From Microbacterium aurugineum (GTDB lineage Bacteria > Actinomycetota > Actinomycetes > Actinomycetales > Microbacteriaceae), in contig NZ_CP078078.1 in the NCBI RefSeq assembly GCF_023101205.1, positions 558,001 through 622,000 of the forward strand: a stretch of DNA of 64,000 bases. The letters are read 5' to 3'. The translations under genes and the position numbers were made by a program. The notes beneath the pieces were generated by a model. That model ran no database searches and was not told the origin of the DNA. It saw only the letters and a program-made list of their open reading frames with translations. Below, in pieces: positions 1 to 64,000 of the stretch. The stretch's first letter is position 1. The number at the start of each line of letters is the position of its first letter.

Positions 1-320
1 CCATGGCCGATGAGTTCGGCGGTCCGGTGCCGCTCGGGCCGTTCGCGATCATCGGCGACGACTCGATCGGTCGTGGCATCGTCGAGACCCTCAGCGGCCA
101 TCGGTCGCGGGCGGTGCTCATGCAGAACCATGGGCCGTTCACCATCGGCGCCGACGCGAAGGATGCGGTGAAGGCGGCGGTCATGGTGGAAGACGTCGCT
201 CGCACCGTGCATCTCGCCCGGGAGGCGGGGCCCCTGATCCCGATTCCGCAGGCAGCGATCGACAGCCTCTACGAGCGCTACCAGCACGTCTACGGCCAGA
301 GCACGGACTCCCGGCGATGA
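1..320 (+). CDS. araD: L-ribulose-5-phosphate 4-epimerase, C-terminal part (gene begins before the window)
   Basis: Class II aldolase-family enzyme that converts L-ribulose-5-phosphate to D-xylulose-5-phosphate, the last step of bacterial L-arabinose catabolism. Only the last 105 or so residues are present; the frame is open to the left edge, so the first Met in view is internal. The stretch QNHGPFTIGADAKDAVKAA is typical of the C-terminal half of this family. The stop codon overlaps the start of the kinase gene (ATGA at 317-320), and the isomerase gene follows, which supports an araD-araB-araA operon. The residues of the metal site lie outside the window. Confidence 0.85.
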   Translation, partial: MADEFGGPVPLGPFAIIGDDSIGRGIVETLSGHRSRAVLMQNHGPFTIGADAKDAVKAAVMVEDVARTVHLAREAGPLIPIPQAAIDSLYERYQHVYGQSTDSRR

Positions 321-1900
321 GCGCGCGCGACGACATCGCCGCCGGCCGCACGAGTCTCGGCATCGAATTGGGGTCGACGCGGATCAAAGCCTGCCTGGTC
401 GGCTCGGACCCGGCCGAGGTGCTCGCCACCGGAACCTTCTCCTGGGAGAACCGCCTCGAAGACGGCCTGTGGACCTACGCGCTCGACGACGTCTGGACCG
501 GCCTGCGAGCCGCATATGCCGGGCTCGTGGACGACGTCGAGCGGCGGCACGGCCTCCGCCCCGAGACGTTCGGGGCGATCGGCATCTCGGCGATGATGCA
601 CGGCTACCTCGCCCTCGACACCGACGGTGAGCTGCTCGTCCCGTTCCGCACCTGGCGCAACACGAACACGGGGCCCGCCGCCGCCGAGCTCCGCGCGGCT
701 CTCGGGGTGAACATCCCGCTGCGCTGGTCGATCGCGCACCTGCATCAGGCCGTGATCGATGCGGAACCGCACCTGCCCCGCCTCGACTTCGTCACGACGC
801 TCGCGGGGTACGTGCACCACGCACTGACCGGCGAGCGCGTCCTGGGGGTGGGCGACGCCTCGGGCATGTTCCCGATCGACGCGGCCACGGCCGACTACGA
901 CGCGGGGATGCTGCGGTCCTACACCGAGCTCGCGGGCGATCGGCTTCCCGCCTCGCTGACCGCGCTGCTCCCGGCGGTGCGGGTGGCGGGAGCAGCGGCA
1001 GGGACGCTCACCGACGACGGTGCCGCCCTCCTCGACCCCACCGGAGCGCTGCGGCCGGGCATCCCCCTGTGCCCGCCCGAGGGGGACGCTGGAACCGGGA
1101 TGGTGGCGACGAACGCCGTGGCTCCGCGCACCGGAAACGTGAGTGCCGGCACGAGCATCTTCGCGATGGTCGTGCTGGAGCGGCCGCTGGCGGAGCAGCA
1201 CGACGAACTCGACCTCGTCACCACCCCGGCGGGAGACGCCGTGGCGATGGTGCACTGCAACAACGGGGCCAGTGAGCTCGCCGCGTGGGCGGGGCTGTTC
1301 GGACGCTTCGCCGCAGCGGCGGGGCAGCCTCTCGACGAGGACGCCGTGTTCGACGTGCTGTTCCGCGAGGCACTGGCAGGAGAAGCCGACGCCGGCGGGC
1401 TGCTCGCCTACAACCACCTGGCCGGAGAGCCGATCGCCGGGCTCGCCGCCGGGCGACCGCTGTTCGTCCGCACGCCCGACAGCGACTTCCACCTCGCCAA
1501 CTTCGTGCGTGCGCAGGTGTACGGCGTGTTCGGCACCCTCGCCCTGGGCATGCAGATGCTGACCGCGGAGGGCGTGGAGCTGGACAGGATGCTCGCCCAC
1601 GGAGGCATGTTCCGCACCGCCGGGGTCGCCCAGCGGTTCCTCGCCGGGGCGCTCGCGGCTCCGGTCGCGGTCGGCGACCTGGCCTCGGAAGGCGGGGCAT
1701 GGGGCATCGCGGTGCTCGCTTCCTACCTCGCCGCGGCCGACGAGTTCACGCTGGGGGACTACCTCGACCAGCGGGTCTTCGCCTCGGCATCCGTCGCTGT
1801 CGTCGACCCTGATCCGGCGGACGTCGCCGGCTTCTCGTCCTACCTCGATCGCTACCGCGCGGGTCTGGCCGTCGAGGCTGCGGCCGTCGCATCCCTCTGA
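317..1900 (+). CDS. araB: Ribulokinase-type FGGY carbohydrate kinase
   Basis: Sugar kinase of the FGGY family, 527 residues; by context it phosphorylates L-ribulose. The N-terminal nucleotide-phosphate motif [11 protein letters not shown] is at residues 15-25, and a second ATPase-fold motif ([11 protein letters not shown] followed by VSAGTSIFA) lies near residues 254-280. The start codon overlaps the stop of the epimerase gene by four bases, implying translational coupling; the arabinose isomerase gene follows after 32 bases. Sequence alone cannot exclude xylulokinase-type specificity, because this branch of the family is broad. The araD-araA context is the main argument for ribulose. Confidence 0.87.
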
Positions 1901-1932
1901 CGCATCTGCGCTTCACTCGAAAGGCACGCCCC

Positions 1933-3447
1933 ATGGCTCTCACCACCTCGCTCGACGGCTACGAAGTCTGGTTCCTCACCGGCAGCCAGCATCTCTACGG
2001 TCCCGAGACGCTCGCGCAGGTCGCGGCGCAGTCCCAGGAGATCGCCCGGCTGCTGGATGAGTCCGCCGAGATCCCGGTGCGCATCGTCTGGAAGCCGGTG
2101 CTCACGGATGCGGCGGCCATCAAGCGGACGGCGCTCGAAGCCAACGCCGATGATCGGGTGATCGGTCTCGTCGCCTGGATGCACACCTTCAGCCCCGCGA
2201 AGATGTGGATCGCCGGCCTCGACGCCCTGCGCAAGCCCCTCGCCCATCTGCACACGCAGGCGAACGTCGAGCTGCCCTGGGCCGACATCGACTTCGACTT
2301 CATGAACCTGAACCAGGCCGCGCACGGCGACCGCGAGTTCGGATACATCCAGACGCGCCTGGGCGTGCCGCGCAAGACCATCGTGGGGCATGCTTCCGAC
2401 CCGCGCGTGCGCCGGGAGCTCGGCACCTGGCAGCGTGCGGCCGCCGGGCTGGCGGCATCCCGCGATCTGAAGCTCGCCCGTTTCGGGGACAACATGCGAT
2501 TCGTCGCCGTGACCGAGGGTGACAAGACCGAGGCGGAACTGCGCTTCGGCGTGCAGGTCAACACCTGGGGTGTGAACGAGCTGGCGGATGCCGTCGCGGC
2601 AGCATCCGACGGTGAGATCGACGCGCTGGTCGCCGAGTACGAGGAACTGTACGAGGTCGCCCCCGAGCTCCGACGCGGCGGCGACCGGCACTCCTCGCTG
2701 CGCGACGGTGCCGCGATCGAGCTCGGGCTCCGGTCCTTCTTGGAGGAGGGCGGCTTCAGCGCCTTCACGACCTCGTTCGAAGATCTGGGCGCCCTGACGC
2801 AGCTGCCGGGTCTCGCAGTGCAGAGACTGATGGCGGAGGGCTATGGCTTCGGCGCCGAGGGAGACTGGAAGACCGCGGTGCTCGTGCGCATCGCCAACGT
2901 CATGGGCTCCGGTCTCCCCGGTGGCGCGAGCCTGATGGAGGACTACACCTACGACATGACGCCCGGCGACGAGCTGATCCTCGGCGCCCACATGCTCGAG
3001 GTCTCGCCGTCGCTGACCACCGCGAAGCCCACGCTCGAGATCCATCCGCTCGGTATCGGCGGCAAGGACGACCCGGTGCGACTCGTCTTCACAGCGGACC
3101 CGGGGCCCGCGGTCGTCGTCGCCCTCAGCGACATGCGCGACCGTTTCCGTCTCACCGCGAACGTGGTCGAGAACGTGCCACCGCGCGCCGCGCTGCCCAA
3201 GCTCCCGGTCGGGCGTGCTGTCTGGAAGCCGCAACCGGACTTCACCACCAGTGCTGCCGCGTGGCTGACGGCGGGGGCCGCACACCACACCGTCATGTCG
3301 ACCGCGGTCGGCATCGAGGCGTTCCGCGACTTCGCCGAGATGGCAGAGGTCGAGCTGCTGGTGATCGACGACAGCACGACGCTGCCGGAGTTCCAGAAGC
3401 AGGTGCGCTGGAATCAGGCGTACTACCGCCTGGCGCAGGGGCTCTGA
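1933..3447 (+). CDS. araA: L-arabinose isomerase
   Basis: Interconverts L-arabinose and L-ribulose in the cytoplasm; 504 residues, the normal length. The N-terminus ([17 protein letters not shown]) is characteristic of the family. Metal-site candidates are the Glu in [10 protein letters not shown], the His in HMLEVSPS near residue 353 and the His of AHHTVMS near residue 451, at spacings expected from the Escherichia coli enzyme. Third gene of the arabinose operon; its stop codon shares one base with the start codon of the aldose epimerase gene downstream. Confidence 0.97.
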
Positions 3448-4364
3448 TGGTGGCGTCTCGCTCCGGTCGACAACGGCGTCTCACCGGCCACGGTTATGCG
3501 GCGGAGATCGCGAGCGTCGGCGCTACTCTCCGGACGCTGACGTTCGACGGGCGCGACCTGGTGGTCCCCTTCGATGCGGATGAGGTGCGCCCGGCCTATC
3601 GTGGGGCGACACTCGCTCCCTGGCCCAACCGCATCGTCGACGGACGCTACCGGTTCGCCGGTGCCGAGCACCAGCTGGCACTGACCGAACCGGAGCGCGG
3701 CCAAGCCCTCCATGGACTCCTCGTCTGGGTGGAGTTCGAAGATCGCCTCGTAAGCGAGGATCGCGTCTCACTGGCCGCTGTGATCGAGCCTCAGGCCGGC
3801 TACCCGTTCCGCATCGAGGTCGAGGTCGACTATCGCCTCGATGCCGATGGACTGCACCAGACCGTTGCGGCGCGCAACCTCGGTCCGGATACGGCGCCGT
3901 GGGGTACCGGACCGCATCCTTACCTCGTGGCCGGGCCCGGACGCGTGGATGACTGGACGCTCACCCTTCCGGCATCCGAGGTTCTGACGGTGACCCCGGA
4001 GCGGCTGAGCCCGGTCACCGTGGAGTCCGTGACGGAGCACCCGGAATGGGACTTCCGCGAGGGGAGGCGGATCGATGATGTGTTCATCGACCACGCGTTC
4101 ACCTCGCTCGCTCGTGCGGACGAGATCGCGGAGGTCCGCGTCGTGACAGCTGCGGGGGAGGGCGTCGGGATCGCGTGGGACCGGCGGTGCCCGTGGGTGC
4201 AGGTGCATACCGCCGACACCCCCGCCGTTGCGTCGACCCATCGCATCGGGCTCGCGGTCGAACCGATGACGTGTCCTCCCGATGCCTTCAACTCCGGCGT
4301 CGACCTGGTGACCCTGGCGCCGGGTGAGGCGCACGCCGCCTCGTGGCGGATCTTCGGGATCTAA
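3447..4364 (+). CDS. Aldose 1-epimerase family protein
   Basis: Galactose-mutarotase-like enzyme, 305 residues, expected to interconvert alpha and beta anomers of an aldose, probably L-arabinose given the operon. An ATG overlapping the isomerase stop (TGATG) is taken as the start, because the family N-terminus begins there; an earlier in-frame start would lie inside araA. Catalytic-site candidates are His89 in ALHGLL, a second His near residue 155 in GTGPHPYLV and Glu near residue 271 in AVEPMTC. Last gene of the operon; it ends just before a palindromic repeat that could act as the terminator. Confidence 0.88.
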   Translation: MVASRSGRQRRLTGHGYAAEIASVGATLRTLTFDGRDLVVPFDADEVRPAYRGATLAPWPNRIVDGRYRFAGAEHQLALTEPERGQALHGLLVWVEFEDRLVSEDRVSLAAVIEPQAGYPFRIEVEVDYRLDADGLHQTVAARNLGPDTAPWGTGPHPYLVAGPGRVDDWTLTLPASEVLTVTPERLSPVTVESVTEHPEWDFREGRRIDDVFIDHAFTSLARADEIAEVRVVTAAGEGVGIAWDRRCPWVQVHTADTPAVASTHRIGLAVEPMTCPPDAFNSGVDLVTLAPGEAHAASWRIFGI

Positions 4365-4375
4365 CGTCCAGCGGC

Positions 4376-4433
4376 CTCCGGTCGCGAAAACGCATGGCTC
4401 CCGGCTCAATTCGGTGCCATTCCGCGACCGGAG
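4376..4433. repeat. Palindromic repeat, copy 1 of 3
   Basis: Inverted repeat with perfect 11-base outer arms, CTCCGGTCGCG at 4376-4386 and its complement at 4423-4433, and an inner ATGGC/GCCAT pair (4394-4398 and 4416-4420). The same outer arms recur at 5458-5515 and 11984-12041. It lies between two convergent genes and could end transcription from both sides. The stop codon and last residues of the DUF559-like gene lie inside this copy. Confidence 0.9.
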
Positions 4434-5398
4434 CGAAGGGCGGCACGTACGCGATGCACGAGCACCTCGGGCTGAGCGAGCAGAGGCGCCGTCACCTCGA
4501 TCACCGTCCACCCCGCCGCACGCAGCGCCGCGGCACGCTCGACGTCCGCCGCCCACTGCGCGCCGTGCATCATGCCGTGGTACTCGATGAGCACCCGGTG
4601 TCGGCGGTAGACGAGGTCACCGCAGGCCAGGAAGACACCATCCTCGAAGATGTCGACGTTGAGCTCGGGCTCCGGCAGTCCGGCCTGGACCAGGAGGCAG
4701 CGCACCCGACTCTCACGCGGCGACCAGGAGTCCTCGCGGATCAGAGGGAGCGCTTCCCTCAGGTTGCGGATTCCGACGCGGCGCCCTGAGCTCAGGGCAG
4801 CTTCGAGCGCAGCGATCGTCGTTAGCGGTGCCCGCCCCGGTGTAGGGCGACCATGACCGGAGCGCCAGGCGCGGCAGAAGTAGTCGCCGAGTGCGACGAG
4901 ATCGAAGATGGGCAGTCGACCGAGAGCGGCCCAGGTGGTCGCGGGATCCGAGAGACGGATGCCCTCGAGGTGCGTCGTGGCCGTGCGATCCTCCTTCCCG
5001 CGATGCCTGACCACGCCGCGGACCCGGGATAGTGGGCCCGTGCCGATCGTGGTGACATGCACGCCGAGCGCGTCCGCCTCCGCGATAGCCCCCTCCAGGG
5101 TGCGGGTCAGGGGCAAGGGAGCACCCCAGAGCGCAGCCGCCGATTCATGGCTGATGTGCTGCCGCTCGTGCATGCGGTGGGCGTAGGCCCGGGCGGCGGT
5201 GACACGCGCATCCCGTTGGCGTCGGTACGGGTCCGGCTGTTCTGAGCGGTCTGGAGGGAGTCGCCGCCGTACGGCCGGGAACGGGCGCTCCAGATCGTCG
5301 GCGCTGAGTCGGCCTCGTCCGACCCCCGCGCGATGTGCGGCTCGCAGACTGAAACTGTCGCCGAGGTTCGGAGGAAGGGGGTCTCGTGTGCGTCCCAT
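4406..5398 (-). CDS. DUF559 / AbiEi-antitoxin-domain protein with endonuclease-like C-terminus
   Basis: 330 residues of unknown cellular role. The N-terminal region (about residues 15-50, FSLRAAHRAGVGRGRLS) resembles the AbiEi-type winged-helix domain. The C-terminal region, around residues 270-310 (VLIEYHGMMHGAQW, then a charged helix and AAGWTVIEVT), follows the DUF559 pattern, a Vsr-like fold of the PD-(D/E)XK group. Family assignment is from recognised motifs, not from a search. The gene is bracketed by two copies of the palindromic repeat, and its last nine codons (RSGRGMAPN) are read from the arm of copy 1. The ribosome binding site is weak, so the exact start is uncertain. Confidence 0.7.
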   Translation of the reverse strand: MGRTRDPLPPNLGDSFSLRAAHRAGVGRGRLSADDLERPFPAVRRRLPPDRSEQPDPYRRQRDARVTAARAYAHRMHERQHISHESAAALWGAPLPLTRTLEGAIAEADALGVHVTTIGTGPLSRVRGVVRHRGKEDRTATTHLEGIRLSDPATTWAALGRLPIFDLVALGDYFCRAWRSGHGRPTPGRAPLTTIAALEAALSSGRRVGIRNLREALPLIREDSWSPRESRVRCLLVQAGLPEPELNVDIFEDGVFLACGDLVYRRHRVLIEYHGMMHGAQWAADVERAAALRAAGWTVIEVTAPLLAQPEVLVHRVRAALRSGRGMAPN

Positions 5399-5457
5399 CC
5401 CTCGACGCTGGCACCGGACGCGTGCCGCGTGGACGGCTCTCCCCAGGGTTGCTCCTC

Positions 5458-5515
5458 CTCCGGTCGCGATATGTCAGCTCTGGGAGGCGAATTGGCTGAC
5501 ATCTCGCGACCGGAG
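5458..5515. repeat. Palindromic repeat, copy 2 of 3
   Basis: 58 bases with 21-base arms that differ at one position. The outer part is CTCCGGTCGCG (5458-5468), with its complement at 5505-5515; the inner part is ATGTCAGC (5471-5478), with its complement GCTGACAT at 5495-5502. It lies upstream of the DUF559-like gene and downstream of the xylB stop codon, so transcripts of xylB would reach it. Confidence 0.92.
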
Positions 5516-5540
5516 CGTGGGGTGCGTGCGCCGACAAAAC

Positions 5541-5608
5541 CGGCTGTGGAGGACGGGATGCGGATCGGCTGTGGAGGACGGGATGCGGATCGGATGTGGA
5601 GGACGGGG
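5541..5608. repeat. 25-bp tandem repeat, about 2.7 copies
   Basis: Two exact 25-base units (5541-5565 and 5566-5590) and a partial third (5591-5608) with one change. The unit begins CGGCTGTGGAGGACGGGATG. It sits between palindrome copy 2 and the 3' end of xylB. There is no unique spacer between units, so this is not CRISPR-like; replication slippage is the simplest origin. Confidence 0.9.
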
Positions 5609-5628
5609 CGGGGACGTGGAGGGGCGGG

Positions 5629-6933
5629 TCAGAGCAGCGCGGCGGCCTGACGGGCAGCGCCCAGGGCGACGTACTCGCCCGCGGCCGGCACCTCGACGGG
5701 GATGCCGAACACCTGCGGCGCGATCTCCCGCACGGCCTCCGACTGCGCCCCGCCGCCGATCAGCAGCGCTCGCCGCAGCGGCACTCCCGCCTCCCGCAGG
5801 GCGTCGAGTCCTGCGCGGAGCCCCGAGAGCATGCCCTCCACCGCGGCGCGCGCCAGGTTCTCGCGCGTGGTCGAGGCGAGGGTCATACCGCTGAGGGTCG
5901 CCGTGGCATCGGGCAGGTTGGGGGTGCGCTCACCCTCGAAGTAGGGGACGAGCGAGAGTCCTGCCGCTCCGGCCGACGCCGACAGAGCCAACCTGCTGAG
6001 CTCGTCATGGTCGACTCCGAGCAGGGCCGCCGTGACGTCGAGCACCCGCGCCGCATTGAGCGTGCAGACCAGGGGGAGGAAGTGGCCGTCGGCCGACGCG
6101 AACCCCGAGATGATGCCGGACGGGTCGGCGGAGGGCTCCGCGCTCACCGCGAAGACCGTGCCGCTGGTGCCGATCGAGACAACGACGTCGCCGGGGCCCG
6201 CGCCGAGTCCGAGTGCGGCCGCCGCATTGTCGCCTGCCCCCGGCCCGACCCGGCGACCGCTCGCATCCTCCACGGATTCGTCCGCACCGAGCACGCGCGG
6301 CAGCAGGACGTCGTGTCCGAGGGCTGCGATCAGCAGCTCGCGATCGTAGCCTCCGGTCGTGGGGCTCCAGTATCCGGTGCCGGATGCATCGGAGCGGTCG
6401 GTCACGAGCTGATCCAGCGCGGGTCCGAGAGGCGCGCTTTCGGCGCCTGCCGGTCCGTAGCCGCGGAGTCGCCACGTCAGCCAGTCGTGGGGGAGGGCGA
6501 CCGCCGCCACGCGAGCCGCGTTCTCGGGTTCGTGGTCGCGCAGCCAGCGCAGCTTCGAGATCGTGAACGACGCCACCGGCACCACGTTCGTGCGCTCGGC
6601 CAGCTCCTGCGCACCGAACTCGGCGACGAGGTCGGCCGCTGCCTCCGCGGAGCGCGTGTCGTTCCAGAGCAGCGCATCGCGGATGACGGCGCCCGAGGCG
6701 TCGAGCGCCACCATCCCATGCTGTTGCCCGCCGATGGCCCACGCCGTGACGTCGTCGAGACCCCCGGAAGCCTCGATCGCGGCGGTCAGCGCGGACCACC
6801 ACGCTTCAGGATCGACCGAGGTGCCGTCGGGATGAGGGGCGCGACCGCTGCGCACCACCGCTCCCGTCTCGGCGTCGACGACGACGACCTTGCATGCCTG
6901 CGTCGACGAATCGACGCCGAGGACGAGCGCCAT
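5629..6933 (-). CDS. xylB: Xylulokinase
   Basis: FGGY kinase of 434 residues that phosphorylates D-xylulose. The N-terminal phosphate motif is [11 protein letters not shown] (residues 4-14), followed by [12 protein letters not shown] and, in the second half, [13 protein letters not shown] and a final [12 protein letters not shown] segment. The start chosen is the ATG at 6933, because the family N-terminus begins there and an earlier in-frame start would lie inside xylA. Only seven bases separate it from the xylA stop, so the two genes form a xylA-xylB operon. It ends upstream of the tandem repeat. Confidence 0.93.
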
Positions 6934-6940
6934 CAGCCGA

Positions 6941-8131
6941 TCACCGGGCGCCCAGCAGGTGCTCGGTCGCGAGCTGCTGGAGGCGGACGAACCCGAAGCC
7001 CTTGCCGCCGAGGTAGGCGTCGGCATCGAACTCCTCGTAGGCGCTGCGGTCGGCCAGGAAGGCGTCGTAGGACTCGCCCTCGTCGAGCGTCGGCGTCGAG
7101 AGTTCGGCGACCTTCGCGGCGGCCAGCGCCTCCTGCACCTCGGGGTCGGCGCGGAAGGCCGCAGCACGCTCCTTCAGCAGCAGGTAGGTCCGCATGTTGG
7201 CGGCAGCCGAGTCCCAGACCCCCGTCTCGTCCTCCGTGCGAGAGGGCTTGTAGTCGAAGTGACGGGGTCCCTCGTAGGCGGGCACGCCGTTCGGGCCGCC
7301 GTTCTCGAGCAGGTCCACCAGGGAGAAGGCGTTGTGCAGGTCGCCGTGGCCGAACACGAGGTCCTGGTCGTACTTGATGCCGCGCTGGCCGTTGAGGTCG
7401 ATGTGGAAGAGCTTGCCGTGGTACAGGGCCTGGGCGATGCCGGCCGTGAAGTTGAGACCCGCCATCTGCTCGTGTCCGACCTCGGGGTTGACGCCGACGA
7501 GCTCGGGGCGCTCCAGGGAATCGATGAACGCGATCGCGTGGCCGAGGGTGGGGAGCAGGATGTCGCCACGCGGCTCGTTCGGCTTCGGCTCGATCGCGAA
7601 CCGGATGTCGTAGCCCTTGTCGGTCACGTAGTCGCCGAGCAGGTTGACGGCTTCCCGGTAGCGCTCCAGCGCGGCACGCACGTCTTTCGCCGAGTCGTAC
7701 TCCGCGCCCTCGCGGCCACCCCACATGACGAACGTGCGCGCACCGAGCTCTGCGCCCAGGTCGAGCTGACGGAACACCTTGCGCAGCGCGAAGCGGCGCA
7801 CCTGGCGGTCGTTCGAGGTGAAGCCGCCGTCTTTGAAGACGGGGGCGCTGAACAGGTTCGTGGTGACCATCGGCACGACGAGACCCGTGTCGGCGAGCGC
7901 ACCCTTGAGGCGGTCGATCTGCGTCTGGCGCTCGGCATCCGTCGACCCGAAGGCGAAGAGGTCGTCATCGTGGAAGGTGAGCCCGTAGGCGCCGAGTTCC
8001 GCCAGCTTCTCGACGGCGTGCACGACGTCGAGGGCCGGACGCGTCGGACCGCCGAAGGGGTCGGAGCCGTTGTATCCGACGGTCCAGAGACCGAACGAGA
8101 ACTTGTCGGCGCGGGTCGGGGTGAGGCTCAT
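6941..8131 (-). CDS. xylA: Xylose isomerase
   Basis: Converts D-xylose to D-xylulose; 396 residues, the size of actinobacterial class I enzymes. The catalytic pair appears as His54 and Asp57 in [12 protein letters not shown], and the metal and substrate lysine site as [11 protein letters not shown] near residues 180-190. The start is the ATG giving [14 protein letters not shown]. It is first in the operon with xylB, transcribed away from the ROK regulator. The shared intergenic region carries a palindrome suitable for repressor binding. Confidence 0.96.
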
Positions 8132-8167
8132 GATGCTCCTTCGCACGGGCGCACGGCGGCGTGCGCG

Positions 8168-8192
8168 TATATGTTGTTGACAGCAACTTATA
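8168..8192. promoter_or_regulatory. Probable ROK-repressor operator between xylA and the regulator gene
   Basis: Imperfect 25-base palindrome with matching TATA ends, GTTG/CAAC halves and a TG-N-CA centre (10 of 12 pairs matched). It is centred about 50 bases upstream of xylA and 75 bases upstream of the regulator start. A TTGACA hexamer (8177-8182) lies within it. Location and symmetry suggest autoregulation plus xylose control; this is inferred. Confidence 0.6.
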
Positions 8193-8254
8193 CGGAGAAG
8201 AGCAGGATGTCCAGCCTCCTAGACTGAGACACCGAGCGGGAATGCGAGGACCAC

Positions 8255-9409
8255 GTGACCGAACCCGGGGAGGGCGCCGCCGCCAAGGACGCGAACGGCG
8301 GGGTGCGTGCCGGCAACCTCGCCCGTGTGCTCCGTCTCGTCCATCTGGGCGGCGAGCAGTCGCGCGCCCAGCTGACCGCCGTGACCGGACTGAACCGCTC
8401 GACCATCGCGGACCTCGTCGCAGAACTCGCCGGTGACGGCTGGGTCGTCGAGCGCGAGCCGGGACCGGTGGGCCGGGTGGGGCGCCCGTCGCCCGTGGTC
8501 GCCGCAGCTCCGACGACGGTCGTGATCGCCGTGAACCCCGAGGTCGACGCGGTCGAGATCGCAGCGATCGACCTCGCGCGCACGATCGCGGTGCGGGAAC
8601 GGATCGAGTCGACCTCGCTGCTCGGTGCGGACGAGGTGGCGCCCCTCGTCGCCGGAGTGATCGACCGCTGGACACGCGGTGCGCTCGCAGGGATGCGCGT
8701 GATCGCGGTGGGGGTGGCGGTGCCCGGTCTGGTGCGTGCCGCGGACGGACTCGTGCGCAATGCGCCGCACCTGGGATGGACCGATCTGCCGCTGCGTGCA
8801 TCCATCGCCGCGGCGACCGGGCTCCCGGTGGCGGTGGGCAACGATGCGAGTCTCGGTGCGCTCGCCGAGCACCTGTTCGGTGCCGCCCAGGGCGTGGACG
8901 ATCTCGTCTACCTCAACGGCGGCCCCTCCGGCATCGGCGGGGGGATCATCGTGCACGGGGCGCCGGTGGGCGGTGTGGGCGGATTCGCCGGTGAGTTCGG
9001 CCAGAACCGCGTCGACGTCTCCTCCGATGCGGTCCTGGAAGACGTCGTCAGCAGGGCGCGGTTGCTGGCGGCGCTCGGTCTCGCGGTGGCAGACGAGGCG
9101 ACGCTCGCCAGCGCGCTCGCCGCGGCGGCCGATGAGGACGCCGTCCGCGCCGAGTGCTCCCGCCAGCGGGCCTTCCTCGCGCAGGCGATCGCCGACGCCG
9201 TCAACATCCTGAACCCCTCCGTCGTCGTCCTCGGCGGATTCCTCGCCCTCCTCGCGAGCGTCGACGTGGAGGGCTTCGCCGCGGACGTGGCAGCTCGAGC
9301 GATGACCGAGAACGCGGAAGGTCTGCGCATCCTCCCCGCCTCCCTCGCGGCAGACCGCCTGCTGTTGGGTGCCGCCGAACTCGCGTGGACGACCGCCCGC
9401 GTCATCTGA
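8255..9409 (+). CDS. xylR: ROK-family transcriptional regulator (probable xylose repressor)
   Basis: 384 residues: an N-terminal winged helix (about residues 18-75, RVLRLVHLGGEQSRAQL, then RSTIADLVAEL) followed by a ROK sugar-kinase-like domain with GNDASLGALAEHLFGAAQG and a GEFGQN segment near residue 246. The usual ROK zinc motif (CxCGxxGCxE), expected just after that segment, is absent, so no zinc site is predicted. The GTG start at 8255 follows a GAGGA box. It is divergent from xylAB, the standard arrangement for a xylose-responsive repressor. Confidence 0.82.
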   Translation: MTEPGEGAAAKDANGGVRAGNLARVLRLVHLGGEQSRAQLTAVTGLNRSTIADLVAELAGDGWVVEREPGPVGRVGRPSPVVAAAPTTVVIAVNPEVDAVEIAAIDLARTIAVRERIESTSLLGADEVAPLVAGVIDRWTRGALAGMRVIAVGVAVPGLVRAADGLVRNAPHLGWTDLPLRASIAAATGLPVAVGNDASLGALAEHLFGAAQGVDDLVYLNGGPSGIGGGIIVHGAPVGGVGGFAGEFGQNRVDVSSDAVLEDVVSRARLLAALGLAVADEATLASALAAAADEDAVRAECSRQRAFLAQAIADAVNILNPSVVVLGGFLALLASVDVEGFAADVAARAMTENAEGLRILPASLAADRLLLGAAELAWTTARVI

Positions 9410-9465
9410 CACCCCCTCCGAGAACACCCTGCAGCCGCGGAGAGTCGGACACTACGCTGAGTCAC

Positions 9466-10377
9466 GTGACGAACTCGCGCGACATGGTCCACATCCCGGG
9501 CGGCACGTTCCTGATGGGGTCCGAGGACTTCTACCCCGATGAACGCCCGGTGCACGAGCGTGAGGTCGCCTCGTTCTTCATCGACCGCTATCCGGTGACC
9601 AACGCGCAGTACGCCGAGTTCGTGGACGCGACGGGGTACGTGACCGTCGCCGAACGGGAGCTCGATCCGGCCGCATTTCCGGGCGCCGACCCTGCCGACC
9701 TCGTGCCCGGAGCGATGGTCTTCACGCCGACGTCGGGACCGACGAATCTCGGGGACTGGCGCAACTGGTGGCGTTGGCAGCCCGGAGCCTTCTGGCGTCG
9801 ACCCTTCGGACCGGACTCCTCGATCGACGACCGGATGCAGCATCCAGTCGTGCACGTCGCGTTCGAGGACGCGGTGGCGTACGCGGACTGGGTCGGGATG
9901 CGGCTGCCCACGGAAGCCGAGCACGAGTACGCGGCGCGCGGCGGCCTGGAAGGCGCGCCGTTCGCGTGGGGGGACGAGCCGTACCCGGGCGGCGTCGCCC
10001 AAGCGAACTCCTGGCTCGGTCGTTTCCCCTACGACAACCAGGGTGTCGGCGGCACGGCGCCCGTCGGCTCCTATCCGCCGAACGGCTACGGCCTGTACGA
10101 CATGATCGCCAACGTCTGGGAGTGGACGACCGACTTCTACACTCCGCGGCACCTGCGTCTCTCCGACACCCCGGTCGATGCGGGGAAGCGGACGAACCTC
10201 CTCGCCGCAGCGAGCGCGCAGGAGGGCTTCCCCGGCATCCCTCGTCGCGTGCTCAAAGGTGGATCCCACCTGTGCTCGCCGGACTACTGCCTGCGGTTCC
10301 GGCCTGCCGCGCGCTCGCCGCAGGCGGAGGACACGGGGATGTCGCACATCGGCTTCCGCCTCACCCGCTCCGAGTGA
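9466..10377 (+). CDS. Formylglycine-generating enzyme (sulfatase-activating)
   Basis: About 303 residues. Oxidises the active-site cysteine of type I sulfatases to formylglycine, using copper and oxygen. Recognised by IPGGTFLMGSEDFYPDE, PVTNAQYAEF, RLPTEAEHEYAARGG, ANVWEWTTDFY and GFRLTRSE at the end. The redox pair expected from characterised actinobacterial enzymes is visible as Cys270 and Cys275 (a CX4C in GGSHLCSPDYCLRF). The GTG at 9466 is taken as the start; the ATG at 9484 is an alternative. The sulfatase gene lies 86 bases downstream, its obvious substrate protein. Confidence 0.93.
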   Translation: MTNSRDMVHIPGGTFLMGSEDFYPDERPVHEREVASFFIDRYPVTNAQYAEFVDATGYVTVAERELDPAAFPGADPADLVPGAMVFTPTSGPTNLGDWRNWWRWQPGAFWRRPFGPDSSIDDRMQHPVVHVAFEDAVAYADWVGMRLPTEAEHEYAARGGLEGAPFAWGDEPYPGGVAQANSWLGRFPYDNQGVGGTAPVGSYPPNGYGLYDMIANVWEWTTDFYTPRHLRLSDTPVDAGKRTNLLAAASAQEGFPGIPRRVLKGGSHLCSPDYCLRFRPAARSPQAEDTGMSHIGFRLTRSE

Positions 10378-10463
10378 GGCGTCCTGGGTTTCGGCCCGTG
10401 GACCTGTTTGGCTTCGACCGAGGGCATCCGCCCCCTCTCACCGGTTGAAGCAAGGAGTCACCC

Positions 10464-11966
10464 ATGGCCGAGAAGCCCAACATCCTCATCATCTGGGGCG
10501 ATGACATCGGCATCAGCAACCTGAGCACGTACTCCGACGGTCTGATGGGCTATCGGACGCCGAACATCGATCGGATCGCCGATGAGGGCGTGAAGTTCAC
10601 CGACTACTACGGCGAGCAGAGCTGCACGGCGGGACGTGCGGCCTTCATCACCGGCCAGAACCCCTATCGGACCGGACTCACCAAGGTGGGGATGCCCGGC
10701 GCGAAGCTGGGCCTCCAGCCCGAGGACCCCACGATCGCGGACGCGCTCAAGCATCACGGCTACGCCACGGGGCAGTTCGGCAAGAACCACCTCGGAGATC
10801 GAGACGAGCACCTGCCCACCGCGCACGGCTTCGACGAGTTCTTCGGCAACCTCTACCACCTCAACGCGGAGGAGGAGCCCGAGCACCCGGACTACCCGAC
10901 CGACGAGGAGTTCCCCGGCTTCAGCGAGAAGTTCCGCCCGCGCGGTGTGCTCCACAGCTGGGCGAACGCCGACGGAACGCAACGGATCGAAGACACCGGA
11001 CCGCTGACCAAGAAGCGCATGGAGACGGTCGATGAGGAGTTCCGCGATGCGGCGGCGGACTTCATCCGCACGCAGGCAGACGACGACACCCCCTTCTTCG
11101 TCTGGTTCAACTCCACCCACATGCACTTCCGCACCCACACCAAGGAAGAGAGCAAGGGGCAGGCGGGACGCTGGCAGTCGGAGTACCACGACACGATGAT
11201 CGATCACGACGGCGTCGTGGGCAGTCTGCTCGACCTCCTCGATGAGCTGGGGCTGGCCGAGAACACGATCGTCATGTATTCCACCGACAACGGTCCGCAC
11301 ATGAACAGCTGGCCGGACGCCGGCATGACGCCGTTCCGCAACGAGAAGAACTCGAACTGGGAGGGCGCCTACCGCGTGCCCGCGATGGTCCGCTGGCCGG
11401 GTCACATCCCCGCCGGGACGACGCTCAACGGGATCGTGAGCCACAACGACTGGTTCGTGACCCTGCTCGCGGCTGTCGGCGATACGGACATCGCGGAGCG
11501 GCTGAAGTCGGGCACGGACTTGCACGGGACCGAGTTCACGGTGCACCTCGACGGCAACAACCAGCTCGACTACATCACCGGTGCCGTCGATCAGAGTCCG
11601 CGCCGACACTTCTTCTACGTCTCGGATGACGGCGACCTCACCGCACTGCGCTTCGACAACTGGAAGCTCGTGTTCCTCGAGCAGCGCGCCTCCGGGACCC
11701 TGCAGATCTGGCAGGAACCGTACATCGAGCTGCGATTCCCGAAGCTGTTCAACCTCCGCACGGATCCCTACGAGCGGGCGGACATCACGTCGAACACCTA
11801 CTGGGACTGGGTGCTCGACCGGATCTTCCTGTTCGTGCCGGCGCAGGCATATGTGGCGCGCATGCTGCAGACCCTCGCGGAATTCCCGGCCCGGCAGGAA
11901 TCGGCGTCGTTCACGATCAACCAGGTCATGGAGAAGCTGGAGGCGTCGACCGCCGGCAGCTCCTAA
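10464..11966 (+). CDS. Type I arylsulfatase (formylglycine-dependent)
   Basis: 500 residues, alkaline-phosphatase fold. Hydrolyses a sulfate ester of unknown identity. The modification core is C54-T-A-G-R58, the alanine variant of the CxPxR signature. Metal-site candidates are Asp13 and Asp14 (IIWGDDIG) and STDNGPHMNSW later in the protein; other active-site candidates include FGKNHLGD, STHMHFRTH and NEKNSNWEG. No signal peptide is visible, so the enzyme is probably cytoplasmic, as is its activator. AAGGAG precedes the ATG. The downstream palindrome could terminate transcription. The neighbouring LacI-controlled importer may bring in the sulfated substrate, but that is inference. Confidence 0.92.
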   Translation: MAEKPNILIIWGDDIGISNLSTYSDGLMGYRTPNIDRIADEGVKFTDYYGEQSCTAGRAAFITGQNPYRTGLTKVGMPGAKLGLQPEDPTIADALKHHGYATGQFGKNHLGDRDEHLPTAHGFDEFFGNLYHLNAEEEPEHPDYPTDEEFPGFSEKFRPRGVLHSWANADGTQRIEDTGPLTKKRMETVDEEFRDAAADFIRTQADDDTPFFVWFNSTHMHFRTHTKEESKGQAGRWQSEYHDTMIDHDGVVGSLLDLLDELGLAENTIVMYSTDNGPHMNSWPDAGMTPFRNEKNSNWEGAYRVPAMVRWPGHIPAGTTLNGIVSHNDWFVTLLAAVGDTDIAERLKSGTDLHGTEFTVHLDGNNQLDYITGAVDQSPRRHFFYVSDDGDLTALRFDNWKLVFLEQRASGTLQIWQEPYIELRFPKLFNLRTDPYERADITSNTYWDWVLDRIFLFVPAQAYVARMLQTLAEFPARQESASFTINQVMEKLEASTAGSS

Positions 11967-11983
11967 GCCCCCCTCCCGCGAGG

Positions 11984-12041
11984 CTCCGGTCGCGATATGG
12001 CAGCCAGAAATGGCCCGGAGGCTGTCATATCGCGACCGGAG
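11984..12041. repeat. Palindromic repeat, copy 3 of 3
   Basis: 58 bases with 22-base arms, one mismatch. The left arm starts CTCCGGTCGCGATATGGC at 11984 and the right arm ends at 12041. It lies between the convergent sulfatase and LacI genes. The arms match copies 1 and 2, but no DUF559-type gene is beside this copy, as expected of a dispersed element. Confidence 0.92.
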
Positions 12042-12066
12042 CGACCGGAGTGGGGCGGAGCGGGGG

Positions 12067-13080
12067 TCAGTTCCGGGGCGGGCCGGAGGACTGACGGATG
12101 ATGAGCTCGTGCGCGGTCGTGATCGTACGGGCCTCATCGCTCGCCGGGCGAAGGATGAGCGAGACCGCGTGCTGCCCCATCTCGAACATCGGGATCCGCG
12201 CGGTGGTGAGCGCGGGCGCGACATCCGGTGCGACGGCGATGTCGTCGAAGCCGACCACCGACATCTCTTCCGGCACGCGGGTGCCGTGCTGGCGCAGTTC
12301 GCTGAGAATGCCGATGGCCATGGCGTCGTTGAGGCCGACGATGGCCGTCACGTCCCGATCGAGTAGGTCTCTGGCCCCCGCGATGCCGCCCTCCCGGGTG
12401 AACTCCTGCGAGACCACGGTGAGTTCGACGTCGGTGTCGGCGGTGCCTTCGCGCAGACCCGCGATGCGGTCGGCGACCGTGTTGAGGTCCAGGGGCCCGG
12501 CGACGACGCCGATGCGGCGGTGTCCCAGCTCGGCGAGGTGACGGCCGACGGAGATACCGGCGCGGTGGTTGTCGGGGAGCACGGCGTCGACCGGAAGGTG
12601 GTGTCGACCGATGACAGCGGCGCGGCCACCGGCGAGGGTGAAGTCCAACAGGGCTTCGGACATGCCTAGCTCGCGGCGGTGGTCGGCGTAGCCGGAGCCG
12701 GCGATGATGATGGATCCCACGCGCTGGCGCAGCAGGGATTTGACCTGAGCGAGCTCGCTGTCGGGCGTGCGGTCGGCTTGTGCGATCTGCACGGAGCGGT
12801 TCTCGAGCGTCGCGCTGCGGATCACACCGCTCGCGATGTCCGAGAAGTAGGGGTCGCCGATCTCGTGCACGACGAGGCCGATCGTCGGGACGAGGCCGCC
12901 GGCGAGTCCTCGCGCGTGCATGTTCGGTTCGTAGCCGAGCCGATTGGCGACCGTTCTCACGTGTTCGGCGACCTCGGGCGATATCCCCGGTCCGCCCGTC
13001 ATCGCCCGCGACGCACTCGCGAGGGAGACCCCTGCGGCTTCGGCCACATCAATGAGTCGTGGCGCGCCTTCACGCTTCAC
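12067..13080 (-). CDS. LacI-family transcriptional regulator
   Basis: 337 residues. The N-terminal LacI helix-turn-helix covers residues 8-30 (LIDVAEAAGVSLASASRAM), with the hinge-helix region following, then a periplasmic-binding-protein-like effector domain (TIGLVVHEIGDPYFSDIASG, TAIVGLNDAMAIGIL, VVGFDDIAVAPDVAPALTT). It is divergent from the importer operon, with two LacI-type palindromes in between, so it very likely represses that operon and perhaps itself. The effector is unknown. Confidence 0.93.
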   Translation of the reverse strand: MKREGAPRLIDVAEAAGVSLASASRAMTGGPGISPEVAEHVRTVANRLGYEPNMHARGLAGGLVPTIGLVVHEIGDPYFSDIASGVIRSATLENRSVQIAQADRTPDSELAQVKSLLRQRVGSIIIAGSGYADHRRELGMSEALLDFTLAGGRAAVIGRHHLPVDAVLPDNHRAGISVGRHLAELGHRRIGVVAGPLDLNTVADRIAGLREGTADTDVELTVVSQEFTREGGIAGARDLLDRDVTAIVGLNDAMAIGILSELRQHGTRVPEEMSVVGFDDIAVAPDVAPALTTARIPMFEMGQHAVSLILRPASDEARTITTAHELIIRQSSGPPRN

Positions 13081-13160
13081 GAAACCTCCCCCTGTGGAGC
13101 AAGATCAACGCTGATTGCGAGGTAGGTTGCTCTTCGTTCTTCGATCCCACTATAGTGGCG

Positions 13161-13184
13161 GAAGCGCTTACGAAAGCGCTTTCG
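13161..13184. promoter_or_regulatory. Tandem LacI-type operators upstream of the importer operon
   Basis: A perfect 14-base palindrome CGAAAGCGCTTTCG (13171-13184) is preceded by a second half-matched AAGCGCTT core (13162-13169). The central CG with flanking AAAG/CTTT is the classic LacI-family operator form. The sites lie 24-47 bases before the binding-protein gene, where a bound repressor would block transcription. Confidence 0.75.
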
Positions 13185-13207
13185 CTACGATGACGTAGGA
13201 GACTCGG

Positions 13208-14443
13208 ATGACTGCACCCAGACACGGTCGACGGATCGCTGCGGCGATCGGGACGCTGTCGATCGCCGCGCTCACGGTTTCGGCCTGCTCGGCCCCCGGC
13301 GATGAGGCGGAGGGAGGTGGCTCGGACGATCCCATCGTCATCGGCATCTCGCTGCCGCTCACCGGCGACTTCTCCGAACCGGGCAAGGGTGTCGAGCGAG
13401 GCTACGAGGCCTGGCGCGACATCGTGAACGAGAGCGGGGGTCTCCTCGGCCGTCAGGTCGAGTTGAAGATCCTCGACGATCAGTCCAATGCCGACCGGGT
13501 GGTCTCGGACTACGAGTCGCTGATCGCCCAGGACGGCGTCGACCTGGTGTTCGGTCCGTTCTCGACACGACTGGTCGTGCCCTCGGCGCGCGTCGCGCAG
13601 GAGTACGGGATGTTGTTCGTCGAACCGGCCGGCGCTGCCGAGGAGGTCTTCGAGCAGGGCTTCGACAATCTCTTCTACGCGGCACCGGCCATCGCCAACG
13701 ACCACTACAACAACCTCGCGGACTATCTGCTGGCCCTTCCTGAGGACCAGAGGCCGGAGACGGCCGCGGTCGCGGCGATGGACGACCCCTTCGCCCAGGG
13801 CACCGCCTACGGACTCCGGGACAAGCTCGAAGAGGCCGGCGTCGAGATCCTCGTGAACGAGGTCTACCCGCCGAACACCACGGACTTCTCCACGATCGCC
13901 GCGAAGATCGCGCAGTCGGATGCCGACATCGTGATCGGCGGCACGCAGTATCAGGATGCCGTCAACCTCATCATCGCGCTGCAGCAGCTGAACTATCAGC
14001 CGGAGCTCGCGGCGTTCTCGACCGCTCCGACGAATCCGGAGTTCGCCGCCGCGATCGGTGGTGCGACCGAAGGCATCCTCGCCCCCACGGGGTACTCGCC
14101 GAAGTCCCAGTTCCCCAGCAACATCGAGTTCGTCGAGAAGTACACCGAGATGCACGGCAACCCGCCGTCCGAGGACGAAGCCAATGCCTACACGACCGGT
14201 CAGGTCGTCGCGGCCGCGGTCGAGGCCGTCGGCTGCGCCGAGCAGGGGGACTGCCAGCAGGAGCTCATCGATTGGCTGCGGGACAACTCCGTCGACACGG
14301 TCGTCGGAGAACTCAGCTGGGATGAGACCGGCAAGCCCACGGGTGCGCACCTGATCCAGCAGTGGATCGACGGTGAGATCCTGATCGTCCTCCCCGAGGA
14401 CGTCAAGGAAGCCGAGTTCCTCTACCCGAAGCCGACGTGGTGA
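13208..14443 (+). CDS. Branched-chain-type (HAAT) ABC transporter substrate-binding lipoprotein
   Basis: 411 residues. The signal peptide ends in a lipobox (LTVSAC), with lipidation expected at Cys27. The mature part is a type I periplasmic-binding fold of the leucine/amide/urea-binding group (IVIGISLPLTGDFSEPGKG, ILDDQSNADRVVSDYESLI). First gene of a complete five-gene importer (binding protein, two permeases, two ATPases). The family also transports amides, urea and other small solutes, so the substrate is open. LacI control and the nearby sulfatase hint at a carbohydrate-linked or sulfated compound rather than leucine. Confidence 0.9.
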   Translation: MTAPRHGRRIAAAIGTLSIAALTVSACSAPGDEAEGGGSDDPIVIGISLPLTGDFSEPGKGVERGYEAWRDIVNESGGLLGRQVELKILDDQSNADRVVSDYESLIAQDGVDLVFGPFSTRLVVPSARVAQEYGMLFVEPAGAAEEVFEQGFDNLFYAAPAIANDHYNNLADYLLALPEDQRPETAAVAAMDDPFAQGTAYGLRDKLEEAGVEILVNEVYPPNTTDFSTIAAKIAQSDADIVIGGTQYQDAVNLIIALQQLNYQPELAAFSTAPTNPEFAAAIGGATEGILAPTGYSPKSQFPSNIEFVEKYTEMHGNPPSEDEANAYTTGQVVAAAVEAVGCAEQGDCQQELIDWLRDNSVDTVVGELSWDETGKPTGAHLIQQWIDGEILIVLPEDVKEAEFLYPKPTW

Positions 14444-14453
14444 TCCGCACATC

Positions 14454-15338
14454 GTGAGTGGAGCACTGCTGCTGCAAAGCCTGATCCTCGGTGTCCTGCT
14501 GGGAGGGCTCTACGCCCTCCTGGCGGCCGGGCTCACGCTGTACTTCGGGATCATGCGCGTGGTCATGATCGCGCACTCGGCCTTCCTCATCCTGGCCGCC
14601 TACCTCGCGTGGTGGTTCAACAGGGAGACCGGGATCGATCCGCTCGTGTCGCTCGTCGTCACGGTGCCCCTGTTCTTCGTGACCGGTGTGGTGATGCAGC
14701 GGCTGCTGGTGTCGAGGCTCAAGCCCTTGACGCTGACCATGATGTCGGTGCTGCTCACGTTCGCGGTGGCGCTGATCATCGAGGGAGCGCTCGGGTTCTT
14801 CTTCACCGGTACCCAGCGGCGCATCCCGCTGCCGTACGCCAGCGCCAGCCTCGAGGTGTTCGGCGCGCAGGTGCCGGTGGTCAAGCTCATCGCCTTCGGG
14901 CTGGCGGCCGTGGCCCTCGCTCTCCTCTTCGTGCTGCTCAAGTACACGAAGTTCGGTCAGGCGCTGCGGGCGACCATCCAGCATCCGGAAGCCGCACGGC
15001 TGGTCGGCATCAACACCGATCGTGTCGCCGGCTACGGGTTCGGTCTCGGACTCGCGACGGCGGCGATCGGCGGCACCGCGCTCTCACTCGATGCCACGAT
15101 CTACCCCTCGCTCCACTGGCACTGGATCGGACCGCTCATGGCGATCATCGTCGTCGGAGGGCTCGGCAGCATCCCCGGTGCCGCGATCGCGGCGCTCATC
15201 CTCGGCGTCGCGCAGAGCCTGCTCCAGCTTCCGCTGGGGCCGACCTGGGCGCAGACGGTCTTCTACGTCGCGCTCTTCGCCACGCTCATGTTCCGTCCGC
15301 AAGGTTTCTTCGGAGGTCGTCTTGCCCAGCGTTTCTAG
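14454..15338 (+). CDS. HAAT ABC transporter permease, LivH type
   Basis: 294-residue inner-membrane permease with about eight hydrophobic segments; GVLLGGLYALLAAGLTLYFG at the N-terminus and GLGSIPGAAIAALILGVAQS near the C-terminus are typical of LivH. The GTG start lies 10 bases after the binding-protein stop. It pairs with the LivM-type permease, whose start overlaps its last codons. Confidence 0.92.
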   Translation: MSGALLLQSLILGVLLGGLYALLAAGLTLYFGIMRVVMIAHSAFLILAAYLAWWFNRETGIDPLVSLVVTVPLFFVTGVVMQRLLVSRLKPLTLTMMSVLLTFAVALIIEGALGFFFTGTQRRIPLPYASASLEVFGAQVPVVKLIAFGLAAVALALLFVLLKYTKFGQALRATIQHPEAARLVGINTDRVAGYGFGLGLATAAIGGTALSLDATIYPSLHWHWIGPLMAIIVVGGLGSIPGAAIAALILGVAQSLLQLPLGPTWAQTVFYVALFATLMFRPQGFFGGRLAQRF

Positions 15339-16437
15339 CAGAGAGCCGATCGCCACCGAGACGGTCGTGATCGCGCCACCCGCTCCCGTGCGGAGAAGGT
15401 CGACGACGTGGGTGAAACTCGTCCTCCTCGTCGTCGGAGCCGCGCTCGTCCTCTCTTTCCCCACGATCGCCCCGAACCCGTACATCCTCTCGGCGGGCGT
15501 GGTGATCCTCAACTACGCCGTGCTGTCGACGGGGTGGAACTTCATGGGCGGGTTCACGGGATACATCTCCCTCGGACACGCCGCGTACTTCGGGCTCGGC
15601 GCCTACGGCACCGGTCTGCTGATCAAGTTCCTCGACCTTCCCGGATTCCTCGCCTGGATCGTGGCAGCCGTGGTCGTGGCGATCATCGCGATCCCGATCG
15701 GCATCGCCGCCCTTCGCGTCCGCGGTGCGTCCTTCGTGATCGTCTCGATCGCCTTCGTGCTGATCATGCTTCTGGTGTTCCAGAGCTGGCGCGACGTGAC
15801 CGGTGGATCCGAGGGCCTGAACGTCCCGCGTCCGTTCGACGTTCTGCGGCCGGAGCACCACCGCATCTTCTACTACCTGTTCGCGGGACTCCTGGCGTTC
15901 GCGCTGGTGGTGTGGTGGATCATCGATCGGTCCAAGTTCGGCACAGCGCTCAAGTCGGTCCGCGAAGACGAGGACAAGGCGCAGTCGCTCGGTGTTCCGA
16001 CCACGCGGTACAAGCTGATCGCCTACGTCCTGTCCGCGCTCTTCGTAGCGCTCGGAGGCGGTCTGTACGCGCTGTGGTTCGGCGACCTGGATCCGATCTT
16101 CCAGTTCTCGATCCTCATCGGCTCCTACATGGTGCTCATGGCGCTGCTCGGCGGGGTGCGGAACCTCTTCGGCCCGCTGCTCGGCGCTGTCGTGGTCGGG
16201 GTCGCCCTCGAGTACTTCAAGCTCGAGTTCGGAGACACGCAGTTCCACCTCATCGCCACCGGCATCCTGCTCGGCATCGTCGTGCTCTTCATGCCGGACG
16301 GCATCATCCCGGCCGTGAAGGGGCTCTTCACTCGCTCGTCGAACGCGGCCTCGATCCGTGAGGTCACCGCCGGCGAGCTGCTCGAGCAGAACAAGACGCG
16401 AACAGCGGATGCTTCGACGAAGGAGACGTCGTCATGA
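15322..16437 (+). CDS. HAAT ABC transporter permease, LivM type
   Basis: 371 residues, multi-spanning; contains the LivM hallmark FTGYISLGHAAYFGLGAYG and GGVRNLFGPLLGAVVVG. I place the start at a TTG (15322), which has a GGAGG box five bases upstream and no better in-frame alternative; it overlaps the preceding permease gene by 17 bases. The C-terminus carries an extra polar tail of about 40 residues after the last membrane segment. The stop overlaps the next ATPase start (ATGA). Confidence 0.9.
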   Translation: MPSVSSREPIATETVVIAPPAPVRRRSTTWVKLVLLVVGAALVLSFPTIAPNPYILSAGVVILNYAVLSTGWNFMGGFTGYISLGHAAYFGLGAYGTGLLIKFLDLPGFLAWIVAAVVVAIIAIPIGIAALRVRGASFVIVSIAFVLIMLLVFQSWRDVTGGSEGLNVPRPFDVLRPEHHRIFYYLFAGLLAFALVVWWIIDRSKFGTALKSVREDEDKAQSLGVPTTRYKLIAYVLSALFVALGGGLYALWFGDLDPIFQFSILIGSYMVLMALLGGVRNLFGPLLGAVVVGVALEYFKLEFGDTQFHLIATGILLGIVVLFMPDGIIPAVKGLFTRSSNAASIREVTAGELLEQNKTRTADASTKETSS

Positions 16438-17198
16438 ACGCCCCCACGGCTCAGCCCATGACCACACTCGAAAGCCTGAGCACGGTCTCGATGACGAAGT
16501 CGTTCGGCGGCGTCACCGCGGTCGACGGCGCCACGGTCACTTTCCAGGAAGGCAAGGTCAACGGTCTGATCGGGCCGAACGGCTCGGGCAAGACCACCTT
16601 CTTCAACTGCGTGACCGGGATGATCAAACCCGACTCCGGAGAGGTGCGCTACCGAGGGCAGGCGATCACGCGCAAGTCGCCCGACCGCATCGCGCGCGCC
16701 GGCATCGGGCGCAGCTTCCAGCTGTGCCGGGTGTTCCCGCGCATGACGGTGATGGAGAACCTGCTCGTCGCGGTGCGCAGCACGAACATCCGTCAGCAGC
16801 TCCGTTCGGCGCACGATCCGGAGGAGCTCGAGCGGGCGCGCAACTGGCTTCGACGCGTCGGAATCGACCACCTCGAGCACGCCGAGGCGCGAAACCTCAG
16901 CTACGGACAGCAGAAGCTCCTGGAGCTGGCAGGTGTGCTCATGGGCGAGCCCGACACGATCATGCTCGACGAACCCGCCGGAGGGGTGAACCCCGCGCTC
17001 ATCGGCCGCATCGCCACGCTCGTGCGCGAGCTCAACGAAGAAGGCAAGACGTTCATCATCGTCGAGCACAACATGGAGATGGTCATGAGCCTGTGCGACC
17101 ACGTCGTGGTCTTCGACCGCGGCCGCCAGATCGCCGAGGGAACCCCGGAGATCATCCAGCAAGACCCCCGAGTCCTGGAGGCCTACCTTGGAGTCTGA
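16434..17198 (+). CDS. HAAT ABC transporter ATPase, LivG type
   Basis: 254 residues. Walker A GPNGSGKTT near residues 47-55, signature LSYGQQKLLELA, Walker B TIMLDEPAGGVNP and the switch His in IVEHNMEMV are all intact. The C-terminal EGTPEIIQQDPRVLEAYLG is the usual LivG ending. Translation is coupled to the upstream permease by a four-base overlap, and it overlaps the next gene by 11 bases. Confidence 0.94.
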   Translation: MNAPTAQPMTTLESLSTVSMTKSFGGVTAVDGATVTFQEGKVNGLIGPNGSGKTTFFNCVTGMIKPDSGEVRYRGQAITRKSPDRIARAGIGRSFQLCRVFPRMTVMENLLVAVRSTNIRQQLRSAHDPEELERARNWLRRVGIDHLEHAEARNLSYGQQKLLELAGVLMGEPDTIMLDEPAGGVNPALIGRIATLVRELNEEGKTFIIVEHNMEMVMSLCDHVVVFDRGRQIAEGTPEIIQQDPRVLEAYLGV

Positions 17199-17940
17199 AG
17201 CGAAGAATCTGCTCGAGCTGCGCGACATCGAGGCCGGATACGGCCGTGCGGCCCTCGTGCTCCGCGGTCTCACGGTCGAGGTGCCGCCCGGGTCGGTGGT
17301 CTGTCTGGTCGGTCCGAACGGAGCGGGCAAGTCGACGGTGCTCAAGGTGGCCAGCGGCATGCTCAAGCCGCGGTCCGGAAGCATCCGCGTCGATGACCGC
17401 GACATCACCGGCGAAGGACCGCAGTCGATGCTGCGTCACGGGCTTGCACACGTCCTCCAGGGGCACAGTGTGTTCCGTGAGATGACGGTCGGCGAGAACG
17501 TGATGCTCGGTGCGTTCACGCTGAAGGACCAGACGGTCATCCAGGAGCGCATCGAGTTCGTCCAGAACCTGTTCCCGATCGTCGGGGAACGGTGGAAGCA
17601 GCTCGCGGGTCTCCTCTCCGGGGGTCAGCAGAAGCAGGTCGAGTTCGCACGCTCGCTCATGGTCAGCCCCAAGGTGGTGCTGCTCGACGAGCCGTCGATG
17701 GGACTCGATCCCAAGACCACGGAGAAGGTGTTCGAGCAGATCGTGCGGATGCGCGATGCCGGCACCGCCGTGCTGCTCGTGGAGCAGAACGCGCGGAGGG
17801 CGCTCGAGACCGCGGACATCGGTTGTGTCCTCGATCTCGGTCGCGTGCACATCTCCGGTCCGGCTTCCGAGCTTCTCGCAGATCCGACACTCGCCGCTCT
17901 GTACCTGGGCGGCAAGCCCTCGGTCACCGACGCGGGCTGA
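17188..17940 (+). CDS. HAAT ABC transporter ATPase, LivF type
   Basis: 250 residues with Walker A GPNGAGKST, signature LSGGQQKQVEFA and Walker B VVLLDEPSMGLDP; the ending LLADPTLAALYLGG is typical of LivF. The TTG start at 17188, inside the livG-type gene, follows a GGAGG-like box. Last gene of the importer operon. The first ATPase and this one are expected to form the heterodimer that powers uptake. Confidence 0.94.
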   Translation: MESEAKNLLELRDIEAGYGRAALVLRGLTVEVPPGSVVCLVGPNGAGKSTVLKVASGMLKPRSGSIRVDDRDITGEGPQSMLRHGLAHVLQGHSVFREMTVGENVMLGAFTLKDQTVIQERIEFVQNLFPIVGERWKQLAGLLSGGQQKQVEFARSLMVSPKVVLLDEPSMGLDPKTTEKVFEQIVRMRDAGTAVLLVEQNARRALETADIGCVLDLGRVHISGPASELLADPTLAALYLGGKPSVTDAG

Positions 17941-18040
17941 GGCCCTTCTCTCCTGCTCCTCCGCTGCAGTGCCGCCCCGGAGGAGACGCACGGTACTTAT
18001 CGGCACGACACCGCACGACGATGACGTTGAGAGGTCTGTG

Positions 18041-21000
18041 ATGCACGAACGAACCCTGCGACCGGCGAACCGCGAGACCCGAGGGGATGCGCCCCCGCGC
18101 TCCCGACGACTTCGACGGTCTGCAGCCGTGGTGGCCGCGGCGACCGTGGTCGGAGCCCTGTTGACGGCGGTGCCTGCGGCCGCCGCGGAACCCTTCACCG
18201 AGCTGATCGACTTCGAGGCATACGAGCGGGTCGCATTGAACGGGCAGGACGGGTGGGTGGCCTCGACGGCCCCGCGCGTGGTCGCCGACCCGTTGAACGG
18301 CAACAACCAGGTCGTCGAATCCGTCGGCGGAGGGCAGCAGTCGTACCGAGAGATCCCCGCGATCGCACAGGGAGAGACCGGCACGTTGTTCTTCCGGTTC
18401 CTGCGCACCGGGAGCGTGGACACCTCGTTCGGCCTCACCGATGTGGACGCGCCGAACGACTACGTGCACAGCCGGGCCTACGTGAACAATCAGAACGACG
18501 ACATCCTTCGGGTGCGTGACGGCGGAGCGTTCAAATCTGCCGGTGTCTGGTCTCGTGACGCCTGGCAGTGCGTCTGGATCGTCGCCGACAATGCGACCGA
18601 CAAGGTCACCGTTTACAGCCAGGGCGGTGCGTACGAAGAGAGGACCCGGCTGCCCGAAGGCACCGAGCAGCAGTTCGGCTTCCGTCAGGCGGTGAACGGC
18701 GCACTCGATCGATTCTTCTGGAAGAACGGCGCATCGAGCACAGGACGACTGCTGCTCGACGACGTGGCCGTCGACACCACGGGGGAGAACCTCGCGATCG
18801 CCACCGGGAACCCGGGTGACTGTGCACCCGGAGGCACCGCGACCGAACCCCTGCTCAACCCGCTCCCCGATCCCGCGCTCGCCGACCTCGGAATCGAGGT
18901 GACCGAGCTGGCGCAGCTGCCGGAGTCGCACACGACCCCGGCCACGCAGGACCAGCGCCTCGTGCGCCACAACCGGATCACGCACCTCGACGAGGTGCCC
19001 GACGGCTCCGGTCGGCTGATGGTGCCGGACAACAACGACATCCTGTACCTGGTCGACAAGGAGTCGGGCGAGTACGTTCCCTACCTCAACGTCCGCGACG
19101 AGTTCATCGACAATTTCCACAACAGCGCAGGCCTCGGCACCGGTCTGGGATCGGCGGAGTTCCACCCCGACTTCGCCGAGAACGGGCTCTTCTACACGGT
19201 GCACACTGAGGGCGGATCGGCTCTCACGGAGGACACTCCCGACTTCCCCGCCTTCGGGAACACCGCCTTCCACAGCGTGATCACCGAGTGGAAGGCCGAC
19301 GACCCGTCTGCGGAGACCTTCGCGGGCACGCACCGCGAGGTGATGAGGATCCCGTTCGCCGGTCGTGTCCACACCGTGCAGCAGATCGCCTTCAACCCGA
19401 CCGTCTCGGCCGGTGACGCCGACTACGGCAACCTGTACGTGCTCGTGGGCGACGGCGGCAACGGGGTCGGCAACGGCAATCCGCAAGACCTCGCCACACC
19501 GCAGGGCAAGATCCTCCGGGTGGACCCGACCGGCGGCGACAGCGCGAACGGCGAATACGGTGTGCCGACGGACAACCCGTTCGTCGACGAGTCGGATGCC
19601 CTTCCGGAGATCTTCGCCGTCGGCATGCGGGACCCCCACCGCATCAGCTGGGACCCCGAGGGCGACCACACGATGTACCTCGCCCACATCGGCGAATGGC
19701 AGGTCGAGTCGATCTACGCGGTCGAACCCGGGGACAACTTCGGTTGGTCTGTTCGCGAGGGATCCTTCGTGGCCGACAACCGGCAGATCTTCCCGCTTCC
19801 GGAGGACGATGCGGAGAACGGCTTCACCTATCCCGTCGCGGCCTACGATCACAATCGCGATCCCGGTCAGACCGGCGACGCGGGAGTGGCTGTGAACGGC
19901 GGATTCGTCTACCGCGGCGAGATCGCGGAGCTGCAGGGGCGCTACCTCTTCACCGATCTGGTGCGCGGGTGGGTGCTCTCCACCGATGCGGAGGAGATGA
20001 TCCGCAACGACGGCGACATCGGTGACCTCGCCACGATCGAGGAGCTGCGGGTGTTCGCAGACGGCGAGGAGACGACGTTCCAGGACCTGGTCGGCGACAA
20101 GCGCGTCGATCTGCGATTCGGCTCCGACGCCGACGGCGAGCTCTACCTCGTGTCGAAGGCGAACGGGAAGATCTGGAAGGTCACCGGTGCGCGGACCGTC
20201 GACGAGCCCTCGTCACCGTTCGTGCTCCCGGCGCTCGCTCCGAACCTCGTCACGCACTACGACTTCGATCACCCCGACGCGGCGAAGCCGACCATCGAGA
20301 CCGATCAGGGTCGCTCCGGTACCGACATCTCCCTGATCAACGGCGGAATCGAGATGCGGGTCGCCGATCGTGCCTATCCGGGCGCGGGCGAGGCGCTGCA
20401 GACGCAGCAGATGAGTCCGCGGACGGCGTCGAACGACGACTGGAAGGCGGGCATCTACGACGCCGACGGTGTCGAGTCGCTGGACAGGTTCGCCGGCACG
20501 GACAAGGCGTCCGTCATGGGCTGGTTCAAGCCCACCGGCGATCACCCGGCGCTGAACTCGGGCACGACGAATCCGGACGACGTGTACAACGCGATCGGTC
20601 TCGCGGGGGTGCTCACCGGAACGTCGGACGGACACGCGGTGCGCGCGTTGCTCGAGGTCATCACGGTCGGGGGCGAGCTCAAGCTCGTCGCGCTCGGGCG
20701 ACGCGTCGACGGTGCCGGCTCGTGGACGTTCGCGGCCGATCTGCCCTGGAACGAGATCCTCAAGAAGGGGCGATGGGTGCATTTGGCGGCGACCTTCGAC
20801 TTCGGCAAGGGCGAGATGAAGCTCTTCATGAACGGCGAGGAGCTCGCGGGGAAGTACACCGCAGCCAATCCGTGGGGTGAGGGCTCCACGTCCGACACCG
20901 CGCCTGCGGGCATCAAGATCGGCGGGAGCTTCCCGCAGAACACCCGAGAGGCCAATCCGTTCAACGGACGGATGGACGACATCATGTTGCTCGACACAGT

Positions 21001-22222
21001 GCCCACGGCCGAGCAGGTGGCCGCGCAGTATGCGCTGTACGACGTGCCGGAGGTCGAGCCTCCGACGCCGCCGACCTGCACGCCGGACGGCACCGTCATC
21101 ACCGATGTGATGTCGCAGGATGACTGGGAGCCGAAGACCCCGGCCAAGTGGGACTTCCCCGGTGACCAGGTCATCCTCACGGAAGCGGGTACGAACCCGA
21201 ACGACGGGATCCGCCGTCCGTTCGAGTACGCCGTGCTCACCGAGGGCCCGGAGCTCGGTTCGTTCGATCTCACCGGCCAGGTGCGCCTCGACGAGAAGGC
21301 GTCGGTCAACAACCGCGATGTGATCATCGTCTTCGGGTGGAAGTCCGACACGGAGTACTACTACGCGCACCTCTCGCAGGACAACTCCATCTATGCCCAC
21401 AACGGCATCTTCAAGGTCAATGGTGCCGACCGCGAGCGGATCGACGACCAGTGGGATGGAACGGTCGGAGCGCCACCGGCTGTCACCGACGAGGAGTGGC
21501 ACGAGGTGCGGCTGCTCCGATGCGCGGACAGCGGTGACATCGCCGTCTTCGTGGACGGGATCGACACACCGCTGATGACGGCGAACGACAAGACGTTCAC
21601 CGAGGGGCGTGTGGGCTTCGGCTCATTCGACAACTTCGGACGCCTCCGTGATCTGTCGGTCACCATGGCGGCGACGGACACCACCGCGCCCACGGCGACC
21701 GTGAAGAGCGGCGCGACGTTCACCGTGGGGAGGGACGGCGTCTACAGCAAGGTGTCGTTCACGCTCCACGATGACGGAAAGGTCGACCGGTTGACGCTCA
21801 ACGGCGTCGAGAAGGATCTGACGAACAACGCCTGGTCCGATCTGAACGCGGTGGTGCCCGGTGCCTTCGGCGCGGTGGAAGGCGCGAACACGCTGGTCGT
21901 GTACGACGTCGCGGGCAACGCGACGACCGTCCGCTTCACCCTCGATGCGACGGCTCCCACGGTCACGGTCAAAACGGGCGGCTCCTTCACGGTCGGCGCG
22001 AACGGCACGTACAGTCTGGTGTCTTTCAAGCTCCACGATGCCGGGAAGGTGGATCGCCTGACCCTCAACGGGGTGGCGAAGGATCTGACGGACAACGCGT
22101 GGTCCGATCTCAATGCCGTGAAGCCGGGTGCTTTCGGTGCGGTGGAAGGGGCGAACACGCTGGTCGTGTACGACGTCGCGGGCAACGCGACGACGGTCCG
22201 CTTCACCGTGACGGCCGGGTAG
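18041..22222 (+). CDS. Large secreted multidomain PQQ-type sugar dehydrogenase-like protein
   Basis: 1393 residues. A signal peptide ends VPAAAA, with cleavage before E50. Approximate layout: a concanavalin-like domain (50-270); a glucose/sorbosone-dehydrogenase-type beta-propeller (283-720) with GNGNPQDLATPQGKILRVDP and GMRDPHRISWDPEG; a LamG-like domain (730-1003); another concanavalin-like domain (1013-1209); and two near-identical C-terminal repeats of 89 residues. Whether PQQ is bound or the propeller acts only as a lectin-like scaffold cannot be told. No LPXTG or lipobox is seen, so it is probably released or held by its carbohydrate-binding modules. A GC-rich terminator follows. Substrate is unknown; the modules suggest polysaccharide. 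Confidence 0.8.
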   Translation: MHERTLRPANRETRGDAPPRSRRLRRSAAVVAAATVVGALLTAVPAAAAEPFTELIDFEAYERVALNGQDGWVASTAPRVVADPLNGNNQVVESVGGGQQSYREIPAIAQGETGTLFFRFLRTGSVDTSFGLTDVDAPNDYVHSRAYVNNQNDDILRVRDGGAFKSAGVWSRDAWQCVWIVADNATDKVTVYSQGGAYEERTRLPEGTEQQFGFRQAVNGALDRFFWKNGASSTGRLLLDDVAVDTTGENLAIATGNPGDCAPGGTATEPLLNPLPDPALADLGIEVTELAQLPESHTTPATQDQRLVRHNRITHLDEVPDGSGRLMVPDNNDILYLVDKESGEYVPYLNVRDEFIDNFHNSAGLGTGLGSAEFHPDFAENGLFYTVHTEGGSALTEDTPDFPAFGNTAFHSVITEWKADDPSAETFAGTHREVMRIPFAGRVHTVQQIAFNPTVSAGDADYGNLYVLVGDGGNGVGNGNPQDLATPQGKILRVDPTGGDSANGEYGVPTDNPFVDESDALPEIFAVGMRDPHRISWDPEGDHTMYLAHIGEWQVESIYAVEPGDNFGWSVREGSFVADNRQIFPLPEDDAENGFTYPVAAYDHNRDPGQTGDAGVAVNGGFVYRGEIAELQGRYLFTDLVRGWVLSTDAEEMIRNDGDIGDLATIEELRVFADGEETTFQDLVGDKRVDLRFGSDADGELYLVSKANGKIWKVTGARTVDEPSSPFVLPALAPNLVTHYDFDHPDAAKPTIETDQGRSGTDISLINGGIEMRVADRAYPGAGEALQTQQMSPRTASNDDWKAGIYDADGVESLDRFAGTDKASVMGWFKPTGDHPALNSGTTNPDDVYNAIGLAGVLTGTSDGHAVRALLEVITVGGELKLVALGRRVDGAGSWTFAADLPWNEILKKGRWVHLAATFDFGKGEMKLFMNGEELAGKYTAANPWGEGSTSDTAPAGIKIGGSFPQNTREANPFNGRMDDIMLLDTVPTAEQVAAQYALYDVPEVEPPTPPTCTPDGTVITDVMSQDDWEPKTPAKWDFPGDQVILTEAGTNPNDGIRRPFEYAVLTEGPELGSFDLTGQVRLDEKASVNNRDVIIVFGWKSDTEYYYAHLSQDNSIYAHNGIFKVNGADRERIDDQWDGTVGAPPAVTDEEWHEVRLLRCADSGDIAVFVDGIDTPLMTANDKTFTEGRVGFGSFDNFGRLRDLSVTMAATDTTAPTATVKSGATFTVGRDGVYSKVSFTLHDDGKVDRLTLNGVEKDLTNNAWSDLNAVVPGAFGAVEGANTLVVYDVAGNATTVRFTLDATAPTVTVKTGGSFTVGANGTYSLVSFKLHDAGKVDRLTLNGVAKDLTDNAWSDLNAVKPGAFGAVEGANTLVVYDVAGNATTVRFTVTAG
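21683..22216 (+). repeat. Two in-frame 267-bp repeats encoding C-terminal Ig-like modules
   Basis: Units 21683-21949 and 21950-22216 encode 89-residue modules that share long identical runs (for example GAFGAVEGANTLVVYDVAGN). They are nearly identical at DNA level toward their 3' ends, which indicates recent duplication or gene conversion within the gene. Confidence 0.88.
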
Positions 22223-22226
22223 TCGC

Positions 22227-22267
22227 GTCGGCGGATGCGGGGTGCCCAGCGCCCCGCATCCGCCGAC
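22227..22267 (+). terminator. Strong hairpin terminator after the large secreted-protein gene
   Basis: Perfect 16-base stem (22227-22242 with 22252-22267), GC-rich, nine-base loop, starting four bases after the stop codon. No U-run follows, as is common in high-GC actinobacteria. Confidence 0.8.
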
Positions 22268-22321
22268 TGCCGGAACCCTGCTCCCATGCCCGCCCCAGCA
22301 TCCCCGACTACCCTCAGTCAC

Positions 22322-22693
22322 ATGCGCCGTCTCCTCGTTCTGCCCCTCGTGCTCGCTGCCGGATTCCTCGTCGCCGGATGCTCGCAGGTCACGCAGCTGG
22401 CCGGTGATGCTCTCGGCGTCGACGTGCAGGTGACGTGCGCGACGATCGACGACGCCTACGGTCAGTACCAGGCGCTGCTCGAGCAGGGCGAGGTGTCGGC
22501 GGAGCAGGCGGATGCGGCGCGGGATCAACTGGTCGCGTCGCTCGACGGGCTCGCGGACGGCGTCGACGGGGCGCTGGGCGATGCCATCCGCTCCGGCGCC
22601 GAGAAGATCAGCGGGATGACCGATCTGCGGGCACCCGAGACCATCGAAGCGGTCGAGCAGCTCAAGGAGTCGGCGTCGGCGTTCTGCGGCTGA
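22322..22693 (+). CDS. Small putative lipoprotein
   Basis: 123 residues with a signal peptide ending in lipobox LVAGC (Cys20) and a mature part that is mostly helical and acidic (DDAYGQYQALLEQGEVSAEQA). No family recognised. The ATG at 22322 is preferred because the signal sequence starts there. Its last 32 bases overlap, tail to tail, the SGNH hydrolase gene on the other strand. Confidence 0.7.
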   Translation: MRRLLVLPLVLAAGFLVAGCSQVTQLAGDALGVDVQVTCATIDDAYGQYQALLEQGEVSAEQADAARDQLVASLDGLADGVDGALGDAIRSGAEKISGMTDLRAPETIEAVEQLKESASAFCG

Positions 22694-23396
22694 GCCGGAT
22701 CGCGCCGGCGACCGTGGCGGCGACGAGCGCGCTGGAGCGGGCGCCGAGGTGGATGCCGTCGCGGTGGCTCGTCACGGTCCGGGCGGTGACCTCGAAGACG
22801 TCGATCAGGTCGATGTGGAGGTCGCTCGCCACGCGTCGCACCAGCGGGGCGACCTCGCTCGCGATGATCCGCTCATCGACGCCGCGGCGGTTCTCGAAGG
22901 CGACGGGTGGCGTCAGGAGGAACACGGTCGCTCCCCGTGCGCGGTAGCGTTCGGCGAAGTCGGCCAGCTCCGACGCGTATCGTTCCGGATTCCAGTTGTC
23001 GCCGCGCGCGTCGTTCGAGCCGAGCATGATGAGCGCGATGTCGGGCTGGGACGCGAGCGATGCTGCGGCGTGCGGAGTCTCGTCGTACGGCCAGTCGCCG
23101 TCGCGTTGCAGGGTGCGCCGGTTCACGCCGTAGTTGAGCACCTGATACCGGTCGCCGAGGATCCGCTGGAGGCGGCCGGGGTACGCGCGCCGCGCACGGC
23201 CTCGGAACAGCACGCCCGCGCCGTAGGTGTTGCTGTCGCCGACGGCTGCGACTCGGATCCGGTCTTCTCCGAGGCGGGGGACCGGCGGATACATGATCCT
23301 TCGATACATCACAGCGATGGTGCCCACCAGGAGGGCGACGCTCGCAGCGGCCGTGAGGATCCTCCGGCGCGCGTCGGACAGCACGGGACGGATCAT
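22662..23396 (-). CDS. SGNH/GDSL hydrolase, membrane-anchored
   Basis: 244 residues. An N-terminal membrane segment (about residues 10-30) is followed by an SGNH esterase fold: nucleophile Ser in AAVGDSNTYGAG, oxyanion residues in LGSNDARGDNW, and the Asp/His pair in DGIHLG. Likely an extracytoplasmic esterase or lipase; substrate unknown. The ATG at 23396 has a GAGAGG box at good spacing; a TTG six codons earlier is possible. It runs toward, and overlaps, the lipoprotein gene. Confidence 0.82.
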   Translation of the reverse strand: MIRPVLSDARRRILTAAASVALLVGTIAVMYRRIMYPPVPRLGEDRIRVAAVGDSNTYGAGVLFRGRARRAYPGRLQRILGDRYQVLNYGVNRRTLQRDGDWPYDETPHAAASLASQPDIALIMLGSNDARGDNWNPERYASELADFAERYRARGATVFLLTPPVAFENRRGVDERIIASEVAPLVRRVASDLHIDLIDVFEVTARTVTSHRDGIHLGARSSALVAATVAGAIRLSRRTPTPTP

Positions 23397-23482
23397 CCGT
23401 CCATCCTCTCTCAATCCCCGTACCTGCGGGGGAAGGAAGGGAGACTGTCACTGAGTGCTGAGACGTGCAGAACAGGAGAGCG

Positions 23483-24244
23483 ATGACGACCGTGTTCCCT
23501 CGTTCCGTCTCCGTCGTCATCCCGGTGCGCAACGACGCCCTCCTCCTGGAACAGTGTCTCCGCGCCCTGGAGCGGCAGACGCGCAGAGCCGATGAGGTCA
23601 TCGTCGTCGACAACGGCAGTACGGATGACACCGTTGCGGTCGCCGAACGGCACGGAGCGCGAGTCGTGTCGGAACCCGTGCAGGGGATCCCTCGCGCCTC
23701 GTCGGCCGGCTATGACGCGGCGTCGTGCGACATCATCGCGCGCCTGGACGCTGATTCCCGCCCCGGACCGGACTGGATCGAGCGGATCGAGCGGACGTTC
23801 CGCGAACGGGACGACCTCGACTTCGTCACAGGCGACCCGCGCTTCTACGGCTCGACGCCGCTCGTGCACTGGGTGGGAGAACGCCTCTACATCGGTGGCA
23901 TGTACGCCGCCCTCACTCCGCTGCTCGGACACGCGCCCCTCTTCGGCTCAAACATGGCCATGCGGGCCGAGACCTGGCGGATCCTGAGCGGTGAGGTGCA
24001 CCGCGAGCCGCAGAACATCCACGACGACTTCGACCTGTCGTTCCACATCCGACCCGGGATGACCGTGCTGCGTGATCGTCGTCTCGTCGTCGAGGTCTCG
24101 GCGCGGCCGTTCCAGGACTGGGCTTCGCTTCGACGTCGGCTGAGCTACGTGCTTCCGACCGTGTGGCTGCATCTGCCGCAGGAGCCGCTGTATCGGCGAC
24201 GGCAGGCCCGGCGGCGGGAGGAGTCGTCGGCGCGCGGCCGGTGA
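23483..24244 (+). CDS. Family 2 glycosyltransferase
   Basis: 253 residues, GT-A fold: SVVIPVRNDALLLEQCL at the N-terminus, VDNGSTDDT nucleotide-binding loop, and a DAD metal motif in ARLDADSRPGPDW. The ATG at 23483 is chosen for its AGGAG box; an upstream GTG lacks one. It has no membrane segments, so it acts at the cytoplasmic face. Product unknown; the neighbouring alpha/beta hydrolase gene converges on it and ends one base away. Confidence 0.87.
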   Translation: MTTVFPRSVSVVIPVRNDALLLEQCLRALERQTRRADEVIVVDNGSTDDTVAVAERHGARVVSEPVQGIPRASSAGYDAASCDIIARLDADSRPGPDWIERIERTFRERDDLDFVTGDPRFYGSTPLVHWVGERLYIGGMYAALTPLLGHAPLFGSNMAMRAETWRILSGEVHREPQNIHDDFDLSFHIRPGMTVLRDRRLVVEVSARPFQDWASLRRRLSYVLPTVWLHLPQEPLYRRRQARRREESSARGR

Positions 24245-24245
24245 G

Positions 24246-25136
24246 TCAGCCGCGGGCGCGAGCGTACAGGTCGAGTAGATCCGCCGTCAGCTGGTGCGGA
24301 GTGGTCTCGCTCGGGCTGTGCCCTGTCGCATAAGCACGGAAATCCGCATCGATGTCGCGGGCGAACCTCTGGTGGGCGGCCAGCGGCCACAGGTCGTGCG
24401 CGCCGGCGACGACGAGTTTGGGCACCGGGAGTGCGCGCACGCTGCTGCGCAGGTCGGGCGTCGCCATCATCAGCCCGATGATCTCGTCGACGCTGCGCCT
24501 CCGTGTGAGGGCGAACCGGGAGCGCACGAACTCGAGCCGCCGGGGTGGCACGCGGTTCTTGTTCGTCACGATGCCCCAGATCATCAGGCCGGCGCCGCGC
24601 CGCGGGCTCGCGATCGGGGCGATCGGACCCAACCACTTCATGGTGGCGAAGACGTTGCCGGCGCCCGGGGGAGTCGTGAGAAGGGCGAGCGAGAGGACGA
24701 GCTCAGGGCGGCGGATCGCCACGGACTGCGCGATCGTGCCCGCGAACGAATAGCCCAGCAGATGGGCCGGGGCGCCTGCTTCGAGGAACGCGACGAGGTC
24801 GTCGATGAACAGGTCGTACGTGTAAGCCCGGTCCGCGCCGGCGGCATGCGATTCGTACTGGCCGGCAAGGTCGAAGGACTGCACGAAGTATCCGGCCTGT
24901 GCCAGAAGTGGCAGCATCAGCGCGAAATCCTCTTTGGATCCCGTCGCACCCGGCACCAGGACCGCACGAGGGTGCGTCGGATCACCGAGCGACACGACGG
25001 CCAGCTCACCGCTCGGCGCCGAGAACCACGACCTCACTGAGCCGGCGGGCGGAATCGTCCAATCGATGTCACCGATCGCGGCATCGAGCGCGGCGGCGGA
25101 TCCGGCTGCCCGCTCACTTCGCGAATCCGTCGACAC
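24246..25136 (-). CDS. Alpha/beta hydrolase
   Basis: 296 residues. The nucleophile elbow is GYSFAG (Ser in LLGYSFAGTIAQS), with VAGAHDLWP and TGHSPSE supplying the likely acid and histidine. The start is taken as a GTG at 25136, because upstream in-frame sequence looks like the antisense of other genes. Cytoplasmic, substrate unknown. It follows the TetR gene on the same strand (about 65 bases) and may be co-transcribed with it. Confidence 0.82.
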   Translation of the reverse strand: MSTDSRSERAAGSAAALDAAIGDIDWTIPPAGSVRSWFSAPSGELAVVSLGDPTHPRAVLVPGATGSKEDFALMLPLLAQAGYFVQSFDLAGQYESHAAGADRAYTYDLFIDDLVAFLEAGAPAHLLGYSFAGTIAQSVAIRRPELVLSLALLTTPPGAGNVFATMKWLGPIAPIASPRRGAGLMIWGIVTNKNRVPPRRLEFVRSRFALTRRRSVDEIIGLMMATPDLRSSVRALPVPKLVVAGAHDLWPLAAHQRFARDIDADFRAYATGHSPSETTPHQLTADLLDLYARARG

Positions 25137-25201
25137 GCTGACACGGTACTCCCGCGCTCCGGTGCGCGGGCGGAGCGCGCGCCGGGAGATGCGCGGGCCG
25201 G

Positions 25202-25801
25202 TCAGTGTGCCCGGTCCTGCTCCAGCATCATCCGGGCGAGGTTGCGGGCCGAGTCCCATGGTCGATCGAAGGTCTCCATGCCGACCGTGACGATCGCCCC
25301 CTCGTAGAGCAGCATCATGGCCTGCGATATCTTCTCCGGGTTCGAGACGCCCGCTTCCTCGCACAGTTCGGCGAAGAGTTCGAGCAACCAGCTCTTCTGC
25401 CGAGCGACCTCGGGGAAGACGGGGTGGCCGTCGTGGCCGTCGCCGATCTCTGCGCGCGCGTTGATCGCGCTGCACCCCTTCGGGCTGTTGGCGTCCGACC
25501 AGGAGATCGCGGCGTCGAAGATAGCCAGGACGCGATCCGCGCCCGGATCCGGGACGCGAGCGAGGTGCTCGGCGACGTGGGCGCGCCAGCGCGCATCGCG
25601 GTGTTGCAGGTAGGAGACGACCAGGACTTCTTTCGAACCGAACCGGTCGTAGAGCGTCTTCTTCGTGACGCCGGCGGCTTCCGCGATCGTGTCGACTCCG
25701 ACGGCGTGGATGCCGCGTTCGTAGAAGAGCGCTGATGCGGCGTCGAGCACGCGGGTGGCACCCGGTGTGAGGGGAGCGAGCTCAGGGATGGGGACGGCCA
25801 T
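25202..25801 (-). CDS. TetR-family regulator of the divergent DMT exporter
   Basis: 199 residues with an N-terminal TetR helix-turn-helix (about residues 15-60; GIHAVGVDTIAEAAGVTKKT, then YDRFGSKEVLV). The ATG lies seven bases after TATACT on its strand, which fits a leaderless transcript. The start codon itself overlaps the -35 region of the divergent exporter promoter. It likely represses both genes from the palindrome between them. Confidence 0.9.
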   Translation of the reverse strand: MAVPIPELAPLTPGATRVLDAASALFYERGIHAVGVDTIAEAAGVTKKTLYDRFGSKEVLVVSYLQHRDARWRAHVAEHLARVPDPGADRVLAIFDAAISWSDANSPKGCSAINARAEIGDGHDGHPVFPEVARQKSWLLELFAELCEEAGVSNPEKISQAMMLLYEGAIVTVGMETFDRPWDSARNLARMMLEQDRAH

Positions 25802-25828
25802 GACACCGAGTATACCAACCTGTATAGT
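25800..25828 (+). promoter_or_regulatory. Promoter and TetR operator of the DMT exporter gene
   Basis: ATGACA (25800-25805), 17-base spacer, TATAGT (25823-25828), then seven bases to the GTG start. An inverted repeat TATAC-N6-GTATA (25811-25826) covers the spacer and -10, a good repressor site. The opposite strand has TATACT at the same place for the TetR gene. Confidence 0.7.
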
Positions 25829-25835
25829 CGAGCAG

Positions 25836-26804
25836 GTGAGTAAACAGATCGGTATACTTCACATCGGTGTGACGGTCGCGGCCTCCGTGGCGTTCGTCGT
25901 GACCTGGAGCTCCGGCTTCCTCGTGCCCGCGCTCGCCGCGGTGGAAGTCTCGCCGTTGACACTGCTGGTGTGGAGGTTCGTGCCTCTCGCTGTGATCCTG
26001 TTGGCCGTGGTCGGGTTCACCGGTGCGGCACGGGGTGTCTCCGCGGCCGATGTGAGGCGTCAGGCGCTCATCGGCCTGTTCGCCCAGTTCGGCTATTGCG
26101 TCGCCGTCTACGGAGCGATCGCCTCCGGTGTCGCTACCGGTACCACTGCCCTGATCGATGCCGTGCAGCCGCTCATCGTCGCGGTCCTCGTCGGCCCACT
26201 GCTCGGGTTGAGGGTGCGCGCGGCGCAGTGGGCCGGACTCCTGGTCGGCGCGGTCGGGGTCCTCCTGATCGTGCGCTCGCAGCTTGACGACTCCGTCGCG
26301 CATCCGGCCGCGCTCCTGTGGCCTGTGACGGCGATGGCCTGCCTCATCATCGGCACGTTCCTCCAGCGTCGGTCCCGACCACGGACGGGCACCCTCGTCG
26401 CCTTGACCATCCACGTGACGGTCACTGCCGCGGTGCTCGTGCCGGTCGCTGCGGCTTTCGAGGCGCTCGCACCGCCGTCATCCGCCTCTTTCTGGCTCGC
26501 CGCCGGATTCGCGGCTGTGTTCCCGACACTTGCGGCGTATGGCTTGTATTGGTGGCTGCTACGTCGGGTTGGCATCACGGCGCTGAACGCCCTGCTCTTC
26601 CTGATCGCGCCGACGACGGCACTCGCGGGTGCCGTCCTTCTCGGTGAGCCGCTGACGATCGTGACGCTCCTCGGCTTCCTCCTCTGCGCGGTGGGCGTGG
26701 CGGCGGTGCTCGTCGGCGAGGCTCGGCCCGCAGGTGCTGTCGATCACGGGTCCGTCCGGGTGAGAATGCGGCCGAGGCGTGGAGCTGGCGAGGCTGCGCG
26801 ATAG
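25836..26804 (+). CDS. DMT/EamA-family transporter
   Basis: 322 residues with about ten membrane helices in two EamA repeats (GFLVPALAAVEVSPLTLLVWR in the first; LNALLFLIAPTTALAGAVLL in the second). Probably exports a metabolite or drug. The GTG at 25836 is selected from its position seven bases after the -10 element (leaderless). It is divergent from a TetR gene, the usual arrangement for an inducible exporter. Confidence 0.88.
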   Translation: MSKQIGILHIGVTVAASVAFVVTWSSGFLVPALAAVEVSPLTLLVWRFVPLAVILLAVVGFTGAARGVSAADVRRQALIGLFAQFGYCVAVYGAIASGVATGTTALIDAVQPLIVAVLVGPLLGLRVRAAQWAGLLVGAVGVLLIVRSQLDDSVAHPAALLWPVTAMACLIIGTFLQRRSRPRTGTLVALTIHVTVTAAVLVPVAAAFEALAPPSSASFWLAAGFAAVFPTLAAYGLYWWLLRRVGITALNALLFLIAPTTALAGAVLLGEPLTIVTLLGFLLCAVGVAAVLVGEARPAGAVDHGSVRVRMRPRRGAGEAAR

Positions 26805-26814
26805 CATCGACTCC

Positions 26815-26853
26815 ATGAACTTCAATCGCTCCGCATGGTGGTGGCTGCGCTAG
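26815..26853 (+). CDS. Tryptophan-rich leader peptide (attenuator) of trpS
   Basis: A 12-residue open frame, MNFNRSAWWWLR, with three consecutive Trp codons and an immediate stop, 92 bases before the first trpS Met codon. Three Trp codons in so short a frame are the signature of ribosome-mediated attenuation: stalling when charged tRNA-Trp is scarce changes the folding of the leader RNA. It is known in actinobacterial trp genes; applied here by analogy. Confidence 0.82.
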   Translation: MNFNRSAWWWLR

Positions 26854-26900
26854 CAGCCGGTTGAAGTGTGTTCACGGGCTGCACGGCAGCTCGTGGCAGC
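26843..26900 (+). promoter_or_regulatory. Alternative hairpins of the trpS attenuator
   Basis: GGCTGC (26843-26848) can pair with GCAGCC (26853-26858) across the leader stop codon. A second GGCTGC (26877-26882) can pair with either of two GCAGC copies (26886-26890, 26896-26900). The first stem begins within the last Trp codon, so a stalled ribosome would prevent it. Such mutually exclusive pairings suit an attenuator; I did not compute energies. Confidence 0.55.
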
Positions 26901-26944
26901 ACGCGAGGACTCCGTGTGGCTCCCTATCGATGGGAGAAAGAACG

Positions 26945-27013
26945 ATGGAGTCCTTCATTGCGACGGCGCAGCGCTCGGCGGAGGTCGCGGCCGCCGTGGA
27001 CCGACACCCGTAG
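26945..27013 (+). pseudogene. N-terminal 22 codons of trpS, cut off by an in-frame amber codon
   Basis: An ATG at 26945 with a good GGGAGAAAG box starts MESFIATAQRSAEVAAAVD in the same frame as the synthetase, and the peptide resembles the usual extension before the RVLTGERPTGP strand of this TrpRS group. A TAG at 27011-27013 then interrupts it four codons before the GTG at 27023. As given, the full-length protein would need stop readthrough or restart. Confidence 0.75.
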
Positions 27014-27022
27014 CGGTTCCGA

Positions 27023-27988
27023 GTGCTCACGGGGGAGCGGCCGACCGGACCGCTGCACCTGGGGCACTACTTCGGGACGATACGGGAGCGCGTCCGGCTG
27101 CAACAAGCCGGAGTCGAGATGTTTCTCGTGCTCGCCGACTACCAGGTCATCACCGACCGCGATACGACGGACAACGTCCGTGAGAACGTTCACGGTGCCG
27201 TGCTCGACTACCTCGCCGCCGGAATCGACCCGGAGCGCACCACGATCTTCACGCACTCCTCGATCCCTGCTCTGAATCAGCTGCTGCTGCCGTTCCTCAG
27301 TCTCGTCACCGAGGCGGAACTGCACAGGAACCCCACGGTCAAGTCGGAGTACGCGGCGTCCGGTCGCGCGCTGAGCGGGCTGCTGCTGACGTATCCGGTG
27401 CACCAGGCGGCCGACATCCTCTTCTGCAAGGGCAACCTCGTTCCGGTCGGGAAGGACAACCTGCCGCACGTCGAGATGACCCGGGTCATCGCCCGACGGT
27501 TCAACGAGCGCTACGGCGAGCTCTTCCCCGTGCCGGATGCGCTCGTCACGGCGACACCGGAGGTGCCGGGGTTGGACGGACGGAAGATGTCGAAGAGCTA
27601 CGGCAACGCGATCTCCCTCTCGATGACACCGGAGGAGACCGTCGCGGCGATCCGCCGAACACGGACGGATCAGGAACGGCGGATCACGTTCGATCCCGAA
27701 GCGCGTCCCGGTGTCTCCGCATTGCTGACGACGGCTGCGCTGTGCCTGGATGTCACGCCCGCCGAGCTCGCGGACGACGTCGGTGACGCGGGAAGCAACG
27801 CGCTGAAGACCGTGACCGCCGCGGCGGTGAACGACTTCCTGGCGCCGATGCGTGAGCGCCGGCGGAGTCTTGCCGCAGATGGCGAGCTGGTGCGCTCGGT
27901 CCTGCGCCGCGGGAACGAGCGTGCGAATGCGGAGGCGGAAGCGACTTTGGACGAGGTGCGCGAGGCGATGGGGACCGTGTACTGCTGA
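27023..27988 (+). CDS. trpS: Tryptophanyl-tRNA synthetase (second-copy type), N-terminus interrupted
   Basis: Charges tRNA-Trp. From the GTG at 27023 the product would be 321 residues. The class I HIGH-type motif PLHLGHYFG and the KMSKS loop (GRKMSKSYGNA) are intact, as is the adenylate pocket region HQAADILFCKGNLVPVGKD. The normal start is probably the ATG at 26945, but codon 23 of that frame is TAG, so only a restart product lacking 26 residues, including part of the first beta strand, is expected. The Trp-rich leader peptide and attenuator upstream point to induction when tryptophan is short. Such attenuated copies often give resistance to Trp-mimic antibiotics; unproven here. Confidence 0.87.
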   Translation: MLTGERPTGPLHLGHYFGTIRERVRLQQAGVEMFLVLADYQVITDRDTTDNVRENVHGAVLDYLAAGIDPERTTIFTHSSIPALNQLLLPFLSLVTEAELHRNPTVKSEYAASGRALSGLLLTYPVHQAADILFCKGNLVPVGKDNLPHVEMTRVIARRFNERYGELFPVPDALVTATPEVPGLDGRKMSKSYGNAISLSMTPEETVAAIRRTRTDQERRITFDPEARPGVSALLTTAALCLDVTPAELADDVGDAGSNALKTVTAAAVNDFLAPMRERRRSLAADGELVRSVLRRGNERANAEAEATLDEVREAMGTVYC

Positions 27989-28024
27989 GGCGTCGAGTCG
28001 CGAGCCCCGAGCCCCGGGGCGCCG

Positions 28025-28780
28025 CTACGGGCGTCGGGCCTCGATCAGGTGACGCGTCGAATGCGCGACGAACGGTCCGTCGGCCTGGATCCTGTCGTGC
28101 AGGTCACGGAGCCGGTCGAGACTGTTCTCGACCGTGAACCCGGGCACCCACCAGATCACCTTGCGGAGCAGGTAGACCGCCGCGGCGACGTCGTGGATCT
28201 CGATGCGAAGCCTCACGGTTCGCAGATCGATGACCTCGAGCCCCGCAGCCCGTGCGGCGTCGGCCTCGTCGTCGGGGTGGCGTCCGCGGCGCGCTTCCGG
28301 CTGGGGGCCCAGGAAGAACTCGATCAGCTCGAACGCGCTCGCTCGCCCGACGTGCTGTGCGAAGTAGGTTCCGCCCGGCGTCAGCACCCGCGCGATCTCC
28401 GACCACCAGATCGTCGCCGGATGCCTGCTGGTGACGAGGTCGAAGGCTTCATCGCCGAACGGTAGTGGCGGCTCGTCGGGGTCCGCGACGACCACCACAC
28501 CACGGGGATGCAGGAGCCGCGTCGCGCGACGCACGTTCGGTGGCCAGGACTCGGTCGCCACGGCGGCGGGCGGGAAGGCCGCGGCCTCGGCGAGAACCTC
28601 CCCGCCGCCGGTCTGGATGTCGAGCGACGCGGACGCACCGCCGAGGCGCTCGGACAGGAGACGGGCGTAGCCCCACGGAGGTCTCTCCTCGGTGGCTCTT
28701 CCGTCCAGCCAGCCGAAGTCCCATCCGGTCACGTCGGCGGTCCTTCCGGCTTCGATCAGTGCCTCGAAGGAATCGGTCAT
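28025..28780 (-). CDS. SAM-dependent methyltransferase-like protein
   Basis: 251 residues. A class I methyltransferase fold is suggested by SLDIQTGGGEVLAEA (motif I), VVVVADPDEPPLPFGDEAFD (motif II-III) and IARVLTPGGTYFAQHVG (post-III). The substrate cannot be inferred. It converges on trpS, with 36 bases between the stops, including a GCCCCGGGGC palindrome that may terminate transcription. Confidence 0.8.
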   Translation of the reverse strand: MTDSFEALIEAGRTADVTGWDFGWLDGRATEERPPWGYARLLSERLGGASASLDIQTGGGEVLAEAAAFPPAAVATESWPPNVRRATRLLHPRGVVVVADPDEPPLPFGDEAFDLVTSRHPATIWWSEIARVLTPGGTYFAQHVGRASAFELIEFFLGPQPEARRGRHPDDEADAARAAGLEVIDLRTVRLRIEIHDVAAAVYLLRKVIWWVPGFTVENSLDRLRDLHDRIQADGPFVAHSTRHLIEARRP

Positions 28781-28815
28781 GGATCGATTCTCTCAGCGAC
28801 CACCCCACCGGAGTC

Positions 28816-28849
28816 TTTAGTTGCACTTTAGCAACTAAAGGCGTATGGT
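28816..28849 (+). promoter_or_regulatory. Promoter and MarR-type operator of the MFS pump operon
   Basis: A perfect inverted repeat, TTTAGTTGC (28816-28824) and GCAACTAAA (28831-28839), overlaps a promoter TTGCAC (28821-28826), 17 bases, TATGGT (28844-28849). The MarR gene at the end of the same operon is the obvious ligand. The promoter position excludes the upstream ATG at 28845 as start of the pump gene. Confidence 0.78.
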
Positions 28850-28886
28850 TGACCTCGATCAACTTTCTACGCAGGAGCATTTCCCC

Positions 28887-30599
28887 TTGGCACACACCCC
28901 ATCCGCAGTATCCGAGACACGCTCGGCACGCGAAGTCTTCACCGCGATCTCCGGGCTCGTCGTCGGCATGTTCGTCGCCGTGCTCTCCGGCACGGTCGTG
29001 TCGACCTCGATGCCGGTCATCATCGCCGACCTCGGCGGCACGCAGTCGCAGTACACCTGGGTGATCACGGCGAGCCTGCTGGCGACCGCGGTCTCGACCC
29101 CGATCTGGGGCAAGCTGGCCGACCTGGTCGACCGCAAGGTGCTCGTCCAGATCTCCCTCATCCTCTTCACCGTCGGCACCGTGATCGCCGGCTTCTCGAC
29201 CGACACGAACATGCTCATCGCCGTCCGCGTCGTCCAGGGAATCGGTGTCGGCGGCCTGATGTCGCTGGTCATGATCGCGGTGGCTCTCATCATCTCCCCG
29301 CGTGAGCGCGGCAAGTACATGGGCGTCGTCGGTGGCATCATGGCCCTCGGCACCATCGGCGGCCCGCTGCTCGGCGGACTCCTCACCGACGTGTGGGGCT
29401 GGCGCTCCAACTTCTTCGTCGGCGTGCCCTTCGCGATCCTGGCCCTCGTGCTGCTGCAGTTCACCCTGCACCTGCCCAAGCCGCAGCGCGACTCGAAGGT
29501 GTCGATCGACTACTTCGGCATCGTGCTGCTCGCGGTCGGTGTCTCGACCCTGCTCATCTGGGTCTCGATGGGCGGCAACCAGTTCGACTGGGACTCCTCG
29601 ACCAGCATCATGCTCGCCGTCACGGCCGGCGTCGCCATCGCCGCATTCATCACGGTCGAGTTCTTCGTCAAGGAACCGATCGTGCCGATGTCGCTGTTCC
29701 GCAATCGCACCTTCACGCTGTCGGTCGTCGCGTCGATCGCGATCGGCGTCTCGATGTTCGCCACCTCGGTGTTCCTCGCGCAGTACTTCCAGCTCGCTCG
29801 GGGCGCCACGCCCACCGAGTCGGGTCTCATGACCATCCCGATGATCATCGGTCAGATGGGCGCGTCGATCATCATCGGCCAGCTCGTGAGCCGGTTCGGC
29901 AAGTGGAAGGGGTGGATGCTGACCGGTTCGGTCCTGGCGACCGTGGGCGTCAGCCTGATGTCCACGCTGCGCTACGACACCCCGTTCCCGCTGGTCGCCG
30001 TGTACATGTTCGTCCTCGGTGCCGGACTCGGCATGGTCATGCAGAACCTCACGCTCATCGTGCAGAACGACACCGCCCCGCAGCAGCTGGGGGCCGCCTC
30101 GTCGAACGTGAACTTCTTCCGCACGATCGCGGGCACCATCGGCGTGACCGTGATGGGCTCGCTCCTGTCCACCAGCGTCGGCACGTACGTCACGGACGGG
30201 CTCGCCGGCTTCACGCCGACCTCGCAAGAAGAGGTCGACGCCTTGAAGCACCTCGCCTCGGGTGACGTCCCGAAGGTCGGGCAGCTGCCGGACACGATCC
30301 GCTCGATCGTCGAGAGCGCCTACGGTCATGGCATCGCCGACGCCTTCATCGTCGCGATTCCGCTCGCCGTGATCGCCATCGTCGCCATCGCGTTCATCAA
30401 GAACAAGCCGCTGTCGACGAAGAACGCCGCGGAGCAGATGCTCGAGCAGGCGGAGGAGTCGGTGATCGAGGTCTCCGAGGCCGAGGTCGGCGCCTCGCTC
30501 TCGACCGGAGCCATCCGGATCGACGGCGGGGAGTCCGCGACTCCGAAGACCGGTTCGGTGGGAGTGCTCGAACGCGAAGATCGGGACCAGGAGCGCTGA
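28887..30599 (+). CDS. MFS multidrug efflux pump, DHA2 (14-helix) type
   Basis: 570 residues from the TTG at 28887, which has an AGGAG box and lies after the predicted transcript start; the in-frame ATG at 28845 would lie before it. About 14 helices; motif A GKLADLVDRK, and antiporter motif C-like GGIMALGTIGGPLLGGLLTD. An acidic tail of about 60 residues follows the last helix. The MarR gene starts two bases after the stop, so pump and repressor share one autoregulated transcript. Confidence 0.9.
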   Translation: MAHTPSAVSETRSAREVFTAISGLVVGMFVAVLSGTVVSTSMPVIIADLGGTQSQYTWVITASLLATAVSTPIWGKLADLVDRKVLVQISLILFTVGTVIAGFSTDTNMLIAVRVVQGIGVGGLMSLVMIAVALIISPRERGKYMGVVGGIMALGTIGGPLLGGLLTDVWGWRSNFFVGVPFAILALVLLQFTLHLPKPQRDSKVSIDYFGIVLLAVGVSTLLIWVSMGGNQFDWDSSTSIMLAVTAGVAIAAFITVEFFVKEPIVPMSLFRNRTFTLSVVASIAIGVSMFATSVFLAQYFQLARGATPTESGLMTIPMIIGQMGASIIIGQLVSRFGKWKGWMLTGSVLATVGVSLMSTLRYDTPFPLVAVYMFVLGAGLGMVMQNLTLIVQNDTAPQQLGAASSNVNFFRTIAGTIGVTVMGSLLSTSVGTYVTDGLAGFTPTSQEEVDALKHLASGDVPKVGQLPDTIRSIVESAYGHGIADAFIVAIPLAVIAIVAIAFIKNKPLSTKNAAEQMLEQAEESVIEVSEAEVGASLSTGAIRIDGGESATPKTGSVGVLEREDRDQER

Positions 30600-30600
30600 C

Positions 30601-31056
30601 ATGTCGTCCCCGGGAGCGGTCGCCTCGACGGATGTCGACAGTGCGCTCGGCGACCTGCAAGCGCATCTGAACCTCATCTTCGCGCGGACCAGGTCGCTGT
30701 GGAAGGAATCTGCAGCTCGGGTCCACCCCGAGCTGCAGGTCGCCGGCTACAAGCTGCTGACGTTCATCGATCGAGCGGGTACGGCCAACGCGCACGAGCT
30801 CGCAGACCGGTTCGAGATGGATAAATCGGTCATCAGTCGCCAGGTGCGGATGCTGGAGGAGCTGGCGCTTCTGGAGTCACGACCGGATGAGCGCGACGGA
30901 CGACTCCGGGTGCTGACGGTCACGGCCGGTGCGGGTGCGGCGCTCGCGGAGGTCCGCCGCGAGTACGGCTCCCGCCTCCAAGCCGTGATCGATGAGCTCA
31001 CCCCCGAGGAGATCCGCGCCGCGTCCAAGGTCTTCCGGCTGCTCGCAGAAGTGTGA
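30601..31056 (+). CDS. MarR-family repressor of the MFS pump
   Basis: 151 residues with a winged-helix core (ANAHELADRFEMDKSVISRQ, then MLEELALLESRPDERDGRLR with the wing DERDGR). It directly follows the pump gene, and the operon promoter carries a symmetrical operator. It closely resembles the MarR gene at 31822 (shared SRQVR-LE-L-L-ES pattern), so the two are paralogues. A terminator follows. Confidence 0.92.
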   Translation: MSSPGAVASTDVDSALGDLQAHLNLIFARTRSLWKESAARVHPELQVAGYKLLTFIDRAGTANAHELADRFEMDKSVISRQVRMLEELALLESRPDERDGRLRVLTVTAGAGAALAEVRREYGSRLQAVIDELTPEEIRAASKVFRLLAEV

Positions 31057-31059
31057 GAC

Positions 31060-31093
31060 GAAGCCCCGCTGTCACGATCGACAGCGGGGCTTC
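31060..31093 (+). terminator. Hairpin terminator after the MarR gene
   Basis: Perfect 14-base stem (31060-31073 with 31080-31093) with a six-base ACGATC loop, three bases after the MarR stop. Its 3' edge runs into the first copy of an 18-base direct repeat. Confidence 0.85.
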
Positions 31094-31107
31094 GCCGTAC
31101 ACTGGCG
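31090..31107 (+). repeat. 18-bp direct repeat, left copy
   Basis: CTTCGCCGTACACTGGCG, identical to 31801-31818. It contains a TACACT -10-like box. The left copy overlaps the terminator stem by four bases. Confidence 0.9.
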
Positions 31108-31347
31108 TTCTCGTGCAGTCCGTGGCGGGGGCTCGCGGCCCGTACCCGACATCGACGGTCACATCCAGATCCGATATGCCCGTGGCGAGCTTCACCTTGT
31201 GAAGGATCGGATTCTGGCTGCGTTGGTGCGGCGAACCCATCAATAGGGGACCTCACCCCGCCTCACGAGCTACAGCATGCCGCTCGTTCTTGCGTATCCA
31301 GGGTGATCGCACGCACCGCTTGACGCGTGTTGCGCGCTCTGTCGTGT
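31108..31347. other. Stretch without a convincing complete gene
   Basis: Between the left direct-repeat copy and the small hypothetical gene. The plus strand has an open run ending at 31246 (peptide includes IDGHIQIRYARGELHLVKD, then RILAALVRRTHQ), which looks protein-like but has no start with a ribosome binding site; it may be the end of a decayed gene. The rest (31247-31347) shows nothing recognisable. Confidence 0.4.
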
Positions 31348-31530
31348 TTACTCCGAATAGAGAGCCGCATCTAGTCCCGTGGCCCGATAGGGCACCGCAA
31401 CAGGCGTAAGCAGAACTGGGAGTCCGCTATCAGCCGCGTATTTGTCCTGGAATTCGTACGCGTCATCTTCGACATCGAAAACACCGATGAAACCAGGAGT
31501 ATCTTCCAAGTGCACAATCCACACCCTCAT
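31348..31530 (-). CDS. Small hypothetical protein (60 aa)
   Basis: MRVWIVHLEDTPGFIGVF, then an acidic, compact remainder ending GLDAALYSE. The composition and alternating hydrophobic pattern look like a real small domain, but no family is recognised and no clear ribosome binding site is seen. It lies within the segment flanked by the 18-base direct repeat. Confidence 0.45.
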   Translation of the reverse strand: MRVWIVHLEDTPGFIGVFDVEDDAYEFQDKYAADSGLPVLLTPVAVPYRATGLDAALYSE

Positions 31531-31612
31531 GAACGGAATGTAGCACTGACCTCCGGGCCGCTCCGCCCCTCGAACGTCCTCAACCGGCACCGACGTCGCC
31601 CTCGCGGCGCGA

Positions 31613-31768
31613 CTACAGACCGTCACGTGCCGGTGCGGCAGGCCCATCGTCCGCAGGGTCTTCATCCGGTGATGGGGAACTGGGCGAGCCCGCGGTGAGC
31701 GCGAGCGCCGTGACAGCGGCGGTGGCCGCTGCTGCGATGCTGCGGCGCAGGTGACGAGCAATGCTCAT
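31613..31768 (-). CDS. Short secreted-type peptide or gene remnant (51 aa)
   Basis: Begins MSIARHLRRSIAAAATAAVT, a plausible signal peptide, followed by a short Pro/Asp/Ser-rich tail and a stop. Probably the 5' remnant of a longer secreted protein gene; no ribosome binding site is evident. Inside the same direct-repeat-flanked segment. Confidence 0.35.
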   Translation of the reverse strand: MSIARHLRRSIAAAATAAVTALALTAGSPSSPSPDEDPADDGPAAPARDGL

Positions 31769-31800
31769 GGTGGGACAGTAGCGCAGCAGCTGGCCACCCC

Positions 31801-31818
31801 CTTCGCCGTACACTGGCG
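31801..31818 (+). repeat. 18-bp direct repeat, right copy (carries the promoter of the second MarR gene)
   Basis: Identical to 31090-31107, 711 bases away. Its TACACT (31809-31814) lies seven bases before the MarR ATG, so here it serves as a -10 element for a leaderless transcript. Confidence 0.9.
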
Positions 31819-31821
31819 AGC

Positions 31822-32319
31822 ATGAGCGCCTCCTCCGACGCCCCCGCCGAGACCCCCGCATCCGACGCCGACGCGGAACTGTTGGGGGACGCGGAGATCG
31901 ATCACGCCATCACCCGGGTCGAACAGGAACTCGGGCGTCTCTTCGCACGGATCCGGGTGAGCTGGCGTGAGGCCGCGGCCACCGTGCACCCCGACCTGCA
32001 GCCCCTCGGCTACCAAGTGCTCACCTCCATCGCGACGGGCAAGGCGACCTCGGCCGGGGCGATCATCGAACGCCTGCAGACCGACAAGTCGGCTGTGAGT
32101 CGCCAGGTACGCCAGCTCGAACAGCTGGGACTCGTCGAGAGCATCCCGGATCCGGAGGACGGCCGGGCGCGCGTCCTCGTGGCCACCGACCTCGCCCAGG
32201 AGCGGGTCGCGCTCGCGCGGTCGCAGTACGAGGGGCGCATCGGGGAGCGGCTGCGCAGGTGGACGGCAGCCGACCTCGACCACTTCGCCGACCTGCTCGC
32301 GGCGCTCGGCGGGAACTGA
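31822..32319 (+). CDS. MarR-family transcriptional regulator
   Basis: 165 residues, winged helix near residues 70-130 (SAGAIIERLQTDKSAVSRQ, then QLEQLGLVESIPDPEDGRAR). Paralogue of the regulator at 30601. It lies 37 bases upstream of an old-yellow-enzyme reductase gene on the same strand, suggesting control of that gene or of itself in response to an electrophile or phenolic compound. The start follows a -10 box by seven bases (leaderless). Confidence 0.9.
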   Translation: MSASSDAPAETPASDADAELLGDAEIDHAITRVEQELGRLFARIRVSWREAAATVHPDLQPLGYQVLTSIATGKATSAGAIIERLQTDKSAVSRQVRQLEQLGLVESIPDPEDGRARVLVATDLAQERVALARSQYEGRIGERLRRWTAADLDHFADLLAALGGN

Positions 32320-32356
32320 GGGAATACGGGGAGCGCTCCGGGCCTTACCTCCCACT

Positions 32357-33445
32357 GTGAATCTCTACGAACCCGCCCGCTTCGGCGCGCTCCCGCTGAC
32401 CAATCGCGTCGTCATGGCGCCGCTCACCCGCACGCGTGCCGATGACGACGGTGTGCCGACCGCGACGATGGCGGAGTATTACCGACAGCGCGCAGGGCAG
32501 GGACTGATCATCTCCGAAGGTGTCTGGCCGGCTCTTGAAGGCAAGTCCTACTCCGGACAGCCGGGCATCGTCACGCCCGCACAGATCGAGGCGTGGAAGT
32601 CGATCACCGCGGCGGTCCACGCCGAGGGAGGAACGATCGTGATGCAGCTCATGCACGGCGGTCGTGTGGGTCACCCCGCGATCTCGGGGGAGCCCCGGGT
32701 CGTCGCTCCGAGCGCGCTCGCCGCACCGGGACAGACCCACACGCCCGAAGGCAAGGCCGATCTGCCCATCGCCCACGCCCTCACGCTGGAGGAGATCCCC
32801 GAGGTCGTCGAGCAGTTCGCTCAGGCCGCACGTAACGCGATCGCCGCCGGCTTCGACGGCGTCGAGGTGCACGGTGCCAACGGCTACCTGGTGCACGAGT
32901 TCCTCTCGCCCGTGTCGAACGTCCGCGACGACGCGTACGGCGGGTCTCCCGAGAACCGGGCACGCTTCGCGATCGAGGTCGTGTCGGCCGTCGCTGCCGC
33001 CGTCGGAGCCGATCGCACCGGCATCCGTCTCTCGCCGCAGCACAACATCCAGGGTGTGCTGGAAGAGGACGACGCCGACGTACACGCGACCTACACGGCC
33101 GTCGCCGAGGGGCTCGCGCCGCTCGGCCTCGCCTTCATCGACGTGCTCAACGCCGATCCTGCCGGCGAGCTCGTGCAGCACATCCGCCGCACGGCGGGCG
33201 CCCCGCTGATCGTCAACACCGGCTTCGCGATCGAGACGACGCGGGACGCCGCAGAGGCACTCGTCGCCGACGGCATCGCCGATGCGGTCGCTGCCGGGCG
33301 TCCGGTGATCGCCAACCCCGACCTGATCGAGCGCTGGCGTCAGGACTCCGAGCTCAACGAACCCCGCCCCGCGCTGTTCTACGGCCGGACCGCGGAGGGG
33401 TACACCGACTACCCGTCGCTGGAGTCGGTGCGCGTCGGAGCCTGA
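32357..33445 (+). CDS. Old yellow enzyme family ene-reductase (NemA-like)
   Basis: 362-residue FMN-dependent oxidoreductase, TIM-barrel. Family marks: RVVMAPLTRTRADDDGVPT at the N-terminus, LMHGGRVGHP, the substrate-binding EVHGANGYLVHEFLSP with His and Asn, NVRDDAYGGSPENRARF, and ALFYGRTAEGYTDYP at the C-terminus. It reduces activated alkenes, nitro compounds or nitrate esters. The GTG start lies about six bases after TTACCT, perhaps leaderless. The MarR gene upstream is a likely partner in electrophile detoxification. Confidence 0.93.
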   Translation: MNLYEPARFGALPLTNRVVMAPLTRTRADDDGVPTATMAEYYRQRAGQGLIISEGVWPALEGKSYSGQPGIVTPAQIEAWKSITAAVHAEGGTIVMQLMHGGRVGHPAISGEPRVVAPSALAAPGQTHTPEGKADLPIAHALTLEEIPEVVEQFAQAARNAIAAGFDGVEVHGANGYLVHEFLSPVSNVRDDAYGGSPENRARFAIEVVSAVAAAVGADRTGIRLSPQHNIQGVLEEDDADVHATYTAVAEGLAPLGLAFIDVLNADPAGELVQHIRRTAGAPLIVNTGFAIETTRDAAEALVADGIADAVAAGRPVIANPDLIERWRQDSELNEPRPALFYGRTAEGYTDYPSLESVRVGA

Positions 33446-33503
33446 CCTACGGTTCCCGGCGGACGTCGACGAACGAGAGCGGGCGGAATCAATGCACTTA
33501 TCG

Positions 33504-33529
33504 CAACTTATGTACATAAGTTGTATAAC
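33504..33529 (+). promoter_or_regulatory. Antitoxin operator and -10 box of the phd gene
   Basis: Perfect 20-base palindrome (33504-33523) with core AACTTATGTACATAAGTT, immediately followed by TATAAC (33524-33529), which lies six bases before the antitoxin ATG. This fits autoregulation by the Phd-type antitoxin and a leaderless mRNA. Confidence 0.75.
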
Positions 33530-33535
33530 GTCGTT

Positions 33536-33796
33536 ATGAACACGATCAGCCGCAGTGTCCCATCGAAGGATCTGCGCGACAGCCTCGCTGACGTCCTCGG
33601 GGGCGTCGCTTACGGTTCGGAGCGCGTGGGCGTCACGCGTCACGGGAAGCTCACTGCCGTGGTGATCAGTGTGGACGACCTCGAGCTGCTTGAGGAGCTC
33701 GAGGCCGCCCGCGATGCGGCAGAGTTCGCCGCGGCGCGCACGGCCGATGATGGGCAGCGCGTCACGCTGGATGAACTGCGCTCGGAAGTTGCGTGA
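33536..33796 (+). CDS. Phd/YefM-family antitoxin
   Basis: 86 residues from the ATG at 33536: MNTISRSVPSKDLRDSLADV is the Phd/YefM DNA-binding N-terminus, and VGVTRHGKLTAVVISVDDLE is the second conserved block. The acidic C-terminal helix would wrap a RelE-type toxin. Start chosen by the -10 box six bases upstream. The toxin gene that follows is broken, so this antitoxin now appears orphaned and may persist as a repressor or as protection against related toxins. Confidence 0.88.
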   Translation: MNTISRSVPSKDLRDSLADVLGGVAYGSERVGVTRHGKLTAVVISVDDLELLEELEAARDAAEFAAARTADDGQRVTLDELRSEVA

Positions 33797-33910
33797 CTGC
33801 GTATCGGGTCGAGTTCACGACGGCGGCCGCGAAAGAGGTCCGCAAGCTGGATCCACAGAATCGTCGCCGCATTCTGGGTGGCTCACCGGCGTGACGTCTA
33901 CGAGATGTGA
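33793..33910 (+). pseudogene. RelE-type toxin gene inactivated by an internal deletion
   Basis: A GTG overlapping the antitoxin stop begins VTAYRVEFTTAAAKEVRKLD, the RelE/ParE N-terminus, but after RRRIL the frame closes at 33894. In the +1 frame the typical RelE ending VAHRRDVYEM with a stop is read at 33878-33910. About 45-50 middle residues, including most of the catalytic sheet, are missing between the two parts and the frame has shifted. A single deletion explains both facts. Confidence 0.82.
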
Positions 33911-33924
33911 GCGGACGACGGTCG

Positions 33925-34725
33925 TCAGAGCGCGATGTCACCGGCCGTGTCGAGAGGTCGCCATCCGGTCTCCCGTGCTCCCGGCTCCACGAGCACGTCG
34001 GAGGCGAGCAGTGGCCCGAGGTCGAGCCCGGTCAGGGTGGCGATGTCGGAGATGGGCACTTGGAACGTGCGGAACGCCGCCAATGGTGGGACGACGAGTG
34101 TCGTCTCACGGGTGTCGACCAGCGCGGACTGATCGAGCACGAAGCCGGCCGCAGCGAGCTCGTCTCCGCTGCGCCATGCGGCGATCTTCCAGAAGCGGCG
34201 CGGGATCCGGACACCCCGGTAGGGCGGGTCATCGTCGGCGAGGATCGGTGCGGTGAAGACCGACACGCGCTGGTCTGTGGTCTCGGCGTAGGCGAGCACG
34301 TGATCCTCGAGGCCGAGCCAGAGCTCCTTGGACTGGTTGAACGCCGCCGCCTGGGGTGCGGCGTTGGGATAGAAGAAGGTCGCCTCCGCCGCCGACCTCG
34401 CCTCGGAGAGCTCGCCCCAGCCCGGGTCGCGCCGCCGCACCAAGTGGCCGCGATCGAGATCGTTGCGCGCGTAGACCGCCGGCCCCGTCTGCTCATTGGC
34501 GGGGATGCGGGGATCGAGCCGCCACTCGCCCGTGCGGGGGAGTTCCCGGAGCCGGGCACCGTCGATGTTGACCGCCGTCACTGCAGCCAGTCTGCGTGCG
34601 GGGTCGAGCAGCACGGTGAAGCGCGGGTAGGGAAGTTCACGGCTCGGTTGCGCGGGGCGCGGAAGTGGCAGTGGCGTGCCGAGGAAGTCCGGGTCGTAGC
34701 CGTCAGTCATGCTCCTATCGTGCAC
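33925..34725 (-). CDS. DNA/RNA non-specific endonuclease
   Basis: 266 residues. The DRGH-type active site is visible as NDLDRGHLVRRRDPGWG near residues 87-103, with the metal-binding Asn in FFYPNAAPQAAAFNQSKEL; this is the beta-beta-alpha-metal nuclease family. No signal peptide is seen, which is unusual for an active nuclease and raises the question of export or inhibition. The GTG at 34725 with GGAGG is taken as the start; an ATG five codons on is possible. Confidence 0.85.
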   Translation of the reverse strand: MHDRSMTDGYDPDFLGTPLPLPRPAQPSRELPYPRFTVLLDPARRLAAVTAVNIDGARLRELPRTGEWRLDPRIPANEQTGPAVYARNDLDRGHLVRRRDPGWGELSEARSAAEATFFYPNAAPQAAAFNQSKELWLGLEDHVLAYAETTDQRVSVFTAPILADDDPPYRGVRIPRRFWKIAAWRSGDELAAAGFVLDQSALVDTRETTLVVPPLAAFRTFQVPISDIATLTGLDLGPLLASDVLVEPGARETGWRPLDTAGDIAL

Positions 34726-34742
34726 GGGGCCTCCGACGAGGG

Positions 34743-35483
34743 CTATCCGGATCGAAGGGCACTACCTCTTTCGTCACCGGGCTCGACGATCACGTCGAGC
34801 GCAACTCCCTCGCAGCCGACGCGCGGAAGAGCGGCGAGACCGCTGCCGCGCACGGAGTCTCCCGTGGCCCATCGAGGATCGGTCGATACCACGACCCGAC
34901 CGACGCCGTTCGTCAAGGTCACCTCGCATCCGAGTGCGGCGAAACGCGGAGTGAGGTCCTGTTCGACGGCCGACACCAGCAGGTCGAGTCCGGCGACTCC
35001 GATGCGCGCACCGTCCACCTCGGCGGGGACCGCGATCGTGATCGTGTATTCGTCGCTGCACAGGTAGTCGACGTAGGGGCCTGCGACGTGCGGCTCTCCG
35101 GTGGCCATCGGCACCCGGAACCACTCCAGCGCGCTGTAGTCGATGTTCTCCTTGTTCAGTGACTGGGAGGCGAGAACGAGCTGTCTCCGATCCTCGCCCT
35201 GCCACCAGGCGAGGTGACTGTGCGCGTCGGTGAGGAGGTCGATCGCCGCGATGAATCCTGCTCCGTAGACGGGTCTCTCCTGCAAAGCAAGAGTCGTCAG
35301 GGCGTGGGGTTCCACGAGCGTGTCGATCTTCGAACGGGTGAGCGCGCCGGTCGCTCTCGCCTCGGAGACCTGGGCGGCGAACGGGTCCACCCAGTCGAGG
35401 AGCGTGCGCACGGGCGCCGTGAAGTAGTCCTCCACGATCGCCGCTGCGGCCTGGATGGCGGTGTCGGTTGCTGTGTTCATCAT
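34743..35483 (-). CDS. Cytosolic Cache-domain protein
   Basis: 246 residues with no signal peptide or membrane segment. The pattern (IVEDYFTAPVRTLLDWVDPF, FIAAIDLLTDAHSHLAWW, WFRVPMATGEPHVAGPYVDY, VAGLDLLVSAVEQ) matches a Cache ligand-binding domain normally found outside the membrane. AGGAGGA lies five bases before the start. It follows the GntR gene on the same strand (35 bases), so it is probably co-expressed, and it may sense the importer's substrate inside the cell; this is inference. Confidence 0.72.
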   Translation of the reverse strand: MMNTATDTAIQAAAAIVEDYFTAPVRTLLDWVDPFAAQVSEARATGALTRSKIDTLVEPHALTTLALQERPVYGAGFIAAIDLLTDAHSHLAWWQGEDRRQLVLASQSLNKENIDYSALEWFRVPMATGEPHVAGPYVDYLCSDEYTITIAVPAEVDGARIGVAGLDLLVSAVEQDLTPRFAALGCEVTLTNGVGRVVVSTDPRWATGDSVRGSGLAALPRVGCEGVALDVIVEPGDERGSALRSG

Positions 35484-35518
35484 CGCGTCCTCCTGTGCAC
35501 GTCGATGGGGGCTGTGTT

Positions 35519-36322
35519 CTAGCCGGTGGCGGCCTGGAGCCGGATCAGGGCATCGATGGTCTCCGCCGCCATGAGCTCGGTTCTCGCCCCGGCGGCATCG
35601 GGGTCTCCGGCCTCCACGGCGTCGATCACGGCGGCGAGGTGAGCGGCCTGCCGTCGGAGGTTCTCGGTCTCGTAGGCGACGAGGCGCAGAAAGGGGGAGA
35701 GCTCCGCCTGCAGCTTCATCTGCTCGCGGGTGAGTCGCGCCGACTGGCTCAACGCGACGATCTCGATCTGCACGTCGTCGAGGAGGCGGCGCTGTGCTTC
35801 GGGGTCGAGGTCTTCGATCCGCTCCAGCCGGCGACGCACCCGCTGTGTTTCGCTGGGATCGGCGCGCCTCGCCGCGAGTCGGACGCATGCTCCGGTGATG
35901 GCGGCGTAGTGGGCACCGAGGTCTCGCAGTGCCAGGCGCGACGTGCGGCGCACGGCCTCTCTGGCGAAGGTGAGCGGATCGGCGTGCGCGGCGACGAAGC
36001 TGCCTCCGTTGCGCCCGCGGCGGGTGACGACGAGGCCGCGGCCCCGGAGGGCGAGGAGCGCTTCACGTACCGTCACGGGGGCGACCCCGAGGCTCTTGCT
36101 CAGGTCTGCTTCCGATGGGAGTCTCTCACCGGCGCGGAGGTGCCCGCGCGTGATCGCATCGACCAGGCGACGCTCGACGAGTTCCGCCCTGCCTTCGTCG
36201 CCGATCGGCTGGAACAACGCCCCCTGGAGTCGATGCGGCTGCGCATGCTCCGTCTCTGTGTCGAGTCCGGGGGAGAGCTCCGCAGAGGCGTGCGTCGGGT
36301 GCGTCGTCGAGCTCGATCCCAT
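35519..36322 (-). CDS. GntR-family regulator with FCD domain
   Basis: 267 residues. The GntR winged helix spans about residues 45-105 (LVDAITRGHLRAGERLPSEA, then LGVAPVTVREALLALRGRGL), followed by an all-helical FCD/FadR-type ligand domain. It is divergent from the polyamine-type importer, with the shared promoter region between. It probably controls the importer and the Cache protein in response to the transported compound. Confidence 0.9.
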   Translation of the reverse strand: MGSSSTTHPTHASAELSPGLDTETEHAQPHRLQGALFQPIGDEGRAELVERRLVDAITRGHLRAGERLPSEADLSKSLGVAPVTVREALLALRGRGLVVTRRGRNGGSFVAAHADPLTFAREAVRRTSRLALRDLGAHYAAITGACVRLAARRADPSETQRVRRRLERIEDLDPEAQRRLLDDVQIEIVALSQSARLTREQMKLQAELSPFLRLVAYETENLRRQAAHLAAVIDAVEAGDPDAAGARTELMAAETIDALIRLQAATG

Positions 36323-36367
36323 CCTGCGATTCTCCCTTCCGTGATCACGATACCCAAGAAGTTCCTG

Positions 36368-36396
36368 TTGACATATTACCTATGGGTTTATATGTT
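36368..36396 (+). promoter_or_regulatory. Promoter of the polyamine-type importer operon
   Basis: TTGACA (36368-36373), exactly 17 bases, TATGTT (36391-36396), a near-consensus housekeeping promoter. The spacer contains ACC-N4-GGT (36378-36387), a form common in FadR/GntR operators, so the divergent GntR protein could block the promoter here. Confidence 0.72.
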
Positions 36397-36439
36397 TTGG
36401 TGAATCTTCCGAGTTCGACGACGATCTGAGGAGCGCGAG

Positions 36440-37507
36440 ATGATCGCCACGGCACCCGCAGCACCCACAACACCCGAGGGCACACGCCCGGACGGGACGG
36501 TGACTCTGAGCGGCGTCACCAAGTCCTTCGGCGAATTCACCGCCGTCCGCGACCTCGACCTCGAGGTCGCGTCGGGTGAGTTCCTGTCGATGCTGGGCCC
36601 CTCCGGCTCCGGCAAGACCACGGTGCTGCGCATGATCGCCGGCTTCGAAGACGTCACCGCGGGCAGCATCCTCCTTTCCGGAGTGGACGTCACGCGTACG
36701 CCACCGCATTCGCGCCCGGTGAACACGGTCTTCCAGGACTACGCGCTCTTCCCGCACCTGACCATCGCCGACAACGTCGGCTACGGGCTCCGCGTGCGCG
36801 GCGAAGGCAAGGCCGCCCGGGCCGCCCGGGTGCACACCTCCCTCGAGCAGGTGCGCCTCGACCATGTCGCCGACCGACTGCCCCACCAGCTCTCGGGCGG
36901 CCAGCGTCAACGCATCGCCCTGGCCCGAGCGCTGATCCTGCGCCCGCAGGTGCTGCTGCTCGACGAGCCGCTCGGCGCGCTCGACAAGCAGCTCCGCGAG
37001 CAGATGCAGATCGAGCTCAAGCAGATCCAGCGCGAAGTCGGAATCACCTTCATCTTCGTCACCCACGATCAGGAGGAGGCGCTCACGTTGAGCGACCGGG
37101 TCGCGGTGTTCAACGGCGGCCGGGTCGAACAGGTGGGTGCCCCTCGAGATGTCTACGAGCGACCGGAGACGGAGTTCGTCGCGCGCTTCCTCGGCCTCTC
37201 GAACCTCATCGGCGGGGAACTCGCCGAGGCCCTCACCGGTGACCGGCGGACGATGAGCGTGCGACCGGAGCGCATGCGGTTGACGGGCCGCGATGCGGCG
37301 CTCTCCCCGGGGGAGGTCTTCCTCGACGGCACGATCACCGAGATCGTCTACACCGGCCCGGCCACCCGCTACCTGATCGCGACCGACGCGGGGATGGACG
37401 TCACCGCCGAACGTCCCAATGCCCGGCACTCCGCCGCCGACGACCTCGCCCGCGGTCACCACGTCCGTGTCGTCTGGTCTCCCGACCAGGCGGCTCGGCT
37501 TCCCTGA
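36440..37507 (+). CDS. potA: Polyamine-type ABC transporter ATPase
   Basis: 355 residues: Walker A GPSGSGKTT, signature LSGGQRQRIALARAL, Walker B VLLLDEPLGALDKQ, followed by a C-terminal TOBE domain (ERMRLTGRDAALSPGEVFLD onward). First of four genes in the order ATPase, binding protein, permease, permease. The system type imports spermidine, putrescine or related cations; some relatives use other organic solutes. Confidence 0.92.
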   Translation: MIATAPAAPTTPEGTRPDGTVTLSGVTKSFGEFTAVRDLDLEVASGEFLSMLGPSGSGKTTVLRMIAGFEDVTAGSILLSGVDVTRTPPHSRPVNTVFQDYALFPHLTIADNVGYGLRVRGEGKAARAARVHTSLEQVRLDHVADRLPHQLSGGQRQRIALARALILRPQVLLLDEPLGALDKQLREQMQIELKQIQREVGITFIFVTHDQEEALTLSDRVAVFNGGRVEQVGAPRDVYERPETEFVARFLGLSNLIGGELAEALTGDRRTMSVRPERMRLTGRDAALSPGEVFLDGTITEIVYTGPATRYLIATDAGMDVTAERPNARHSAADDLARGHHVRVVWSPDQAARLP

Positions 37508-37567
37508 AGAACGCAACAACCGAACACCCGATGCACACCTGCAGCACTGATCACGAAGGAGCGATCC

Positions 37568-38749
37568 ATGCGTAAGAAGATCCTGGCCACCACGGCGATG
37601 GCAGCCGCCGCCGTCCTCGCCCTGTCCGGCTGTACCACCGGAGGTGAGGCCACCGAAGGCTCCGGCGAACTCCAGATCGACGTTCCCGACATCGCCATGC
37701 AGGATGCCCTCGGCGACTACGAGGGAGAGGTGAACATCGTCGCCTGGAGTGGATTCGTCGAGCCGGCGTGGAGCGACGCCTTCACGAGCGAGACCGGGTG
37801 CGTGGTGAACCGTCGTGTCGCCGGTACCAGCGACGAGATGGTCCAGCTCATGCGCACCGGCGACTACGACCTGGTCTCCGCTTCGGGGGATGCGAGCCTG
37901 CGTCTGATCGCCGGCGGCGACGTGCAGCCACTCAACCTGGAGCTCATCCCGAACTTCGGCGACGACATCGTCGAGGGCATGAAGGGCCAGATCTACGACA
38001 CGATCAATGGCAAGTCGTACGGCATCCCGATCGGTCGAGGTGCGAACATCCTGCAGTACAACAGCGAGATCGTCACCGAGGAGCCCACCAGCTGGGACGT
38101 CGCCTGGGAGAAGGACAGCCCGTATGCGGGCAAGGTCATCGCCTACGATGCTCCGATCTACATCGCCGACGCCGCGGTGTACCTGATGGCGCACGAGCCC
38201 GACCTCGGCATCACGAACCCGTACGCGCTCGACGAGGAGCAACTGGAGGCGGCGATCGACCTGCTCAAGCGGCAGAACGAGATCGTCTCCGAGTACTGGT
38301 CCGACCCCGCGGCACAGATCACGTCCTTCGCGGGCGGGACCACCGTGCTCGGCACATCGTGGGAGGTGCTGCGCAAGCTCACGGAGGATGACAGGTTCCA
38401 GAGCGTGCTGCCCGAAGAGGGCTCGACCGGCTGGTCGGACGCCTGGATGCTGGCCACAGAATCGAAGAACCCGAACTGCGCGTACGCATGGATGGACTAC
38501 TCGTCTTCCCCGGAGGTGAACGGCGCGATCGCGATGAACTTCGGCATGGCGCCGGCCAACGCCGCCTTCTGCGACACCAGCGAGGAGGCGAAGGCGCACT
38601 GCGAGTACTTCAACGCGACGGACGAGGAGTACTTCAAGAACGTCTGGTTCTGGACGACGCCGATCGAACAGTGCATCGACGGCCGCACCGACGTCACCTG
38701 CACCAACTTCCAGCAGTGGACGGACGCCTGGCTCTCGGTCAAGGGCTGA
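37568..38749 (+). CDS. potD: Polyamine-type substrate-binding lipoprotein
   Basis: 393 residues. The signal peptide ends in lipobox LSGC, with Cys22 lipidated. The mature domain is a class D binding protein like PotD/PotF (NIVAWSGFVEPAWSDAFTSE, YDLVSASGDASLRLIAGGD, GIPIGRGANILQYNSE). The abundance of Asp, Glu and Trp in the presumed pocket suits a cationic ligand. A hairpin follows the stop, which may leave more binding-protein mRNA than permease mRNA. Confidence 0.88.
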   Translation: MRKKILATTAMAAAAVLALSGCTTGGEATEGSGELQIDVPDIAMQDALGDYEGEVNIVAWSGFVEPAWSDAFTSETGCVVNRRVAGTSDEMVQLMRTGDYDLVSASGDASLRLIAGGDVQPLNLELIPNFGDDIVEGMKGQIYDTINGKSYGIPIGRGANILQYNSEIVTEEPTSWDVAWEKDSPYAGKVIAYDAPIYIADAAVYLMAHEPDLGITNPYALDEEQLEAAIDLLKRQNEIVSEYWSDPAAQITSFAGGTTVLGTSWEVLRKLTEDDRFQSVLPEEGSTGWSDAWMLATESKNPNCAYAWMDYSSSPEVNGAIAMNFGMAPANAAFCDTSEEAKAHCEYFNATDEEYFKNVWFWTTPIEQCIDGRTDVTCTNFQQWTDAWLSVKG

Positions 38750-38757
38750 GCCGCCTC

Positions 38758-38787
38758 GAGGGGGTGGGTCGGCAGGCCCATCCCCTC
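38758..38787 (+). terminator. Intra-operon hairpin after the binding-protein gene
   Basis: An 11-base stem (GAGGGGGTGGG at 38758-38768, CCCATCCCCTC at 38777-38787, one non-Watson-Crick pair) with an eight-base loop, nine bases after the stop and 38 bases before the permease start. Probably a partial terminator or 3' mRNA stabiliser. Confidence 0.6.
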
Positions 38788-38825
38788 ATCCGCCCGCATC
38801 TTCCGCAACCACGAACGGGATCGAC

Positions 38826-39653
38826 ATGAAGCGCCGCCTCCGGATCGCCGGGCTCCTGGCCCTCCCGATGACCTGGCTCATCGGGATCTACATCTTCTCG
38901 CTGGTCATGCTCCTGGTGACCGCGTTCTGGATCACCGACCCCTTCACCTCGAAGGTGAAGCCGGGGTTCACGCTGCGCAACTTCGAGCAGCTCCTCGTCA
39001 ATCCCGCCTACCTGTCGACATCGATGCGGACGCTGGGCATCGCGCTCGCGGTGACGGTGCTCGCCATCCTCATCTCGGTGCCTCTCGGCATCTTCATGGC
39101 CAAGATCGCGTCGCCGTGGCTGCGGGCGCTCCTGGCCGTGTCGATCACCCTGCCGCTGTGGGCCGGGTACCTGGTGAAGGTGCTCGCGATGCGCATCACC
39201 TTCACCGAGCAGGGGTTCGCGAATTGGTTGCTGGCACCGTTCGGGATGTCCGGTCCGGGGTTCAGCGTGCTCACCGTCGTGCTCACCCTGACCTACCTGT
39301 GGCTGCCGTACATGGCGGTCCCGGTGTACACCGCGATCCGCCAGGTGCCGCCCAACCTCTTCGATGCGTCCGCCGACCTCGGTGCCGGATCATGGCGAAC
39401 GATCGCATCGGTGGTCCTGCCGATCATCAAGCCGGCCCTCATCGCCGGCTCCGTCTTCACGTTCTCCCTGAGCCTCGGCGACTATCTGGTCGCCCGCTTC
39501 GTCGGCGGGGACACGCAGATGATCGGCAGCGTGATCGCGTCGAACATCAACCTGAACCCGCCGCTGGCGGCCGCGTACTCGCTGGTCCCCATCGCGTTCG
39601 TCGTCATCTATCTGGTGAGCGTGCAGCGCACCGGTGCTCTCGAAAGGATGTGA
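38826..39653 (+). CDS. potB: Polyamine-type ABC transporter permease, first subunit
   Basis: 275 residues with six predicted helices. The ATPase-coupling loop is visible as DASADLGAGSWRTIASVVLP (EAA motif) in the second half. The C-terminal QRTGALERM follows the last helix. It lies five bases ahead of the second permease gene. Confidence 0.9.
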   Translation: MKRRLRIAGLLALPMTWLIGIYIFSLVMLLVTAFWITDPFTSKVKPGFTLRNFEQLLVNPAYLSTSMRTLGIALAVTVLAILISVPLGIFMAKIASPWLRALLAVSITLPLWAGYLVKVLAMRITFTEQGFANWLLAPFGMSGPGFSVLTVVLTLTYLWLPYMAVPVYTAIRQVPPNLFDASADLGAGSWRTIASVVLPIIKPALIAGSVFTFSLSLGDYLVARFVGGDTQMIGSVIASNINLNPPLAAAYSLVPIAFVVIYLVSVQRTGALERM

Positions 39654-39658
39654 GTCGC

Positions 39659-40471
39659 ATGCTGAGACTGTCCCGCACCTCGAAGGTCGTGCTCGGCGTC
39701 ATCGTCGCGGTCGTCCTCGCCTTCATGTACATCCCGCTCGCGCTCGTGGTGCTCAACTCGTTCAACGCCGCGCGCATCGTGAGCTGGCCCGTGAGCGGGT
39801 TCTCGCTCGAGTGGTGGGGCAAGGCGTTCACCAGCGAACCGGTGCGCGCGGCGCTCCTGAACTCCGTGCTGGTCGCTTCCGGCGCAACCGTGATCGCCGT
39901 GATCCTCGGCACGCTCGTGGCCTTCGCCCTCCAGAGGTATTCGTTCTTCGGACAGCGCGCCGTGAACCTCCTGGTGGTGCTGCCGATCGCGTTGCCGGGC
40001 ATCGTCACCGGCGTCGCCCTCAACAACACGTACAACCAGATCCTCGAGCCGATCGGCATCCAGGTCGGCTTCTACGGCATGATCATCGCGCACGGCACCT
40101 TCTGCATCGTCATGGTGTTCAACAACGTGCTCGCCCGGCTGCGACGAATGAACCCCGGCATCGAAGAGGCCTCGAAGGACCTCGGTGCGAGCCCGTGGCA
40201 GACCTTCCTGCTGGTGACCCTCCCGCAGTTCCGCAGTGCGCTGATCGCCGGAGCGATCCTCGCCTTCGCGCTCAGCTTCGACGAGGTGTACGTCACGATC
40301 TTCACGGCTCCGCCGGGCGTCGACACCCTGCCGCTGTGGATCATGAACCAGATGGCGAGACCCAACGAGGCCAACGTCGTCAACGTCGTCGCGACGGTCG
40401 TCATCGTCGCGTCCTTCATCCCGGTGTGGATCTCACAGCGGCTGGGGAAGGAGGTCGACGAGCGCGACTGA
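39659..40471 (+). CDS. potC: Polyamine-type ABC transporter permease, second subunit
   Basis: 270 residues, six helices, with the EAA loop EEASKDLGASPWQTFLLVTL. The ATG at 39659 is the only start that gives the normal N-terminal helix (VVLGVIVAVVLAFMYIPLAL). Last gene of the importer. Its stop codon lies in an 18-base perfect palindrome shared with the stop of the convergent CDGSH gene. Confidence 0.9.
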   Translation: MLRLSRTSKVVLGVIVAVVLAFMYIPLALVVLNSFNAARIVSWPVSGFSLEWWGKAFTSEPVRAALLNSVLVASGATVIAVILGTLVAFALQRYSFFGQRAVNLLVVLPIALPGIVTGVALNNTYNQILEPIGIQVGFYGMIIAHGTFCIVMVFNNVLARLRRMNPGIEEASKDLGASPWQTFLLVTLPQFRSALIAGAILAFALSFDEVYVTIFTAPPGVDTLPLWIMNQMARPNEANVVNVVATVVIVASFIPVWISQRLGKEVDERD

Positions 40472-40482
40472 CCGGTCAGTCG
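40465..40482. terminator. 18-bp perfect palindrome spanning two convergent stop codons
   Basis: CGACTGACCGGTCAGTCG. The TGA of potC (40469-40471) and the TGA of the CDGSH gene (complement of 40476-40478) are both inside it. A short hairpin or dyad here could serve as a minimal bidirectional terminator, or the symmetry may be partly a by-product of two similar gene ends. Confidence 0.55.
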
Positions 40483-40682
40483 TCGGTGCGGAAGCCGGCC
40501 GCCTTGTGCGTGCCGTCGCAGAAGGGCTTGAGGGCGGAGAGGCCGCAGCGGCAGAGGGCGACCGTCCGGCGGTGCGGCGCGATCGGATCCCCCTCGACGG
40601 TCAGCACCTCGATGTAGCCCCGTACCAGCAGCGGGCCGTCGGGGTACGGCGTGATCGTCACAGGCTCCCGTGCGGCGCTCAT
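40476..40682 (-). CDS. CDGSH iron-sulfur protein
   Basis: 68 residues. Cys44, Cys46, Cys55 and His59 (CRCGLSALKPFCDGTH) form the three-Cys one-His site that binds a redox-active, labile [2Fe-2S] cluster. Starts with an ATG that overlaps the stop of the diiron-type enzyme gene upstream, so the two are translationally coupled. It may supply electrons or iron to that enzyme; this is inference. Confidence 0.92.
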   Translation of the reverse strand: MSAAREPVTITPYPDGPLLVRGYIEVLTVEGDPIAPHRRTVALCRCGLSALKPFCDGTHKAAGFRTDD

Positions 40683-41719
40683 ACGCCCGCCCGCTGCCGG
40701 AGCGCGGAGGCCCCCGCCGTCCACGCCTCCAGAGTGGCGGTGCCACCCCAACCGTCCACCGTCAGGCAGGCGGCGGCCCCGAACATGATGTCGGGGAGTA
40801 ACTCCGGATGGTCTTCGGCGAGGCTTCCCGCCAGATCACGGGCGGCGATCTGCTCGTGCACCGCATCCGCTTCCACATGCTCGTCGAAGTACGCCGTCAC
40901 CGCGTCGTCGAAACCCAGACGACGCAAGCCGTCGGCGTACAGGCGGCAGGGGATGGAGGACGTCATCTCGTAGGCCGCCAGGTGTCCGACGATCGCGCCC
41001 ACCAGGCGGCGGTTGAGGCCGAACAGCGACATCATGTTCAGCGAGGCGAGGGTGAGCGCGGGCAGATCGTCGATGTACGCGCCATAGGTCGCGTCGAGAC
41101 CCGCGGCCGTCATCGCACGAGCGAAGAGAACGGCGTGCACACGCTGGGGACGCCCGCCTCCGTACTCGTCGGACTGGATCTCGACCAGCGCAGCCTTGGC
41201 GCGACCGTCCAGCCGCGGGATCGCCCACGAGTGCGGGTCGGCCTCGCGCAGCGTGTAGGCCGAACGTTGGATGAGCATCTCCCGCGCCTGCTCCTCGGTC
41301 GCCTTCTTCACGAAGTAGCGTGAGAGGCTCGGCCCGGTGTCGGCCTCGGCGAGGGCGAAGAGGGCGCGGCCGACGGCATCCACGGTCGGGTCCGGCAGGT
41401 CGGGCGTCGGAATGCGCGCGCGCAGTGACCTCTCGAACGCCGCCTCGAGGGCCTGTCTGGTCTGCAGGAGCGCGGGGTCCCACTCGAGCTCGGCGTCCAG
41501 CTGCGGCAGCGATCCGTAGGCGGAGGCGTAGAGGACGAACAGCGCGAGCTGGATGTCGTCGTCGCGCACGACGTCGGTGCTCGCTGCCATGGCGTCGGCG
41601 GCGAGTGCGGTGTGGTCGGACGCGGTGCCCTCCGTGAGATGTGCGATGACTGCGCGGCTCAGCGGGCCTCGATCGCGGAAGGTGAGGGCAGTGGGGGCGA
41701 CGAGGGTGGATGCGGTCAT
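40679..41719 (-). CDS. Haem-oxygenase-like diiron oxidase / iron-containing redox enzyme family protein
   Basis: 346 residues, helical. EIQSDEYGGG at residues 180-189, the following RVHAVLF His, HLAAYEMTSS and YFDEHVEADAVHE resemble the metal ligands of haem-oxygenase-fold diiron enzymes (PF14518-like). These carry out oxidative reactions on varied substrates; which one here is unknown. GGAG eight bases before the ATG supports the start. Coupled to a CDGSH protein by a four-base overlap. Confidence 0.8.
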   Translation of the reverse strand: MTASTLVAPTALTFRDRGPLSRAVIAHLTEGTASDHTALAADAMAASTDVVRDDDIQLALFVLYASAYGSLPQLDAELEWDPALLQTRQALEAAFERSLRARIPTPDLPDPTVDAVGRALFALAEADTGPSLSRYFVKKATEEQAREMLIQRSAYTLREADPHSWAIPRLDGRAKAALVEIQSDEYGGGRPQRVHAVLFARAMTAAGLDATYGAYIDDLPALTLASLNMMSLFGLNRRLVGAIVGHLAAYEMTSSIPCRLYADGLRRLGFDDAVTAYFDEHVEADAVHEQIAARDLAGSLAEDHPELLPDIMFGAAACLTVDGWGGTATLEAWTAGASALRQRAGV

Positions 41720-41809
41720 AGGTCGGGCTCCTGACGATGGGGACAGGAGCATCCTGTGCGCAAACCTGTGACAGGTACAGGGACTTGACGCGGAGGCTCC
41801 GACGCCTCT

Positions 41810-42667
41810 CTAAGGGCAGGTCTCGAACGCGTACCCGTCGTCACCGGGCGTGACGAGATCACGGTCGCGGAGGACCATCGAGGAGGGCGCGTCGCCGTCT
41901 GCGCACATCTCGATGAACGGGCGGGGGAGTTCATCCGTGTACTCGATGTCGATGACGTGCTCTCCGTAGACCGCGGTGTACACGCCGCACTCCCGGTACA
42001 CCGCGCATTCCTCGGTGACCGCGAAGTCGAAGCCCGCTTGCTCGTGCAGTGTGGATGCGTCTTCCGCGGCGTTCTTCTGTCCGGCAGCAAGCCCCGCCGC
42101 GTGGGCGGCCTCGACGTAGAGGGTCGCCAGCGCGAGGTTGTCCTCGAGCGAGAGCGCGCCGTCCGACCGCGAGTACGAGTCGAGGTTGTCGAACTCCACG
42201 GCATCGAAACCCGACTCGGCGCAGCCCTCGATCCACGCGGTCACGGTGTCGGCGATCCGCTCGCGGCGCTCGGCGCTCGCCGTGTCGAGCAGGGCCTCAT
42301 CCGGCCAATCCGGATCGAACACGACCTCGCCGTCGTGCCGCAGCAGGAGATCGTCGGGCCAGGAACCGAGCTCAGCCGGTTGGGTCTGGAAACCGTTGAC
42401 GTAGCAGATCGAGTAGACGCCCGGTGCGGGATCGGCACCACGGTCGCGCCCCACGATGCCGACTTCCGACGCGGGATCATAGGCACCACCGAGCTGATAA
42501 TCCGGAACGGCACCGGCCGGCGGGAGCGCAGGGGCGCGCTCGGACTGGGGCGTCGCCGGAGCAGCTGCACACCCTCCGAGCGTGAGCACCAGTGCCACGA
42601 GGGCGGAGAGCGGCGCGCCCCGGCGCGTCCGACCGTCGGGTCTGCGCGGGCCCCTCGACGAGGTCAA
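41810..42667 (-). CDS. GH114-type (endo-alpha-1,4-galactosaminidase-like) lipoprotein
   Basis: 285 residues. The signal peptide ends in lipobox LGGC; the mature part has the GH114/TIM-barrel pattern: GVYSICYVNGFQTQPAELGSW, AIEGC-like helix, GFDAVEFDNLDSYS with the acid pair, then AGLAAGQKNAAEDAS. A TTG start (42667) overlapping the MFS stop (TTGA) is the only one that includes the whole signal peptide. Likely cleaves galactosaminoglycan-type polymers outside the cell. Confidence 0.8.
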   Translation of the reverse strand: MTSSRGPRRPDGRTRRGAPLSALVALVLTLGGCAAAPATPQSERAPALPPAGAVPDYQLGGAYDPASEVGIVGRDRGADPAPGVYSICYVNGFQTQPAELGSWPDDLLLRHDGEVVFDPDWPDEALLDTASAERRERIADTVTAWIEGCAESGFDAVEFDNLDSYSRSDGALSLEDNLALATLYVEAAHAAGLAAGQKNAAEDASTLHEQAGFDFAVTEECAVYRECGVYTAVYGEHVIDIEYTDELPRPFIEMCADGDAPSSMVLRDRDLVTPGDDGYAFETCP

Positions 42668-44061
42668 TGCGGATCCGTGCCGGAGGCCGCGATGTCCGCC
42701 GGGACGGGCTCGGCCGGATTGCGACGGATGCCGATCCACGACACCACCCCGCCGATCACGAGCAGTATCGCGGTGACCCACGCCGCACTGTGGAACCCGT
42801 CGAGGTCGAGCTGCCCTCCGACGATCGTGGAGAGCATCGCGACCACGAGCAGCCCGGCGACGCGGGAGACGGCGTTGTTGACTGCCGAGGCGATGCCGGA
42901 GTGGTTCTCATCGATCGCACCGAGAATCGCGGCGGTCAGCGGGGCCACGGTGAGAGACAGACCGAGACCCATCACGATCATCGCGGGCAGCACCTGCCAC
43001 CAGTAGTCGAAATCGTCGGCGACCGACAAGAGCATCAGTGCTCCGACGGCCATGATCAGCGGTCCGACCGTCATGAAGATGCGCGGACCCCACCTGCCCG
43101 CCCAGCGACCGGCGCGCGAGCTCACCAGGATCATCAGGATGGTCATCGGCAGGCTCGCGAGGCCGGCGGCCGTCGCGCTCAGCCCGGCACCCTGCTGCAG
43201 ATAGACGCCCACGACGAAGCCGTTGAGCGACAGGGCGGCGTACACGAAGAGGGTGGCGAGGTTTCCCCAGCCGAAGTCGCGCACGCGGAACAGCCAGAGC
43301 GGCATGAGCGGGGAGGCGGAGTGCTGCTGGCGCCACAGGAACAACCCGAACAGCGCGGCGCCGGCGACCGCGGGGATCCAGATGGCGGGCGACTGCCATC
43401 CCATGTTGGGCTGCTCGATCAGCGCGAACACCACGGCGCCGAGCCCGATCGCGCACAGGGCACCGCTCCACCAGTCGACCTTGATACCGCGCGGATGCTC
43501 GGGCAGATGCAGACGGGCCAGCAGGAACAGGGTGATCGCGATGGGGACGACGTTGATGAGGAAGACGAACCGCCAGGAGATGAAGTCGACGAACAAGCCG
43601 CCCAGCAGCGGCCCGACCAGTTGCGCCCCCGTGGTGAACGCGGTCCACACCCCGATGGCCCGGGCCTGGACATCGGCGCGCATGGTCGCGGTGATCAGCG
43701 CGAGCGAGCTCGGGACCAGCAGTGCTCCGGCGGCGCCCTGTGCGGCCCGGGCGACGATCAGCATCAGCGGGTCGACGGCGGCGGCGACCGCGATGGAGGC
43801 GATGCCGAAGGAGACCAGGCCGATGCGCATCACGAGGACGCGTCCGTACGCGTCGGAGACGGAGCCTGCGAGCAGGATCAGGGCGCTGAGAGTGATCAGA
43901 TACGCGTCGACCACCCACTGCTGTGTGGTGATGCCGCCGCCGAGTTCACGACTGATCGCCGGCAGTGCGACGTTCACGACCGTGCCGTCGAGGAACGTCA
44001 CGAACGAGGCGAGCACGGCGATCGAGATCACGAGGCGCTGGAGAGGGGCGAAGGATGCCAC
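42664..44061 (-). CDS. MFS efflux pump, DHA2 type
   Basis: 465 residues, about 14 helices; VTFLDGTVVNVALPAISREL at the first helix and GVWTAFTTGAQLVGPLLGGL (motif C region) are typical of EmrB/QacA-type pumps. The downstream lipoprotein gene overlaps its stop, so both are on one transcript. No regulator is adjacent. Confidence 0.9.
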   Translation of the reverse strand: MASFAPLQRLVISIAVLASFVTFLDGTVVNVALPAISRELGGGITTQQWVVDAYLITLSALILLAGSVSDAYGRVLVMRIGLVSFGIASIAVAAAVDPLMLIVARAAQGAAGALLVPSSLALITATMRADVQARAIGVWTAFTTGAQLVGPLLGGLFVDFISWRFVFLINVVPIAITLFLLARLHLPEHPRGIKVDWWSGALCAIGLGAVVFALIEQPNMGWQSPAIWIPAVAGAALFGLFLWRQQHSASPLMPLWLFRVRDFGWGNLATLFVYAALSLNGFVVGVYLQQGAGLSATAAGLASLPMTILMILVSSRAGRWAGRWGPRIFMTVGPLIMAVGALMLLSVADDFDYWWQVLPAMIVMGLGLSLTVAPLTAAILGAIDENHSGIASAVNNAVSRVAGLLVVAMLSTIVGGQLDLDGFHSAAWVTAILLVIGGVVSWIGIRRNPAEPVPADIAASGTDPH

Positions 44062-44106
44062 AGGCCGACCTTACTCCCGGTGACGGACCCCGGGGGCGGT
44101 GGGGGG

Positions 44107-45183
44107 TCAGGCCACCGGTGCCGGGGTGCCTGCGGCGAGCAGACGGGCGAGCATCGGCGTCCCGCCCTGGTCGAGGGCCCGACGTTGCCGGTCGGCGCCG
44201 GTGCCGACCGCCCGCAGTCGGGCGATCCCTTCGCGGACTCGCTCGTCGTCGCCGAGGTCACGGAGAGTGGGGGCGATGACGGCGAGCATCCGATCGGCGA
44301 CCGCCCAGGCGGCGGCGACCGCTCCGGTCGTGGGATCGATCATGCGGGCGTCCATCCCGTGGCGGGCGGCCGTCCACAAGGAGGCGTCGAGGCCGTCGAT
44401 CCCGGCATCCCCGTGCGGCTGCTCGTCGGTGAGGACGATGGCGCGGGAGAGGACGGCGGCGAACACGGCATCCTCCGCGGTCAGCTGCGCGTCGAAGACC
44501 CGAAGCTCGACCGTGGGGAAGCGATCCGAGATCCGCGCCGCCCAGGAGAGGGCCGCCGGGTCGGTGATCGCCCGCAGATCGACGAGCCGCTCCACCTGCG
44601 TGCGGTAGTCGTCGACGTCGCGGAACCGGGGTGGGCTCCACGATCCCGGCAACCGGCGGATCAGGATGCTCCGCCAGCTCGAGAAGCTCGAGTCGCGTCC
44701 GCCCGCGAAGGGGCTGTTGCCGGTGAGGGCGAGCAGCACCGGGAGCCAGCCCCGCACCCGGTTGAGTGCGCGCACCCGTTCCTCGTCGTCGAGCACCTCC
44801 ACATGCACATGCAGGCCGTTGACCTCGTGGTCACGGGTGAGGTGGCCGAGCCACGACGCGACGTCGTGGTAGTGCGCGGAGGGCGACACCGTCGAGGAGC
44901 GGGTCGTCGCGAAGGGGGTGCCGGTACCCGCGGCGATCGCGCTCTGCTCGCGGGCGTGCCAGCCTATCAGGCCGCGGAGATGGGTCGACTGCTCCTCCGC
45001 ATCCGCGGCGGTCGACACCGGTTCCGTGAGGCATTCGATCTGCGAGGTCAGGAACTCCTTCGTGACCTCACCGCCCGTTCGCAGCCGGGTGATGCGCTCG
45101 CGGGTCCCTGCGGCGAGGGTGACCGGCGTGAGCGAGTGCGCATCGACGAAGAGGAACTCCTCCTCGATGCCGAAGCGCGTCAT
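44107..45183 (-). CDS. YbdK-type carboxylate-amine (glutamate-cysteine) ligase
   Basis: 358 residues of the GCS2 ATP-grasp-like family. FGIEEEFLFVD at the N-terminus, EVNGLHVHVEV and TGNSPFAGGRDSSFSSWRS in the middle, and TVELRVFDAQLTAEDAVF are diagnostic. Members show weak glutamate-cysteine ligase activity, but physiological substrates are often unknown. It sits upstream of the MFS gene on the same strand, with 45 bases between. Confidence 0.9.
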   Translation of the reverse strand: MTRFGIEEEFLFVDAHSLTPVTLAAGTRERITRLRTGGEVTKEFLTSQIECLTEPVSTAADAEEQSTHLRGLIGWHAREQSAIAAGTGTPFATTRSSTVSPSAHYHDVASWLGHLTRDHEVNGLHVHVEVLDDEERVRALNRVRGWLPVLLALTGNSPFAGGRDSSFSSWRSILIRRLPGSWSPPRFRDVDDYRTQVERLVDLRAITDPAALSWAARISDRFPTVELRVFDAQLTAEDAVFAAVLSRAIVLTDEQPHGDAGIDGLDASLWTAARHGMDARMIDPTTGAVAAAWAVADRMLAVIAPTLRDLGDDERVREGIARLRAVGTGADRQRRALDQGGTPMLARLLAAGTPAPVA

Positions 45184-45191
45184 CCGCAGCC

Positions 45192-45458
45192 TCAGTGATC
45201 TCTGAGCGCGGAGATCAGCTCCGACTTCCGTTTTCCGCTGTAGCCGGTCAGACCCAGCTCCTTGGCTCGTCTGCGCAGCTCGGGGACCGTCCAGTCCTCG
45301 TAGTCGCCGTGCTCCCCGCCGCGGCGCCCGACCGCACTGCGGCCCTCTTTCGCGGCGGCGTTCGAGATGCGCGCGGCTTTCTCCTTGGATGCCCCGTCGT
45401 TCCGAAGCTCTTCGTACAGTTCGGGATCCTTCAGCGAGTTCTCGCGTCTTCCTGGCAT
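45192..45458 (-). CDS. DUF7218-like protein with Rho-N/SAP-type C-terminus
   Basis: 88 residues. A helical N-terminal part (LKDPELYEELRNDGASKEKA) is followed by a SAP/Rho-N-like module at the end (WTVPELRRRAKELGLTGYSG, then KRKSELISALRDH), which suggests nucleic-acid binding. Strongly charged. AGGAG lies eight bases before the ATG. Lies eight bases upstream of the YbdK gene, so the two are probably co-transcribed. Confidence 0.8.
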   Translation of the reverse strand: MPGRRENSLKDPELYEELRNDGASKEKAARISNAAAKEGRSAVGRRGGEHGDYEDWTVPELRRRAKELGLTGYSGKRKSELISALRDH

Positions 45459-45581
45459 GTGCTCGTCTCCTTCGCGCACTCGGAGGGTGGAAGTCAACCC
45501 CCTCGGGCAGATGGTCTTCTCGGGCTAGCGTGAGGGCACCGCAGTCGGGCGTCCGCGCCTGCCGAAAGAAGGGAAAGACCG

Positions 45582-45746
45582 ATGAACATCCTCCTGATCA
45601 TCGTCATCGTCGTCGCCGTGATCCTTGCGATCACCGGAGGACTGGTGCAGTCGCTCCAGTTCCTCCTGTGGGTCGGGCTCGTCCTCCTCGCGATCGCTGT
45701 GATCGCCTGGTTGATCCGAGCGATCAGCGGCAGCCGCAAGGTCTGA
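45582..45746 (+). CDS. Small two-helix membrane protein (54 aa)
   Basis: MNILLIIVIVVAVILAITGG begins a first membrane helix, LQFLLWVGLVLLAIAVIAWL forms the second, and the tail IRAISGSRKV is basic. AAGGGAAAG precedes the ATG. Similar tiny DUF-type membrane proteins accompany stress genes in actinobacteria. No specific function is known. A shared terminator separates it from the convergent CsbD gene. Confidence 0.8.
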   Translation: MNILLIIVIVVAVILAITGGLVQSLQFLLWVGLVLLAIAVIAWLIRAISGSRKV

Positions 45747-45769
45747 CGACTCACAACGTCTGACCCATC

Positions 45770-45803
45770 GAGGTGAGGCCCGCCCTTCGGCGGACCTCAC
45801 CTC
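45770..45803. terminator. Bidirectional hairpin terminator
   Basis: 15-base stem with one mismatch (GAGGTGAGGCCCGCC at 45770-45784, loop CTTC, complement to 45803), between the convergent small membrane protein and CsbD genes. Confidence 0.85.
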
Positions 45804-45826
45804 TTCGGTGTCCGGGGGACCGGTCC

Positions 45827-46036
45827 TTACTTCTTGTCGAACGCGTCGCGGACGCTGTCTCCGGCCTTGCCGGCTGCGTCCTTCACGTCCTCGCCGGCCT
45901 GCTTGGCCGAAGCCTTCACCTGGTCCGCCTGGCCCTCGGCCTCGAGTCGCTCGTTGTCGGTGAGCTTTCCGACGCCTTCCTTGACCTTTCCGGCGGCCTT
46001 CTCGGCAGCGTGCTTCATGTCGTCTGCAGCACTCAT
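45827..46036 (-). CDS. CsbD-family stress protein
   Basis: 69 residues, hydrophilic and helical: AAEKAAGKVKEGVGKLTDNE is the CsbD core, rich in Ala, Lys, Asp and lacking aromatic residues. Family members are induced by general stress; the molecular role is unknown. GAGGAG lies before the ATG. Confidence 0.9.
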   Translation of the reverse strand: MSAADDMKHAAEKAAGKVKEGVGKLTDNERLEAEGQADQVKASAKQAGEDVKDAAGKAGDSVRDAFDKK

Positions 46037-46228
46037 GTTCTGCTCCTCTCGTGGGCGGATTCGATTGGGTCCGACCTTTCCACGCGGGCGCGGAAGCAGC
46101 TACGGGATTGACAATCGAGGCGGGTCGTGTCAACGTTCTGCCCCCCATCGACGCAGCGGGTGCGGAGGACTAGCCTGGCGCCAGGCGGGTGGTCGTGCCC
46201 GTCGACCCGACCGAGGAAGCGGTGTGCG

Positions 46229-46630
46229 ATGGACTCGATGATGATGGGCGCCATGTCGAAGAACATGGAGTCGATGCCGGACATGCAGATGATGGACATG
46301 TCGGTGGTGCAGGCGTGCATGGATGCGTGTGCGGCGTGCGAACAGGCCTGCACGGTGTGTTCGACGCAGATGATGGACTGTTCTCCGGCCTGCATGAACT
46401 GCGCGGACATGGCGAGCACGATGATGCGATCGATGCTGCGGATGCAGGGGATGACGCCGGCCTCGATGATGGCCATGCTCGATGCGTGCATCGCCATGTG
46501 TCAGACCTGCATGGATGAGTGCATGGAGCACGCCGACATGAGCGAGGTCTGCCGCCTGTGCGCTCAGGCCTGCCAGGCGTGCATGGACGCGTGCGCGGCG
46601 ATGAGGGACATGATGATGGCGGGTGCCTGA
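46229..46630 (+). CDS. Met/Cys-rich four-helix copper-storage-like protein
   Basis: 133 residues with 17 Cys and 33 Met. Cys appear at helical spacing (CMDACAACEQACTVC, CIAMCQTCMDEC, CRLCAQACQACMDAC), the pattern of DUF326/Csp four-helix bundles that bind many Cu(I) ions in their core. No Tat or Sec signal is seen, so it is the cytosolic type. The ATG at 46229 with GAGGAAG upstream is used; an earlier in-frame start adds only low-quality sequence. A Met-rich N-terminus (DSMMMGAMSKNMESMPDMQM) is additional to the core. Expected to buffer copper; it might also supply copper for the formylglycine-generating enzyme 36 kb away, which is speculation. Confidence 0.88.
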   Translation: MDSMMMGAMSKNMESMPDMQMMDMSVVQACMDACAACEQACTVCSTQMMDCSPACMNCADMASTMMRSMLRMQGMTPASMMAMLDACIAMCQTCMDECMEHADMSEVCRLCAQACQACMDACAAMRDMMMAGA

Positions 46631-46642
46631 GCCGCGGTCGGC

Positions 46643-46990
46643 TCAGACGGCGGCGACGTTGAACTGCGTGCGTCCCACCGCGAGGACCGCGTAGCGGGCG
46701 TGCAGCGCCACCGGTGTTCCGGGCCCCGCCTCGAGTGCCGCGCCCGAGGCGTTCCACAGCGCGTGCACGGCGCCGTCGAGCGTGCGCACGACGAGGTCGC
46801 CCGCCACCGGGTCGGACGCCTCCACGATGCCGTCGACCCATTCCGCGGAGGTCGCCGAGGCGATGCGCGCCTGGATCAGGTGCAGAGCGTGACCCGGAGC
46901 GAAGGACGAGCAGCGGCCGCCGTTGCTGCACATGCACGCCGCACGCTCACGCACCGGGACGGGCGAAAGGCGGTTGAGCGGCGTGGACAC
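46643..46990 (-). CDS. Hypothetical protein
   Basis: 115 residues, GTG start with an AGGAG box six bases upstream. N-terminal cysteines (ACMCSNGGRC) could form a small metal or iron-sulfur site; the rest is beta-rich (GDLVVRTLDGAVHALWNA, ALHARYAVLAVGRTQFNVAA). Family not recognised. It converges on the copper-storage-like gene, 12 bases away. Confidence 0.65.
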   Translation of the reverse strand: MSTPLNRLSPVPVRERAACMCSNGGRCSSFAPGHALHLIQARIASATSAEWVDGIVEASDPVAGDLVVRTLDGAVHALWNASGAALEAGPGTPVALHARYAVLAVGRTQFNVAAV

Positions 46991-47081
46991 GGTGGTCTCC
47001 TTCGCATCGATGTTCTGAAAAGAGTAGGTCGCCTGCCGATCCCGGGCGAGGCGGCCCGACATGCGGCGAAACATACGGGTG

Positions 47082-47168
47082 TAGAATCGCCGGGTGCTGT
47101 CGTCGATGAGCGCCCCTCGGGCGCAGAGCGGAGCTGCAGGCGCCCCTCGCGCCGCAGACAGAGGCTGA
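47082..47168 (+). promoter_or_regulatory. Leader region of the FBP gene: -10 box, possible leaderless uORF, repeated hairpin-forming units
   Basis: TAGAAT (47082-47087) lies six bases before a GTG that opens a 24-codon frame (MLSSMSAPRAQSGAAGAPRA, then ADRG) ending at 47168. Inside it, two 30-base units start at 47110 and 47140 with the same GCGCCCCTCG, and the first folds into GCGCCC-CTC-GGGCGC. The region 46991-47285 has no other gene. It could be a 5' regulatory leader; real translation is unproven. Confidence 0.4.
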
Positions 47169-47285
47169 GGACCGGCCGGAGGCGGAACCCCGTCGCCGGT
47201 GTCGCGTCGTACCCGGCTTCCCTGTCCGGGCTCCTCACTCCGATCGACTCGCCCGTCGCGGCGAAAACCTGAAAGCACTGCTCCC

Positions 47286-47780
47286 ATGCGTCCCATCGAC
47301 GAGCGCGCCATCCGCGCCTCCTTCCTCAACGCCTCCCGCAAGGAGGTCTCCGACCTGTCCCTTCCGCCCGGCTTCGCTGAGATCGACTTCGAGCGGCTCG
47401 ACTTCCTCGGCTGGGTCGACCCGAAGATCCCCCGTCGGGCCTACGTCGTCACCTGGGTCGACGACGCCGTGGTGGGCGTCTTCCTGCAGCGCGCCGAGCA
47501 GCGGGTGCTCGCCCGCGCCCAGTGCTCGTGGTGCGAAGACGTCACGCTCCGCAACGACGTGCAGCTGTACGTCGCGCGCAAAGCCGGACCTGCGGGGCGC
47601 AAGGGCGACTCCGTGGGCGTCCTCACGTGCGCCGAGTTCGGCTGCAACCGCAACGTGCGCATCCTGCCGCCGCTGGCCTATCAGGGCTTCGACCGGGAGT
47701 TCGCGCGCGACTTGCGCATCCTGCGCCTGCAGGAACACGTGGCGGGATTCCTCGCCGAAGTCGGCGGGCGCGCGGACTAG
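47286..47780 (+). CDS. FBP/FusB-like treble-clef zinc-finger protein
   Basis: 164 residues. Cys80, Cys83, Cys115 and Cys120 (CSWC ... CAEFGC) form the treble-clef zinc site of the FBP C-terminal domain. In FusB-type proteins this domain binds elongation factor G and rescues it from fusidic acid; function in actinobacteria is less clear. The ATG at 47286 is preferred because conserved sequence begins there. The long leader upstream suggests regulated expression. Confidence 0.85.
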   Translation: MRPIDERAIRASFLNASRKEVSDLSLPPGFAEIDFERLDFLGWVDPKIPRRAYVVTWVDDAVVGVFLQRAEQRVLARAQCSWCEDVTLRNDVQLYVARKAGPAGRKGDSVGVLTCAEFGCNRNVRILPPLAYQGFDREFARDLRILRLQEHVAGFLAEVGGRAD

Positions 47781-48616
47781 ACGGAATGTGCGCGCTCGGT
47801 GATCCGGGCGCGCACATGCTCCCACGCAGGTTCCGCCAGAGCCGCCGACCGGCGGGCGAACTCGTCGAAGCTGCGCCGACCGGGCCAATCCGTCGGCAGC
47901 ATCGACGGCGGCAGGCCCGGGTCGGTGTACGGCAGCACCCGCCAGCGGTCGATCAGCTGCACAGACGCGGCGAAGGGCTCCGTCGGCAACGTCGCGAGAG
48001 ACGCCTGGAAGGCGAGGTGCTCGGCGCGCAGCGCGTCGAGGTCCCACCACTGGGCAGCCGCCTCGACGAGCGTGCCGGCCGGGGCAGGGGCGGAGGCCAG
48101 GAACAGCGTCGTCCAGCGCCGCGCGTCGAGCTCGTGGAGGATCTGCAGGGCCTCGTCCTTGAGGTGCCCGGGACAGATCCACAGCGCGGGCGACACGACT
48201 CCGGCACCGATCCACTGCAGTCGGCGACGCAGTTGATGACGGGTGCTGCGAGCGCTCTCCGGGATCGAGAAGGAGACCAGGCACCACGGGTCGGTATCCG
48301 TCATCTCGCGCATCTCGAAGATGCGACGGTCGCCGCGCTCCAGCATCGGGATCGCGGCCGGGTTCAACCGGTAGCCGATCGTGTCGTCGCGCTCGGCGAG
48401 CAGCAGCCCTTTCTGCTTGAGGCGGGTGATACCGGTGCGGGCTTGCGTGGGCGGGATGCCGAGGTCTCCCGCGAGTGCCACCAGGTCCGCCGCCGAGATC
48501 CATCCGCCGAGAGGACGCAGGAAGACGCCGATGAACGTCCGCAGCAGCGAGGCCGTGCTGCCGGGACGCGCATCGATGTCGTCGAGGACGGGGGCGTCCG
48601 GGAAGTCAGAAGTCAC
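47777..48616 (-). CDS. PaaX-family transcriptional regulator of the kynurenine operon
   Basis: 279 residues from the GTG at 48616 (GGAG four bases before). Winged helix in residues 20-80 (STASLLRTFIGVFLRPLGGW, TQARTGITRLKQKGLL), then the PaaX central and C-terminal domains (CLVSFSIPESARSTRHQLRR). It overlaps the end of kynU by 11 bases, so it is the last gene of the operon. In relatives PaaX senses aromatic CoA esters; here a tryptophan catabolite is the more likely ligand. Confidence 0.85.
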   Translation of the reverse strand: MTSDFPDAPVLDDIDARPGSTASLLRTFIGVFLRPLGGWISAADLVALAGDLGIPPTQARTGITRLKQKGLLLAERDDTIGYRLNPAAIPMLERGDRRIFEMREMTDTDPWCLVSFSIPESARSTRHQLRRRLQWIGAGVVSPALWICPGHLKDEALQILHELDARRWTTLFLASAPAPAGTLVEAAAQWWDLDALRAEHLAFQASLATLPTEPFAASVQLIDRWRVLPYTDPGLPPSMLPTDWPGRRSFDEFARRSAALAEPAWEHVRARITERAHSV

Positions 48617-49844
48617 CGGACTCCAGCGCGTCGCGGACGGCGAGCACACCCGTGATCGTCTCGACGTGCGAGGTGCTCAGCGGGGAGAGGCCGAGGCGGA
48701 TGCCGTCGGGGAAGCGAAAGTCCGGGATGATCCCCTCCGCCCACAGCTTCCGCGTCACGTCCCGGAAGTCGGCATGGCCGATCGTCACGTGTCCGCCCCG
48801 GAGTTCGGCGTCGCGCGGGCTGAGCAAGCGCACCCCGAGGGGCGCGAGGACGGCATCGTAGGCGCGGACCGCCAGATCGGTCAGGGACCGGGATTTGGCA
48901 CGCACGCTCTCGATCGTCGACCCCTCGATCAGGTCGAGCATCCCCTGCATCGCGAGCATCGATGTGACCGGCGGTGTGCCGCTGAGCAGCTGGCGGATAT
49001 CGCCGGACGGCACGTACTCGGGGCCCATCGCGAAGATGTCGGCGGCACTCCACCACCCCTGGATCGGCTGCCGCAGCACTCCGTGGAGCCCGCGGCGGAG
49101 GTACGCGAAGGCGGGGGATCCCGGGCCACCGTTCAGGTACTTGTACGTGCAGCCGACCGCGAGGTCCACGCCCCAGTCGTCGAGCTGCATCGGCACGACG
49201 CCGGCGGAGTGACACAGATCCCACATCATCAGCGCGCCGGCCTCGTGCGTGACCGAAGTGATGCCGGGCATATCCGCCAGGGCTCCGGATCGGTAGTCGA
49301 CGTGGCTGAGCGACACCAGGGCCGTGCGCTCCGAGACGACCGCGGCCACGTCGGCGACGGTCACTCCGGCCACGGGGTCGGGTTCCAGCCAGCGCAGGGT
49401 CAGGCCGGTCTCGGCGGCGACGCCTTCGGCCAGGAAGCGGTCGGTGGGGAAGTTCCCCGCCTCGATCACGAGTTCCGTCCGGGTGGGATCGGCGGTCGCG
49501 GCGGCACGCATGAGCTTGTAGATCAGCACGCTGGTCGAATCGGCCACGACGGTCTGGCCCGCGCCGGCTCCGAGTGCCACGCGTCCGATGCGGTCGCCCA
49601 ACTCCATCGGCAGCGCCATCCACTGTTCGTCCCAGGAGCGGATGAGCCGGGTGCCCCAGTCCTCGCGCACGAACGCGGCGAGCTTCTCGGGGATGTCGCG
49701 CAGCGGACGGCCGAGGGAGTTGCCGTCGAGGTAGGCCGTGACCCCCGGGGCGTCGGCGAACGCGTCGAGGTGCGAACGCAGCGGGTCGGCGGCGTCGAGG
49801 GTGCGCGCGAGGTCGAGCAGTTCACGGTCGAGGGGGTCGGTCAT
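48606..49844 (-). CDS. kynU: Kynureninase
   Basis: PLP enzyme of 412 residues that splits kynurenine to anthranilate and alanine. YLDGNSLGRP, RSWDEQWMALP, VVADSTSVLIYKL, LVSLSHVDYRSG, DLCHSAGV and the PLP lysine in CTYKYLNGGPGSPAF (Lys near residue 236) are all present, and so is GWWSAADIFAMGPEY. Third gene of the tryptophan-degradation operon. The intact active site and normal length suggest a working enzyme. Confidence 0.96.
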   Translation of the reverse strand: MTDPLDRELLDLARTLDAADPLRSHLDAFADAPGVTAYLDGNSLGRPLRDIPEKLAAFVREDWGTRLIRSWDEQWMALPMELGDRIGRVALGAGAGQTVVADSTSVLIYKLMRAAATADPTRTELVIEAGNFPTDRFLAEGVAAETGLTLRWLEPDPVAGVTVADVAAVVSERTALVSLSHVDYRSGALADMPGITSVTHEAGALMMWDLCHSAGVVPMQLDDWGVDLAVGCTYKYLNGGPGSPAFAYLRRGLHGVLRQPIQGWWSAADIFAMGPEYVPSGDIRQLLSGTPPVTSMLAMQGMLDLIEGSTIESVRAKSRSLTDLAVRAYDAVLAPLGVRLLSPRDAELRGGHVTIGHADFRDVTRKLWAEGIIPDFRFPDGIRLGLSPLSTSHVETITGVLAVRDALESGDF

Positions 49845-49845
49845 G

Positions 49846-50883
49846 TCACACCTTCAGGTCTGCGGGGATGAGGGGGCGGGCGGCGAGCGGGTCGGCGGTC
49901 GGGGGAGAGGCGCCGGGAAGGAACAGGAGCGTCGCCGACGGGGCGAGCGGATCCATCGGGGCGAGCGCGTGCAGGAGCGCATCGGAGTGGAGGCCGGCCT
50001 CGCGGAGGGCGGCGATCTCCCGGGCGTTCAGGTCGTTGGGCATCGGCCCGTTGCCCAGGTCGGTCCCGTAGAGCACGGTCCCTCCTGCCGCGTGGAAACG
50101 GCGGACGTTGTCGATCGCGATCGCGCGCGCGGGGCCGTCGTGGATGGCGAGGGTCGAGATCCACGATGTCGAGGCCGCCTGCCGAGCGATCTCCTCGTCT
50201 TCGAGGCGTTCCGTGAACGGGGCATGGGCGAGGCGGGCAGCGCCGAGGGCAACGACGCGCTGCGCCTCACCCGGTCCTTCGGCGTGGGCGACGACCGGGA
50301 GGGAGTGGCTCGCGGCGATGCCGACGATCGTGCGGAACAGGTCGTCCGAGAAGACCGGTCCGGCCGTGCTGTTGCTCGTGACCTTGAGACACGACGCCCC
50401 GGTAGCCGCCATCTCGGCCACCACGTCCGCTGCTGCTCTCTCGTCCGCGACCTCGCGCACCGAGCCTTCCGGCGCCCACTCGCGGTCGGAGGGGTATCCA
50501 CCCGGGGCGGCGACGAACGCCCCCGCGAACTCGACGCCGACCCCGAGCGCGTGCGCATGCGGGTGCGGGTGCGGGTACGGGATCGAAAACGTGCCGGAAT
50601 CGCGGGTCGCGGGCGCGTTTTTGATCCCGCCACCCGCGAGTCGGCGCAGCACGCCCGGGTTGCCGCCGAGGTCGACCACGCGTCCCAGGCGCGAACCCGA
50701 CAACTGCGCGTGGTCGACGAGTTGCAGGTGCACGTGGTGGTCCGTGAACCCGCCCAGCACGACACCGTCGAGGCGGGGGAGGTCGGCGTCGGGGTGCCCA
50801 TCGCTCAGCCGCACCCGCCCGTCGACGAGCTCGACGACGCCCTCACGCCAGCCGACCCCGTCGAAGAACGTCGCGGCGTGCAT
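49846..50883 (-). CDS. Amidohydrolase between kynA and kynU (candidate N-formylkynurenine formamidase)
   Basis: 345 residues of the metal-dependent amidohydrolase superfamily. His50 and His52 (TDHHVHLQL) form the HxH motif; SCLKVTSN holds a candidate bridging Lys, VVAHAEG a metal His and YGTDLGNGPMPND the catalytic Asp. A His/Pro-rich loop (PYPHPHPHAHALG) lies near residue 110. Its ATG overlaps the kynA stop and its stop is one base from kynU. That is the slot where KynB formamidase is normally encoded, and no KynB-like gene is seen in the window; the role is therefore inferred from position only. Confidence 0.78.
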   Translation of the reverse strand: MHAATFFDGVGWREGVVELVDGRVRLSDGHPDADLPRLDGVVLGGFTDHHVHLQLVDHAQLSGSRLGRVVDLGGNPGVLRRLAGGGIKNAPATRDSGTFSIPYPHPHPHAHALGVGVEFAGAFVAAPGGYPSDREWAPEGSVREVADERAAADVVAEMAATGASCLKVTSNSTAGPVFSDDLFRTIVGIAASHSLPVVAHAEGPGEAQRVVALGAARLAHAPFTERLEDEEIARQAASTSWISTLAIHDGPARAIAIDNVRRFHAAGGTVLYGTDLGNGPMPNDLNAREIAALREAGLHSDALLHALAPMDPLAPSATLLFLPGASPPTADPLAARPLIPADLKV

Positions 50884-51734
50884 CAGCTGCCGATCTCGGT
50901 GCGCACGGCGTAGAGCTCGGGGAAGAACGTCAGATCCAGGGCGCGCTGCAGGAAGCCGACGCCGCTGGATCCGCCGGTGCCCACCTTCATGCCGATCGTG
51001 CGGGAGACGGTCTTGAGGTGCCGGAAGCGCCAGAACTGGAAGTTGTCCTCGAGGTCGACCAGGTCTTCGCACGCTTCGTACAGGTCCCAGTACCGGTTCG
51101 GGTCCTGGTAGATCTCGCGGATCGCGGGCACCAGCTCCGGGGTCTCGCGGTACGGCTCGCGCACATCGCGGTCGAGGATCGACGACGGCACCGGCAGTCC
51201 GCGCCGGGCGGCGAACCGCAGGAACTCGTCGTACAGGGTCGGCTTCTCCCACTCGGCCGTGAGCAGCGCGAGGTTCGCGGGGTGGTCGGCGAAGACGTTC
51301 AGCATCTTCTCGTTCTTGTTGCCGAGGGCGAACTCCACCGCGCGGTACTGCACGGACTGGAACCCGGACGAGTTGCCGAGCGCTCCGCGGAACTGTGCGT
51401 ACTCGGTGGGCGTGAGGGTGGCGAGCACCGACCACTGCTGCGTCATCACGTCCTGGATGCGCTTGACCCGGGCGATGCGCTTGAGTGCTTCGCGCAGGTC
51501 GTCACGGGCGAGCAGCTCCCGAGCGGACGAGAGCTCGTGCAGCAGCTGCTTGAGCCACAGCTCGGTGGTCTGGTGCTGGATGATGAACAGCATCTCGTCG
51601 TGGTGCTGCGGCTCGCTCACCGGGTGCTGTGCCGTGAGCAGCTGGTCCAGCGCCAGGTACGACCCGTAGGTCATCCGGCCGGACAGATCGGTGACGATCC
51701 CGGATTCGAGGGCGCGTTCGTTCTCGGTGCTCAT
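50883..51734 (-). CDS. kynA: Tryptophan 2,3-dioxygenase
   Basis: 283-residue haem enzyme that opens the indole ring of tryptophan to N-formylkynurenine. MTYGSYLALDQLLTAQHP, HHDEMLFIIQHQTTELWLKQ, SSGFQSVQYRAVEFALGNKN and FRHLKTVSRTIGMKVGTGGS are family signatures; the haem His lies in the last block. First gene of the operon, with the ATG seven bases after a TATGTT box, probably leaderless. Confidence 0.97.
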   Translation of the reverse strand: MSTENERALESGIVTDLSGRMTYGSYLALDQLLTAQHPVSEPQHHDEMLFIIQHQTTELWLKQLLHELSSARELLARDDLREALKRIARVKRIQDVMTQQWSVLATLTPTEYAQFRGALGNSSGFQSVQYRAVEFALGNKNEKMLNVFADHPANLALLTAEWEKPTLYDEFLRFAARRGLPVPSSILDRDVREPYRETPELVPAIREIYQDPNRYWDLYEACEDLVDLEDNFQFWRFRHLKTVSRTIGMKVGTGGSSGVGFLQRALDLTFFPELYAVRTEIGS

Positions 51735-51740
51735 GCGCCG

Positions 51741-51775
51741 AACATATCACTTCTGTGGCGAGCGTCACAGGTGTG
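51741..51775 (-). promoter_or_regulatory. kyn operon promoter with possible PaaX operator
   Basis: TATGTT (complement of 51741-51746) is six bases before the kynA ATG; GTGACG at 16 bases further is a weak -35. An imperfect inverted repeat, CACTTCTGTG (51748-51757) and CACAGGTGTG (51766-51775), overlaps this promoter and is the best candidate for PaaX binding. Confidence 0.55.
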
Positions 51776-51793
51776 AAATGTTCTCGATCCGCA

Positions 51794-53521
51794 TCAGTCG
51801 TCCGACGGCAGGGCCGGTGTGCGCGGCGGGGGAGTGCGCCGCGTGCCCGGAGCGCCGGTGGCTTCGAACGCCGCGGCCAGGCGCAGCAGCATCGTGTCGT
51901 CGTACGCTCGTCCGGCGAAGGTCAGGCCGATCGGCATGCCGATGTCGCTCATCAGCCCCATCGGAACCGTGACCGTCGGGATGCCGAGGTGTCGGATGGC
52001 GAGGTTGCCGTTCGCGATCCAGGTGCCGTTACGCCACCCCAGGTCCGCGGAGTCCGGGTTCACGTCCATGTCTGCCGGACCCACATCCGCGACCGCGGGG
52101 AACACCACGGCGTCGAGGTGGAGCGCATCCAGCCACTCCTCGAAGTCGCGGCGACGCGTCTCCTCCAGGCCCCGCAACCCGTCTTCGAGCTCGGGCATGT
52201 CCGTGAAGGGGGCATCGGGGTGGCTCCGCACCCAGTCCGGATACTCGGCGATGTCGTCGTCGAAGCCGGTGTAGCGGTCGGGGAGGGCGCCTTCCGGGTG
52301 CGGGAAGATCGTGGCCCCGTCGACCTCCGTGAGCGTGCGGAGAGCCGGATCGCCGTTCGCCTGCAGGAAGTCCTCCCACGCCCACGCCGAGAGGTCGACG
52401 ATCTCGCGTCGCAGGTACTCGGGCGACACCAGTCCACGCGTTGGGAGGGTGGCGGCGCCCGGGCGGTCTCCCTCGTAGTTGGACACCACCGGGAAGTCGA
52501 CCTCGATCACGGTCGCCCCGGCGGCGCTCAGGTCGCGGCGTGCCGCCTCCCACCGTTCGATCACACTCGCTCGCGTCTCGATGCGCCGACCCGTCGGGCC
52601 GCCGATGCCCGGGGCCTGGGCGCTCCCGGCATCCGGATCCGCATTGATGTACATCTTCGGGATGCCGATCCGCATGCCGTCGAGCGCTGCCGGGGTGCCG
52701 GTGGCGAGGGCCGCATACGAGTCCGGTCGGACCGAGGCGGCCGAGGGGATCGGGACCCACGGCTGTGCTCGCCAGAAGTCGCCGCGGGAGTCGGGGTCGT
52801 CGGCGACGATCACCTCGAGCACTTCGAGCAGGTCGGCCATGGTGCGGGTGTGCGGCACCACCACGTCCATCGTGGGAACGAGCGGCCAGTTGCCCCGGGT
52901 CGAGATCACGCCGCGGGAGGGGGTGTAGGCGCACAGGGCGTTGTTGGTCGCAGGGCCGCGACCGGAGGACCAGGTCTCCTCTCCGAGCCCGAAGGCGGCG
53001 AAGCTCGCGGCGGTCGCGGTGCCGGAGCCGTTGGAGGAGCCCGACGCGAAGGGTGCGGTGAGGAACGCGGCGTTGTACGGGCTCTCCGCTCGGCCGTAGA
53101 CCCCAGGTTGCATGCCGCCGTTGGCCATCGGCGGCATGTTCGTCAGCCCGAGGCAGATCGCTCCGCCCGCGCGCAGGCGCTCGATCGTGAAGGCGTCGCG
53201 CTGGGCGATCAGATCTGCGAAGGCTGGGCTTCCGGCTGCGGCGGTGAGCCCCCGCACGAGGTAGCTGTCCTTCGCCGTGTACGGGATGCCGTCGAGGGGG
53301 CCGAGCACCTCGCCTCGGGCACGGCGGGCGTCGGAGGCTGCGGCCTCGGCGCGTGCGTCGGGGTTCGCGATCACCACCGCGTTCAGGGCGGTCGGCGTGC
53401 CCGGCGCATCGAAGGCGGCGATGCGAGCCCGGTAGGCGTCGACGAGGTCGACCGCGGTCGTGGTGCCGCTCTCGAGCGCGCGGCGCAGATCGGCGATGGA
53501 GGCTTCGACGACGTCGAACAT
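51794..53521 (-). CDS. Amidase (amidase-signature family)
   Basis: 575 residues. Signature Ser-cisSer-Lys family: Lys84 in GIPYTAKDSY, cis-Ser at GSSNGSGTATAA (161-172), likely nucleophile at Ser184/185 in ETWSSGRGPATNN. Hydrolyses an amide; substrate unknown. Its ATG overlaps the stop of the agmatine deiminase gene, so they are coupled, hinting at a shared pathway. A nitrilase-type N-carbamoylputrescine amidase would be the classical partner; this protein is of a different fold and could take that place. Confidence 0.87.
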   Translation of the reverse strand: MFDVVEASIADLRRALESGTTTAVDLVDAYRARIAAFDAPGTPTALNAVVIANPDARAEAAASDARRARGEVLGPLDGIPYTAKDSYLVRGLTAAAGSPAFADLIAQRDAFTIERLRAGGAICLGLTNMPPMANGGMQPGVYGRAESPYNAAFLTAPFASGSSNGSGTATAASFAAFGLGEETWSSGRGPATNNALCAYTPSRGVISTRGNWPLVPTMDVVVPHTRTMADLLEVLEVIVADDPDSRGDFWRAQPWVPIPSAASVRPDSYAALATGTPAALDGMRIGIPKMYINADPDAGSAQAPGIGGPTGRRIETRASVIERWEAARRDLSAAGATVIEVDFPVVSNYEGDRPGAATLPTRGLVSPEYLRREIVDLSAWAWEDFLQANGDPALRTLTEVDGATIFPHPEGALPDRYTGFDDDIAEYPDWVRSHPDAPFTDMPELEDGLRGLEETRRRDFEEWLDALHLDAVVFPAVADVGPADMDVNPDSADLGWRNGTWIANGNLAIRHLGIPTVTVPMGLMSDIGMPIGLTFAGRAYDDTMLLRLAAAFEATGAPGTRRTPPPRTPALPSDD

Positions 53522-54561
53522 CAGCGCGACCCGTCCACGGAAGGCTGCTGCTGCGTGATGCAGTGGATGCCGCCGCCGCGGTCGAACAGCGGGCGCGCGT
53601 CGACCGTGACCACGCGGCGTCCGGGGTACGCGTCCGCGAGGATCTCGCGGGCCGCGGCATCCGCCTTCTCGTCGCGGAACCCGCACGCGACCACGCCGTC
53701 GTTCGTCACGAGATGGTTGACGTAGCTCCAGTCGACGGGCCCTTCGCCGTCGCTCAGCGTCGAGGGCGCGGGCAGGTCGATCACTTCCACGCGGCGACCG
53801 GCGGCATCCGTCTGCTCGGAGAGGAGGGCGCGAAGGTCGCGGGAGACGGCGTGGTCGGGGTGCTGCGGGTTCTGCTGGTCGTGCAGCAGGAGCCGGCCGG
53901 GGGAGACGATCGTGGCGACGATGTCGACGTGGCCGTTCGTCCCGAAGTCGTCGTAGTCGCGAGTGAGCCCGCGCGGCAGCCAGATCGCCTTCGTCGCGCC
54001 GATCGTCCTGGCCATCTCGGCCTCGATCCGCTGTTTGTCGGCGTAGGGGTTGCGTCGCGGGTCGAGCTGCACGGTCTCGGTGAGCAGCACCGTGCCTTCG
54101 CCGTCGACGTGGATGCCGCCGCCCTCGTTCACGAGCGTCGAGCTCACGAGCTCCGCCCCGACGGCGCCGGCCACGATGCGGGCGTGCTGTGCGGCCTTGC
54201 GCCACTCGGCCCAGTCGGGAGCGCCCCAGCCGTTGAAGATCCAGTCGACGGCGCCGAGCACGCCCGGGCGCTCGTCGTCGACGACGAAGGTCGGGCCGGA
54301 GTCGCGCATCCAGAACTCGTCGACCGGTGCCTCCAGGATCTCGATGCCGGCACCGAGCATGCGTCGGGCCCGCGGGATCTCGCTCGGGTCGACCAGCATC
54401 GTCACGGGTTCGAACTCGGCGACGGCGTGGGCGACGGCCGTCCAGGTCGCGTACCCCTCTTCGCGCTCGGCATCCGTGGCACCGAGCGTCTCACCCTCCG
54501 CGGGGAACGCCATCCAGGTGCGCTCGTGAGGGGCCGTCTCGGCGGGCATGCGCCAACTCAT
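53521..54561 (-). CDS. aguA: Agmatine deiminase
   Basis: 346 residues from the ATG at 54561, which has AGGAGATC seven bases upstream and starts the standard MSWRMPAETAPHERTWMAFP. A GTG 17 codons earlier is possible but lies in the regulatory region. Catalytic Cys334 in GGGIHCITQQ, plus EFWMRDSGPTFV, NEGGGIHVDG and GTNGHVDIVATI. Converts agmatine to N-carbamoylputrescine and ammonia. Divergent from a TetR gene. Confidence 0.93.
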   Translation of the reverse strand: MSWRMPAETAPHERTWMAFPAEGETLGATDAEREEGYATWTAVAHAVAEFEPVTMLVDPSEIPRARRMLGAGIEILEAPVDEFWMRDSGPTFVVDDERPGVLGAVDWIFNGWGAPDWAEWRKAAQHARIVAGAVGAELVSSTLVNEGGGIHVDGEGTVLLTETVQLDPRRNPYADKQRIEAEMARTIGATKAIWLPRGLTRDYDDFGTNGHVDIVATIVSPGRLLLHDQQNPQHPDHAVSRDLRALLSEQTDAAGRRVEVIDLPAPSTLSDGEGPVDWSYVNHLVTNDGVVACGFRDEKADAAAREILADAYPGRRVVTVDARPLFDRGGGIHCITQQQPSVDGSR

Positions 54562-54604
54562 CGTGATCTCCTCGTCGACGATCTCGGGCGGACGGAATCC
54601 GCTG

Positions 54605-54620
54605 TTGAACACGTGATCAA
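54605..54620. promoter_or_regulatory. TetR operator candidate between aguA and the TetR gene
   Basis: TTGAACACGTGATCAA, palindromic except for one position pair, centred on CACGTG. It covers TTGAAC (54605-54610), which could be the -35 of the TetR promoter with TACCGT (54628-54633) as -10, eight bases before the TetR ATG. Confidence 0.6.
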
Positions 54621-54641
54621 CGAGTGATACCGTAGCCCGCG

Positions 54642-55301
54642 ATGAAGATCACGTCAAGAAGCACCGCGCCGCGGCGGATGCCCCCGGAGGAGCGCGAGCG
54701 ATCGATCGTCGACGGCGCGATCGCCCTGGCGCGCGAGGGCGGACTCGAGGTGCTCACGGTGCGTGCGGTGGCGGCGCGCGTCGGTGTCACCCCGGCCCTG
54801 GTCGCTCACTATCGGCCCGTCATGGACGCCTTCGTCGCCGAGATCTTCGGGCACATCGTCGCGGCCGAGCGCGATGAGGTGATCGCGGCCTTCGATGGCG
54901 TGGGCGACATCCGCGCGGGTCTGCACGACCTGATCGAGACCCTCCTCGACGGCGAGCGCGACGACGTGACACTGATCTGGGTGCAGGCCTGGGCGCTCGG
55001 TGCCCGCAACGACATCCTCGCTGCCCGCGTGCGGTCCGAGATGGACGGGTGGCAGAGCGCTCTCGAGCAGATCTTCGTCCGAGCGGCGGCAGCGGGAGTG
55101 ATCGCCGACGGCCGTGCCGACACCGCCGCGTGGCTCCTGCTCGCCATGGTCGACGGCATGAATGCGCACTCGCTCGTGAAGTGGGCGCCGAGCGATCGCG
55201 CCGACCTCGCCCGCCGCGCGCTGTCCGCCGTCCTCGACAGCGCCGCACCCCACGCCTCCTCCCTCGCTTCCCCGACCGAACCCCGCACCGAAGACCAGTA
55301 A
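54642..55301 (+). CDS. TetR-family regulator
   Basis: 219 residues with an N-terminal TetR-type helix-turn-helix (RSIVDGAIALAREGGLEVLT, then VRAVAARVGVTPALVAHY). Probably regulates both its downstream decarboxylase gene (10 bases away, same strand) and the divergent aguA-amidase pair through the palindrome upstream. The ligand would be an amino acid, amine or agmatine; not determinable. Confidence 0.9.
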   Translation: MKITSRSTAPRRMPPEERERSIVDGAIALAREGGLEVLTVRAVAARVGVTPALVAHYRPVMDAFVAEIFGHIVAAERDEVIAAFDGVGDIRAGLHDLIETLLDGERDDVTLIWVQAWALGARNDILAARVRSEMDGWQSALEQIFVRAAAAGVIADGRADTAAWLLLAMVDGMNAHSLVKWAPSDRADLARRALSAVLDSAAPHASSLASPTEPRTEDQ

Positions 55302-55311
55302 AGGAACGCTC

Positions 55312-56685
55312 ATGGATGCTGTGCGCATGCACGCGGCTTCGCCCGAATCGACGGCGATCGTGGATGCCGTGCTCGACTACTCGCGCCGTCGCATGCTCGC
55401 CGCCGATGTGCCACTCGACAAGCCCCAGACCGAGGCGGAACTGAACCGTCTCGTGGGGGCGACGATCACCGACGCCGGGCTCGGAGCCCAGCGCGCACTC
55501 AGCGTGTTCGAGCACATCCTCGCGCCGGCTTGTCTCACCACGAGCCACCCGCTCTACCTGTCCTTCATCCCGACCGCCCCGACCATGGCGGCCATCGCGT
55601 TCGACCTCGTCGTCTCGGCATCCGGTCTCTACGGAGGGAGCTGGCTCGAAGGGGCAGGTGCGGTGCACGCCGAGAACGAGGTGCTCGCGTTCCTCGCCGG
55701 GGAGTTCGGGCTGCCGGACACCGCGGGCGGTGTGTTCGTGCAGGGCGGCACGATCGGCAACCTGTCGGCCCTCGTCGCGGCGCGCGAGGCCGCCAAGGCT
55801 CGGCTGGTCGCCCAGGGCAAGGAGCTCCCGGCGCGCTGGAAGATCGTGTGCAGTGCGGAAGCCCACTCCTCGAACAAGTCCGCCGCGCGGGTGATGGATG
55901 CCGACGTGGTGCTCGTGCCCGCGGGTGACGACGGCATGCTGCGTGCCGACGCGGTGCGCGAGGCGCTCGACACCCACGGCGACGAGATCTGCGCCGTCGT
56001 CGTGACCGCGGGTTCGACGAACTTCGGCATCGTCGACGACATCGAGGCGATCGCCGCGCTCAAGGACGAGTACGACTTCTGGCTGCACGTGGACGGTGCG
56101 TACGGGCTCACCGCGATGCTCGCGCCTGCCGCGCGTTCCCGCTTCCGCGGTGTGGAGCGCGCCGACTCGGTGATCGTCGACCCGCACAAGTGGCTGTTCG
56201 CGCCGTTCGACTGCTGCGCGCTGATCTACCGTGAGCCGGACCAGGGCCGCCGCGCGCACACCCAGCACGCCGAGTACCTCGACACGCTGACCGATGCCGA
56301 GGAGTTCAGCCCCTCGGACTACTCGATCCAGCTGACCCGTCGCCCGCGCGGGCTTCCGATGTGGTTCTCGCTAGCGACCTACGGGGTGGATGCCTACCGC
56401 GAAGCGATCGGCGCGACCATCGCCCTCACTGAGCGCATCGCCGCAGAGATCTCCCGCCGCCCGGAGCTGCGCCTCGTGCGGGATCCGCAGCTGTCGGTCG
56501 TGGTGTTCGAGCGCGACGGCTGGGAGCGCGCCGACTATGACCGCTGGTCGGCGGAGCTGCTCGACTCCCAGCGCGCCTTCGTCGTGCCCAGCTCGCACGC
56601 CGGTCGGCCGAACACGCGCTTCGCCATCCTGAACCCGCTCACGACCTTCGAAGACCTCACCGGCATCCTCGACACCATGAAGTAG
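55312..56685 (+). CDS. PLP-dependent amino-acid decarboxylase (group II)
   Basis: 457 residues, similar to glutamate/aromatic-amino-acid decarboxylases. Lys293 in VDPHKWLFAPFDCC binds PLP; HVDGAYGLTAM and FVQGGTIGNLSALVAARE are family marks; LTTSHPLYLSFIPTAPTMA supplies the substrate pocket. Specificity (glutamate, aspartate, aromatic or diaminobutyrate) cannot be assigned. Following a TetR gene and facing aguA, it may be part of an amine-forming or amine-degrading cluster. Confidence 0.9.
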   Translation: MDAVRMHAASPESTAIVDAVLDYSRRRMLAADVPLDKPQTEAELNRLVGATITDAGLGAQRALSVFEHILAPACLTTSHPLYLSFIPTAPTMAAIAFDLVVSASGLYGGSWLEGAGAVHAENEVLAFLAGEFGLPDTAGGVFVQGGTIGNLSALVAAREAAKARLVAQGKELPARWKIVCSAEAHSSNKSAARVMDADVVLVPAGDDGMLRADAVREALDTHGDEICAVVVTAGSTNFGIVDDIEAIAALKDEYDFWLHVDGAYGLTAMLAPAARSRFRGVERADSVIVDPHKWLFAPFDCCALIYREPDQGRRAHTQHAEYLDTLTDAEEFSPSDYSIQLTRRPRGLPMWFSLATYGVDAYREAIGATIALTERIAAEISRRPELRLVRDPQLSVVVFERDGWERADYDRWSAELLDSQRAFVVPSSHAGRPNTRFAILNPLTTFEDLTGILDTMK

Positions 56686-56695
56686 ATGGCCGTGC

Positions 56696-56772
56696 CGGAT
56701 GTCGGGAGGATTCCCGGATGTCGGGGGAGTCGGCCCGATCTTCCCGACATCCGTCCTTCCTCCCGACATCCG
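56696..56772. terminator. Nested double-stem cruciform between convergent genes
   Basis: Outer arms CGGATGTCGGGAGGA (56696-56710) and its complement (56758-56772), inner arms CGGATGTCGGG (56715-56725) and its complement (56743-56753). One 11-base word thus occurs four times, twice in each direction. It lies between the stops of the decarboxylase and TetR genes, so a bidirectional terminator is the simplest role. Confidence 0.85.
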
Positions 56773-56831
56773 TACCGGCGGCGGGAGCGGGTGCGGGCGC
56801 CGGGTGCGGGAGCGGCGCTCGGGGCGGGAGA

Positions 56832-57356
56832 TCAGCCGCCCATGCCGGCGATGAGTCGCGTCAGCCCGTACTCGAAGGCGCGGTCGACGTCGCCGCCGAG
56901 GCGGAAGGCGCCGGCGAGCTCCATCTGCAGGAAGCCGGTCGCCCACGCCGTGAAGAGACGGGCGGCGTCGAGGGCGTCGTCCTCGCCGACCAGAGCGGAG
57001 GACGCCCGGATCACCGGCGCGGCGGAGCGCGCGAGGGCATCCTGGGGGGCCGCGATCGTGAACATCAGCCGGAACCCCTCGGGGTTCTCCTTCGCGAAGC
57101 CGCGGTAGACGTGCGCGAGGCCGGCGAGGTCGTCGCCCTCGTGCTCGAGCCGTGCGGTGAGGGCGTCGATCGTGGACACGGCGACCGCGGTGTGCAGGGC
57201 GTCCCGATCGCGGATCCGCTTGTAGAGCGAGGGGGCACGGACGCCGACGCGAGCCGCGACCGCCTGCATGGTGAGTCCCGCGGGTCCGGCGATTTCGAGG
57301 ATCTCCCGTCCGGCGGCGACGATCTCCGCGATGGACGTGCGTTCGGGGGTCGGCAT
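56832..57356 (-). CDS. TetR-family regulator
   Basis: 174 residues from the ATG at 57356 (GGAGG five bases before); helix-turn-helix at residues 10-55 (GPAGLTMQAVAARVGVRAPS, LYKRIRDRDALHTA) and a TetR C-terminal ligand domain ending GLTRLIAGMGG. Divergent from an MBL-fold hydrolase gene, with two palindromes in between, so it very likely controls that gene. Confidence 0.9.
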   Translation of the reverse strand: MPTPERTSIAEIVAAGREILEIAGPAGLTMQAVAARVGVRAPSLYKRIRDRDALHTAVAVSTIDALTARLEHEGDDLAGLAHVYRGFAKENPEGFRLMFTIAAPQDALARSAAPVIRASSALVGEDDALDAARLFTAWATGFLQMELAGAFRLGGDVDRAFEYGLTRLIAGMGG

Positions 57357-57368
57357 CGGTCCTCCTGG

Positions 57369-57412
57369 ATGGCTATTGACATTAGCCATGATAGCTACGT
57401 ATCGTAGCTATC
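57369..57412. promoter_or_regulatory. Two TetR-type palindromes and promoter of the MBL hydrolase gene
   Basis: ATGGCTA-TTGACAT-TAGCCAT (57369-57389) surrounds a TTGACA -35 (57376-57381). A second perfect dyad, GATAGCTACG and CGTAGCTATC around TAT (57390-57412), covers the -10 candidate TATCGT (57400-57405, 18-base spacing). Repressor bound to either dyad would block transcription. Confidence 0.72.
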
Positions 57413-57436
57413 GCAACAATCCCGAGAGGATCCGCC

Positions 57437-58144
57437 ATGAAGCTCGCACCCCACCTGCACCGACTGGGCAACGACATCGTCGCCTCCTACCTCATCGACC
57501 TGCCCGAGGGGATCACCCTGATCGATGCGGGTCTTCCCGGGCACTGGCACGACCTCCAGCGCGAGCTCGAGCTGATCCGCCGTCCGCTGTCCGATATCCG
57601 TGGCCTCGTCCTCACCCACGGCGACAGCGACCACATCGGTTTCGCCGAGCGGCTGCGCACCGAGGCGGGGGCGCCGGTCTTCATCCACGCGGCCGACAGC
57701 CACCGCGTGCGCACGGGCGAGAAGCCGAAGACGGCGATGGGGCCTGCGAGGCTCGGGCCGACGCTCGGATTCTTCGCCTACGCCCTCCGCAAGAACGCCC
57801 TGCGCACACCGCACGTCTCCGTGGTGACGGAGGTCGCGGATGGCGACGTGCTCGACCTGCCGGGCGCTCCCGTCGTGATCGGGATGCCCGGTCACTCGCC
57901 GGGGAGCGTCGCGGTGCATGTCCCGGTCGTCGACGCCGTGTTCGTGGGGGATGCGCTCACGACGAGGCACGTGCTCACCGGCCGTACCGGCGCACAGCCC
58001 GCGCCCTTCACGGATGAGCCGGAGGCCGCTCTGTCCTCGCTCGATCGCCTGGCCGCGGTGTCGGCCTCCTGGGTGCTGCCGGGACACGGCGCCCCGTGGC
58101 AGGGAACGCCGTCCGAGATCGCAGCGGCCGTGCGGGCGGCCTGA
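57437..58144 (+). CDS. MBL-fold metallo-hydrolase
   Basis: 235 residues. The metal motif HGDSDH (THGDSDHIG, near residues 58-66) is HxHxDH-like but with Gly-Asp in the second position, so His59, Asp61, Asp63 and His64 need checking as ligands. Further ligands are in GHSPGSVAVH and GHGAPW, with GDALTTRHVL providing the bridging Asp. May be a lactonase or glyoxalase-like hydrolase. Controlled by the divergent TetR. Confidence 0.87.
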   Translation: MKLAPHLHRLGNDIVASYLIDLPEGITLIDAGLPGHWHDLQRELELIRRPLSDIRGLVLTHGDSDHIGFAERLRTEAGAPVFIHAADSHRVRTGEKPKTAMGPARLGPTLGFFAYALRKNALRTPHVSVVTEVADGDVLDLPGAPVVIGMPGHSPGSVAVHVPVVDAVFVGDALTTRHVLTGRTGAQPAPFTDEPEAALSSLDRLAAVSASWVLPGHGAPWQGTPSEIAAAVRAA

Positions 58145-58161
58145 GCGGGCGACGCCCTGGT

Positions 58162-58719
58162 TCAGCCGAGGATCGTGTCCGTGTCGCTGACGGTGATCTG
58201 CGGGGGATAGAGCCTCATCACCTGCAGTGCGGCCTCATGGTTCTCCGCCGTCGATCCGGCGCAGGCGTCTGTGGCGATCGTGACGTGGGCACCCGCATCC
58301 GCGGCGGCCAGCGCCGTCGAGATCACGCAGCAATCGGTCGAGACGCCGGCCAGCACCACGCGGCCTCCGCGGCCGACCACGGTTTCGAGCTCGGGCCCCC
58401 ACTTGCCGAAGGTCGGCAGGTCGATCGTCGGGTGGGTGCTCACGGTGGCCGCCTCCGGCACGAGCGCGAACAGCGGATCGCTCGGCGGCTGATCCGCGAA
58501 CGGCCAGGCGTCGAAGTACGCACCCCACGACGTCGTCCGGTCGGCGGTCGGCATCCAGCGGGTCACGAGGACGCGGTCACCGAAGGCGTCGGCCAAGGTG
58601 CGGATGCGGGGCATCGCCTCGTCGAAGAAGGGGGACCCCCAGGCGGACTCCGGCGCGGCGAAGATGGCCTGCGGATCGATCACCACCAGCCAGGTGTCGT
58701 CGAGCAGGCCCGCACTCAC
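58162..58719 (-). CDS. Isochorismatase-family cysteine hydrolase
   Basis: 185 residues from a GTG at 58719 with AGGAGG five bases upstream; the GTG overlaps the stop of the permease gene. The nucleophile is in AGVSTDCCVISTAL, the Asp in VVIDPQAIFAAP and a Lys in FGKWGPEL. Family members hydrolyse amides such as N-carbamoyl compounds, ureidoacrylate or nicotinamide. The coupled NCS1 permease suggests the substrate is imported. Confidence 0.88.
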   Translation of the reverse strand: MSAGLLDDTWLVVIDPQAIFAAPESAWGSPFFDEAMPRIRTLADAFGDRVLVTRWMPTADRTTSWGAYFDAWPFADQPPSDPLFALVPEAATVSTHPTIDLPTFGKWGPELETVVGRGGRVVLAGVSTDCCVISTALAAADAGAHVTIATDACAGSTAENHEAALQVMRLYPPQITVSDTDTILG

Positions 58720-60158
58720 GCGTCCTCCTGGCGCCGGATCTTCCCGGCCCGGGCGAAGTACGTCACGAGGAACGACAGCACCAGCGCGAAGAACACCCCG
58801 AGGTTCGCGTAGGCCCAGTCCCCGTCCCTGCCGCCGACCAGGAACAGCAGATAGCCCTGCCAGTTGTTCCACGCGGCATCCTCGGCGAAGTTGTTCACGA
58901 CCAGCCCCCACCCGATCACGCTGGTCACGACCATGGTGCCGATCGAGGTCCAGTCCCAGGCGCCGTAGCGGCCGCGGCTGTCGAACAGGGCATCCTCGTC
59001 GTAGTCCTTCCGGCGGCGCAGGATGTCGGCGATCAGGATGCCCGCCCAGGATGCGAGCGGGACACCCAGTGTGATCAGGAAGCTCTGGAAGGGCCCGAGG
59101 AAGTCGGTGGCGAAGAACACGACGAAGACCGTGCCGAGGGTGAGGATCACTCCGTCGATCGCCGCCGCGGACGGACGGGGGATGCGGATGCCGAGGCTGA
59201 GGAGCGTCAGCCCCGAGGAGTAGATGCCCAGCACCGCCCCCGAGACGAGGGCGAGCACCGCCGTCAGCAGGAAGGGCACGAGCACCCAGGTCGGCAGGAT
59301 CGACGCGAGGGCGCCGATCGGGTCTGCGGCGATCGCATTCATCAGCTCTTCGTTCGAGCCGCCGAGCAGCAGGCCGAAGACGACCAGGATGACCGGCGCG
59401 ACCGAACCGCCGATGGTGTTCCACACCACGATCGCCCCGTCGGACGCTGTGCGCTTCTGGTAGCGGGACCAGTCGGCGGCGATGTTGATCCAGCCCAGTC
59501 CGAATCCGGTCATCACCATGACGAGTGCGCCGATGACCTGGCCGATGCCGCCGTCCGGGCGGGCCAGCACCGCGGCGAGGTCGATCTGCGGCGCCGCCAG
59601 CACGATGTAGAGCACGGTGACGACGCCGGTGATCCAGGTGAGCACCGACTGCATCCGCATGATCGTGTGATAGCCCAGCACGGATGCCGTGACGATCAGC
59701 GCCGCGACGATCACGGTCGCGACGATCTTGAGTCCGATGCTGTCTCCGTCGCCGCCGAGCTGGGTGATCACGGTCGCGGTCGCGAGCACGGCCATGATCG
59801 CGAGGAAGGTCTCCCAGCCGATCGAGGTCAGCCACGAGACGATGCCCGGGACCTTCTGGCCCTGCACGCCGAAGGCCGCGCGCGAGAGCACCATGGTCGG
59901 CGCCGAACCGCGCTTGCCGGCGATCGCGATCAGCCCGCAGAGCAGGAACGACACCACGATGCCGAGGACCGATACGAGGGTCGCCTGCCAGAACGAGATG
60001 CCGAAGCCGAGCACGAACGACCCGTACGACATCCCGAAGACCGACACGTTCGCCGCGAACCAGGGCCAGAAGAGGTCGCGGGGTCGCGCGGTGCGCTCCG
60101 ACTCGGGGATGATCTCGATGCCCGCGCGCTCGATGAGGGCTGGCTTGATGTCCGTCAT
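58716..60158 (-). CDS. NCS1-family purine/pyrimidine/hydantoin-type permease
   Basis: 480 residues, about 12 helices. FWPWFAANVSVFGMSYGSFV and GSAPTMVLSRAAFGVQGQKV are the NCS1 signature; WSRYQKRTASDGAIVVWN is the conserved loop. Imports a nucleobase, allantoin, hydantoin or similar heterocycle with a cation. Coupled to the cysteine hydrolase downstream, which may open or deaminate the imported molecule. Confidence 0.9.
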   Translation of the reverse strand: MTDIKPALIERAGIEIIPESERTARPRDLFWPWFAANVSVFGMSYGSFVLGFGISFWQATLVSVLGIVVSFLLCGLIAIAGKRGSAPTMVLSRAAFGVQGQKVPGIVSWLTSIGWETFLAIMAVLATATVITQLGGDGDSIGLKIVATVIVAALIVTASVLGYHTIMRMQSVLTWITGVVTVLYIVLAAPQIDLAAVLARPDGGIGQVIGALVMVMTGFGLGWINIAADWSRYQKRTASDGAIVVWNTIGGSVAPVILVVFGLLLGGSNEELMNAIAADPIGALASILPTWVLVPFLLTAVLALVSGAVLGIYSSGLTLLSLGIRIPRPSAAAIDGVILTLGTVFVVFFATDFLGPFQSFLITLGVPLASWAGILIADILRRRKDYDEDALFDSRGRYGAWDWTSIGTMVVTSVIGWGLVVNNFAEDAAWNNWQGYLLFLVGGRDGDWAYANLGVFFALVLSFLVTYFARAGKIRRQEDA

Positions 60159-60224
60159 GCTGACATCCTGGCACTGCCGCCCCGTCGCCGGGCGGACTTC
60201 TGCGGTCGAACCGCGCCAGAAGGC

Positions 60225-61508
60225 TCAGCCGGCGAAGAACGCCTGTGCGGTGCGCGTGAGGTCGTGGAGGTCGGAGACCCCGGCGAGTTCGCGGGCGGAG
60301 TGCATCGAGAGGATCGGGATGCCGACGTCCACCGTGCGGATGCCGAGGCGCGTCGCGGTGATGGGGCCGATCGTCGAGCCGCAGGGCACGCTGTTGTTCG
60401 ACACGAACTCCTGGGCCGTCACCCCGGCCCGCTCGCACCAGGACAGCCAGGACGCGGTGCCGACGGCATCCGTCGCGTACCGCTGGTTGGCGTTGATCTT
60501 CAGGATCGGCCCCGACCCGAGCACCGGCTGCACGACGGGGTCATGCTTGGCGGCGTAGTTGGGGTGCACGGAGTGTCCGACATCGCTCGACAGGCACCAC
60601 GACGACGCATACCCTCGGCGCCGCTCGGAGGCATCGGCGCCGAGCCCGGCGTACAGGCGCTCGAGCACGTCCTCCAGGAACGGGCCGGCCGCTCCGGAGC
60701 GCGACTCGGAACCGAGCTCCTCGTGGTCGAAGGCGGCGAGCACGGCGATGGGGCCACTCGCCCTCGGCTCGTGCGTCGCGAGCGCGACCACCCCGGCGTG
60801 CACCGAGGCGAGGTCGTCGAGACGGCCGGAGGCGAAGAAGGCGTCGTCCTTGCCGAACACGGCGCCGCGTGCGCTGTCGGCGATCACCACGTCGTATCCG
60901 CGGATGTCGGCGGCCGCCACGTCGGCGGAGGCGGCGAGCTCGGCGAGGATGTCGGCTTCACTCGCGTCGCCCAGGCCCCACACCGGCTGCGTCTCGACCT
61001 GCTTGTCGAGGGCGAGGCCGTTGTTGACGCCGCGGTCGAGGTGGATCGCGAGCTGCGGCAGGCGCAGGAGAGGGCCGGTGTCGGCGAGCACCACGCGTCC
61101 GTCCGCGAGGGCCAGGCGTCCGGCGAGACGCAGCTCGCGGTCGAGCCAGGAGTTCAGCAGCGGGCCGCCGTAGACCTCGACGGCGGCCTGCAGCCAGCCG
61201 CGCGACCCCGTGGTCGGCTGCGGCTTGAGCTTGAAGCCGGGGGAGTCGGTGTGGGCGCCGAAGATCTGCACGGGTGTCGTCGCCGTGGCATCCGCGGGCA
61301 CCGTCCAGGCGATCGCCGCGCCGTCGCGGACCACCACATACCGCCCGCCCGCGGGTGCGGTCCAGGCGTCCTCCTCACGCAGCCGGGTGAACCCTGCGCT
61401 CTCCAGGCGTCGAGCGACCTTCGCCGCCGCGTGATAGCTCGACGGAGAAGCGGCGACGAAGTCGGCGAGATCCTCGGCGTGGGCGAGCGCGGCGGGGGTG
61501 ACAGGCAT
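60225..61508 (-). CDS. M18-family aminopeptidase
   Basis: 427 residues from the ATG at 61508, with GGAAGG upstream. Zinc ligands and active-site motifs: FGAHTDSPGFKLKP, GRLDDLASVHAG, FDHEELGSESRSGA (Glu pair) and SSDVGHSVHPNYAAKHD. Cytosolic metallopeptidase removing N-terminal residues, preferably acidic ones in characterised homologues. Confidence 0.95.
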   Translation of the reverse strand: MPVTPAALAHAEDLADFVAASPSSYHAAAKVARRLESAGFTRLREEDAWTAPAGGRYVVVRDGAAIAWTVPADATATTPVQIFGAHTDSPGFKLKPQPTTGSRGWLQAAVEVYGGPLLNSWLDRELRLAGRLALADGRVVLADTGPLLRLPQLAIHLDRGVNNGLALDKQVETQPVWGLGDASEADILAELAASADVAAADIRGYDVVIADSARGAVFGKDDAFFASGRLDDLASVHAGVVALATHEPRASGPIAVLAAFDHEELGSESRSGAAGPFLEDVLERLYAGLGADASERRRGYASSWCLSSDVGHSVHPNYAAKHDPVVQPVLGSGPILKINANQRYATDAVGTASWLSWCERAGVTAQEFVSNNSVPCGSTIGPITATRLGIRTVDVGIPILSMHSARELAGVSDLHDLTRTAQAFFAG

Positions 61509-61660
61509 GTGGCGACCTTCCTTCGGATGTGCGGTCCTTCGAGCGTAGTCCGGGGTCTGCATTCGGAATCAGCGCTACCGCGATTCCGCTCACCCGGGTT
61601 AGCCTGCCAGCGGGGGAGACGCCGGTTCGGGGTCTTCCGGGAACCGGGGAGAAACTTCAC

Positions 61661-64000
61661 ATGCGTGCGAACACACGTCTGTCCGTCCGTCGCGCCGTCG
61701 CGGCGGCCACATCGGCCTTGCTGCTGGCAGCGGGCCTCACGATCGTGACGGAGGCCGTCGCACCGACATCGGCGTCGGCAGCGCAGGATCCGACCAGTTG
61801 TCAAGGAACCGTCGCGCTCCAGAACGGCGGGTTCGAGGCGCCGGTCATCCCGAACGCCTCGGTGTCGCTGCTCAATCAGTCCCAGGTTCCCGCGTGGTTC
61901 ACCACGGACACGCAGAACGCCATCGAGCTCTGGAGCAGCGGCTTCAACGGCGTCACCGCAGCCGCCGGCCGTCAGTTCGCCGAGCTCAACGCCTACAGCC
62001 CGAGCAGGCTCTTCCAGGACGTGGCGACGACGCCGGGGCAGACGCTCTCCTGGTCGTTGAAGCACCGGGGACGCGTCGGCACCGACGTGATGCGCGTCGT
62101 GATCGGCACGCCAACCGGCGCCCTCGTCCAGAGCGGTCCCAACCTCTCCGACGGAACCGGCGCCTGGGGCACGCACACCGGCACCTACGTCGTCCCGGCG
62201 GGCCAGACGGTGACGCGCTTCGGATTCGAGGCGGTCAGCTCATCGGGCGGCAACGCCTCCGTCGGCAACTTCCTCGACGACATCACCTTCGGCACCGGGC
62301 CCTGCCTGATCACGACCAAGTCGGTGACCAACCTCACTCGCGGTGGCACGACCGCTGAGGTGGGCGACACTCTCCGCTACACCGTCACGACGAACAACGG
62401 CGGAGGGAACCCGGCGGCGCAGTCGGTGTCATCCGACGTCCTCGCCTCCGGGATCGACTTCGTCCCCGGCTCCCTCAAGATCATCAGCGGCGCGGGCACG
62501 GGCACCCTCACCGATGCCGCCGGCGACGACCGAGGCTCCTACACCTCGGGCGATCGCACGGTGCAGGTGCGCCTCGGCGACGGAGGGAACGCCACCGTCG
62601 GCGGGTCCATCGGCGTCGGCGCCAGCACCAGCTACACCTTCGACGCCAAGGTCAATGTCTCGGCCGCGGCGACCACGATCATCAACGAGGCCCGGGTGGC
62701 TTTCCGGGACAACGTCGTCGGACAGGACCGCACGTCGGTCAGCCAGGAGACCCAGACGCCGGTGAACCCGGCCGCAGATCTCGCGATCACCAAGAGCATC
62801 GACACGGATCCGCTCGTCGCCGGCGAGCCCGTCACGTTCACGATCGGGGTGACGAACAACGGACCGCAGACCGCGACGGGTGTGACCGTCACCGATCCTC
62901 TCCCCGCAGGCATGACCGACGTCACGGTCGATTCCGGTGACGTGATCTGCACGGTCGCGGCGACGGTGACGTGCGACGTCCCCGACTTGGCCGTCGGTCA
63001 GAGCACCCAGATACAGGTGACCGGCACACTGTCTCCCTCGGCTGACCCCGGCGCCTCCGTGTCGAACACGGCCACGGTCACCGGAACCCGTACCGACCCG
63101 AACCTCGCGAACAACTCCGCCAGCGTGGTGAGCACGCTGTCCGCGGCGACCGACGTGTCGATCGTCAAGACGTTCTCCCCCTCCACGCCGGTCGCCGGTG
63201 AGCAGGTGACCTATACGCTCTCGGTCTTCAACGCCGGACCGTCCGAGGCGCGCAACGTCGTGGTCACCGACCCTCTGGACCCGGACACGACCTTCATCAG
63301 CGCTGACCCCGGTCAGGGAACGTGCTCTGCCCAGGCATCGCTCCTGACCTGCCAGGTCGGAACGCTCGCTCCCGGTGCCAGCTCCGTGGAGACCTTCGTC
63401 GTGGTGGAGATCAACCCCGGCGCGACAGCCGTCCTGCAGAACACGGCGTCGGTGACGACCAGCACGACCGACACGAACCCGGCCAACAACGTGTCGTCCG
63501 TCAGCTTCCAGCCCGACGTGATCGCCGACATGGCTGTCGAGAAGACGGCGTCCGCGGCGCAGGTCTCCGCGGGGGACACGATCGATTTCACGCTCGCGGT
63601 CCGCAATCTCGGAGCCTCCGACGCGGTCAACGTGGTGCTCGCCGACACTCTGCCCGAAGGATTCAGCGTGACCGGCGTCGACGGCCCTGCGGGAGCGGAC
63701 TGCACCTCCACCGGGACTTCCATCCTGTGCGACTGGGCGTCGTTCCCGGTCGGCGGCCCTGCGAACGTGGTCGTGCACGCCGTCGTGGCCGCGGACGCCC
63801 CGATCGGGACGGTGACCAACACCGCGGCGGTGGCCGCTCCCGCGGACGACCGCGACACCACGAACAACGCCAGCTCCGTCGACGTCGAGGTCGTGCAGAG
63901 CGCCGACCTCAGCATCCAGAAGACGGCGCCGGCCACCGGTGAGCCCGGCAGCGCCTTCACCTACACGCTCACGGTCACGAACGACGGTCCGTCCGTCGCG
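61661..64000 (+). CDS. Secreted DUF11-repeat surface protein, N-terminal 780 residues (runs off the window)
   Basis: Open to the right edge. A signal peptide ends ASA (Ala40). Residues 45-210 form a DUF642-like galactose-binding-type domain (CQGTVALQNGGFEAPVIP, LSWSLKHRGRVGTD). From about residue 220 on, at least five DUF11-type repeats follow, each with a pattern like LAITKSIDTDPLVAGEPVTF and a TNNGPQTATGVTVTDPLPAG core. Likely an extracellular, stalk-like adhesion or cell-wall protein; the anchor is not in view. Confidence 0.88.
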   Translation, partial: MRANTRLSVRRAVAAATSALLLAAGLTIVTEAVAPTSASAAQDPTSCQGTVALQNGGFEAPVIPNASVSLLNQSQVPAWFTTDTQNAIELWSSGFNGVTAAAGRQFAELNAYSPSRLFQDVATTPGQTLSWSLKHRGRVGTDVMRVVIGTPTGALVQSGPNLSDGTGAWGTHTGTYVVPAGQTVTRFGFEAVSSSGGNASVGNFLDDITFGTGPCLITTKSVTNLTRGGTTAEVGDTLRYTVTTNNGGGNPAAQSVSSDVLASGIDFVPGSLKIISGAGTGTLTDAAGDDRGSYTSGDRTVQVRLGDGGNATVGGSIGVGASTSYTFDAKVNVSAAATTIINEARVAFRDNVVGQDRTSVSQETQTPVNPAADLAITKSIDTDPLVAGEPVTFTIGVTNNGPQTATGVTVTDPLPAGMTDVTVDSGDVICTVAATVTCDVPDLAVGQSTQIQVTGTLSPSADPGASVSNTATVTGTRTDPNLANNSASVVSTLSAATDVSIVKTFSPSTPVAGEQVTYTLSVFNAGPSEARNVVVTDPLDPDTTFISADPGQGTCSAQASLLTCQVGTLAPGASSVETFVVVEINPGATAVLQNTASVTTSTTDTNPANNVSSVSFQPDVIADMAVEKTASAAQVSAGDTIDFTLAVRNLGASDAVNVVLADTLPEGFSVTGVDGPAGADCTSTGTSILCDWASFPVGGPANVVVHAVVAADAPIGTVTNTAAVAAPADDRDTTNNASSVDVEVVQSADLSIQKTAPATGEPGSAFTYTLTVTNDGPSVA

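Follow-up and report, generated by a model that had tools for sequence, protein, structure and literature searches.

A probable nonsense mutation in an auxiliary tryptophanyl-tRNA synthetase gene behind a Trp leader in Microbacterium aurugineum

Auxiliary tryptophanyl-tRNA synthetase (TrpRS) genes are known in Actinobacteria and include the gene for the indolmycin-resistant TrpRS1 of Streptomyces, as described in the part of PMC9437257 drawn on here. The same part of that paper describes TrpRS II of D. radiodurans as interacting with nitric oxide synthase. For S. avermitilis trpS2 and S. lividans trpS, excerpts of PMC1262725 and PMC8079986, respectively, describe candidate attenuators upstream of the gene. 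The trpS gene considered here lies in the window, a 64,000-nucleotide stretch of the M. aurugineum chromosome (contig NZ_CP078078.1), to whose first letter all positions given without a prefix refer. It is comparable to each of these systems in a different respect. Like the gene for Streptomyces TrpRS1, it is an additional TrpRS gene that shares little identity with its canonical counterpart. Like S. avermitilis trpS2 and S. lividans trpS, it has a Trp attenuator candidate upstream. Its nearest solved sequences are those of D. radiodurans TrpRS II (PDB 2a4m and 1yi8), which is the best match among them, with 318 residues aligned. The limits of these likenesses are as follows. The early in-frame stop is a feature of the window copy, the resistance to indolmycin is that of the Streptomyces TrpRS1, and the interaction with nitric oxide synthase is described for the D. 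radiodurans enzyme. The stop itself places the gene beside the young pseudogenes and nonsense alleles of accessory bacterial genes, in which likewise a stop is found in one strain only of an otherwise conserved, dispensable gene. It differs from ordinary nonsense alleles only in that the stop is followed at a short distance by a candidate restart codon.

Read on the forward strand from the ATG at 26945, the trpS frame consists of 22 codons followed by a TAG at 27011-27013 as codon 23 (26945..27013). The first-pass annotation had pointed this out, and the assembled sequence bears it out. The same ATG was said to have a good ribosome binding site, and its Shine-Dalgarno energy of dG -9.5 kcal/mol indeed beats that of 83.5% of 248 predicted genes. 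In-frame starts farther upstream, at 26930 and 26861, were also considered, and both run into the same TAG. After the TAG, the frame is open up to a stop at 27986-27988. The sole ATG, GTG or TTG in frame between the TAG and the HIGH-type motif (HLGH, 27056-27067) is the GTG at 27023, as had been claimed in calling it the only restart site; the next in-frame ATG after it is at 27119. The frame remaining from this GTG (27023..27988, forward strand) has 321 codons. The part behind the stop is a TrpRS. It matches TIGR00233 over positions 1-317 with 242.1 bits, against a cut-off of 176.75, and PF00579 with 173.2 bits, and its translation contains a KMSKS motif (27584-27598) in addition to the HIGH-type one. 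These profiles and motifs are those of the bacterial tryptophanyl-tRNA synthetases.

The genome assembly, 100% complete, consists of one 3.63-Mb contig. A search for a second trpS, which had been suggested at the outset, found a canonical TrpRS gene at C1:1065280-1066245, whose product is 33% identical to that of the window trpS. The window gene is thus the auxiliary one; therefore, the stop spares the other TrpRS, and the cell is not left without a TrpRS. The subtype to which the window gene belongs is patchy in the genus. It was found in 30 of 198 genus genomes (E of 1e-100 or better), and since two or more TrpRS matches occur in every one of the 30, the subtype is taken to be dispensable. 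At the level of the order, 164 of 396 genomes have a match at 1e-90. Among the order-level matches listed, the shortest open frame is that of the window, at 324 codons, and the next shortest are of 327 and 332 codons.

Sequence comparison indicates that, at least in some members of the genus, the subtype is mobile, as would suit a gene open to loss. Microbacterium sp. No. 7 (G121) has a 3.9-kb element (loci L152-L159) that contains a trpS with 84% identity to that of the window, together with its Trp leader. The element also encodes IstA and IstB of the IS21 family and has ends of the form TGA...TCA. There are eight full copies of it, identical or nearly so, of which the chromosome has five and two plasmids together have three, and target duplications of 5 or 6 bp were found at five of the eight. 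A second genome (G138, locus L210) has the same order, trpS-istB-istA, with 72% DNA identity to the element of strain No. 7 and with istB split between two frames. These are the two cases with istAB beside trpS among 30 same-genus loci tested with short flanks. No istAB is found in the 400 kb around the window trpS. In another family, a copy 83% identical in protein occurs (G578, loci L215/L246), for which DNA similarity to the element covers the leader and the gene only, and copies at 75.6% are found on two Rhodococcus plasmids (NZ_CP133327.1 and NZ_CP017300.1). These more distant copies show signs of horizontal transfer, judged from their sequences. Our search of the literature for an IS21 element with a passenger gene and an aminoacyl-tRNA synthetase found none, and a search of the Microbacterium sp. 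No. 7 genome report (PMC4675938) turned up no mention of trpS, IS21, a transposase or an insertion.

The first-pass annotation had placed the gene behind a Trp attenuator, and the Trp leader proves to be real and conserved. It is an ORF of 12 codons plus a stop with three consecutive Trp codons (MNFNRSAWWWLR) at 26815..26853 on the forward strand. Across the genus, at least two Trp codons are present in all 28 leaders translated, and they are adjacent in 27 of them. Not counted among these 28 are L030 and L031, the most distant loci, which both show WWW leaders as well. An RNAalifold consensus of the 28 leaders contains two helices. Helix 1:2 (26843..26858) pairs GGCTGC at 26843-26848 with GCAGCC at 26853-26858; in the alignment, it spans the stop of the leader, just past the Trp codons. 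Helix 3:4 (26873..26895) is of 10 bp and strong. A further helix over the trpS Shine-Dalgarno sequence (26920..26936), pairing CTCCC at 26920-26924 with GGGAG at 26932-26936, is weakly supported by a local fold. At least four of the six Shine-Dalgarno bases are paired in 27 of 28 local folds, and shuffled sequences are as stable in 18% of cases on average. A conserved, Trp-rich leader ORF with helices thus stands upstream of trpS, and the conservation supports an attenuator at this place. An Rfam scan of the 64-kb window at gathering cut-offs gave no match, and neither a T-run terminator nor a promoter-terminator consensus was found in 26600-28060. By eye, a pairing of leader segment 3 with the segment before the Shine-Dalgarno sequence can also be seen, which could not be reconciled with a simple on/off model. 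Also by eye, many of the same-genus rows have a TAnnnT-like hexamer about 7-10 bases before the leader ATG (26802-26815 in the window), a position that suggests a leaderless leader peptide.

The region before the leader differs between the window genome and the one other genome of the species used for comparison (G186). A block of ~1.6 kb (25201-26788), holding a TetR-family regulator gene and most of an EamA-family exporter gene, is present in the window genome and absent from G186. It ends 26 bases before the leader ATG, and a TAGCAT hexamer, a candidate -10 element, remains between the block and the leader.

The stop is confined to the window genome among the relatives compared. The corresponding codon is a sense codon in all 29 of the other same-genus copies fetched and in all 29 of the best other loci of the order-level search. 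The expectation that homologues would have a sense codon at 27011-27013 therefore held. The example given for it, Gln, did not fare as well, since the position is variable, the residue differs from copy to copy, and Gln is rare there. In G186, trpS is intact, and its protein is 99% identical to that of the window. One of the 29 same-genus copies (L029, in G136) is a second disrupted copy in the genus, with a frameshift shortly after the HIGH region; its codon at the TAG position was read by eye, as the frame shifts further on. In this copy, the open part of the match begins only at query residue 26, and there is a run of five G nearby.

What the window genome has is an in-frame stop in one strain, in a dispensable gene that is intact in its relatives. 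We consider it probable that a nonsense mutation, young and specific to this strain, has struck an auxiliary trpS behind a Trp leader and left a null or strongly reduced allele. Of the explanations offered in the first-pass annotation, a nonsense mutation that may leave a short product started at the GTG at 27023 is the best supported, the stop being found in the window genome only, the gene being accessory and a canonical trpS being present elsewhere. Translation from the ATG at 26945 would end after 22 codons, and little or no trpS product would be made. Reinitiation, or weak initiation, at GTG 27023 may yield a 321-residue enzyme at a low level, and this enzyme might stay active, as its catalytic core would be kept. 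In either event, the cell would presumably live on its canonical TrpRS.

Whether the short product would be a working enzyme is a question within the nonsense mutation reading. It would require that GTG 27023 serves as a start and that the N-terminal extension before it is unneeded. A structure model of the intact same-species protein, with a mean pLDDT of 89.1, has a helix at residues 2-20 and a first strand at residues 26-31. The GTG corresponds to residue 27, so in the model the extension forms a separate helix, and the first strand would be nearly all kept. Relatives were scanned in a genome collection, in which 79 of 80 loci were readable upstream and one began inside the gene. In the 33 closest loci, from Actinobacteria plus two from Treponema, the frame is open for 32 codons or more ahead of the GTG position. 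In the 46 more distant ones, the nearest start is mostly within 10 codons of it, in favor of an enzyme that can do without the extension. Two order-level relatives from one genus (G256, locus L245, and G350, locus L244) point in the same direction. They are of the same subtype and have no long extension, with ATG starts, chosen by their Shine-Dalgarno sequences, 3 and 8 codons before the GTG position and with open frames of 327 and 332 codons. Against a working short enzyme, an in-frame start is present before the GTG position in every one of the 79 loci, the closest forced one being two codons before it. Homologues that begin at the GTG with no extension at all had been named as a refuting case; none of the 79 has to do so, yet the two order-level relatives come within a few codons of it. 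The short product would also lack conserved residues of the extension, namely Pro22 (19 of 19) and Arg10 and Arg26 (18 of 19 each), as counted on the 19 of 24 aligned genus rows that carry the extension. Finally, the GTG has no recognizable Shine-Dalgarno sequence by a simple energy model. The energy there is dG -2.9 kcal/mol, a strength equaled or surpassed by 66% of 17-mers taken at random from the genome. Little of this is needed where ribosomes reinitiate close behind a stop, and low-level reinitiation at the GTG, 9 bases past the TAG, is possible. Judged from the model, the fold of the short enzyme is plausible, although its dose would be low. On balance, we regard a working short enzyme as doubtful.

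The alternative to a real mutation is an error in the assembled sequence, in which case the strain would carry an intact auxiliary trpS. The intact trpS of G186 speaks for this, as does the low ratio of dN to dS across the rest of the gene. The part of trpS after the stop has a dN of 0.0035 and a dS of 0.0795 between the window and G186, and therefore the frame was under strong constraint until recently. The low ratio would also fit a trpS that is still used by way of the short product, and most of the signal probably predates the stop. To place the stop in context, the predicted genes of G186 in a 400-kb stretch were compared with the window genome. There, 309 of them align over 325 kb at a mean identity of 99.16%, with 2773 substitutions. 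Among the 309, four, trpS included, have a stop in the window genome and three a frameshift. The reverse comparison, of 310 genes, gives a raw count of six stops and five frameshifts in G186. The window trpS is gene-like on both sides of its stop, with a GC3 of 0.78 before and 0.85 after it and with substitutions of 6, 1 and 18 by codon position. Judged by GC3 and by how substitutions fall on the codon positions, the other three stops are of a different nature. Two result from an over-long choice of start, the GC3 before the stop being 0.44 and 0.42 and after it 0.87 and 0.86, and the third is in a wrong-frame ORF, with substitutions of 17, 3 and 3 by codon position. Thus, of the four stops, that of trpS alone sits in a real gene. 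As for the three frameshifts, unusual composition marks the stretch before two of them, and the third concerns 12 codons. About 2.5% of all single-base changes in trpS (79/3123) create a stop; therefore, dozens of stops would be expected among 2773 substitutions if there were no selection. Since disruptions of real genes relative to G186 are so rare in 400 kb, and the genome is a complete single contig, a sequence error is judged less likely than a real mutation. The assembly of the compared stretch is not error-rich, and the mutation is the likelier cause. We put a sequence error down as unlikely.

The first-pass annotation had also raised the idea that the stop is programmed, as an extra regulatory layer. 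The 22-codon ORF would then be a second leader, with controlled reinitiation at GTG 27023, or else the TAG would be read through. In the former case, ribosomes getting past the Trp leader would end at the TAG, and a fraction of them would reinitiate at the GTG, so that this one strain would make a shorter auxiliary TrpRS at a low dose coupled to translation. The 9-base spacing between TAG and GTG would permit it, and trpS already lies downstream of a Trp leader. Against this, a programmed stop should be conserved among relatives, and it is missing from all 29 further genus copies fetched and from all 29 best loci of the order-level search. There is also neither a suppressor for readthrough among the tRNA genes found nor a recognizable ribosome binding site at the restart codon. 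Neither controlled reinitiation nor a regulatory role of the stop finds backing in any relative examined, and we consider a programmed stop, the second-leader version included, very improbable. Amber suppression can be dismissed, as TAG is an ordinary stop here, terminating 32 of the 248 genes predicted in 400 kb, and none of the 45 tRNA genes found with the Rfam tRNA model has a CTA anticodon according to ARAGORN (30 + 15 read).

Most likely, then, the stop in the window trpS is a loss-of-function mutation of the ordinary kind and not a new control device. The case is a caution in that a stop near the start of a gene with a vital function looks dramatic, whereas here the canonical enzyme is present and the relatives examined are intact. 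The finding of trpS with its Trp leader on a multicopy transposon of the IS21 family shows a possible route for the spread of auxiliary synthetases. If the short product of the M. aurugineum gene is made and active, the strain would offer a natural experiment on the need for the N-terminal extension in this TrpRS group.
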